Virus record (IMG/VR): IMGVR_UViG_3300011185_000005
Span: 1 to 34,648 of that record
Reading direction: 5' to 3' (one strand)
From: a virus
Length of the DNA: 34,648 nucleotides
How positions within the stretch are numbered: position 1 is the first letter of the stretch; each line of letters starts with the position of its first letter. A program made the position numbers and the translations under genes. The notes under the pieces are model-generated. The model was not told where the DNA came from. It saw only the letters and a list, made by a program, of their open reading frames with translations, and did no database searches. This document shows positions 1 to 34,648 of this stretch, piece after piece.

Positions 1-7
1 ATTTCAT
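1..7 (-). CDS. Probable 5' end of next gene (partial)
   Basis: An ATG on the minus strand at 7-5 is preceded by GGAGAG about six bases upstream, a good ribosome binding site. Only two codons are in the window, so the product cannot be named. It would continue the leftward gene series. Confidence 0.4.
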
Positions 8-17
8 ATAGTCTCTC

Positions 18-60
18 CGAAAAAAAAAAAATAAAAAGAAGAATCAAGCAGTTTAACGAC
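18..60 (-). terminator. Weak terminator-like hairpin with long T run
   Basis: On the minus strand an imperfect hairpin (CAAG...CTTG arms, one internal mismatch) follows the 89-residue gene. It is followed by a T-rich stretch that includes 12 consecutive T (A20-A31 on the plus strand). The stem is weak, so termination efficiency is uncertain. The ribosome binding site of the next gene follows immediately. Confidence 0.4.
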
Positions 61-81
61 TTGCTCAGGTCGGAGGTTCAC

Positions 82-351
82 TTAGACTTCTTGTAGAGTT
101 CCTTCTACTTCTACTTCTTCTTCTTCATTTTTCTGTCCCCGGAAGGACAGTGCACCTGGGTTCGACTGCATGTACTGCCAACCCAACGATGCTACAGCTG
201 ATACAGAACTAGTAATGTAGAGCCCTGTGAAGAAGCTATCAGGGATAACTGTCAGTCCGAAGAATGACGTATACGAAGGCAGCGTGATCACGATGAACGA
301 CGTGAAGGAAATTGCGAAGACAACACAGAACTTGACGAAGATGTGGCTCAT
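82..351 (-). CDS. Small two-helix membrane protein, unknown function
   Basis: This encodes 89 residues with a hydrophobic segment at about 4-24 and a second at about 40-58. A charged tail rich in Glu follows (residues 75-84). The ATG has AGGAG six bases upstream. The topology would suit a second holin or another inner-membrane protein, but no family signature was recognised. It is preceded by one copy of a duplicated promoter/hairpin module, so it is probably transcribed from its own promoter in addition to any read-through from the 226-residue gene. The function is unassigned. What is visible is membrane topology and a likely cytoplasmic acidic tail. Confidence 0.7.
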   Translation of the reverse strand: MSHIFVKFCVVFAISFTSFIVITLPSYTSFFGLTVIPDSFFTGLYITSSVSAVASLGWQYMQSNPGALSFRGQKNEEEEVEVEGTLQEV

Positions 352-376
352 AACATACTCCTAATAACATTGATAG

Positions 377-431
377 ATGAAAAGTCTTATGGGATGCTCT
401 TCATATAAGATACCCCTTTTTCCGCAGTTAA
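377..431 (-). promoter_or_regulatory. Promoter plus hairpin module, copy A
   Basis: On the minus strand a TTAACT hexamer (426-431) overlaps the stop codon of the 226-residue gene. It is followed at a 17-base spacing by TTATAT (403-408), the layout of a sigma70-type promoter although the -10 match is poor. A 38-base block (377-414) matches 1411-1448 at 35 of 38 positions. It contains an 8-bp inverted repeat (377-384 with 397-404). The block ends 26 bases upstream of the 89-residue gene. Promoter activity is inferred from spacing and duplication, not shown. Confidence 0.5.
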
Positions 432-1108
432 CCGGGACGTATAATTCCACTATCGACTTCAATTTGCACTCTACGTGACTCTTTTGCTTCTAATAGTAAG
501 CTAGCTGCATAACTCCGCGCATACGCTGCTGGATCACGACTCTTATCGAGATGTACAAAGCCATGACCATCAATCCAATGGAAGAACGTATTACGATTGA
601 AGTCATCACTCTTCATTTCTTCCTGTGTTTTCTTGATTTTAAATCCTGCGTGATATGTCTTGGGTGCAAAAATCAACCACGGACCCCATGTGTGAACCGC
701 AGCCTTCCTGACGAGCAAACGACGCGCATCGTCACCTGGATCCATTTCAGGATGTATTTTATAATCAAAGGCCAGAAACTGATCTGCTCGTTCTGCTACC
801 GCACGATCGTATTTGTCACCTCTAGCTAGACGATCGAGGGTCCTATTCAAGACTTCATGCTCAAACGCACCAAATTCAGAAGCCTCGTGAGAAAATCCGT
901 CATCACGGAATCGGGTGCTGTTGTGATCTACTTGGTCCTTGTGAGGGTCTTCTCCGGGAAGTGGTACTGGAGGACGAATGCTAATTGGTGCTACAGAGTC
1001 CAACGCAGCATGCAATGTGTCTACTCCTTCTTGAAGCACTGAAAGCCTGGTTATAATCTGAGCAAGCTCAGTTCGTGCTTCTGTCCATTCTGCTTCGAAA
1101 TTTTCCAT
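428..1108 (-). CDS. Hypothetical protein, 226 aa, N-terminal coiled coil
   Basis: The ATG is preceded by AGGAG at good spacing, and that site overlaps the stop of the 33-residue gene just upstream. The first 40 or so residues have heptad-like leucine/isoleucine spacing typical of a coiled coil. A Pro-rich linker follows at about 41-55, then a mixed charged globular part with many Asp, Arg and His residues (for example HTWGPW near residue 140). There is no signal peptide or membrane segment. I do not recognise a family. It lies outside the virion gene block, after the lysis genes, so a structural role is not implied by position. Confidence 0.7.
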   Translation of the reverse strand: MENFEAEWTEARTELAQIITRLSVLQEGVDTLHAALDSVAPISIRPPVPLPGEDPHKDQVDHNSTRFRDDGFSHEASEFGAFEHEVLNRTLDRLARGDKYDRAVAERADQFLAFDYKIHPEMDPGDDARRLLVRKAAVHTWGPWLIFAPKTYHAGFKIKKTQEEMKSDDFNRNTFFHWIDGHGFVHLDKSRDPAAYARSYAASLLLEAKESRRVQIEVDSGIIRPG

Positions 1109-1117
1109 ATTGTGCTC

Positions 1118-1219
1118 CTAGTTAATTAGCTGATCTACTAATAGAAAAAGTCCTACAAAGAAGACTCCAATACCTGCGAGTCCAATGAGTGCTCTAATAC
1201 TCTCTTTTAATGTATTCAC
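1118..1219 (-). CDS. 33-residue single-span membrane microprotein
   Basis: A GTG start at 1219-1217 overlaps the TGA stop of the 55-residue gene as GTGA, with GAGGGG upstream as ribosome binding site. The frame runs 33 codons to TAG at 1118-1120. That stop merges into the AGGAG site of the following gene. The protein is a short basic/acidic head followed by one hydrophobic span (about residues 9-28, including LAGIGVFFVGLFLLV). The translational coupling on both sides and the clean membrane helix argue that it is real. The function is unknown; a lysis accessory or inner-membrane regulator are possibilities only. Confidence 0.6.
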   Translation of the reverse strand: MNTLKESIRALIGLAGIGVFFVGLFLLVDQLIN

Positions 1220-1383
1220 TTAACACCCCTCTTTTCGAGCGTTTGGATTTGCGCTGTCAACTTGTCAAAGCGACGCCATTCATGTTCAGCTGAAACATCT
1301 CTCATATTTGAGCGATGATGCATTGCGAGATGTCGTGATGCGTTTCTACGCTGTTTTAGGATCTTCAATTTTTCGCTATTCAT
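1216..1383 (-). CDS. Small basic hypothetical protein, 55 aa
   Basis: Three in-frame ATGs exist, at 1404, 1389 and 1383. The one at 1383 is chosen because AAGGAA lies about seven bases upstream, while the same site is too close to the ATG at 1389 and lies downstream of the one at 1404. The product is rich in Arg, Lys and His and is probably helical, ending in a leucine-spaced segment. It follows copy B of the duplicated promoter module and is coupled by a GTGA overlap to the 33-residue membrane microprotein. No family was recognised. A nucleic-acid-binding role would fit the charge but is a guess. Confidence 0.6.
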   Translation of the reverse strand: MNSEKLKILKQRRNASRHLAMHHRSNMRDVSAEHEWRRFDKLTAQIQTLEKRGVK

Positions 1384-1410
1384 TATCATTTTCCTTATTA
1401 ACATTTAAAA

Positions 1411-1465
1411 ATGAAAAGTCTTATTAGATGCTTTTCATATAAGATACCGTTTTTTCAGTTGTTAA
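1411..1465 (-). promoter_or_regulatory. Promoter plus hairpin module, copy B
   Basis: TTAACA (1460-1465), a 17-base spacer and TTATAT (1437-1442) are laid out as in copy A. The 38-base block 1411-1448 is nearly identical to 377-414. Its hairpin is a perfect 8-bp inverted repeat (1411-1418 with 1431-1438), whereas copy A keeps pairing through a G-U. It lies just after the terminator of the lysis cassette and 28 bases before the 55-residue gene, which suggests transcription restarts here. Confidence 0.55.
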
Positions 1466-1473
1466 AGCTTGGT

Positions 1474-1503
1474 AAAAAAGCCCCTGAAGTATTCCTCAGG
1501 GGC
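1474..1503 (-). terminator. Intrinsic terminator after lysis cassette
   Basis: The minus strand has an 8-bp perfect stem (GCCCCTGA with TCAGGGGC) and an 8-base loop, followed by six T. It starts six bases after the endolysin stop codon. This is a textbook Rho-independent terminator closing the holin/endolysin unit. Confidence 0.9.
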
Positions 1504-1509
1504 ATAATG

Positions 1510-1836
1510 TTAATAAGTGCGTTGAAAATGCGGAGAATCTTTAAAATTCTCCCAGAACATCCCGGCTTTATTTTGTGGACTTAGTGTTTCCCAAAATATT
1601 CCTAAATGTTCAGGATACACTAATTTACCGTCCATTGTAAAATGTAAGTCGGCAGCAAGCTTTTTAAGATGCATGCTGTTCATAGTTTGACTTCGCCCGG
1701 TGCGTACATAATACGATTGCTGTTCTAGACCTCTTTGTACTTCACCTATTCTCACCTCAAAGCCAAGTCTAAAAGCTTCGGAGAGAAGACAATTGAGATC
1801 TCTACTAAATTTTTCTTGCTCTTTACCTAGACTCAT
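1510..1836 (-). CDS. Endolysin, M15-family L-Ala-D-Glu peptidase type
   Basis: This 108-residue protein should cleave the peptide stems of peptidoglycan to release progeny. It carries the peptidase M15 zinc-site pattern: His56 and Asp63 in SMHLKKLAAD (SxHxxxxAxD) and His103 in DSPH, preceded by Asp100 in a DxxH arrangement. The same spacing of His, Asp, Asp and His is known from the phage T5 endolysin. The length fits a single-domain enzyme; there is no cell-wall-binding domain and no signal peptide, so it needs a holin to reach the wall. Its start overlaps the holin stop by ATGA, and an intrinsic terminator follows. The family call is firm; the exact bond is inferred. Confidence 0.88.
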   Translation of the reverse strand: MSLGKEQEKFSRDLNCLLSEAFRLGFEVRIGEVQRGLEQQSYYVRTGRSQTMNSMHLKKLAADLHFTMDGKLVYPEHLGIFWETLSPQNKAGMFWENFKDSPHFQRTY

Positions 1837-2375
1837 CTTTCTGCCATCTTTCGCAAGAGCTGGTCTTTGATTGCATCTTTATTTTTAGAGCCTTGGCTAG
1901 AGCCAAAGAAGAACGCAATGATTTGTGCAATTATTGTACCAAGCACAAAGCCAAGTACAGTATCGGCAAATCTAGTATTTTCAAAAGGGATCTCTAAAAA
2001 CGTAATAGCAAACACAAAAGCTATTGCAGCTAGAGACCACATAAGAGCAAACCAATAAACAAAGCGTTTAGCAAACGGGTCTTCTTGTTTCAAAGCAACC
2101 ATTTGCAATGCACGGGCATTACCTGTATCTTTGAGATACATTTCTTTTGTTTCTTTTTCTAGTAAATTGTCTTGATGCTTAAGACGAAGCAATTCTTCTT
2201 CGTGCTCCATCTCAAACTCTCTTAACGTTAGAAAGTCAGCTTCTGAAAGACTTTCTTTACTTAGATCGACTCCAGTCTTTTCCTCGAGCCAATCTTTACC
2301 TTTAGCCATAGCTGCATTAGCAACCAAGTCCAAACCTTTCTTGAGCAAAGGGAGTAAAAATATAGGGATTGCCAT
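1833..2375 (-). CDS. Holin-like membrane protein
   Basis: This 180-residue protein has an amphipathic/hydrophobic N terminus (1-20), a long charged coiled-coil-like middle (40-95) and two strong membrane spans at about 104-127 and 138-158. Its C-terminal tail is basic. The architecture resembles the gene-transfer-agent/phage holin group with about three hydrophobic segments. It overlaps the M15 endolysin gene by ATGA, the classic holin-endolysin pairing, which supports a role in permeabilising the inner membrane at lysis. The start has AAAGGAAA upstream. It follows a 359-base noncoding gap that may hold its promoter. No spanin gene was recognised nearby. Confidence 0.72.
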   Translation of the reverse strand: MAIPIFLLPLLKKGLDLVANAAMAKGKDWLEEKTGVDLSKESLSEADFLTLREFEMEHEEELLRLKHQDNLLEKETKEMYLKDTGNARALQMVALKQEDPFAKRFVYWFALMWSLAAIAFVFAITFLEIPFENTRFADTVLGFVLGTIIAQIIAFFFGSSQGSKNKDAIKDQLLRKMAER

Positions 2376-2734
2376 TATCTATTTCCTTTAGTAAATTTAT
2401 AAGGATTATTCATTTATTAACCAATGAGCAACTAACAACCTTAGAAACCTTATAAAAACATTAATAATCCCTGTAATCCACCTTTAATCATTTAGGTAAT
2501 AGGGGGGGGACGTCTTGGGTTATTTAACAGAAAGTTTCAAGTTGAAGCTGATAGGTACCAACCTATCCAATATATTCTTTATTTAAAATCAAAATGCTAC
2601 ATAAGTTCAATACAGTCGTTCGCTCTCGATAGGGGTCAGGGGGCATGGGTACGCCCCAAAACCGTTCGAAAACACCGCTGACGGACGTCTCAGGAGGCCA
2701 CGCTAAGCAACCCGCGTCCGTAGAAGTATCAAGT
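2376..2734 (-). other. 359-base noncoding gap with several hairpins
   Basis: No convincing gene lies here. Structure on the minus strand includes a 7-bp inverted repeat with a 27-base interior (2681-2687 with 2715-2721), a GC-rich hairpin (2640-2657) with a four-base loop, and a 7-bp hairpin GATAGGT/ACCTATC (2550-2567). A run of eight G occurs near 2502-2509. The right half is GC-rich and the left half strongly AT-rich. It separates the tail genes from the lysis cassette, so a lysis promoter, leader RNA or small RNA is plausible. No consensus promoter could be assigned with confidence. Confidence 0.6.
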
Positions 2735-3226
2735 TTACGTAAGTTGAGACTGATCTTGAGTGTCTAATAAGAATTCTTTGTGATCTGCATAAGTGTACAG
2801 TTTCATTATTTCGTCATCTTCATCAGGGTACAGCTTTGCGCTATGACAGGTAATAAACATAGAATCTTGAAAAGCATAACCTGCACGCTTGGTACCAATG
2901 GGTGTCCGATTGATAGAGTAGCCATTAATTTCGACTGACCCCTCATCAGCGGTCCAAATAACCATATGCCCAAAAGCCATTATTGCAACATGTTCTGTCC
3001 TATGTATAGCACCGATCAAGAAAGTACCTGCAGGTATAAAGCATTCTCTTACATAAATACCATCAGCATAATTATGAGATATCTTAGGATTATCTTGTCT
3101 TAACTGAGCTAAGTTCTTCTCGATAAATTCGAGCTTTTCAATAGAAAGATGTCCCTCAGACATCAATTGAGTCAGGTTATGAGGGACCATCTCTCGCTTG
3201 GATCTTAGCATACTTAGACTACGCAA
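2735..3226 (-). CDS. Cupin-like phage protein of unknown role
   Basis: This is about 163 residues. The middle part reads like a small beta-barrel (cupin-like) domain: 'RECFIPAGTFLIGAIHRTEH' at about 61-80, a glycine turn, then 'GTKRAGYAFQDSMFITCHSA'. Proteins with the PAGT...H...GxKRA pattern recur in tailed-phage genomes near tail fibre genes, usually unannotated. His75 and His79 could bind metal, but this is inference. The start is taken as TTG at 3226 because GGAG lies six bases upstream, while the later in-frame ATGs lack a site. It overlaps the DUF4376-type gene by eight bases, implying coupling. Confidence 0.65.
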   Translation of the reverse strand: MRSLSMLRSKREMVPHNLTQLMSEGHLSIEKLEFIEKNLAQLRQDNPKISHNYADGIYVRECFIPAGTFLIGAIHRTEHVAIMAFGHMVIWTADEGSVEINGYSINRTPIGTKRAGYAFQDSMFITCHSAKLYPDEDDEIMKLYTYADHKEFLLDTQDQSQLT

Positions 3227-3815
3227 TAGGGTCTCCGTAGTCTATTGGATCAACTCCTGCAATTGTCGTTTCAGCGTCTACTTGACCTTTCAAATCTGCA
3301 GCATATTGGTATTCAGTTGTCGCTTGTGAAATTAGCTCTTCGCTTAGAGCCTTTAAGTTCGAACTAGTGAATGACACTCTAGTTCCGTCTGCGGTTACAA
3401 TGTCGATATTGGTTGCAACTTGTGTGTGTTCACGACGTACAACTTCAGCTGCTATATACACTCTAAATAACGTATCAGCAGGATATGTGTTACCAGCGTA
3501 AGCAATATCTGCTGCAATAGCCTCATCTCGCTCTTCTTTAATGCTCTCCCACTTCGCATCTTTAGCTTCTTGAAGAGTACGAGATTCGATCCAGTTTCCA
3601 TTCACAATATCCCACGTACTATTTACAGGAGGAATTCTAGGGACACCCGTTAAAGTGACTGTTTCAGGACTTGCTGTATAGGTATAGAAATACTCATTTT
3701 TTACAATATCTGCAGGTAACGTTATTACAGGCTCAATCCAAGAGCCACCAGGGGCATCAATACCTTCCATGTAACCTACAATATAATCATTCTTTAAATA
3801 TATGTATTTATTCAT
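3219..3815 (-). CDS. Tail fibre-associated protein with DUF4376-like domain
   Basis: This 198-residue protein begins with a short beta-rich segment and a WDIVNGNW motif near residues 68-75. The rest (about 85-185) resembles the DUF4376 domain found at the C terminus of phage tail fibre or fibre-assembly proteins: 'ERDEAIAADIAYAGNTYPAD' followed by a helical VVRREHTQV...SFTSSNLKALSEEL region. The gene starts by ATGA overlap with the end of the J-like tail tip gene, so it is translated with it. A role as accessory or chaperone of the tail tip fibre is inferred from this position. The family assignment is by pattern only. Confidence 0.68.
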   Translation of the reverse strand: MNKYIYLKNDYIVGYMEGIDAPGGSWIEPVITLPADIVKNEYFYTYTASPETVTLTGVPRIPPVNSTWDIVNGNWIESRTLQEAKDAKWESIKEERDEAIAADIAYAGNTYPADTLFRVYIAAEVVRREHTQVATNIDIVTADGTRVSFTSSNLKALSEELISQATTEYQYAADLKGQVDAETTIAGVDPIDYGDPIA

Positions 3816-6800
3816 CGTTTTGCTCCTAACACGATTAAGTCTACATTCACAGACGTAAGCGTTTTGGTAGAGTTACTGTGACCCGCTCCTGCTGACAAGT
3901 GGACTTTGATCGAATGAGAACCTGCAGGTAGATTAATAGAACCTAAAGAAGTTAAGTTCACAGCGCTTGAACTGAAGCCCTCAGCAGAATCTGTGACAAT
4001 ATTGTTATTTACTTTAACCTTCTGTAGAACTGTCGCTGACGAACTACCTGAGGGGTATGCTGATAGAACACACATTATCAAGACAGGTGCACTGCTCATG
4101 CCCGGTGGTAATGTTAGCTGGTAATTAAAATTAATTACATTCGCACCAGCAGGTGTAAGAGTAAAAGGTGCATCCCAAAATGTTGCATAACGGGGTACTG
4201 TAATCGCATTATTTGCTAGTTGAAGTGTATCTACAGAAAGATCTTTAATGTAGGAACCTCTAAGACCATCTGCACCGGGTGTACCGAATCCAAATTTAGC
4301 AACTACCGTAGGTTGACCACCTGTCAGATTTATAGGGTCTCTAATTACTAGTTTATTAAAATATGCAACACCTTCTTCAGTATTCTCATTACCTAGTAAC
4401 CAACCTGTAGCAGAAGGATAGTCATAGTTCCAAGAAGATAACCTTCCTTTTATTCTAAGCTTAATACCAGCAGTAGGATCAAATAGAATCTCAGCAGGAT
4501 TAGCTAAGGTCTGTTTTAATCCTAGATGAAAACCTCCATCTGGTCTGAAAATAAAGCCAGTATTATTAGAGTCACCAACAAAGGTTTTACCTGATTTTAT
4601 TGACCCTCCTGAAACTGTAATATCACCAGTCACACTAAGGACACCAGTATTTACGCTAATTGCAGATAGACTACCTACTGTGAGGCTTGCCCAAAAAGGC
4701 TTTCCCCAAGTAGTTATAGTAGTTGCAGGGTCATGCGTACCTATTGTCATCCATAACCGATGGTTCACAGGGATTACAGGTTGAGTGCCACTCCAAACTT
4801 CAGACATACCCCACGCATTGTTCGCAGGATAATTTGCTTCGCCCGTTGAAGTGTTCTCTTCATTTTCTGGACTTAGTCCTAGAGGAGCTATAGCGTAAGC
4901 TGTTCTAGTATAAGCACCAGAATCACCAGGAGCTCCTGCTTCACCCTTGATCCTAATCGGTGCAGACCACAGCCCTGCTACCCCACCTTCAACAAGTCTA
5001 GTCCGCATCCATATTGTATCTGCAGTAGCCTCATCTACCCAAGAAGAACCATCAGGTGGATCACTGGGATCATCTGAAAATTGAAACTCTCGAGTGTCAC
5101 CATTTTGTGCAAATAGTGCAGGTGTAGACCAGCTAGCGTCTTGGGGAGAAGATCCATCTACTGTAAAGATGCGTTTTGAAGAATATACAGGGATAGTTCC
5201 TCCAGGAATACCATCCGACCATCCATCTAAAGGGTTAGGTAAAGGTGACGCGTAGTTACCTCCTGAAGGTGTTGCAGGTGCAGATGTCGCTCTCTTGAAG
5301 GCATACGAAGCAAATGCACTCGCAGCTGCAACACTGGAAATAATTTCCATAGCAAAGAATGGAGCGGTCCAAGATATTGTAGTAGTGCTTACATTTGCAG
5401 CTTCTGTAAGTAAGCCACCCAACCTATAGAGTGTATGAGCATTGCTGGGTGCTACTGGAACACCTTGTGACCAACCAGCTGGGACTGAATCTAATACACC
5501 GCTATTCCAATTAAAAACACTAGCAGATAGCGGAGTTGTAGGAGGAGGCCCACCTGTAGGCTCCCATCTATAAATATAAACTTTTTCTGTTTGAGTACCT
5601 TCCGTAGCTGCTTGGAAAAAGACTTCACCGTCTCCAGCGCGATCTGCCCAATCAATTGATGTGTTTTCCGTTCCTGCTGCAACTTCTAAAAAGAGCCTTG
5701 CTTCGTATGCTCTTACCCTAGATTGAGCGCCATTAGGAGCAGGAGGCAATGTTAACTCCCAACCCCTATTGAGCGGATCTAATAATGCACCGTGTGCTCT
5801 AGAAGGGTTCCATTGATAGTTCGAAGAGACGCTAGTCAAATCAGAAGCATTAGGAAATGTCTCAGACCATATGAACAATCTAGTAGTAGTCGAAATTGTA
5901 GGCTCATCTCCCACAATAACAGGAGTCGTCCAATTGAGATTATTAGTGTTTAACCCATAAATACCTGGAACAGTAGCTTCTGCTTGACTCTTGTATAAGA
6001 GGCCTTCTCCTTCTGGTACCACAGCTGTCCATTCATACGTACCACCGTTAGAAAAAGGAGGCGTAAAGATGTCAAGTCCAAAGAAAAATGAACCGTCAGA
6101 ACCGTTAGGGTCACCTGGCGTACTTGGACTAGTTGCGCCCGGAGGCGTTCGGTAATAGGCTGTTAAAGTGTGGCTGCTTAAAGATGAATCCACAAGTCTT
6201 ACATTAGACCAAATTATCTCTTCTACTAGAGTTTCCGGATATGTAGTCGAAACAGTTGCTTCTATGTAGAAAAGATTACCTACTACTGTACTTGGGTCAT
6301 ATTCTGCTATTGCGATATCATACGCAATATTAGGATCAGCATACCAAGCCACTGGAGGGGTTAAGAGAGAACCATTGAAGTCATATTCCCCGTCATCCCA
6401 TCCTAGAAGCGTTGAAGGATCTACCCCTAATATATCATCTCGGGTCCATTTATAAGCTCTTATTGCAGCAGTACTTCCAAGTAAACTATTGGCACCGATA
6501 ATTGTCTCATGACGTGGCCACCCTACCCCAGTAGCCATGTCAAACTCAGGAGCAATATTACCATAAGAATCTCTGGCAATAACCGTAAACGTTACAATAC
6601 CCGGAGCAAGCATTGGGATATCAAGATAACGATCCCTAGTAGAACCAATATGAATCCAGCTAGCACCTACAGTGATTGTATTAGCAGGTTGTGGTAGATA
6701 ACGTACATCATAGCTAATTCCAGAACCTTCTGAGAAAGCCCATGTTAATGTACCACTCCTCAAGAGATTACCTTGAACATCTTCATTAGCAGTATATAGT

Positions 6801-9118
6801 AAATTGTTTGCCTGTCCTACAGGATACTCAATGAAAGGGTTTATAGGGTCAATCACTTCATCATCAGGAGCATTCCATGCAAGCGTTCTAGCATCAAATA
6901 GACTACATAATAAATCTAAAGATCCATTTGAGTTTGTCTTTATAGAAGAGATTAAGAAGAGAACACCGGGTATTTCAAGAACTCCACTATCAATTGAGAT
7001 AAGATCTTGAGGCTCTAAATAAAAATACTTTCTAGAGACAGTAATCTTAAGTAACTTCTCATGTCTACTCGAACGCACTATTTCTTCTGCATGCGCTCTA
7101 GCGTGGTGTACAGTTGAAATAACATCAATTGATTCTGTAATCTCAAGTTGAATACCATTGTCTTGCTGTAAGTAAGTTTGATAGACTAAGTCAGACGGAG
7201 AATTAGTATACTTATCCGGCCACGATACAGAATCAGTGTCAAATCCTTTTTCTTCATTAGGGAATGTGACCGTACAATAGTTGTAACGATCGGAAAGAGG
7301 AATCCAACTTTGACTGATTTCACCTTCTAATTGAATATCACCATCATCAATATACGCTATAGCTAAGTTAGGATCATATTTACCTAATCCCTCGATGCTA
7401 GTTTTACCATCTGTCCAATAAACTAAATTAAGATTATTATTTATAATGGGAGCATATTGCCAACTAGCAGGATTTTCAGGAGTAGCTTCAGCAGGTACAG
7501 CTTGAACAGCTCGATAGACTTCGACACTCTCTCCTACAGTAAACTGAACAACATCACCTTTGTCAAAGGCAACTGCAGGGTCATGTATTTTAGGGTATTG
7601 CATCTTAAGCTTGTATTTACCTTCACTCCATAACAATGTAGCTTTAGAAGCAAGTGTACTTAAAATTTCTTGAATATTAGTTCTGACGGGTCTGCTAGAA
7701 TCTAAAACACCATTAAACTCAAATCTTTTAATTTGCTTACCTACAGCGCTTTCATCCGCTTGTAACTTATGAGACCATAAGAAGCTACTGGTAGGTAAAA
7801 TATTAGAACCATTTACTTCAACAATTTCGTCACAAATTTGTTTTACATTATAAAAAGATTCTAAATCAAGCTCATCTGCAGGCAACCCTTTGCCATACTC
7901 ACTATTAGTCAAATAATCATAAAGAACTTCAGCGGGATTGTTGCTATAAGCGTTACCGTAAACTACTGTAGTTGTAGTCCCATACGGTCCTGTAATCTGA
8001 GAAATAATAGGAACTCGTAGACCTTCTAGCTCAAACACTACTTCAGGAACACCTTGATACTGAGGTTCATCACGATCTAATTTAAAGACCATTGAAGCAT
8101 ACGCTGTCTCAGGAAATTCTGCGTTGAATCTGTCATCATCGCTACCTGCAGGAAAATTAGCAGCTGCCATAGGGTCTGCAATTGTACCAGTATCTAGATT
8201 TTGTCGATATACATGAATTCTTCCGCTTTCTCCAAATTCAACGTCTCTGTAATCTTTATCGTTAATTGTAGCATACCAGACATTTTCAATACCTTTATAA
8301 CAAATTGCTTGTTGGACAAAGAAAAATTCTCTCTTACGACGATTTGATTCACTACTTGCTAATGAAGGGGATCCCTCGTTACTAATCAAACCGTAAGTAT
8401 TATCATTGTAATAGATAGAAGTATCTGCGTTACTCAAAGGATGAAGAGTCAATACACCTGTGACACTATTATAGCTTTTAATACGGTAGCTATGCTCAGT
8501 TTCCGTGAAATTAGGGTCTGGTAGCTCTTCGCCATCAGCGCCGTAATATACATTATAGAAATTACTATTCCAAGGCAGATGTGTTAAAGTAACAACAGCG
8601 CTTGTAAGGAAAATATCTTCTCTTCCCGTTTGAACTGGTATTGTGTAGTCGCTAGTATTGTCAGAACGACTTAAAGTGGCTGCTCCTCCAGATAGCGCAA
8701 CACTTTCGTTATATGTATTCTCAGGTGTCCATACACCATTTTCAGGCACAAAGTCATAGCCACCACCCTCACTAAGAATAGCGAGTGTAACTGAAATCTG
8801 TCCAGTAGCAGTCACTGCGGTCTGTAACTCATTCCCATCTATAGCCCATCTTGCATCACCGCTTGTGAGAAACTCTAAGTCTCCTGTAGCCGCGTAATTA
8901 TAAGTGCTACTTACTTGATGAAACACTCGATAGCCCGCTACGTTAGCTCGACCGTAAGGGATCGGCAAAGGTCCAATCTCACCTTCGACTGCAATGTCAA
9001 ATCCCTTACGTGCGTCTGCTGCTCTTTTTGCCTTTCTTTTTGCTTTTCTAGCTTGTATAACAGAATAAGCGGTAGTCACTACTGTAATAACAAATGAAGC
9101 TACTGCGAAAAAACCCAT
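3812..9118 (-). CDS. Central tail tip / host-specificity protein (gpJ-like)
   Basis: At 1768 residues this is the second largest protein here. The N terminus has a hydrophobic stretch (2-22) and a Lys/Arg-rich segment. It is followed by a region fitting the conserved gpJ-type hub start (about 40-75, with GPLPIPYGRANVAGYRVFHQ). Middle segments (about 770-1350) contain fibronectin-III-like beta repeats and many Pro/Gly/Ser-rich linkers. The C-terminal part (about 1500-1768) is fibre-like: a right-handed beta/coiled neck with 'IKDLSVDTLQLANNAI', then a beta-rich terminal domain. The AGGAGAA site gives a clear start. Position after the distal tail genes and before the fibre accessory supports receptor binding at the tail tip. 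Receptor identity cannot be read. Confidence 0.85.
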   Translation of the reverse strand: MGFFAVASFVITVVTTAYSVIQARKAKRKAKRAADARKGFDIAVEGEIGPLPIPYGRANVAGYRVFHQVSSTYNYAATGDLEFLTSGDARWAIDGNELQTAVTATGQISVTLAILSEGGGYDFVPENGVWTPENTYNESVALSGGAATLSRSDNTSDYTIPVQTGREDIFLTSAVVTLTHLPWNSNFYNVYYGADGEELPDPNFTETEHSYRIKSYNSVTGVLTLHPLSNADTSIYYNDNTYGLISNEGSPSLASSESNRRKREFFFVQQAICYKGIENVWYATINDKDYRDVEFGESGRIHVYRQNLDTGTIADPMAAANFPAGSDDDRFNAEFPETAYASMVFKLDRDEPQYQGVPEVVFELEGLRVPIISQITGPYGTTTTVVYGNAYSNNPAEVLYDYLTNSEYGKGLPADELDLESFYNVKQICDEIVEVNGSNILPTSSFLWSHKLQADESAVGKQIKRFEFNGVLDSSRPVRTNIQEILSTLASKATLLWSEGKYKLKMQYPKIHDPAVAFDKGDVVQFTVGESVEVYRAVQAVPAEATPENPASWQYAPIINNNLNLVYWTDGKTSIEGLGKYDPNLAIAYIDDGDIQLEGEISQSWIPLSDRYNYCTVTFPNEEKGFDTDSVSWPDKYTNSPSDLVYQTYLQQDNGIQLEITESIDVISTVHHARAHAEEIVRSSRHEKLLKITVSRKYFYLEPQDLISIDSGVLEIPGVLFLISSIKTNSNGSLDLLCSLFDARTLAWNAPDDEVIDPINPFIEYPVGQANNLLYTANEDVQGNLLRSGTLTWAFSEGSGISYDVRYLPQPANTITVGASWIHIGSTRDRYLDIPMLAPGIVTFTVIARDSYGNIAPEFDMATGVGWPRHETIIGANSLLGSTAAIRAYKWTRDDILGVDPSTLLGWDDGEYDFNGSLLTPPVAWYADPNIAYDIAIAEYDPSTVVGNLFYIEATVSTTYPETLVEEIIWSNVRLVDSSLSSHTLTAYYRTPPGATSPSTPGDPNGSDGSFFFGLDIFTPPFSNGGTYEWTAVVPEGEGLLYKSQAEATVPGIYGLNTNNLNWTTPVIVGDEPTISTTTRLFIWSETFPNASDLTSVSSNYQWNPSRAHGALLDPLNRGWELTLPPAPNGAQSRVRAYEARLFLEVAAGTENTSIDWADRAGDGEVFFQAATEGTQTEKVYIYRWEPTGGPPPTTPLSASVFNWNSGVLDSVPAGWSQGVPVAPSNAHTLYRLGGLLTEAANVSTTTISWTAPFFAMEIISSVAAASAFASYAFKRATSAPATPSGGNYASPLPNPLDGWSDGIPGGTIPVYSSKRIFTVDGSSPQDASWSTPALFAQNGDTREFQFSDDPSDPPDGSSWVDEATADTIWMRTRLVEGGVAGLWSAPIRIKGEAGAPGDSGAYTRTAYAIAPLGLSPENEENTSTGEANYPANNAWGMSEVWSGTQPVIPVNHRLWMTIGTHDPATTITTWGKPFWASLTVGSLSAISVNTGVLSVTGDITVSGGSIKSGKTFVGDSNNTGFIFRPDGGFHLGLKQTLANPAEILFDPTAGIKLRIKGRLSSWNYDYPSATGWLLGNENTEEGVAYFNKLVIRDPINLTGGQPTVVAKFGFGTPGADGLRGSYIKDLSVDTLQLANNAITVPRYATFWDAPFTLTPAGANVINFNYQLTLPPGMSSAPVLIMCVLSAYPSGSSSATVLQKVKVNNNIVTDSAEGFSSSAVNLTSLGSINLPAGSHSIKVHLSAGAGHSNSTKTLTSVNVDLIVLGAKR

Positions 9119-9130
9119 AATAATTCTCCT

Positions 9131-9841
9131 TTAACCGCCATCCCAGCTTGGAATCCAGCCACTACCTGCGCCGCCACCGCCGCCACCACCGCCACCAGAT
9201 CCTCCACCAGAGCCTCCATTTCTTTCTTTCTTACCCCAGAGAATACTCACAGCTTGAGAGCCGATAAGGATCTGATCGTAAGAAGTGTCAGCAAGATCTG
9301 GAAACTTCCTAGCTAAATAATTCTTTGATGTTAGTAAGGATCGTGTAAGATCAAGAGACCCCATAGGTGATGCACCTTCAAGCTTGATTGAAATCTCTTC
9401 GCTTGGCGATATTCGATATTCAATATTGTCCAAAAAGCCTTTATAGACAGTAAGAAATTCCCTGACAGGCTCACCCGGCTCAGCGCCATTAATAGGTGAA
9501 TCAGTTGTATTTAAAAAGCCTGCCTTAACAATCATATCTGTACCTGAAAAAGTACCGTTAGAAATCTTCCCTCTGAGTTCAAACTCAGGGTCAGCTAAAA
9601 GAATAGTGTAAGAATCTCTATCTAAGATTTCAGAAAGTCTAGGTGGATCGATTTGTAATGTACCATTCTCAGGACTATAGACATCACCCTCATCTGTAAT
9701 CGCGTAAGGTAATGTTGTATACAAAAGTTCATAGGAAGGGACCCCGTTAACTGCAGCTGTAGGCCCAACCTTGACCATAAGAAAAGATACTACTTTTTCA
9801 CTTTGCATAATATTTAATAAAGTATTGCTAATATTTCTCAT
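9131..9841 (-). CDS. Minor tail tip protein with poly-Gly C terminus
   Basis: This 236-residue protein lies between the distal tail gene and the J-like gene, the position of hub assembly proteins such as lambda gpL/gpK or DUF2163-type proteins. The body is beta-rich and contains an LxxYKGFLDNIEY segment and the C-terminal TSYDQILIG...ILWGKK pattern seen in related tail-hub proteins. The last 30 or so residues are almost entirely Gly and Ser and end in GSGWIPSWDGG, a flexible tail probably buried or used for docking. Its ATG overlaps the upstream stop as TAATG. The exact homologue is not certain. Confidence 0.72.
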   Translation of the reverse strand: MRNISNTLLNIMQSEKVVSFLMVKVGPTAAVNGVPSYELLYTTLPYAITDEGDVYSPENGTLQIDPPRLSEILDRDSYTILLADPEFELRGKISNGTFSGTDMIVKAGFLNTTDSPINGAEPGEPVREFLTVYKGFLDNIEYRISPSEEISIKLEGASPMGSLDLTRSLLTSKNYLARKFPDLADTSYDQILIGSQAVSILWGKKERNGGSGGGSGGGGGGGGGAGSGWIPSWDGG

Positions 9842-10539
9842 TATAAAGCCTCCACCAATCTAATACGAGGGGATTCTACCAATACACCGTCTTGATACGA
9901 AAGTCCAGATGCTTGGTCACTATCATAATAGCATTTCATAGCGCAATTTTTACCAAATCGTATAAAACTGTTGTCAGGTACATCTTGCATTAATCTAGGG
10001 AAGAGGGTCATTGTACCATTAGCCCAAGGCACTTCTGTTGCTAAGTAAAGCTTATCATGATTACCAAACTGAATGAAATCACCCTTTGCAATTAATGAAC
10101 CGGGATTTCCATTAAAAGCAATTGCATCTCCACCTGCTGTTGCTGCACTTGTCGTAATTCCCGTGCCTCTTGACCATATAAATTTCGAATTGTCCTGCAT
10201 ATCTTCTTCTTGAAGACTCGTAAGGTAGCTTTCTTCACTAATGTCCGAATATCGCCTCTTCTTAACAAGCAGAGGGGGTCTAATGAAAATCTCTGTGTCA
10301 ACATCATTTGTAACATTGTGAATGAAAAAATCTACAAAATAATTTGTATCGAAAATTGCTGTCTCTATCTCCCATCTCTGAGAAATCGTACTAGAAACTA
10401 TCCTACGCAAGGATAATGTATCAGAACGTGAAATCACTCTTGCAGATCGAATACTCGTCTGCGCTGCAAATTGTGCAATAATTTGACTGTCTGAGCCATT
10501 GGATTCACTTGACGTATTAATGTCCAAAATGCCGAACAT
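9841..10539 (-). CDS. Distal tail protein (Dit/gpM-like)
   Basis: This 232-residue, mostly beta-strand protein is encoded immediately after the tape measure, where siphophages keep the distal tail or minor tail protein. It has no membrane segment or signal peptide. The region about 120-200 contains glycine-rich turns and an 'LIAKGDFIQFGNHDKLYLAT' stretch typical of small beta domains in tail hub proteins, and a KCYYDSDQASGLSYQDG stretch near the end. AAGGAGCC precedes the ATG directly after a strong terminator. It shares a TAATG overlap with the next gene. The function is by gene order and fold impression. Confidence 0.65.
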   Translation of the reverse strand: MFGILDINTSSESNGSDSQIIAQFAAQTSIRSARVISRSDTLSLRRIVSSTISQRWEIETAIFDTNYFVDFFIHNVTNDVDTEIFIRPPLLVKKRRYSDISEESYLTSLQEEDMQDNSKFIWSRGTGITTSAATAGGDAIAFNGNPGSLIAKGDFIQFGNHDKLYLATEVPWANGTMTLFPRLMQDVPDNSFIRFGKNCAMKCYYDSDQASGLSYQDGVLVESPRIRLVEAL

Positions 10540-10551
10540 AAAAGGCTCCTT

Positions 10552-10582
10552 AAAAAGAGAGGCCTCCGCTAAGAGACCTCTC
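10552..10582 (-). terminator. Strong intrinsic terminator after tape measure gene
   Basis: On the minus strand an 11-bp stem (10557-10582, two or three G-U pairs, loop TAGC) is followed by five T. It starts eight bases after the tape measure stop. The next gene's ribosome binding site abuts the T run, so partial termination probably tunes expression of the tail tip genes. Confidence 0.85.
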
Positions 10583-10590
10583 GTTCTTTT

Positions 10591-13500
10591 TTAATAACCG
10601 ATTTCTCGATTATGTTGATTGACACCAACTGCGATATCAGGTAACATTCTATATATTTCTTGCTTAGTCTGACGCGAAATGTCGCCAGTGATCTGCAAGT
10701 TAACTACAGTGTTGTTCCTTTGCTCGCGTGGCTTGATCTTATCATGTCTCTGCATACTATTAGTACCAACAAGACCTCCGTCTGCAAACTTGGAGATATT
10801 GCCTGCATTGATCTTATCAAGTAAAGGTCTATACATAGCCGCAGATTTAGCATTGATAATATACTCACCATTAGAAACTCTAGCAAGAATAGAATCAGAA
10901 CGACTACTACCTTTCCCTTCAACAGCACCACCATCAGCGAAGCTGTCAATCAAGTAACCTATACCGACCCCTATAAGGCCAGCCATAGCGTTGGCATCCA
11001 TACCGCCACCACTACCACCACCGCTAAATAAGCCGCTAAACATATTAGCAAGACCACTTAAGCCATCTTTAAAAACATTACCTAGGCTGCTTAACAATGG
11101 AATTTGCATTGCTGTGTTATCGACCATTTTATTTAACGGACCGGTTATAGCATCGGAGGTACTTCCCTCGCCACCGCTCTGGGCGTTTGGACGTAGGTAG
11201 GAGGGTACCCCATTGTTGCTCGTCGTCGGCCCTGGGGCAGTCCCTGTGGGCTGAGAGGCAGGGTTTAGGAGCCAATCCAGCATACCGCCTGAAGATCCGC
11301 TAGTTCCAGAACCTTGACTCGTGGGGCCACTCTCTGAATTACCAAAAAGAGCAGAACCGAGCTGTGTAAAGAAACTATCGAGAGTACCTTGGGCTGTAAA
11401 CATTCTCTCAGTAACACCATTCACAACAGTGTCTATAATATTATCTTGGAAAGCAGTTAAGAGATTTAAACCAACATCTTTAAAGCTTTCTCCTTTAAAT
11501 ACACCCTTGAGTGCTTTTCCAAAAGAATTTTTAATAGAATCCGAGAACTGCTGACCTGCTGCTACAACTGCTTCAGCGTAGTCAAGAGTCGCTCTAGTGA
11601 GATCTACTATAGCCTTGGTCGTCTGTTGGATCCCAATTTGAGCTCTATCTCGTACCTCACCTTCTTCTCTAAGGTCTTCTTTATATCCTTCTAAGCGAAC
11701 TTGGAGAACTTTAAGTCTATCTTGGGTTTCGGCATCAAACAGTTTTGTCATGTTTGCAGTAACAAACGGAATTCTAATACCTAACTCATTAAATTCTTCG
11801 CTTAACGCTTGGAAAATAAGAGCAAGATTTTGTGTATTCAAAATACCCGGAGTTGCTGCAATTGTTCTTAACTGTCGGCTTTCATCTACACTTCCGTATA
11901 AGTTACCGGCAATCCCACCAGTATTGAAACCGTAGACACCACCGTTAATTTGCTCAAGTATCTTTCTGAACTTTTTAGTAGACTTAGCATTTATAACAAA
12001 TTCGCCATTAGAGAGCATGGCTGGAATCTTATCTTCAACAGGACCGCCTGGGCCGCTGATATAACCACCAGATGCTCTTCTTTCAGGTAAAGCATTATTC
12101 GCTAAGTTTTCTTTAAAGTATTTACCACTAAAACCTTGTATTAACGTAGTATTAATGGTAGTTAAATTCTCAACTAAATCTCTTGTAGTGACCGGTTCTA
12201 GTTCTGTTTGACCGGGTACTTCAAAGAATTCTAAACCAGCTTTAATTAATTTATCAATGATTCCAATAGGTGCAGAAATATTTTCCGCTCGGAAAGCATT
12301 TACAAGATTATTAGAGTATCTTTCGAAACTTTCTGAAATAACTCCAAATCTGGCTTCAGTGTCAACAATAGGAATATCTCTTTGAACGGGATCGTGAATA
12401 CCACGATTGATGCTCTCGAGTAATCTGACACTGGCTTTTTCAAGCTCTAGAATTTGTTCATCAAGATCTCTAGTCTCCCCTATTGCCGCTCTAAGTGCTT
12501 CAGCATTGTCTGTAGCAATTCTACTAATAACATTTTGGAAAGAGCCTAGAGTATCTTCTGAACCAAACATATTATTTCTATCAATATTTCTATTGAAAAA
12601 TTGAATATCTGCTTCAGTAGCAAGTTCATAAAACTTGTCTAGCTCTTCCGAAATCTTAGAAACTCTATTTGTTTCTGATCTAACTTTGGGATCCAGACTT
12701 AAGAATTCAGTCTTTGAGAACAAGTCAGATACACGATTATAGCCTTCTTGGAATCCTTCCTTAACTCTATCCGCAATACTGGTAGCTACGCTAGAAAGAT
12801 TTTCTTGTCGAATTGAGAGTTCAATAATCTTAGTAGCTTCTGCAATTTGAGATCTTTCACCTATTGCATATAGATCAATTACTTGTAGTCTAGCCTGCTG
12901 AAGTAAATCAAAAACACCTTCAGAGAATCTAGCTAAAACATCTATAGGCGCACTCAAATCAAGCTCATCAGAAACATTCCTTATTGTTTCTTTGAATGTA
13001 TTGCTAATATCAACAAGTTTTCCTTTTATCCTGTCATATTCAGCAGTCATTTGTATCAAATAAGACAATTGCTCAGCGCTACTGAATTCAGCTACAGAGC
13101 TAAGGCTCTTAAATGTTTGCGAAAGTTTCTTAGCTTGTGCCAAGAAGCCAGAAGAAATGAGTTTAACTTGATTAGCAGCATCGTTTATACCAAGACTGGT
13201 GAGCGCTTCAAGAGCGTTAACTTTACTAAGAGAATCTCTATAAGCATCAAGCGCTTCTTTTGCTCTAAACATAGAAGCTCTTTCTTCATCAGTGACTGTA
13301 ATAACACCAGCAGAAGCTGCAATTAGGTTGTGACTAGCGTTTTCAGATAATCTAATCGATTCAATATACTGCTCTAAAATAGCCGTATTAGACCGAACGC
13401 TAGCACTGATTTCAATACCGAGTATTTTCTCTAATTGATCTGCAGTAGTTTGAGCGGAGCCTCCAAAATCAATTGAGCCTAATTTGAAGCTTTGTAGGTT

Positions 13501-16500
13501 TACTTTAGTCGCTTCAATAATGTTATTATATTCTTCTAGAAGCTTTCTTTGTTCATCTATATTCGAAGCATTTACATTAGAGAATAGCTCAGAAAGTACT
13601 ACTTCAAACTTGCGAAGGGTAGAAGAGGATGTTTCAAGTGCATTGAGTTGGCCTGGGTCAAGCTCTAAGAAAAGAGGCAACGTCAAGCCTTCAACATTAG
13701 CACTACTAAGTGCAGACGTAATAGTCTCAAATGAAAAATCTGCTTCAACGTAATTAGCTAAGCTCTTCTGCAGTTCACGTATTGCAGATTGTACCTGAAT
13801 GTATTGTACATTAGCTGCATCAAGGCCTTCAGCAGAGATACGATTAAGTTCACCTTTAAGCTGCTTGATAGTGGTTAGTGTATTAGACAGTGTTTCAGGT
13901 ATTTTACCTTGAGCTGAGAGAATATTTCTAAGGTTGTCTTCGGTGATTATTTCAGAAGCATCAGAAAGATAATCAACAGCATCACTTATAAATCTAGTAC
14001 TAGTGCCTTCCTCTAACAACTCTTGTGCTCTCTGGCGGTTCCTCTCTAATTTTCTATTATATTCTCTAAATTCAGCATAGACACTACTATCTGTTGACAA
14101 GTCTTTAGCGCTTAGCACAAGTGTTTCTTGGAGAGCTTTTTCAGCTTCATCATTGAAATATGTTAGATTCGCAAGTAAAGTATTCTGCTGAGGATCTAAG
14201 AAATAGTCTCTTGTCTTTTTACCAAAGTCTACACCAAGTGTCGTTGTCGCTGCAGTAGCAGTTTCAATTGCTCTCTGTCGAGGTCCTTCAACTTTTGTAG
14301 TACCAGTGATTATATCTTCGACACGCTTTAGCTGCCTCAAGTAGCCGATACTATTTTGGGCAAGTAATTCAATTTGCCCCACAAGTGTACCTAGACTATT
14401 ATTGAGCGACTCCATTTCACTACCTAACCTATTTAAATCAGATCCCTTAAAGGCTGACTTAAATCGATTCAAACGCATTTCTTCTGTAATCTCAACAGCT
14501 CTGTTGAAGAAACCTATATAAGCGTTTACGAACCCTGAAGGTAGCTCATTTTCTCGTTTTGCAAATGTTTCTGTCCACACGCTGTTAAGCGTACTTAATC
14601 TGTCAAAATATCCATCAGCCTCTGCTAGTCTACCTGAAAACAGAGCATCTAAAGCGTCAGGATTAGCAATAGCCTCAGTAAGTCCTTTTGTTAATTTTTC
14701 AGTAAGCTGTCTAGCCTCGTGCTCTAGATTACGAACACCTAAGAAATCAAAACCGTCGAAGAATCTGAGAATTCCAGTACCAGGCTTTTTATTTTTCTCT
14801 TTTTCAATCTCCGCAATACCTTTATTATAATCATAAATGAGTTTACGAATGCTACCGCTGACATCACTTAGCAGCGTTTCTATAGCTCCAACATTGTTTT
14901 CAATGAAGCTAATATCAGGAGCAATACGACCGCTTTTTAATCCCTGAAGTGTAGCTTTATCGATAGTTTCATAATATCTTTTTAATTGTTTATCGATTTC
15001 TTCTTGTAACGTGCCTTCGCCAAGTCTAGGTAAATCTGCTAGTATACGTGCAAAACTACTTTTAGCGTCTCTAAGCTCTTTCTGGGTTTCAGTAGATAAC
15101 GCGCCATCTTTTAATTCTTCAAGATAAGCTTCTTCAATCTTGCGTTTGAAATCTTCTGCAATACTACTGTACCTTTCAAATGTTTTATCGTCAAGTCCGC
15201 CAAAATCAATTACATTTCTGAAATCAGTAAAATCAAATTCAATACCACCTACGTCAATTGCTTTTTGAAAACCTGGAATAACATTTTCGAATACAGAACG
15301 TTTACCTCTCGCGGTGGTTGCTTGTAGCCCAAATATTTTACGAACCCAATCGTAAGTTAACGCAAGTTTATCGTTGAGCGTATCACCGTCGCCTAGCAAT
15401 GCATCACCTACTGCACCGACCTTACTTGCAGCGAAAATACCAATTGCGGATACAATTATTACAATTATTGCTTTGAGAGAAAATAACGCAGCAATAATGG
15501 CTCCAATGGCTCTAAACAATCCACCAAAACCTGCAGCTGTTAAGGTCTTTACAGCAGTAAGAGCCCTTCCAGCGCCGCTAACTATTAGATTGAAACTCAT
15601 AGCAGCACCTAGTGCCATACTTCTAAGTCGCCTTCCAAGATTTTTAGCGCTTACTGCAGTTGTAGCGTTTGCTACACTAATCCCAACTACACTTAAGCGT
15701 AAGCTTCGCAGGTATGTGGCAAATCTGGCTAAAGACGACCCGACATCTGACAATGCTAACGTTCTGAAGCTTGAGACCATGATACTGACAGCTGATGTTA
15801 CAACTCTAGCGGTTACTCTAAGACTCTCCCTAAATATTTTTAAATCTCTTTTTAGAATGCCTAAAGCGCCACTAAAAATCTTAGAAACTCTCGGAAAAGA
15901 ACTACTGAACGCTTGAGTAAAGTTCCTAATAAAAGGCTTAAAATTTAATTTATTTGAACGCAACCCTTTAGAACCCGTAAAGTCTACAGAAATAATATCT
16001 GTAAATTTCTTTTGAAAAACTCTTTTGAAGCCTAGTGTATCAATGTTCTTAATAAGAGTCGAAAAACCTTCTTTAAATACATTAGAAAGTCTACCAAAAG
16101 CTACTAAAAGCTTTCGCTTCTGCCGAGTAGTTCCTAGTAGCTTCCCGAAGTCAATCTTACTAAATACTTTGTTATCACCCGCGTCAAAAGAAAGACTTTT
16201 AAAAAATATGTCTGCAAAAGTAAGTTTACTTTTAGGTGCAGTGTAAGCAGTAAGCTTGGCACCAAAATTAGCAAAAATTTTGCCTATTACTGCAGTGAAT
16301 CCTGTAGTTACAGGCTGAACTATTGCAGTAGTGCTCGCTGCAGCTATTATGCCCATTTTTGCAAACAAGTTAGTGAATGCACCACTAAGGATAGTTAAAG
16401 GCAAAGTCAACGCGGTTATTATTGCCTTAACAAAAAGAGTTCCAAGTTCAGCAAATCCTTTCTTACCAAAAAGTAATCCAAAAAGACTTGCACCTGCTAT

Positions 16501-18933
16501 TAGCAGTAAGGGACCATCTCCAAATAGCTCATCTGCACCTAATGATTTTAATGCAGCAACTAGAGAAAAAGCAAGCGCAGCTTTCAATGCTAAAGAACCC
16601 TTAGCGACCGCTGCATAAAGTGTTTTGAAACCTTGTCTAATGACTGCTAAAACATTTTTAAGGCCATTCTTAGCGACAAGAGCATAGATGGCAAATGCTC
16701 CTACAATACCAGAAATAACATTATTATCTAAGAAGAGACCTGATAGCTGTTTCAAAAGTGTACCAATAATAGGGATGTCTACAAATGCATCTATAATCCC
16801 TTTAAAAATACCTCTACCAATTGCAGCTATGTTATTTGAAATGATAACAATAAGATTTTTAACACCTTTAACCACACTCGATACTAGATTTTCTGTGAGA
16901 CCTTCAATTTCATCCTCTGGAACACTCAATGAGTCTCTTAATCCTTTAACCAGGTTTTCATTGAGAGAAGAGAAAAAGAAAGAGAATCCTAAAAATTTCG
17001 TTGCAAGTTTCTTACCGAAAAGTGCAAGAAAAGCAATAAGAGATGCTACAGCATTTTCTGCAAGATTTCCAAAGAATTTGCTGAAGTCAAGACCGCGTAC
17101 ACCCTCAAAGCTTTCTAAAATAATCTCATTAAATCTTTTCGCAACACTGCCAACATCTTTAAAAACATTCTTAAAACCTTTTATAACAGTATTAAAGAAC
17201 CTTTCAAGGAAATTTGTCACAGCATCGAGATCAGTAACTTTCGCGACTACTTCATCAATTGTGTCAGGCCACCAAGAATTACCGACTACTTCATCGTAAA
17301 TACGGAAGAAGAAATCAATGACATCTACAGCAAAATCACGTACTACACTTAATGCAATCTTAAGAGCATTTACAAATTTAGCCAAACCTTCTGCTGTCTT
17401 ATCAACATAAAGGTTTAAATCTAATAGAGCACGTCGTATGCTCAACAATATCTTAACAAAGAAAATACCAGCATCAATATTAAATCCAAAACCCCTTAAA
17501 AATCCTTTAGCGAATCTTGAAGAAAAATCTGACGCAACTTGTTGAAAGCCTTCCATTATAGTTTTAATAGAATTGATAAAAGCCTCTTTTAACCCTCCAA
17601 AGCTTATATCAGCGAGCTTTCTTACTAATTTCTCATAACCAGCTGAAATTAAAGCGTAACCAACACTTAATGTAAAGCCTAATCCTACCCCTAATGCCTC
17701 ACCGATGTTTAAGAAAGAGCTATAAACAGCCTTCGCAATATCATCACCGTATGTTGCAATGAATAAAGAAACATTCTTAAATAGTTTAGTGATTGTCGGC
17801 CTTACAGTATCTTCATAAGTACTGATAATAGTATTACCTAGCTTATTAAGTGTTCGCCGTAACACATCAGCATCGAAGACTGAGGCAGCCTTGGTTGTAA
17901 ACTTTTTTACTTCTTTAAAGTAATCTCTAGTGCCATATTTGAGTTCAAATACAGCTATTCTCAATCGCCTCCCTATGGTATCAAACCCTTCTGCCACACG
18001 AACCAAAAGATTATAATTAGCTCTTGTCACACCGTAGGCTGTGGATATTTCACCAAAGAATAGCTTAACGCTCGTCTTTAATCGAGTCACACCCTGAGCA
18101 AATGTAGCAGTAGACTTTGCAAACTCTTTCTCAGTCTTTTCTGCTAAGTCAAGGAGGATGTTTAACATGAATTCGCCAGTAAGATTACCTGCCTCTGCAA
18201 ACTTAAGTAATTCACCAGCGCTTAATTGCAACTCATTTCTAAGTTCACGTCCTAAGAAGTCAAACTGCTCAAGAACAGCTCTTAATTCTTGACCTCTAAG
18301 CTCTGAACCTAATCCCTGATTAAGCTGAACAAAAGCTGATCTAATTGACTCTGCACTACCCGAGGATAGCGCTGCCATCTTTTGCAATGTTTCAGTAACT
18401 CTAATAATTTGTCTTTCTGTTGCACCTAGCGTACCTAATGATAAGCTTAATGTTTTATACGTAGTTATGGTATCATCTAGCTCTGCTCGTGCTCGAATAG
18501 ACACATTTACAAGCTTTTGCTGTGTGATTACAAGTGTATCCAAATTATTCGTAGTAATCTTTAATGCGTTATTCCAACGAATTACTGCATCACCTGCGTC
18601 TAAAAACTGTTTCTTTATAGCCAGCCCACCGGCAACACCGATCAGCAAACCAAAAGCATTAGTTAAACGATTTAGCTTTTTAGCGAATCTATCTGTTTCT
18701 GTACCTGTTTCTTTGAAGGCTCTTTTTGATTCTTTCCCAAACTTCTTAGCAGAATCCCCTGCTTTACTAAAGTCTCGAGAATAACCTTTAGCGGCATTAG
18801 TATTTATACTATTCAGATTCTTCGAAACAATATCAGCCTGAGTTGCCATATTAGCCAGGCTTCTGTTGATTGCTTCTAATTGTCGTTTAGCACCACGGTC
18901 TTCGGTTGTAACAGGAATTCTAATACCGGTCAT
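10591..18933 (-). CDS. Tail tape measure protein, 2780 aa
   Basis: This sets tail length and is thought to enter the host envelope during DNA ejection. The N terminus (about 1-90) is coiled coil. Residues about 80-300 match the TMP_3-type tape measure domain (AGxxAxxxxxFxxAGxxxxRW...MAALSSGSAESIRSAFVQLNQG). Numerous hydrophobic segments occur between 380 and 1250. Helical, weakly repetitive coiled coil continues to about 2250. Two copies of a tape-measure glycine motif end the protein (NGEFVINAKS at 2309 and NGEYIINAKS at 2688, each within GG-rich context). The AGGAGG site fits the ATG. At the usual 1.5 angstroms per residue the tail would be about 415 nm. No lysozyme or peptidase domain was seen. 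Confidence 0.95.
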   Translation of the reverse strand: MTGIRIPVTTEDRGAKRQLEAINRSLANMATQADIVSKNLNSINTNAAKGYSRDFSKAGDSAKKFGKESKRAFKETGTETDRFAKKLNRLTNAFGLLIGVAGGLAIKKQFLDAGDAVIRWNNALKITTNNLDTLVITQQKLVNVSIRARAELDDTITTYKTLSLSLGTLGATERQIIRVTETLQKMAALSSGSAESIRSAFVQLNQGLGSELRGQELRAVLEQFDFLGRELRNELQLSAGELLKFAEAGNLTGEFMLNILLDLAEKTEKEFAKSTATFAQGVTRLKTSVKLFFGEISTAYGVTRANYNLLVRVAEGFDTIGRRLRIAVFELKYGTRDYFKEVKKFTTKAASVFDADVLRRTLNKLGNTIISTYEDTVRPTITKLFKNVSLFIATYGDDIAKAVYSSFLNIGEALGVGLGFTLSVGYALISAGYEKLVRKLADISFGGLKEAFINSIKTIMEGFQQVASDFSSRFAKGFLRGFGFNIDAGIFFVKILLSIRRALLDLNLYVDKTAEGLAKFVNALKIALSVVRDFAVDVIDFFFRIYDEVVGNSWWPDTIDEVVAKVTDLDAVTNFLERFFNTVIKGFKNVFKDVGSVAKRFNEIILESFEGVRGLDFSKFFGNLAENAVASLIAFLALFGKKLATKFLGFSFFFSSLNENLVKGLRDSLSVPEDEIEGLTENLVSSVVKGVKNLIVIISNNIAAIGRGIFKGIIDAFVDIPIIGTLLKQLSGLFLDNNVISGIVGAFAIYALVAKNGLKNVLAVIRQGFKTLYAAVAKGSLALKAALAFSLVAALKSLGADELFGDGPLLLIAGASLFGLLFGKKGFAELGTLFVKAIITALTLPLTILSGAFTNLFAKMGIIAAASTTAIVQPVTTGFTAVIGKIFANFGAKLTAYTAPKSKLTFADIFFKSLSFDAGDNKVFSKIDFGKLLGTTRQKRKLLVAFGRLSNVFKEGFSTLIKNIDTLGFKRVFQKKFTDIISVDFTGSKGLRSNKLNFKPFIRNFTQAFSSSFPRVSKIFSGALGILKRDLKIFRESLRVTARVVTSAVSIMVSSFRTLALSDVGSSLARFATYLRSLRLSVVGISVANATTAVSAKNLGRRLRSMALGAAMSFNLIVSGAGRALTAVKTLTAAGFGGLFRAIGAIIAALFSLKAIIVIIVSAIGIFAASKVGAVGDALLGDGDTLNDKLALTYDWVRKIFGLQATTARGKRSVFENVIPGFQKAIDVGGIEFDFTDFRNVIDFGGLDDKTFERYSSIAEDFKRKIEEAYLEELKDGALSTETQKELRDAKSSFARILADLPRLGEGTLQEEIDKQLKRYYETIDKATLQGLKSGRIAPDISFIENNVGAIETLLSDVSGSIRKLIYDYNKGIAEIEKEKNKKPGTGILRFFDGFDFLGVRNLEHEARQLTEKLTKGLTEAIANPDALDALFSGRLAEADGYFDRLSTLNSVWTETFAKRENELPSGFVNAYIGFFNRAVEITEEMRLNRFKSAFKGSDLNRLGSEMESLNNSLGTLVGQIELLAQNSIGYLRQLKRVEDIITGTTKVEGPRQRAIETATAATTTLGVDFGKKTRDYFLDPQQNTLLANLTYFNDEAEKALQETLVLSAKDLSTDSSVYAEFREYNRKLERNRQRAQELLEEGTSTRFISDAVDYLSDASEIITEDNLRNILSAQGKIPETLSNTLTTIKQLKGELNRISAEGLDAANVQYIQVQSAIRELQKSLANYVEADFSFETITSALSSANVEGLTLPLFLELDPGQLNALETSSSTLRKFEVVLSELFSNVNASNIDEQRKLLEEYNNIIEATKVNLQSFKLGSIDFGGSAQTTADQLEKILGIEISASVRSNTAILEQYIESIRLSENASHNLIAASAGVITVTDEERASMFRAKEALDAYRDSLSKVNALEALTSLGINDAANQVKLISSGFLAQAKKLSQTFKSLSSVAEFSSAEQLSYLIQMTAEYDRIKGKLVDISNTFKETIRNVSDELDLSAPIDVLARFSEGVFDLLQQARLQVIDLYAIGERSQIAEATKIIELSIRQENLSSVATSIADRVKEGFQEGYNRVSDLFSKTEFLSLDPKVRSETNRVSKISEELDKFYELATEADIQFFNRNIDRNNMFGSEDTLGSFQNVISRIATDNAEALRAAIGETRDLDEQILELEKASVRLLESINRGIHDPVQRDIPIVDTEARFGVISESFERYSNNLVNAFRAENISAPIGIIDKLIKAGLEFFEVPGQTELEPVTTRDLVENLTTINTTLIQGFSGKYFKENLANNALPERRASGGYISGPGGPVEDKIPAMLSNGEFVINAKSTKKFRKILEQINGGVYGFNTGGIAGNLYGSVDESRQLRTIAATPGILNTQNLALIFQALSEEFNELGIRIPFVTANMTKLFDAETQDRLKVLQVRLEGYKEDLREEGEVRDRAQIGIQQTTKAIVDLTRATLDYAEAVVAAGQQFSDSIKNSFGKALKGVFKGESFKDVGLNLLTAFQDNIIDTVVNGVTERMFTAQGTLDSFFTQLGSALFGNSESGPTSQGSGTSGSSGGMLDWLLNPASQPTGTAPGPTTSNNGVPSYLRPNAQSGGEGSTSDAITGPLNKMVDNTAMQIPLLSSLGNVFKDGLSGLANMFSGLFSGGGSGGGMDANAMAGLIGVGIGYLIDSFADGGAVEGKGSSRSDSILARVSNGEYIINAKSAAMYRPLLDKINAGNISKFADGGLVGTNSMQRHDKIKPREQRNNTVVNLQITGDISRQTKQEIYRMLPDIAVGVNQHNREIGY

Positions 18934-18953
18934 AGTATCCTCCTGTTTTGCGT

Positions 18954-18987
18954 AAAAAATCCCGTTAGATATTTACCCAACGGGATT
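18954..18987 (-). terminator. Intrinsic terminator before tape measure gene
   Basis: A 9-bp perfect stem (AATCCCGTT with AACGGGATT) and a 12-base loop are followed by six T on the minus strand. It lies between the gp10-like gene and the ribosome binding site of the tape measure gene. Confidence 0.88.
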
Positions 18988-18990
18988 AGT

Positions 18991-19296
18991 TTATTTTGAA
19001 CTAACCATCTTACCATTAGGCAAGAATTTGCCTGTTGCAAGTAAAGTTCTTTCAATGAACCTTGGACCTGCTTGTTTAGATGTGCCTTTGTTCAAATCGT
19101 CAATATACGGTGTGTCATTTTCAATCGTTCTTAACCCAGCAGTACGCCAATTACTTCTAGCTTCGCCTGTATCTTTAGGTGTAGCTACTTTGAGAGCTCT
19201 TACAGTATCATTCATTAATTTTCTTTGTTCACCTGTAAATACTTGCTTGGCATACGCGAGCAATCCAATGTCTTGTTTTACTTGAATTTTAATCAT
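18991..19296 (-). CDS. HK97 gp10-like tail completion/minor tail protein
   Basis: This 101-residue protein has the compact pattern of the HK97 gp10/minor tail group: 'TPKDTGEARSNWRTAG' (residues about 39-54), then N-x-x-PYI-x-x-LN-x-GTS-x-QAGP-x-FIE. In the family it completes the tail or joins it to the neck. Gene order is unusual only in that it follows the chaperone pair and precedes the tape measure; the family is more often encoded upstream of the tail tube. Its ATG overlaps the end of the frameshifted chaperone by eight bases. A strong terminator follows. Confidence 0.8.
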   Translation of the reverse strand: MIKIQVKQDIGLLAYAKQVFTGEQRKLMNDTVRALKVATPKDTGEARSNWRTAGLRTIENDTPYIDDLNKGTSKQAGPRFIERTLLATGKFLPNGKMVSSK

Positions 19297-19633
19297 CTAG
19301 AACTCTGTCGCCTCCTTTAGCAGATAACATTTTACTGAACAAAGTGGATTTCTTGAAGGAGCTTGTATCAATCTCATCTTTTTCTCTTTTAGGGGTATTT
19401 TGCTGGAGCGCTTGCAACGAAGAAAATAGTTCACCAGGTTTAGCTTCAACACCTTGTGCCCTCAAGAGCTTGTAAGTACGATCATCTTCACGCCAACCTA
19501 TAGGTTTTTGTTCAAAAAATAATAACCACTTAGTAAACTCTTCATAGGGCATCTCATTTTCAAGCACATAGACAGGTGTTCTGAGTTGTAAAGCCAGCTC
19601 ATAAAGCACCAACTCATTATGCTCTAAAATTAG
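19289..19633 (-). CDS. Tail assembly chaperone, frameshift-only extension (gpT-like)
   Basis: This reading frame is reached by a -1 slip at GGGAAAC at the end of the gpG-like gene. It adds 114 residues, starting Leu-Ile-Leu-Glu, for a fusion of about 239 residues encoded by 20007-19633 joined to 19633-19289. The added part contains the typical gpT-like sequence: 'YEEFTKWLLFFEQKPIGWRE' (E..W..FF....GW). There is no ATG with a ribosome binding site at its beginning, only TTG and GTG codons, so independent translation is unlikely. In lambda the long form recruits the tail tube and tape measure proteins; the same role is inferred here. Confidence 0.85.
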   Translation of the reverse strand, partial: LILEHNELVLYELALQLRTPVYVLENEMPYEEFTKWLLFFEQKPIGWREDDRTYKLLRAQGVEAKPGELFSSLQALQQNTPKREKDEIDTSSFKKSTLFSKMLSAKGGDRVLDD

Positions 19634-20007
19634 TTTCCCTGATTACCACCCATACCAGAGAACTGCATTACTTCATCGGAAAGCTTAGCAAGCTCATCCA
19701 TGGGGAAGTTATGAAAATCTTCCTCTTCGAGTTCATCGCCACCTTCTACACCAATAGCAATGATTTCCTGTAAAACACTGAAAGCTTCGTTTGTTTCTTC
19801 TTCCGTCTCTGTTTCACCTTCTACGCCTTCTTCACTGTCTTTTGCCGCTTTTTCAGCGATTTTCTGATTAAGCTGCTGAAGACGTTGGGCTGCTTTCTGA
19901 ACTCGCATCACTTCTTTTACAGTGAGCTTACGGATCATCACATGTTCACCCATGAAAGGAATCTTCTTAGTAATTCGCTTACTGGATAACTCTCTAAGAT
20001 TCGACAT
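19630..20007 (-). CDS. Tail assembly chaperone, short form (gpG-like)
   Basis: This encodes 125 residues. The N-terminal part resembles the tail chaperone family (KIPFMGEHVMIRKLTVKEVMRV, where a basic beta segment leads to a helix). An acidic Glu-rich stretch (about 65-100) and a helical end follow. It ends with the codons GGA AAC TAA, so the slippery heptamer directly abuts the stop. The start at 20007 is chosen over upstream in-frame codons because AGAAGAAGAG precedes it and the extension reads as a shadow of the 97-residue gene. It lies between the tail tube and tape measure genes, the canonical chaperone position. Confidence 0.85.
   Translation of the reverse strand: MSNLRELSSKRITKKIPFMGEHVMIRKLTVKEVMRVQKAAQRLQQLNQKIAEKAAKDSEEGVEGETETEEETNEAFSVLQEIIAIGVEGGDELEEEDFHNFPMDELAKLSDEVMQFSGMGGNQGN
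19633..19639 (-). other. Programmed -1 ribosomal frameshift site GGGAAAC
   Basis: The heptamer G GGA AAC (X XXY YYZ form, zero-frame codons GGA AAC) is followed at once by the TAA stop. A slip to GGG AAA moves the ribosome into the open frame running to 19289. A CATAA/TTATG inverted repeat about 13-35 bases downstream could act as stimulator. The lambda G/GT site is the known parallel. Confidence 0.85.
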
Positions 20008-20287
20008 TCTCTTCTTCTCCCGATGTGTTTGAGGATTGTTCTTCCTTACTTTTTCTGAAAGCTTCGGAATATTTGATTTGGAAGTCATCTAACTCCTTCC
20101 TCATAGTGTGTAATATCGATAGCGTGTCAAAGACTTCTCTAGACTTTTTAGGGTCATTCTTGAATTCCTCTACACGTTCAAATGTTTTTCTGATACTAAC
20201 ATCAATGTGTCTTCGAACGTTTTTAGATGTTAATTTCAGAACATGTTCCATTGTAAATGGTCTAGTGCTCTTTTCTGTATCTGTCAT
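19994..20287 (-). CDS. Small helical hypothetical protein between tail tube and chaperone
   Basis: This encodes 97 residues, strongly charged, mostly helical by composition and without Cys. The ATG is preceded by AAGG about eight bases upstream, and a terminator separates it from the major tail protein. Its end overlaps the gpG-like start by 14 bases. A frameshift fusion into gpG was considered, but no slippery site lies in the overlap. It may be an additional tail chaperone or tube-associated factor by position alone. No family was recognised. Confidence 0.65.
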   Translation of the reverse strand: MTDTEKSTRPFTMEHVLKLTSKNVRRHIDVSIRKTFERVEEFKNDPKKSREVFDTLSILHTMRKELDDFQIKYSEAFRKSKEEQSSNTSGEEENVES

Positions 20288-20302
20288 AATAAACCTTAAT
20301 AT

Positions 20303-20332
20303 AAAAAGGGGTAAGGAATTTTCCCTACCCCT
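20303..20332 (-). terminator. Strong intrinsic terminator after major tail protein
   Basis: The minus strand forms an 11-bp stem (20307-20332, AGGGGTA...TACCCCT continued inward by GGA/TCC, one G-U pair) with a four-base loop. Five T follow. Placing it after the tail tube gene would raise its output relative to the downstream assembly genes. Confidence 0.9.
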
Positions 20333-20344
20333 CTCCTGTTGGAC

Positions 20345-20893
20345 TTAGTCGGTGAAAGCACCAAGGAAGTCAGACTGAATGGTGATAGTAACGGTAGCAG
20401 TGTTAGCATCTGTAAGGTTAGGGGTAACCTGCAATGCTTCAATTTTACCCACCCAATAGTACTGAGAGTTCTCTACAGCACCTAGTTCGGCTGCAACGGA
20501 ACCGTATAGTGTAGGTTTCGAGTTCAGCAACGTAAAGCGGAAGACTCGTGACATGCCGTCACCCACCATATCGCCTAAGTCTGTACCGTCAGCCCAATCA
20601 GATGCAACGTAGTTTAGCTGCAACTCAATGGACGGTGCATCAGACTGTCCCTGAATCTGCTGAGAAGATGCCTGGCCGTAAACGGGGACGTTTACAATAT
20701 TCGGAGGGGTACCCATTGCAGGGAACTCGCGAACATCAGTGACACGGAAGTAATCAAAACCTTCACCAGCAGATGCACCATCTACGGGAAAAAGAGCTTT
20801 GACAGCACTCTCTGTGAGTGTGCCGGGAACATTGCCAGCGGCAACTGCCATATCTGAGTATAGACCAGCGCCGATAGAAGAAATATGAGCCAT
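20345..20893 (-). CDS. Major tail tube protein
   Basis: This encodes 182 residues, beta-rich, small-residue-rich and without Cys. The C-terminal half (about 90-180) has the usual tube pattern of alternating strands: SIELQLNYV..DW..GTDLG, RVFRFTLLNSKPTLYGSVA, then TATVTITIQSD. This terminal beta hairpin is typical of major tail proteins. It follows the tail terminator gene with a TAATG overlap and is followed by a strong terminator, both standard for the tube gene of siphophages. It should polymerise as rings around the tape measure. Confidence rests on fold impression and gene order. Confidence 0.85.
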   Translation of the reverse strand: MAHISSIGAGLYSDMAVAAGNVPGTLTESAVKALFPVDGASAGEGFDYFRVTDVREFPAMGTPPNIVNVPVYGQASSQQIQGQSDAPSIELQLNYVASDWADGTDLGDMVGDGMSRVFRFTLLNSKPTLYGSVAAELGAVENSQYYWVGKIEALQVTPNLTDANTATVTITIQSDFLGAFTD

Positions 20894-21303
20894 TATTGTA
20901 GTACTCCAAAGTGATTGAAAGAAATGTTGTATTCAGCACGATACAAAGCAGGATCGTCAGAGTCTATTCCATCTAAACCTGTAGTACTACCAGATGCAAA
21001 TTGAGTGACTCTACCGTTAGTTTGAATATATCTTCCTACTATGTGCTCATCAAGTATGTCTGCAATTTCGAAGATGCGTTTAGTACTAACACCTGCAGAA
21101 ACAAATATTTCTATCAATAATAGCCCCGAGACAGATTTGCGATTAATTCCCGGTGAAGCCGGAATAACATTTAATCGGATAAACTCACTGGAGCTATTTG
21201 AACTAGTGAAATTAGTAGGTCTTGCAGAAATATTTTCATCTCGCCACGCTTGCTGATCAAAAATAGAGTATATATCAAGTTCGAGAGAAGCATATTTACC
21301 CAT
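20893..21303 (-). CDS. Tail terminator / tail completion protein
   Basis: This 136-residue protein matches the tail terminator group in size and layout. It has an N-terminal helix (about 10-20), the segment EFIRLNVIPASPG, a hydrophobic strand GLLLIEIFVSAG, and a helix RIFEIADILDEHI, followed by strands. The group caps the tail at the head end and stops tube growth. It lies between the head-tail adaptor and the tube protein and shares a TAATG overlap with the tube gene, so translation is coupled. GGGAGAA precedes the start. Confidence 0.75.
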   Translation of the reverse strand: MGKYASLELDIYSIFDQQAWRDENISARPTNFTSSNSSSEFIRLNVIPASPGINRKSVSGLLLIEIFVSAGVSTKRIFEIADILDEHIVGRYIQTNGRVTQFASGSTTGLDGIDSDDPALYRAEYNISFNHFGVLQ

Positions 21304-21304
21304 G

Positions 21305-21658
21305 TTAATTCTCCCTTATTGCATTGACTACTGTAATCTTTTCAGATTGGTTAACAGCAGGCAATACAAGTCTAAAATTTATACCATTAATTTGAACAAC
21401 AGAGTACGCAGAGATGTCAATATCTTTGCTTTTAAATAAGAGCTGTTGAACTTCACCTTTTCGATGATTAAGACCTTCTGAAACCTCAATTACAACAGTT
21501 TGTATTGTAACGGGATCGCCATCGACTGTACTTACTTCTCCTGTACCGAAGTCAAATTCTTCAGATTCTTTAGGAGTAAATACTACATCTATGGCAAGGT
21601 CTTTAATCTTCTTAAAAGCATTGTCCAACTGTTTATCTATTAACTTTTGGAAGGACAT
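21305..21658 (-). CDS. Head-tail adaptor / head closure protein (likely)
   Basis: This encodes 117 residues from ATG 21658, preceded by GGAGG within the upstream gene, with a TAATG overlap. An earlier TTG at 21676 is less likely. An N-terminal helix (2-22) is followed by a beta-rich body with ESEEFDFGTG and a repeated valine-strand pattern, ending EKITVVNAIREN. Size and position between the gp6-like connector and the tail terminator fit a head closure or stopper protein. No specific family was recognised, so the role rests on gene order. Confidence 0.6.
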   Translation of the reverse strand: MSFQKLIDKQLDNAFKKIKDLAIDVVFTPKESEEFDFGTGEVSTVDGDPVTIQTVVIEVSEGLNHRKGEVQQLLFKSKDIDISAYSVVQINGINFRLVLPAVNQSEKITVVNAIREN

Positions 21659-22131
21659 TAGTTCGCCCTCCACCAAAGCTTAGAGTTACCTCTTATTAAT
21701 AAAGGCCTAATTAATTTATACACGTTATGTGGAATTATACTCGGGTCTTGGATGTCCTTTAGCTTAATAGGACCAAGCTCAATATCATCAACAGATCCTG
21801 TCTCATCAAGAAGATCCTCATTCTTTAACAAATGAAGCGCTAATTCACTAGTACCCTTCTCGATTCTTAAAGGAATTTCAGATAATTGAACATTAGCTCC
21901 AACTAAAGAATCATAATAAGTCCCTTCTCTGGGAAAAGCTAAAGATTGAGATTGTTCCGCTGCCACTCCAAGCCAATCCATACCATTTAGAATAGCAGTA
22001 GCCGTAGCTGCCGCTTTTTCTTTCCTAGCCAGAACTGCATCAGTCCACTCTTCAGCATCTATACGATACTCCAGAAGACTATCAACACGAACGACTGAGA
22101 CAAATGTATTAGTACCAACTTCAAGAGGCAT
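21658..22131 (-). CDS. Head-tail connector, gp6/DnaT-like family
   Basis: This 157-residue protein has the pattern of the phage adaptor group annotated as gp6-like or 'putative DnaT-like'. The helix 'EWTDAVLARKEKAAATATAI' leads to LNGMDWLG, then Q.QSLAFPREG (residues about 60-70), where the family shows a W.G...Q.L.WPR motif. A second helix (IPLRIEKGTSELALHLL) follows. The connector binds under the portal to complete the neck. It is the first gene after the major capsid protein, as expected. The C terminus KLWWRAN reads like the family's 'rpLL' end. Confidence 0.78.
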   Translation of the reverse strand: MPLEVGTNTFVSVVRVDSLLEYRIDAEEWTDAVLARKEKAAATATAILNGMDWLGVAAEQSQSLAFPREGTYYDSLVGANVQLSEIPLRIEKGTSELALHLLKNEDLLDETGSVDDIELGPIKLKDIQDPSIIPHNVYKLIRPLLIRGNSKLWWRAN

Positions 22132-22145
22132 GAGTATCTCCTAGC

Positions 22146-23330
22146 TTACTGGTGAAACACCGGAAGGATACCCAGAGTGAGAGCAGAAGCAGTCTTACGC
22201 TCCCAAGTACCAGTCACATCGGCCAACGCATCGGTAAGGCCAGTAACAGCGGTTGGAGTACCACTTTCAACACCATACATATATTCAGCATCAGACGGGA
22301 ACTTCTCTTCATCACCGACCCAGTTATAACCAGCCGGATGATAGATATTGCCCCAACGATACCAGATTTCAGTCTTACCGCCACCCTTAAAGGCAGAAGC
22401 ATCCCGATCAATTTCGACCGGAGTATCAATACTCAAGGCATTCATCGAAATAGCACCCGGAAGTACAATAAAGGTTGTAAGGTCACCTACAAGATCTACA
22501 CCTGCTCCAGTATTCAGCTTCGTAAGCTGAGCAGAGGAAAGGCTCTGCATTGCGCGTGTAGGGATGAGACGGAACTTACCTTCGAAGATAGTGTTAAATT
22601 CAACATTACCATCTGTGACACGATCCGAATCAACCAGATTTGCAGCACGCAAAGATGCCATAACACGCGGCGATGCCATCAAGTAAGCATATTCAGGTTC
22701 ATAATCCTTGAATGCCATACCCATCGCATCTAAGAAGCCTGTAGCACGCTGTGCACCGATATTAGCGGTACTAGCAGCGCTGATAACACCTTCAGCACCT
22801 AGATCGACATAAAAGCCGTAACGTGAGTCTGTAGGGTCATTCTCGAATGTCTGACCACCGAGACCAGCTTGACCGGAACCGGCAGCAGCACCGTTAATGA
22901 CTTCAGAAATGGTAACACCCTTACAAACAGCAAGGACGCTATTGTGCTCATCTCTGTTACGAGTCTCGCCAAAGTCACGAGTGATCTTCTTAAATTTATC
23001 TTCCTGTGTGATTACACTCTGAAGATTAACTTTTTCAGAACCATGCGTACGGGCTGTCTTGATATAGCGTAAGAAAGCCGAGCTGATATCTGTAGTTACA
23101 CCATCGGTAGAGTCTGTCAAAGAGCCTACGTTAATAGTGGGGTTCAAAGGCTGATGCCACCGCATCTGACCCATATAGGTTTCAGTATCGGTATTCACAT
23201 CAGGGTTAGAGCTTACAATACCAGTGCTTGAGATCTTTCGAGCGTTGGTATAAGCTTCGTCAGAGTACTGACCAAGTACAGACTGCAGTACAAACTGGTC
23301 AGCCCCTGCAAGGTTATCAATTGCGGACAT
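22146..23330 (-). CDS. Major capsid protein
   Basis: This encodes 394 residues. It is located after the scaffold and before the connectors, the canonical place for an HK97-fold capsid protein. Features include an N-terminal arm (1-70), a FLRYIKTARTHGSEKVNLQSV helix, many Gly/Ala-rich turns (GAAAGSGQAGLGG), the spine-like helix ATGFLDAMGMAFKDY, an A-domain segment YLMASPRVMASLRAANLVDSD, and TEIWYRWGNIYHPAGYNW near the C terminus. There is no signal peptide and no protease domain. AAGGAA fits the start. Codon choice looks well balanced, consistent with high expression. A subfamily could not be assigned from the sequence alone. Confidence 0.88.
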   Translation of the reverse strand: MSAIDNLAGADQFVLQSVLGQYSDEAYTNARKISSTGIVSSNPDVNTDTETYMGQMRWHQPLNPTINVGSLTDSTDGVTTDISSAFLRYIKTARTHGSEKVNLQSVITQEDKFKKITRDFGETRNRDEHNSVLAVCKGVTISEVINGAAAGSGQAGLGGQTFENDPTDSRYGFYVDLGAEGVISAASTANIGAQRATGFLDAMGMAFKDYEPEYAYLMASPRVMASLRAANLVDSDRVTDGNVEFNTIFEGKFRLIPTRAMQSLSSAQLTKLNTGAGVDLVGDLTTFIVLPGAISMNALSIDTPVEIDRDASAFKGGGKTEIWYRWGNIYHPAGYNWVGDEEKFPSDAEYMYGVESGTPTAVTGLTDALADVTGTWERKTASALTLGILPVFHQ

Positions 23331-23344
23331 TTAGAAATTCCTTT

Positions 23345-24034
23345 TCAAGATTTTTGCTGATTAGGTAATTTGCCCTGCCTGGCCGCATCGAAGGCTTCTT
23401 TCAACGGTCTGTTGAGGAAGTCTTTATCAGTGTTAGAGCCAAGAGGACTTTCTTTAAGCGTGCCTTGGCCTGTACCACCCGACGTAGGTTGCTTGAATAA
23501 GAATTTATTATTCTCATCTTTCACAAAAGTATCAACGTAATCTTTAATCGAAGCACCGTCTTTGGCTACCCATTCACCATTGTCATTCCTAACAAGGCTC
23601 TTTGTAATCTCTTGAACAGCCATGTCTCTTGCACGATCTCCTCGGAAGTCCTGAGAAGATAAGAGAGCATTTACTTGGTTATCACGCGTAAGCTCAGTAT
23701 TTTTACCTCTAAGGGCAGTTAATTCAGCAGTGAGATCTTCAATCTGTTTCTCCATTGCTTCCTTATGCTTACCCTCATTCTTGAGGCTTTCAATCTCAGC
23801 TTCACGTGCCTTCTCATCACGTTTTGCAAGCTCAACTTTAAGATCCTTGTTTTTCGAATCAAGAGCATTGAGCTTGTCTTTGATATCTTTTAGCGCTTCA
23901 TCTACACGCGCATTGACATCTTCTTTTGTAAATTTAGCATCCTCATTCCCCTCAGGGGTTTTCGGAGTAGCAGGCTTTTCTTCAGGCTTATCGCCTTCGT
24001 TGTCTTTCTCTAGGCTATCTTTTTCTTCAGCCAT
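23345..24034 (-). CDS. Capsid scaffold protein
   Basis: This encodes 229 residues. The start at 24034 (MAEEKDSLEK) is chosen because AGAGGA lies six bases upstream; an in-frame extension to 24106 runs through the hairpin region and lacks a site. Composition is highly charged (Lys, Glu, Asp). A long coiled coil at about 45-125 (LKDIKDKLNALDSKNKDLKV... and MEKQIEDLTAELTAL) is typical of GP20-like phage scaffolds. The C terminus (about 180-229) is basic (NRPLKEAFDAARQGKLPNQQK), the usual capsid-binding end. It lies immediately before the major capsid gene. It should guide procapsid assembly and then leave. Confidence 0.85.
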   Translation of the reverse strand: MAEEKDSLEKDNEGDKPEEKPATPKTPEGNEDAKFTKEDVNARVDEALKDIKDKLNALDSKNKDLKVELAKRDEKAREAEIESLKNEGKHKEAMEKQIEDLTAELTALRGKNTELTRDNQVNALLSSQDFRGDRARDMAVQEITKSLVRNDNGEWVAKDGASIKDYVDTFVKDENNKFLFKQPTSGGTGQGTLKESPLGSNTDKDFLNRPLKEAFDAARQGKLPNQQKS

Positions 24035-24059
24035 ATTGTCCTCTGAGTACAACTCAATA

Positions 24060-24090
24060 AAAGGGGTTGTAAAGGTACAACCTTTACAAG
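24060..24090 (-). terminator. Hairpin between MuF-polymerase and scaffold genes
   Basis: A perfect 9-bp stem (TTGTAAAGG with CCTTTACAA, 5-base loop) is followed by CCCCTTTT on the minus strand. The T run is short and offset by four C. It could be a weak terminator or a processing hairpin that separates the long polymerase gene from the abundant scaffold and capsid messages. A second, 5-bp hairpin (CACGT/ACGTG) lies just upstream. Confidence 0.5.
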
Positions 24091-24133
24091 TAAAGTAAAA
24101 TAACACGTATAATAACGTGGGTTAATTAAACAG

Positions 24134-27100
24134 CTATCCTACACCGTACCAGTAGTAATTTCCATCAAATTCGTCAGAAACTTCTTCTAAAACATCATCA
24201 ACAGTTAGAATATCCTCTTTAGTTAAAGTCTTTCCTGCAACTTTTGATCTACCAGCTATTGGAATTAAGCCAAGCTCAATTGCTTCATTTCTATATTGAT
24301 GGTAAACATTATTAGGAAGCCCTCGCCTCTTCATCTCTTTCAACGTTTCTTCAATAACATTTATCTCCATGGTCTCCGCGTAAATCTTTTTAAGAGCACG
24401 TCGAGCTTCAAGCATATCCCCGACATTAGTAAAGAAAGCATCGTGGATGGTTGAAGTAAATTTCTTAGCCTTACGTCCCCATTGATGAAATTTCTTTACA
24501 ATCACAGCGTCATTGCTGTGGTTACCATTGACCGCATAAGCAGTCTTTGCCTTAGCCAGATCAGCAACCTCACTGATAGTACCACTTTTGTTTATGAACT
24601 GTTCCCACCATGTTGCTTCCGTTCTATCAGGGACGTCAAGAATGTTCACAATCCAATTACCATCTTTGTCTCGATATGTGAGCCTTGTTTGGTATTTCTT
24701 CGAGAAAGACTGTTCTAACACTTTACCGTCGAAATTAACCCAAGGTGCAGATGTCCACGATTTAGGTAATTTATTTGCTTTAAAAACCTCTATACCGCCA
24801 GAGACAGGAATATCAAAAGGTTCTACCTTTAAATATGTTTTACCTGTTCTTCTAGTAGTAGGTGAGTCTGTCCCTAGAAGCAGGTTAGCAAGAGTACCGT
24901 TAGGGGTCCACCCGTTGATTTTCTTAAAGAAGGCTTCACTAACAGGTTCACCAGGCTTTAGCCCTAACGCTCTAGTTACTAAAGGAGGAAGTGTATAACG
25001 CTTTCCTCTTTCACCTGTTAATTTTATTTTTGCGATTGAGACCCAATCCATTGCTGAATTAGAAGGCTTTGAATTCTCAATAAAAGCATTAGAAAGTCTA
25101 CCGAGATATTTAGTGAAGTTTTGTAAAATAGGAACTCTCTCAGCGAGATGCCCACTCATTATCTTAGCAATATTATGAAAGTCTTGAGGAGTAACGACTC
25201 TTTCATAATTCTTAGTCATCTTTTCAAGAACTTCTCTAGTATCAGGTGATAAGAAATAAAGCTCTTCCATAAGCTCATCACCAGGTGACATACCTTTATC
25301 AAAAAGGTCTTTGACTTGTTTTCTTAAGTTCATAAGTTCAGTGTAAGTATCAGGATCAAACTTTTTGTATCTAGCTGCACGTCCTGATATCTGATCTAAT
25401 ACCTTGTCTCTATCAACAGCCCTGACAACAAGAACATTAGAATCTACATCTAAAATTTTAGCTAATTTTCCTTCGACATTTAATGCGCCTGTTTTCTGTC
25501 CCGCTCCATATAGCGTGACCATATTCTGGGCCTTTGCAGCTTTCCGTAAATCTTTTTCTGATAAGCCAAGCCTCTTGTTGATTTCCTTGAAGCGTGGGTC
25601 ATTAAATGTTTCAGCAGCAATCTCGTCATAGAGTCGTCTCTTTTGATCAGTATTAACTACATTAGAGAGTTCTGCTAATTGTCGATTTCTAGTGGTAAGC
25701 GCAATAATCTGAGCACCAGAAGATGAAGCATCTTGTTCAAGCGCCAAAGCAGTACGATACTGATTAAGGGATGAAAGATCGCCTCGATTCTCAATTAAGT
25801 AATTATCAATTTTAGCTATCTCAATTGCAAATCTAAAGAATTTAGCTTGTTCTTCCGGATCTATTTCCAGCACTAATCTGTTGGTAAGTATCTCACGAAC
25901 ATCTTGTGGCTTACCATTAAGCATCTTGTTACCGATTTTAACCATCTCAGGGTGATATTTGGCTGCAATCGCTTGTCTACCTTTTATAGTTAAGCTATTG
26001 AATTTACCTTCCAAAGTATCACTAAGACCTCCTAAGAAAGCACCAATCTGATCGTTTAGGTTTTTATACCCATTGATGCCTAAAATACCTTCTTTAGCAG
26101 TATTTAAAAATGGCCTAAATGCTTCGCCAGACTGAGGACCAATAAGACCCCTATCGTAGATACGAGCCCTGTGATCAATAAATGGGTGATTAGCAAACGC
26201 CTTTCCGTTCCCTCGAAGCCATTCCATTGCTTTGAATCTTTCATAAGTATCTCCTCTAGATGCCATGTAAGTACGATAACCATTCAGATCATCATAATAC
26301 GCTGCCTTACCTTTATCATCTTTAAAGTAAAGTAAACGCATCATGAAATCATAAAAGTCAGTGTCAATCTTATATTCAGCCTGTGCTGCCCAGTTCAATG
26401 CATCTACAAATTCACCGTCTATAAAAGAATCAGGAAAATTACTAAAGCTTCTAGTAGAAGTAATTGGGATACGCGTATCATAATAGATACCGGGGGCTTC
26501 TCTGACGAAGTAGGTCTTATATCCTTTTCTAAAGTAAAGTCTTTGTGACTTACTTACAACACCTACTCTTAACCCTACTTCTACTTTTCTTGTAACCTTA
26601 GCATACTCTTGTATTCTAGGGTCAACAATTCTGAGAGTATACGCAAAAGTATCATAATAAGGTCCAAAGTAACGACCGCTCAGAGAATTCTTAAGTCTTT
26701 GTTTTTGAACACCAAATGTCTCTAATTTAAAGAATTTACTGACGTTCTTGCTTTCAAGTAAGCGCATCCCTAGTGTATACCATTCGCGCTTGCTACCGTT
26801 GTAATTTGCAAGGTTATATAAGTCTCTTCCTAGTGAAACTGCAAAGGCATCTCGATCAGGGGAGTCGGCTAATGAAAGCCTGTTAGCAAACTTAAGATAA
26901 AATTGCTGCAAATCTCTCTCAGTCATTCTTTTATATAGCTTACGCGGTATTCTTCTATCAAATACATTACGAAGCTCCAAAGCTATTTTAGGGGCAACCC
27001 TTGATTCCCACTTGTTCTTGGCTTTAATGTTACTCACTAAGCCATCAGCAAGATCATCTAATTGAGTTGCACCTAGAACAGGGTCTAAGTAGTTGTCAAG

Positions 27101-28753
27101 TTTTAATCTCTTAAGAGCATCCGACTGAGAACGTAATGCAGTTTCGATGGAATCCGAAACATTCATCACATCAAACTTAATTTGACTGTTCAAAACTGCT
27201 TTAAAGTTAATCCAAGGCTCAGGGTTCTTTCGATATCTTGTAAACACGATTCTCAGATTATCGACTATAACTGCTCTTTGGTTAACACCTAGGGTTCCCG
27301 CTAACCTCGTATTAATGTCAGTAATAAAATCTTTATCTGCTTGCTTTAGGACATCAGTCTCTTTGACTAATCGAAGATTGTTGTTCAAGACATGTGGCGC
27401 AGGCTGGTAGATTCTTGAGTCTTCATAGCGTCGAGTGACAGGGTTAAAGATCATTTGACTTTCTTGAGGAGGACTTTTAAGTACACCTGTTTGTCTGGTC
27501 TTTTTACCTTGGATTGTGATACCTCTGTAATTAGTCAGAGAGAGTGTACCACTAAGGTCACCTGCTTGCAATTTATAATACTTTGTAAGGTTAGCTGCTA
27601 ACTCACTATCACCAAGCAAATCATCTGGAGTACTTGCACCTAAATTCATCTGGTCCAATTCTTCTCTAGCTGAATCAAATTTTCTTTTGACTGTATCAGG
27701 TGTATATTTTTGAGCAGTTAATCTAGCAAGATCTCGAATACCTATTGACTGGCCATTAACATTTGTAAATTTATTTACTTCAAACTTACCTGAATTGAAG
27801 GTATCAACTGCATTTTGAGAGCCTAAATGTCTTATTTGTACCGGTGTAGGTTGTCTGAAAAGCCACTGACTATAAGTCTCCTTACTTGGGACTAGTCCGT
27901 CATAGTACGCTTTTTGTTTCTCAGTTAATCCTGCTAAGTTTCTTTGACGCACATAAGCCAGATTTTCAAGCTTAGTGAGATCATTCCAATGCTTTACAAT
28001 AGGGACTGTAGTTGAACGACACTGCCAATGCGCAGGAGGAAGAAAGTCTACTTCACCTACATTGTATATCTTACCGTCTCTGTGAATACAAATCTTAGTA
28101 GTACGGGTATCTAGTGTGGCTATGTATTGCCATCCTCGTAACGCGTCTTTATTAGCGTCATAGACTTCATGATCTGCTTGAGCGTAAACCGAAGTTGTAG
28201 CGGTTGCTACCAATGACAGAGATTGTGCCCTAGACATTTTAGTAGCACGTCCCTTACGGATATCTAGCGCGATCTCTTTAGAGTTTTGTCCTTTTGAGAT
28301 GCCTCTTCTAATTAGTTGAGAGATACGTTTACGTTCGTTATTCTCAATACCTTTCCAACCATTCTCTAGTGTATTGTTTTTATAAAGGGGTCGCTTAAGG
28401 ACGAGATCTTCAGATACTCTCCGATTAGGTCTTTGAGTGCGCCAAATGCGGCCTACTTTACTTTCAATATTCTGATAAGCAAAAGAAATCTGATTGCTTG
28501 CTAAATCCAACAGACTTTTTTTAGAAACATCTGAAAGACCTTTATACGTTTTACTCAGTTGAATGTCAATAGCACGTTGTAAGCGCTTTCTTGCAGCAGG
28601 TGTTAACTCACCTTTTTCTACAAGCTCAGCAAGCTTAACCTGGTGACTATCTAGTATCACTGACACTTTATCGCTAATACGTTTTTCGTATAGCCTTGTC
28701 ATTGCGGCCCTATCGACTATAGAGTCATAGAGCTCAGTGTTCAGATTAGACAT
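24134..28753 (-). CDS. MuF head protein fused to T7/N4-type single-subunit RNA polymerase
   Basis: This encodes 1539 residues, starting 10 bases after the portal gene with AGGTAA upstream. Residues about 130-260 match the Mu gpF/SPP1 gp7 minor head domain: 'RGWQYIATLDTRTTKICIHR' (Asp215) and PPAHWQCR (His242, Cys245). The part from about 780 on carries the single-subunit RNA polymerase core. It shows ALNWAAQAEYKI (Asn787), FANHPFIDHRARIY (Arg862, Arg864, Tyr866, as T7 Arg423/425/Tyr427), motif A DASSSGAQ (Asp1008, as T7 Asp537), motif B R-4-K-4-M-4-YG (Arg1070, Lys1074, Met1078, Tyr1082, Gly1083, as T7 627/631/635/639/640) and motif C HDAFF (His1437, Asp1438, as T7 811/812). All catalytic residues are present. 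The region 270-780 is unassigned and probably the polymerase N-terminal domain. It is likely packaged and ejected with DNA. Confidence 0.93.
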   Translation of the reverse strand: MSNLNTELYDSIVDRAAMTRLYEKRISDKVSVILDSHQVKLAELVEKGELTPAARKRLQRAIDIQLSKTYKGLSDVSKKSLLDLASNQISFAYQNIESKVGRIWRTQRPNRRVSEDLVLKRPLYKNNTLENGWKGIENNERKRISQLIRRGISKGQNSKEIALDIRKGRATKMSRAQSLSLVATATTSVYAQADHEVYDANKDALRGWQYIATLDTRTTKICIHRDGKIYNVGEVDFLPPAHWQCRSTTVPIVKHWNDLTKLENLAYVRQRNLAGLTEKQKAYYDGLVPSKETYSQWLFRQPTPVQIRHLGSQNAVDTFNSGKFEVNKFTNVNGQSIGIRDLARLTAQKYTPDTVKRKFDSAREELDQMNLGASTPDDLLGDSELAANLTKYYKLQAGDLSGTLSLTNYRGITIQGKKTRQTGVLKSPPQESQMIFNPVTRRYEDSRIYQPAPHVLNNNLRLVKETDVLKQADKDFITDINTRLAGTLGVNQRAVIVDNLRIVFTRYRKNPEPWINFKAVLNSQIKFDVMNVSDSIETALRSQSDALKRLKLDNYLDPVLGATQLDDLADGLVSNIKAKNKWESRVAPKIALELRNVFDRRIPRKLYKRMTERDLQQFYLKFANRLSLADSPDRDAFAVSLGRDLYNLANYNGSKREWYTLGMRLLESKNVSKFFKLETFGVQKQRLKNSLSGRYFGPYYDTFAYTLRIVDPRIQEYAKVTRKVEVGLRVGVVSKSQRLYFRKGYKTYFVREAPGIYYDTRIPITSTRSFSNFPDSFIDGEFVDALNWAAQAEYKIDTDFYDFMMRLLYFKDDKGKAAYYDDLNGYRTYMASRGDTYERFKAMEWLRGNGKAFANHPFIDHRARIYDRGLIGPQSGEAFRPFLNTAKEGILGINGYKNLNDQIGAFLGGLSDTLEGKFNSLTIKGRQAIAAKYHPEMVKIGNKMLNGKPQDVREILTNRLVLEIDPEEQAKFFRFAIEIAKIDNYLIENRGDLSSLNQYRTALALEQDASSSGAQIIALTTRNRQLAELSNVVNTDQKRRLYDEIAAETFNDPRFKEINKRLGLSEKDLRKAAKAQNMVTLYGAGQKTGALNVEGKLAKILDVDSNVLVVRAVDRDKVLDQISGRAARYKKFDPDTYTELMNLRKQVKDLFDKGMSPGDELMEELYFLSPDTREVLEKMTKNYERVVTPQDFHNIAKIMSGHLAERVPILQNFTKYLGRLSNAFIENSKPSNSAMDWVSIAKIKLTGERGKRYTLPPLVTRALGLKPGEPVSEAFFKKINGWTPNGTLANLLLGTDSPTTRRTGKTYLKVEPFDIPVSGGIEVFKANKLPKSWTSAPWVNFDGKVLEQSFSKKYQTRLTYRDKDGNWIVNILDVPDRTEATWWEQFINKSGTISEVADLAKAKTAYAVNGNHSNDAVIVKKFHQWGRKAKKFTSTIHDAFFTNVGDMLEARRALKKIYAETMEINVIEETLKEMKRRGLPNNVYHQYRNEAIELGLIPIAGRSKVAGKTLTKEDILTVDDVLEEVSDEFDGNYYWYGVG

Positions 28754-28763
28754 TTAAGTTACC

Positions 28764-30314
28764 TCATAAGGTATCCACAAAATCGAGATTCGGTTTGGGA
28801 TTGATAGGGTTTGTTTCGTCTTCGACCATCTCTTCTTTACCCTTAGCATCATCATAATCGCCAGGAATAAGGTCATTTTGTTTGACAATAAGGAGCCACA
28901 AGGAACGCGGAATATACCCTGCCTCGTACCATTCGGTAACAAGACGTAGCCAATCTGCTCCAAGAGGAATCGGATTGAAGTCGGAAGACAATGTAAAATT
29001 AACATCCCCTGGCTCGAGATCTAATTTATATTTCCAGGATATCATTGTAGCGATAATATTCTTAATAGTATCACTAGTCTTAACATTAAGAGAACCTAAT
29101 TGTGCATTTTGAGACGCATTCCTGATTTCAAGTGCAACACCTGACTGTTCTACTTCAGGAGATAACATCCTAACCCCAAGCTTAGCCATCTCTTCAATAT
29201 TAGCCGAAATAGCCTTTTCCATGTCATTAAGGGAATCAGTAGGAGTTCTTAAAGTCTCTATTTCATCTTCTTTACCAATTTTAAGCCACGACCCTAACCC
29301 TGCATCTACGAGAGCATCGAAGTCCTCATCATTCATATCAGACTTCACAATTGGGGTATAAGTAGCTGCACCGTATAAAAGATGATTACGTCTACTGAGC
29401 TTGTTATAGAGGGCTACTTCTTTATTGACAAGTGTTAAGATTATCGGCTTATTAGGCTTCATATCACCATTTAGAGGCCAAACAGGGATATATTGTAGTG
29501 CTTCCCCATTTACTCTATAATGAATTACTTCGCCACGTTGCTTAAAGTGCTTCTCAGCATTTTCAGGATCTTTCTCTTTCTTCCTTCCTGCGATTACATT
29601 AATGTTTGTCTCTTTATTTTCTCTCTCAAAAACTCTTACTTGATAGTCACCCTTTTTATTTAATTCATGAACCCAAACTGTCTCTACATAGTCAGGATGG
29701 AATTCATTTTCACCTTCTTTTTCTATAAGACCTTTTACAATAATTCTTGTAAGAGCCTTTTCGCCACGTTTATTTTTCCCAAATCGCCAATTGATTACTG
29801 TTTCAGCGGGCCAAAGGACTGGATAAGGACAAGCAGGAATATCTTCCCCATCCTCCTCGTCGGCTATAGAAGGCATGTCTAAATGTATCCATGTACTGCC
29901 TGTCTGTAACTCTTCCCATAATGCTTCATCTAGAAAGGACATGAGCGGTCTACTGTCTTCCGCAAAATCATTCAAGATCCAATTAGCAGCTTCAGGAGGA
30001 ATCTTATCGCCTAGTTCTAAGGAAGGTGCCTTACGAAGTAACCCACCAACCATCATTTTAGTGAATTCAGACACAATACCCGGAAGTTCAGCTTCACCTT
30101 GATACAGTAGATACTGTTCAACCGTCATCTTAGGTGAAAAGGGAAGAAGTAAAGCTTTTAAATTAGGTGCGCTAGTGGCTACATCATATGCCTTAGCTTC
30201 CTCTTCACCGCCGCAAACTGCTCTAGTCTTTTTCCAAATAGGATAGACTGATAAGTATTCAGCATTTGGGTCTGAAACTGTTCTTTGTTTGTCTACAGCG
30301 TTTTTAGTGACCAT
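28764..30314 (-). CDS. Portal protein, DUF4055-type
   Basis: This encodes 516 residues. The N terminus fits the DUF4055 portal group: NAEYLSVYPIWKKTRAVCGG near 18-37, an LxxF....YxxYxxxAELPG region, then MMVGGLLRKAP near 87-97. A Trp-rich segment (NWRFGKNKRGEKALTRIIVKG) and the helix-rich stem/crown (SANIEEMAKLGVRMLSPEVE...RNASQNAQLGSLNVKTSDTI) follow. The portal forms the dodecameric DNA gate, initiates head assembly and binds MuF proteins. One base separates its ATG from the previous stop (TAAaATG), with AAGGGC as ribosome binding site. The next gene encodes the MuF-polymerase fusion. Confidence 0.9.
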   Translation of the reverse strand: MVTKNAVDKQRTVSDPNAEYLSVYPIWKKTRAVCGGEEEAKAYDVATSAPNLKALLLPFSPKMTVEQYLLYQGEAELPGIVSEFTKMMVGGLLRKAPSLELGDKIPPEAANWILNDFAEDSRPLMSFLDEALWEELQTGSTWIHLDMPSIADEEDGEDIPACPYPVLWPAETVINWRFGKNKRGEKALTRIIVKGLIEKEGENEFHPDYVETVWVHELNKKGDYQVRVFERENKETNINVIAGRKKEKDPENAEKHFKQRGEVIHYRVNGEALQYIPVWPLNGDMKPNKPIILTLVNKEVALYNKLSRRNHLLYGAATYTPIVKSDMNDEDFDALVDAGLGSWLKIGKEDEIETLRTPTDSLNDMEKAISANIEEMAKLGVRMLSPEVEQSGVALEIRNASQNAQLGSLNVKTSDTIKNIIATMISWKYKLDLEPGDVNFTLSSDFNPIPLGADWLRLVTEWYEAGYIPRSLWLLIVKQNDLIPGDYDDAKGKEEMVEDETNPINPKPNLDFVDTL

Positions 30315-30315
30315 T

Positions 30316-30579
30316 TTAGCCCTTCAAATTCTTGTTGAACTCCGAGATAGTCCCTGTAAAGACGCGTCCAGTTACCATATTTCGGCAATCAAAACGACCA
30401 TCTTCTGCCTCTACTATGTTCCAATTGGAAGGAACGCGTTCAGCAGGGTCCATTGGAGGACTATGAGCAACCTTCCCTTCAGAGGGATCTGCTACTTTCT
30501 TTTCAGATTCGTTCTCTTTACCAGTTACGTTTACATCCGCTTCAGTCACTTTAGTAGTACTGTTAGGAGTCTTGGGCAT
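30316..30579 (-). CDS. Small hypothetical protein before portal
   Basis: This encodes 87 residues. The first half is low-complexity and charged (Lys, Glu, Ser, Thr, Pro) and probably disordered. The second half (about 48-87) is a compact segment with VPSNWNIVEAEDGRFDCRNMVTGRVFTG, a beta-like fold including one Cys. AAGGAA precedes the ATG. It is the first gene after the terminator and hairpin upstream of the head operon and is separated from the portal gene by one base. A portal-associated or head-accessory role is suggested by position only. No family was recognised. Confidence 0.7.
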   Translation of the reverse strand: MPKTPNSTTKVTEADVNVTGKENESEKKVADPSEGKVAHSPPMDPAERVPSNWNIVEAEDGRFDCRNMVTGRVFTGTISEFNKNLKG

Positions 30580-30628
30580 GTTTATTCCTTGTTGTGATTT
30601 TCATTAAAGTTAGTAAGAACCTAGACCG

Positions 30629-30643
30629 CCGAGATGGTCTCGG
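30629..30643 (-). promoter_or_regulatory. 6-bp, 3-nt-loop hairpin, possible virion-polymerase promoter
   Basis: The sequence CCGAGA-TGG-TCTCGG (plus strand, which is the template for leftward transcripts) is a perfect GC-rich 6-bp stem with a 3-base loop whose centre is G. N4 virion RNA polymerase recognises template-strand hairpins of 5-7 bp with a 3-base loop and a central purine. It lies 50 bases upstream of the first head gene and downstream of a terminator. Assignment is inference, since only one copy was found. Confidence 0.35.
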
Positions 30644-30677
30644 ATTTTGAAACTATCACGACGGCCCAGGTCTTTTG

Positions 30678-30701
30678 AAAAACGCTGACAGGGGTTGTCA
30701 G
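30678..30701 (-). terminator. Intrinsic terminator after PAS gene
   Basis: CTGACA-ACCCC-TGTCAG (minus strand, 6-bp stem, 5-base loop) is followed by CG and five T. The first arm overlaps the stop codon of the PAS gene. It separates the accessory block from the head operon. Confidence 0.8.
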
Positions 30702-31486
30702 GGAAGCCCCTGCGGTATACTTCGGTAGATCGCGCTATACCCAGTTGCTTGTACACCGCATATATACGCGTTACCATATCCCGCATCTACATAAAACTTC
30801 CAAAAGGTTTCAGTAATATAATTGCCTTCAAAGTCTATTACGTCTTCTTGAACAATTAAAGATGCTTTGCTGAGATAGACAGAAAGATCATTAAGATAAA
30901 ACGCTTTAGCAATTTTATTAGGAAATACCTCAAAGTCAGTTTTACCTTGATAAAATTCTTTTGTTATACCATACGCTACCCGATAGTGGTCATTGATGTG
31001 TATATTTATAAACCTAATAGCTAGGTCGTCTTTGCCGTTTATATCAGCTATATCATAATCACCATCAACCTTAATGTTCTCGTTATCTTGTACATCTTTG
31101 CACCAAGAAGGCGCTGGTATAGCGTTTAGAAGATTTTTAAGAGTATATAAAGGTGTAATAGAATCACGCGAAGTATACTGTAATCGTAACACTGCAAATT
31201 CTAATTGAGTTTCTCTTAATGCTTTTCTCAAACTTTCTAATTTAGAGTTATTCTCAACTATTATGGCTCGCGTCTCTCTTTCGTTTTCTACTTTAATTTT
31301 CAGTATTTGTTCAGCATGTCTAGAATTTGCTTGAATTGCATCTAGGTATAGCTTTTGAGTTAACCCTGCCCAACCTATCAAGGCTGTAATCACTAAGCCT
31401 ATACTAGCTTTAAATAGGTTGGTGAAGACAGGATGCGTAGTCCAATAAGTTTCATTTGAACTAGATTCGTCTTCTTTGTTTGACAT
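30698..31486 (-). CDS. Membrane-anchored PAS-domain protein
   Basis: This encodes 262 residues. One membrane span lies at about 24-46 (SIGLVITALIGWAGL core), then a coiled coil at about 50-105 rich in Glu and Leu, then a PAS-like domain at about 112-248. The PAS call rests on NLLNAIPAPSWCKD, an insert with Asp/Gly residues, INDHYRVAYGITKEFYQGKTDFEVFP (a classic PAS helix and turn: YG...Y.GKTDFEVFP), and NYITETFWKFYV strands. No kinase, GGDEF or DNA-binding output domain follows, so the sensor must signal through the coiled coil or a partner. AAGGAAAC precedes the ATG. Such anchored PAS sensors are typical of bacterial signalling and unusual in phages. Confidence 0.72.
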   Translation of the reverse strand: MSNKEDESSSNETYWTTHPVFTNLFKASIGLVITALIGWAGLTQKLYLDAIQANSRHAEQILKIKVENERETRAIIVENNSKLESLRKALRETQLEFAVLRLQYTSRDSITPLYTLKNLLNAIPAPSWCKDVQDNENIKVDGDYDIADINGKDDLAIRFINIHINDHYRVAYGITKEFYQGKTDFEVFPNKIAKAFYLNDLSVYLSKASLIVQEDVIDFEGNYITETFWKFYVDAGYGNAYICGVQATGYSAIYRSIPQGLP

Positions 31487-31513
31487 AATCGTTTCCTTAT
31501 GTTTATAAGAAAC

Positions 31514-31614
31514 GAGATGCTATAAAGGCCCTTTACCCCCATCTCACAAATAAGCTCTATTGTATTTAGTAGGCTCTCGCCTTTACGTATATTTAAATTC
31601 AGAGGGGCTTATTT
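31514..31614 (-). other. Structured leader or small-RNA-like region
   Basis: Two nested elements lie upstream of the PAS gene. One pairs AAATAAGC with GCTTATTT (31548-31555 with 31607-31614), extended by TCT/AGA past a 3-base bulge, and encloses an AGGC-GAGA-GCCT tetraloop hairpin (31571-31582 region). The other pairs GAGATG with CATCTC (31514-31519 with 31540-31545) around a TAAAGG/CCTTTA palindrome. No gene fits the 158-base gap. Riboregulation is inference. Confidence 0.45.
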
Positions 31615-31644
31615 TTTACTAGTCCACCTACTGCCTTCTTAATT

Positions 31645-31839
31645 TTATAAAATTATTGCTCTACAAATACCCTGAAGACCTACTATCAGAAAAGGATTAG
31701 CGCTTGCTGATAGTGGTATAGGGGTTAATGCACAAAAAATTTCCTCTTGTACTAATTTTTCCTTACCGGTCAAATCACCTGGAAAAGTTATGGGAGGATG
31801 TAACGCAATGTATAACGCAAAAAATGTATTTACTATCAT
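31645..31839 (-). CDS. Small membrane-type hypothetical protein, 64 aa
   Basis: ATG at 31839 overlaps the TGA of the upstream 58-residue gene as ATGA, so this start is preferred to the in-frame ATG at 31854, which lacks a ribosome binding site. The product is hydrophobic at its N terminus (about 1-14) and near its C terminus (about 37-62). A short charged loop LTGKEKLVQEE lies between. Two membrane segments are likely. No lipobox or other recognised motif is visible. It forms a coupled pair with the neighbouring membrane protein, far from the holin and endolysin, so a lysis function is not supported. Function unknown. Confidence 0.5.
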   Translation of the reverse strand: MIVNTFFALYIALHPPITFPGDLTGKEKLVQEEIFCALTPIPLSASANPFLIVGLQGICRAIIL

Positions 31840-32012
31840 CTGAAGCGAACCCATATTTTTAATGCTACGTTATAAATAAGCGTCCAAATACCCATAAAGA
31901 CAAAAGGTCTCCATGGGTGCAATTTGAGTGTTCTCTTGTCTTGCCCTAAGTCTAAAATGATAGATATGAAGACAAGAAAAACATATGCTCCAATTACATT
32001 TGAAATAGTCAT
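31836..32012 (-). CDS. Small two-helix membrane protein, 58 aa
   Basis: The reading frame runs from ATG 32012 to TGA 31836. AAGGAAA stands five bases before the start. Two hydrophobic spans (about 6-21 and 36-52) flank a short polar loop DLGQDKRTLKLHPWR, and the end is basic (KIWVRFR). It sits ten bases from the end of the 397-residue gene and overlaps the next small gene by ATGA. It could be a membrane regulator or superinfection-exclusion factor. No family was recognised. Confidence 0.6.
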   Translation of the reverse strand: MTISNVIGAYVFLVFISIILDLGQDKRTLKLHPWRPFVFMGIWTLIYNVALKIWVRFR

Positions 32013-32021
32013 ATTGTTTCC

Positions 32022-33215
32022 TTAAAGTTTACGAATACACTCAATTTCATTTCCTTCATCAATTGAGAAGAACAAACGACCTTCCCTAGATGTCACACTG
32101 ACATTTCTGGTGTCAGCGACATAAGGCTTTGTTGCGTGTAAGAAAGATCCTCCTTTATAAGTAATTAGTTGACCTTGCTTAGTTCCGTCTGAAAATTGCA
32201 TCAGCTGCCATTCGACATTACTCAAATTGCTTTTATTGTCTGCTGTCTTAGTAAATTCTGACTCTTCCTCAGCATTTTGAATACTAGCATATCCAATATA
32301 CCCATACATTGTTTTGCCATAGTCAAAGATAGAAATAGCAGGAGCTACACCTATAGCGTTTGCTGCTTCCCAAAGGCCAGTGTACTCATTAAATAAGAGA
32401 CTACCTTTTTTAGGCTCTAATTTATACATTTCTAAGCTCATTCGACCTTCGGCTTCAGTTACAAATTGAAACAATAGCTTATTAGCATCTAGTCTAGTAA
32501 CTTGGCAATCACCTACCTTAGTTACGCCGGTAAACGTTATGCTGTACATCTCCATCTTAATATTATTCCCAGCAATTCTTCCAGTCATTACAAAGAGTTT
32601 TTGTTCTCCTTGTTCGCTGTAAGTATAAAAGCTGCCATAAACATGGCCTTCATCGTTAATCATGATACTAATACCCTGACCTTGAAAGGTAGGACAGTAG
32701 TACATTCCAGAAGCTTCTTTGACGAATACTATATTAGTATAAGGTGTGTGAAAAAGAGGCGGACGAAGAATGGGAGGGACAAAATCAGCCATAGTCACAT
32801 GTTGAATTTCTACTTCACAGAAACCGTCTGTAATTTCTTTCAATGTAACAAAATGATCTCCTACACGAACACGACCGTCTGATTTAAGGATCTCAAGAGG
32901 CTCTCGTTTAGGTGTTTTGTTAATGTAACTAGAAAACGCTGATGCAGTACTTCGAATTGTTCTAGCGAAAATAGAAAACTTATTACCAATACGTTCTTTA
33001 CCGTACCATTGATGATATCTGAGGCTTGTCTTTAGGCCTTTATCACTCACTAAGATAATTTCTTGGCTGTGTGGTCCACACTCTCTAGTGTCGTTTTCTA
33101 CTGGATATAAGAATAAATGTCCAGCAGCTTTACGAATAGTTGAAATAGCGCTTTTAGGGACTATCCTATCCGACTCAAATTTACACTCTACGTAACTGCT
33201 TGCGATCTCAGACAT
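32022..33215 (-). CDS. Unknown protein, 397 aa, with GxYY...GQG secreted-type motif
   Basis: The start is ATG 33215, preceded by AGGAAG. The longer frame to 33299 begins with TTG inside the upstream beta-barrel gene and has no site. Residues about 170-212 read SGMYYCPTFQGQGISIMI...HVYGSFYTYSEQGEQKLFVMTG. This matches a beta-repeat seen in bacterial secreted proteins (GxW/YY.P...GQG....G.vyG.wfTY...G...W..G). A weaker second copy starts at about 280 (GLWEAANAIGVAPAISIF...MYGYIGYAS). There is no signal peptide or membrane span. It lies between an outer-membrane-like protein and small membrane proteins, in an accessory block. The function is unassigned; a virion or envelope-associated role is possible. 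Confidence 0.65.
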   Translation of the reverse strand: MSEIASSYVECKFESDRIVPKSAISTIRKAAGHLFLYPVENDTRECGPHSQEIILVSDKGLKTSLRYHQWYGKERIGNKFSIFARTIRSTASAFSSYINKTPKREPLEILKSDGRVRVGDHFVTLKEITDGFCEVEIQHVTMADFVPPILRPPLFHTPYTNIVFVKEASGMYYCPTFQGQGISIMINDEGHVYGSFYTYSEQGEQKLFVMTGRIAGNNIKMEMYSITFTGVTKVGDCQVTRLDANKLLFQFVTEAEGRMSLEMYKLEPKKGSLLFNEYTGLWEAANAIGVAPAISIFDYGKTMYGYIGYASIQNAEEESEFTKTADNKSNLSNVEWQLMQFSDGTKQGQLITYKGGSFLHATKPYVADTRNVSVTSREGRLFFSIDEGNEIECIRKL

Positions 33216-33276
33216 ACGTCTTCCTGTTAATATGTTGTAAGTATTTCGGATTGACACTTTCTTTTGAAATCTTAGA

Positions 33277-33834
33277 TTACCAGCGCCAACCTGCCTCAAG
33301 TGTCATCTGTGTACCACTTAAACGGTTGGCTCTGAAGTCAAACTGCCAACGTTCGACGGTTGCACCGAGTGTGAAAGATGGCATTAAGAGAACTTCACCA
33401 TACACTTGAATCACTGATGTTTTGTTAGGAGTACTGTCTGGTGAAAAGTACCGCAAGCCTAACTCATTAACGCGTGTCTGTCGTCCAATACCGATACCGG
33501 GAGAGAATCCAAATTTCTTCCATATAGATGTATTCGGGAATCGGGTCTCATAACCACCATATTCACCACCGGCTTCAATAAAGTAGTTGTCGAAGAACTT
33601 TCTACCCATTAAAATATACTGATATCGTTCACCACTACCGGTAATCTTTGCATGCTTAAGGAAAGTAGCTTGACTGTCTACTCCCCAACTTCCCCAACGA
33701 GCGTCCACGTCTATCTGGAGGCCGCTTCCCCAGTCATCATAGCCAAGACCACTGGAAGAGATAGCGACAGCATCGATACCAATATCTGCTGCTGCTGTAT
33801 TATATACAAATAAAAGAAGAACTAAATATCTCAT
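33277..33834 (-). CDS. Phage-encoded outer membrane beta-barrel-like protein
   Basis: This encodes 185 residues. A short signal peptide is visible (MRYLVLLLFVYNTAAA, cleavage probably before Asp17). The rest alternates polar and aromatic/hydrophobic residues in strands such as SGLQIDVDARWG, FFDNYFIEAGGEYGGYE and VIQVYGEVLLMPSFTLGATVERWQ. It ends in LEAGWRW, the aromatic terminus recognised by the BAM complex. About eight strands are predictable. It starts by ATGA overlap with the 36-residue gene, and overlaps the next gene only in an alternative long start. By analogy with lambda Lom it could alter the host surface or block superinfection, but no specific family was recognised. Confidence 0.65.
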   Translation of the reverse strand: MRYLVLLLFVYNTAAADIGIDAVAISSSGLGYDDWGSGLQIDVDARWGSWGVDSQATFLKHAKITGSGERYQYILMGRKFFDNYFIEAGGEYGGYETRFPNTSIWKKFGFSPGIGIGRQTRVNELGLRYFSPDSTPNKTSVIQVYGEVLLMPSFTLGATVERWQFDFRANRLSGTQMTLEAGWRW

Positions 33835-33941
33835 GGAGTGTACTCCGAAGCTAAGATTATTGGTTCCCAGTAGCGATCAAAAGTAGCATCACGACCGGGT
33901 TCTTGAGTGTTACCTGCTGGTATTACTGCTAATAGGCTCAT
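33831..33941 (-). CDS. 36-residue microprotein
   Basis: ATG at 33941 overlaps the LRR gene's TGA as ATGA, and its own TGA overlaps the next gene's ATG in the same way (33831-33834). The 36 codons thus fill the gap exactly. The sequence has a hydrophobic start (SLLAVIPAG) and a polar, aromatic middle (RDATFDRYWEP), ending IILASEYTP. Translational coupling on both sides is strong evidence for expression. No family was recognised. The segment may link the tail-type LRR protein and the outer membrane protein functionally. Confidence 0.6.
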   Translation of the reverse strand: MSLLAVIPAGNTQEPGRDATFDRYWEPIILASEYTP

Positions 33942-34648
33942 GAGTTCACCGTCACGTACCAGCCACGAGCTTCAAGGTTAGATTTAGCTGCTAGCCCGGT
34001 GGCTGATGGCGCTGCGTTTGTGCCGCCGTTTAGCAGCACGGTTCCATAGCTATCGCCAGCGGTGTCAAGCGATGTCAATACGCGATCGACCGCCGCTTCT
34101 ATCAGAGCGTTGCGATCCAGTCGCAGATTCGTCAGTCCGGGCGGTGTAGCAGTTCCCGCTACGTCAGTCAGGTTGTTGCGGTCTAGCTGGATATCGTTCC
34201 CCGAACTCCACCCAGACCAATCCGGGATCGTGCCGGTGAGTTCGTTTAAGTATAGCCAGATATAGCTCCCCGAACTCCACCCAGACCAATCCGGGATTGT
34301 TCCGGTGAGGTTGTTCATGTATAGCCGGATATTGTCCGCGGAACTCCATCCAGACCAATCGGGGATTGAACCAGTGAGGCTATTTTTGTATAGGTAGACG
34401 TATTGCCCGAAAGACCACCCGGACCAATCAGGGATTGTCCCTGTCAAATTGTTACCGTCTATTGCAAAATCGATCCCCGAAGACCACCCAGACCAATCAG
34501 GGATTGTTCCTGTCAGGCTGTTGTCGCTAAAGTAAAAATTACCACCCAAAGGCCACTCGGACCAATCAGGGAGAGCGCCAGTCACGTTAGTGTTGTATAA
34601 GTAGATAGCGTAGTCACCAGCACTGGCACTTAAATCGGCAAGCGCCGA
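33938..34648 (-). CDS. Leucine-rich-repeat tail-type protein (5' partial)
   Basis: The frame is open from the right edge, so the true start is outside the window; 236 residues are visible. Six complete tandem repeats of 23 residues follow the plant-type LRR pattern LTGxIPDWSGW...(Y/F)xLxxN(N/S). The last 75 or so residues (GTVLLNGGTNAAPSATGLAAKSNLEARGWYVTVN) form a C-terminal cap seen in many phage and bacterial LRR proteins. LRR surfaces bind proteins or glycans, so it could be an adhesion or receptor-binding protein. The gene looks richer in G+C than its neighbours and its repeats are nearly identical, which suggests recent expansion or acquisition. It is coupled to the 36-residue gene by ATGA. 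Confidence 0.8.
   Translation of the reverse strand, partial: SALADLSASAGDYAIYLYNTNVTGALPDWSEWPLGGNFYFSDNSLTGTIPDWSGWSSGIDFAIDGNNLTGTIPDWSGWSFGQYVYLYKNSLTGSIPDWSGWSSADNIRLYMNNLTGTIPDWSGWSSGSYIWLYLNELTGTIPDWSGWSSGNDIQLDRNNLTDVAGTATPPGLTNLRLDRNALIEAAVDRVLTSLDTAGDSYGTVLLNGGTNAAPSATGLAAKSNLEARGWYVTVNS
34172..34585 (-). repeat. 69-bp tandem repeats (six units) coding LRR
   Basis: Six 69-bp units encode 23-residue repeats. The DWSGW part is nearly invariant at DNA level, whereas the second half of each unit (the strand and loop, such as IDFAIDGN, YVYLYKNS, NIRLYMNN) is variable. This is the pattern expected when binding-surface residues diversify on a fixed scaffold. Unit number could vary by recombination or slippage. 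Confidence 0.85.

Follow-up and report, generated by a model that had tools for sequence, protein, structure and literature searches.

A head-morphogenesis protein of the MuF type and a complete T7-type single-subunit RNA polymerase are encoded as one polypeptide by an environmental phage. The gene for this fusion lies on the minus strand at positions 24134-28753 of the window, i.e. the whole 34,648-nucleotide stretch of DNA that was analysed, and its frame runs uninterrupted from ATG to stop over 1539 codons, encoding a protein of 1539 aa and 176 kDa. The MuF part occupies the first ~360 residues, with residues 1-361 (27671-28753, minus strand) matching the PHROG profile phrog_241 (E 1.2e-59) and, within these, residues 143-249 (28007-28327, minus strand) matching the PF04233 Phage_Mu_F core (E 1.8e-14, 54.9 bits against a curated cut-off of 29.6), as did 55 of 55 homologs. 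The polymerase part is recognized by the PF00940 RNA_pol profile, with 34.4 bits for the whole protein against a curated cut-off of 22 and the best stretch at residues 993-1104, and by the PHROG RNA polymerase profile phrog_414 at residues 858-1090 (E 2.2e-18). A T7-type fold is predicted for residues ~571-1539 (24137-27043, minus strand) on the basis of an AlphaFold2 model aligned with VIA-align to the T7 enzyme. The C-terminal toxin domain of the MuF polymorphic toxins is thus absent, the C-terminal part of the fusion being an RNA polymerase. Profile matches at both ends of a single open frame, a good structure model, ~140 conserved open homologs, and a conserved gene order together establish this architecture.

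The fusion is not unique to the window but is widespread among environmental phages. A pattern scan of IMG/VR found 149 loci, of which 80 were kept, and a profile-based scan confirmed at least 560 loci with relatives of the fusion. Full-length open frames are present in 105 homologs from many metagenomes, and no homolog lacking the MuF part was found among 140 open copies, contig edges excepted. The single frame break detected, near residue 449 in locus L125, is most probably a sequencing error. GC content by codon position is uniform across the window gene, which therefore shows no sign of a frame error, and this steadiness, together with the open homologs, led to the rejection of a chance juxtaposition or frame error as the origin of the fusion. 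All parts of the protein are under purifying selection, with dN/dS values of 0.05-0.09 for every part across 11 independent pairs and of ~0.05-0.06 for the polymerase part. When a collection in which 84,980 species are represented by a single genome each was screened, relatives were found in only one MAG, on two contigs; the main contig, at 74,179 bases, has the same size as one IMG/VR phage record, and a lytic life style is therefore likely for the fusion-bearing phages.

Comparisons with T7 RNA polymerase placed the catalytic residues, all encoded on the minus strand, in their expected order. By hhalign, R862-x-R864 (26162-26170) is the equivalent of T7 R423/R425 and D1008 (25730-25732) of the motif A catalytic aspartate D537; a profile alignment identified H1437-D1438 (24440-24445) as motif C with the catalytic aspartate corresponding to T7 D812. 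In motif B (25505-25546), the spacing R1070-K1074-M1078-Y1082-G1083 is the same as that of T7 R627-K631-M635-Y639-G640. Across the 140 open homologs, R862, R864, Y866, D1008, G1013, K1074, M1078, Y1082, G1083, H1437, and D1438 are identical wherever covered; the one exception in motif B is R1070, found as R in 131 homologs, Q in 4, K in 3, and A in 2. In other respects the two enzymes differ: identity in the structural alignment is ~17%, the distance from motif A to motif B is 66 residues in the fusion versus 94 in T7, and the interval from motif B to motif C is larger than in T7 and may carry an optional insertion of ~100 residues.

The AlphaFold2 model, which spans residues 430-1539 and was computed from 62 sequences of the window and the loci (pLDDT 82.2, pTM 0.81), displays the right-hand polymerase fold. 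With Foldseek, the top solved structures were the yeast mitochondrial and T7 RNA polymerases (E ~2e-17), and VIA-align superimposed the model on T7 RNA polymerase with a Z score of 26.3 (528 residues, 3.5 Å), on the human mitochondrial polymerase with Z ~23, and on the N4 mini-vRNAP with values from 16.1 down to 13.7. The T7 match begins near residue 571 and reaches the extreme C-terminus of the fusion, which aligns with T7 residue 883. In a library of viral structures, the best match was a 1463-residue entry, of the same length as the head protein of phage DSS3_VP1, followed by ordinary phage polymerases. By fold, then, the polymerase is predicted to be T7-type and not N4-type. A close kinship with the N4 vRNAP was considered and rejected, since an hhalign comparison to a single N4 sequence was not significant and the structure is nearer to T7. 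A model of residues 1-560 was weaker (pLDDT 78, pTM 0.54), and the best hit of a fold search with it reached only Z 5.5, which is no clear match; support for the MuF assignment therefore comes from the profiles. The fusion shares with T7 RNA polymerase its fold, all catalytic motifs, and a chain that ends at the polymerase C-terminus, and differs in being attached to a head protein. T7 polymerase requires its own C-terminus near the active site; placing MuF at the N-terminus is thus the order that leaves the enzyme intact.

These results bear on a first-pass annotation made from sequence alone, which had described one continuous frame joining an MuF domain at residues ~130-260 to a complete T7/N4-type polymerase. 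The continuous frame (on the minus strand, which had not been specified), the position of the MuF domain, and the completeness of the polymerase all held, as did the order and numbering of the diagnostic residues and the exact equivalence of motif B spacing with T7, with the qualification that Arg1070 is not invariant while the others tested are. The T7/N4 designation held only in part, the fold supporting T7 alone. Of the checks that the annotation proposed, structure prediction matched the polymerase part to T7 and gave no clear fold for residues 1-560, and the search for the same fusion in other phage genomes returned the IMG/VR loci described above. Two findings that it named as refutations, a frame error between the halves and a structure lacking the palm/fingers fold, were looked for; the first was contradicted by the open homologs and the steady codon-position GC, and the second by the right-hand fold of the model.

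Mobile elements in the gene are also consistent with an active enzyme. Group I introns favour conserved functional codons, and the sites found here, at active-site codons, agree with an active enzyme. In locus L080, a group I intron (RF00028, 76.3 bits; L080 5278-5592) interrupts motif B between codons 1079 and 1080, and in L136 another (RF00028, 56.3 bits; L136 10926-11132) is located at codon 1410/1411, shortly before motif C. The fusion gene of EBPR siphovirus 1 carries an HNH-bearing insertion at about the same motif B site (L082 ~23187-23949).

The gene is embedded in a head module. As the first-pass annotation had stated, it directly follows the gene for a 516-aa portal protein (28764-30314, minus strand; phrog_145, E 9.2e-53), from which it is separated by 10 nt, and it is followed directly by genes for a head scaffolding protein (23345-24106, minus strand; phrog_206, E 2.7e-11) and a 394-aa major head protein (22146-23330, minus strand; phrog_247, E 1.1e-18). 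This arrangement is conserved: 92 of 101 loci have a portal gene immediately upstream, and a capsid gene lies downstream in 96 of 96. None of the 15 near-complete genomes tested encodes any other MuF protein, and each has one copy of the fusion. A clear head protease was not found with PHROGs in the window head module (portal, scaffold, major capsid), from which it is inferred that the fusion protein probably stays uncleaved. The window also encodes a tape measure protein of 2780 aa as well as distal tail and J-type tail fibre proteins; these genes imply a long-tailed virion, as opposed to podovirus morphology, although the morphology itself has not been seen.

Among 50,697 phage records, only those of EBPR siphovirus 1 (55% identity, in two pieces) and of DSS3_VP1 and DSS3_PM1 (31.6%) covered at least 80% of the fusion. 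The deposited labels are 'head protein' plus 'hypothetical protein', 'head morphogenesis', or 'minor head protein-like protein', and the polymerase is unannotated. Both DSS3_VP1/DSS3_PM1 (Naomviridae, Noahvirus) and EBPR siphovirus 1 (gp47 and gp49) have the full-length architecture and the gene order of the window; unlike the window gene, that of EBPR siphovirus 1 is interrupted by the HNH-gene insertion, and DSS3_VP1 differs in its promoter-like motif. Outside the fusion family, the closest sequence matches were marginal (N4-type RNAP2, E 0.04). The first-pass annotation knew of no description of this architecture, and the full-text literature that was searched likewise contains no mention of a MuF-polymerase fusion, although an earlier remark in the primary DSS3_VP1 paper (Curr Biol 2021) cannot be excluded. 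A 2017 survey of polyvalent proteins that used both MuF and the N4 vRNAP as queries reported N4-like virion RNAPs only in N4-like phages (PMC5512222), and the packaging of a single-subunit RNA polymerase has been described as a hallmark of that group (PMC5512222, PMC7650795). Virion RNA polymerases as such are already known; if the fusion is one of them, what is new is the MuF adaptor, the polymerase lineage, and the virion type.

Two known systems invite comparison. N4 gp50 (Schitoviridae) resembles the fusion in being a single-subunit polymerase encoded in a virion-gene block of a genome with a further phage polymerase, and in its proposed early role. However, gp50 is ~3500 aa long with its own N- and C-terminal domains, lacks MuF, and belongs to a short-tailed phage, whereas the fusion has 1539 aa, an N-terminal MuF part, and a chain ending with the polymerase; in fold the fusion is also nearer to T7 (Z 26) than to N4 (Z at most 16). 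The promoters of gp50 are hairpins, for which the fusion offers only the putative promoter motif 2, described below, for comparison. With the MuF polymorphic toxins and SPP1 gp7 (PF04233), the fusion shares an N-terminal MuF domain encoded beside the portal gene and a large C-terminal cargo; where the polymorphic toxins end in a toxin domain, the fusion carries an RNA polymerase.

Every one of the 15 near-complete IMG/VR genomes (68-82 kb) also encodes a second, free T7-like polymerase, as do DSS3_VP1 and DSS3_PM1. The products are mostly 690-775 residues long, and intact IMG/VR copies are 34-38% identical to DSS3_VP1 gp080. In two genomes the gene is in two pieces separated by ~0.5-0.7 kb (G004 ~41158-41667, G015 ~67221-67906), and another intron or intein is a possible cause. 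EBPR siphovirus 1 is a partial record in which only the fusion is visible, and the 34.6-kb window is a fragment that stops short of where the free polymerase gene would be expected. The free and fusion polymerases of one phage show only weak, distant similarity, and a recent duplication of the free polymerase was therefore rejected.

Two classes of promoter-like motif were identified. Motif 1, CCCGTTAAATTAACCC, occurs in 3-7 copies each in 11 of 12 IMG/VR genomes examined, with 59 of 61 copies in sense orientation. A copy in the window, GCTGTTTAATTAACCC (24119-24134, minus strand; 3 mismatches to the consensus), lies just after the fusion gene, and with up to 3 mismatches the motif follows the fusion stop codon in 50 of 77 loci versus 0 of 419 control stretches. 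It is also found at the boundaries of structural and other blocks, and shortly upstream of the early block. DSS3_VP1 has instead ATAGGTTACGTTAAAGAGGGGGA; when up to 4 mismatches are allowed, this occurs 10 times in sense orientation and never in shuffled sequences, and the two motifs have a CGTTAAA core in common. The DSS3_VP1 motif resembles T7/SP6 promoters.

Motif 2 emerged from pooled intergenic enrichment in 12 related genomes, with the consensus GCGSAAAnnnn(G/C)NATCTTATATGA (also GCGSAAAnnnnGTATCTTATATGA). The window carries two exact 13-mer copies of GTATCTTATATGA, both putative early promoters on the minus strand, at 401-413 (with GCGG upstream) and 1435-1447, at the end leading into the missing early region. 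All 31 of 31 exact-core copies are in sense orientation, and the motif usually lies ~20-60 nt ahead of a Shine-Dalgarno sequence and start codon. In 12 of 12 genomes a copy is located no more than 7 kb upstream of the free polymerase gene, and the nearest one is 1.1-4.5 kb away; none of 20,000 random placements matched this, a significance that is overstated insofar as the genomes share ancestry and are not independent. The motif sequence is kept although the fusion proteins differ by ~40%. A sigma-70 reading of motif 2 was rejected, as upstream -35 matches were no better than in shuffled sequence. No motif 2 was found in DSS3_VP1. A surplus of sigma-70 promoters in the 60-75 kb part of that genome was also considered, but the count, 9 found versus 14.8 expected, is uninformative. 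Which polymerase uses motif 2 is unknown, and it contains no constant hairpin. In many copies, the sequence that directly follows the motif could fold into a small hairpin at the transcript 5' end. Two polymerases and two motif classes at different places fit a transcription cascade.

The fusion is likely a virion RNA polymerase for which MuF serves as packaging adaptor, with the caveat that packaging, ejection, and activity are all inferred. Each particle would then probably bring the enzyme into the cell and have its own genes read without the host polymerase. In the proposed mechanism, the fusion would be made late, together with the head proteins; its MuF half would bind the portal and, in the manner of SPP1 gp7, bring a single copy or a few inside the procapsid. 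On infection, it would pass down the long tail, either accompanying the DNA or preceding it, whereupon the polymerase half, its C-terminus free because MuF is at the N-terminus, would transcribe the first genes from motif 2, that of the free T7-like polymerase included. The free polymerase would then read the replication and structural blocks from motif 1, including new fusion for the next virions. Being encoded among late genes, the fusion could act early only by arriving with the virion. The scheme follows the logic of N4 with another adaptor, another polymerase lineage, and a long-tailed virion. Among MuF proteins, SPP1 gp7 has been studied in most depth: the portal directs it into the procapsid (PMC6316719), which receives a single copy or a few, and it contributes to the start of infection. 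MuF fusions are thought to use the same route (PMC6316719, PMC5576092, PMC5512222). The N4 vRNAP is packaged in 4 +/- 1 copies, is ejected, and transcribes early genes including those for RNAPII, which reads the middle genes (PMC12633501).

Loading of the polymerase into the virion, which the first-pass annotation had proposed, remains the best-supported reading; it draws on the status of the fusion as sole MuF protein, its late-type gene, the free polymerase, and the two motif classes, and is still an inference without virion proteomics, ejection, or activity data. Against it stand the need for a 176-kDa chain to cross a long tail, the fact that no MuF protein has been established to leave through the tail of a siphophage, and the missing fold match for residues 1-560; for the larger N4 enzyme, tail passage has been explained by unfolding models (PMC12633501). 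The weakest link is the assignment of motif 2 to the fusion and motif 1 to the free polymerase, which is only slightly more likely than not: motif 1 is also found shortly upstream of the early block, and DSS3_VP1 has no detected motif 2. The DNA of DSS3_VP1 contains deoxyuridine (PMC12697855). A virion polymerase adapted to dU promoters in this phage would parallel the PBS1/AR9-type phages.

Other explanations must be weighed against the virion-polymerase reading. The polymerase might work in the producing cell as a late enzyme, with the MuF fusion only coupling its synthesis, or bringing it to the procapsid, without delivery to the next cell; the location of the gene within the late structural block and the lack of evidence for ejection are compatible with this. 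It is nevertheless unlikely, as a free T7-like polymerase is already present, a polymerase with a late cellular role would be badly placed on a head-bound MuF protein at the portal, and the fusion is never split into two genes in ~140 homologs, the one frame break aside. A catalytically dead polymerase domain with a structural or DNA-binding role in the head could be invoked on the grounds of the divergent sequence and the insertions between motifs B and C. This is very unlikely in view of catalytic residues that are identical in every covering homolog, the low dN/dS of the polymerase part, and group I introns at active-site codons.

It is also conceivable that a virion polymerase acts mainly as a motor, pulling the genome in by transcribing the first-entering DNA, with gene expression secondary. 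Transcription-coupled genome entry is known for T7, and SPP1 virions without gp7 are only ~25% infectious (PMC6316719); yet the placement of motif 2 upstream of the free polymerase gene points to gene expression, and the motor reading, itself very improbable as the main function, does not exclude the virion-polymerase explanation. Finally, an assembly chimera or frame error joining neighbouring genes, for which only the L125 break could be cited, is all but excluded by the 105 full-length open homologs and the deposited isolates DSS3_VP1 and DSS3_PM1.

It is enticing to go further and regard these fusions as a second, independent way to package a single-subunit polymerase, starting a host-independent two-polymerase cascade (motif 2, then motif 1) in an abundant long-tailed lineage, a bolder reading that is more likely than not. 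If the polymerase is indeed loaded into virions, early transcription independent of the host might extend to long-tailed phages, and MuF, whose fusions have so far been known mainly with toxins and host-modifying enzymes, would be a general head-loading tag for large cargo. The two candidate promoter sets predict which genes are read first, and because the carriers number in the hundreds among environmental phages and one of them was isolated on a marine bacterium in culture, the idea is testable at once.

Two minor observations concern other sequences. In a sub-clade of loci, an in-frame insertion of ~235 residues (~700 nt) lies shortly after motif B (L074 ~9307-10008, and at the same place in L075-L078 and L081); an intein was considered and rejected, as Pfam gave no credible match to the inserted stretch of L074 and visual inspection showed no obvious intein hallmark, which leaves an unidentified domain within a polymerase. 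At the far end of the window, an open frame on the minus strand (33938-34648) contains about seven LTGTIPDWSGWSSG-type repeats, is leucine-rich-repeat-like, and runs past the window end.
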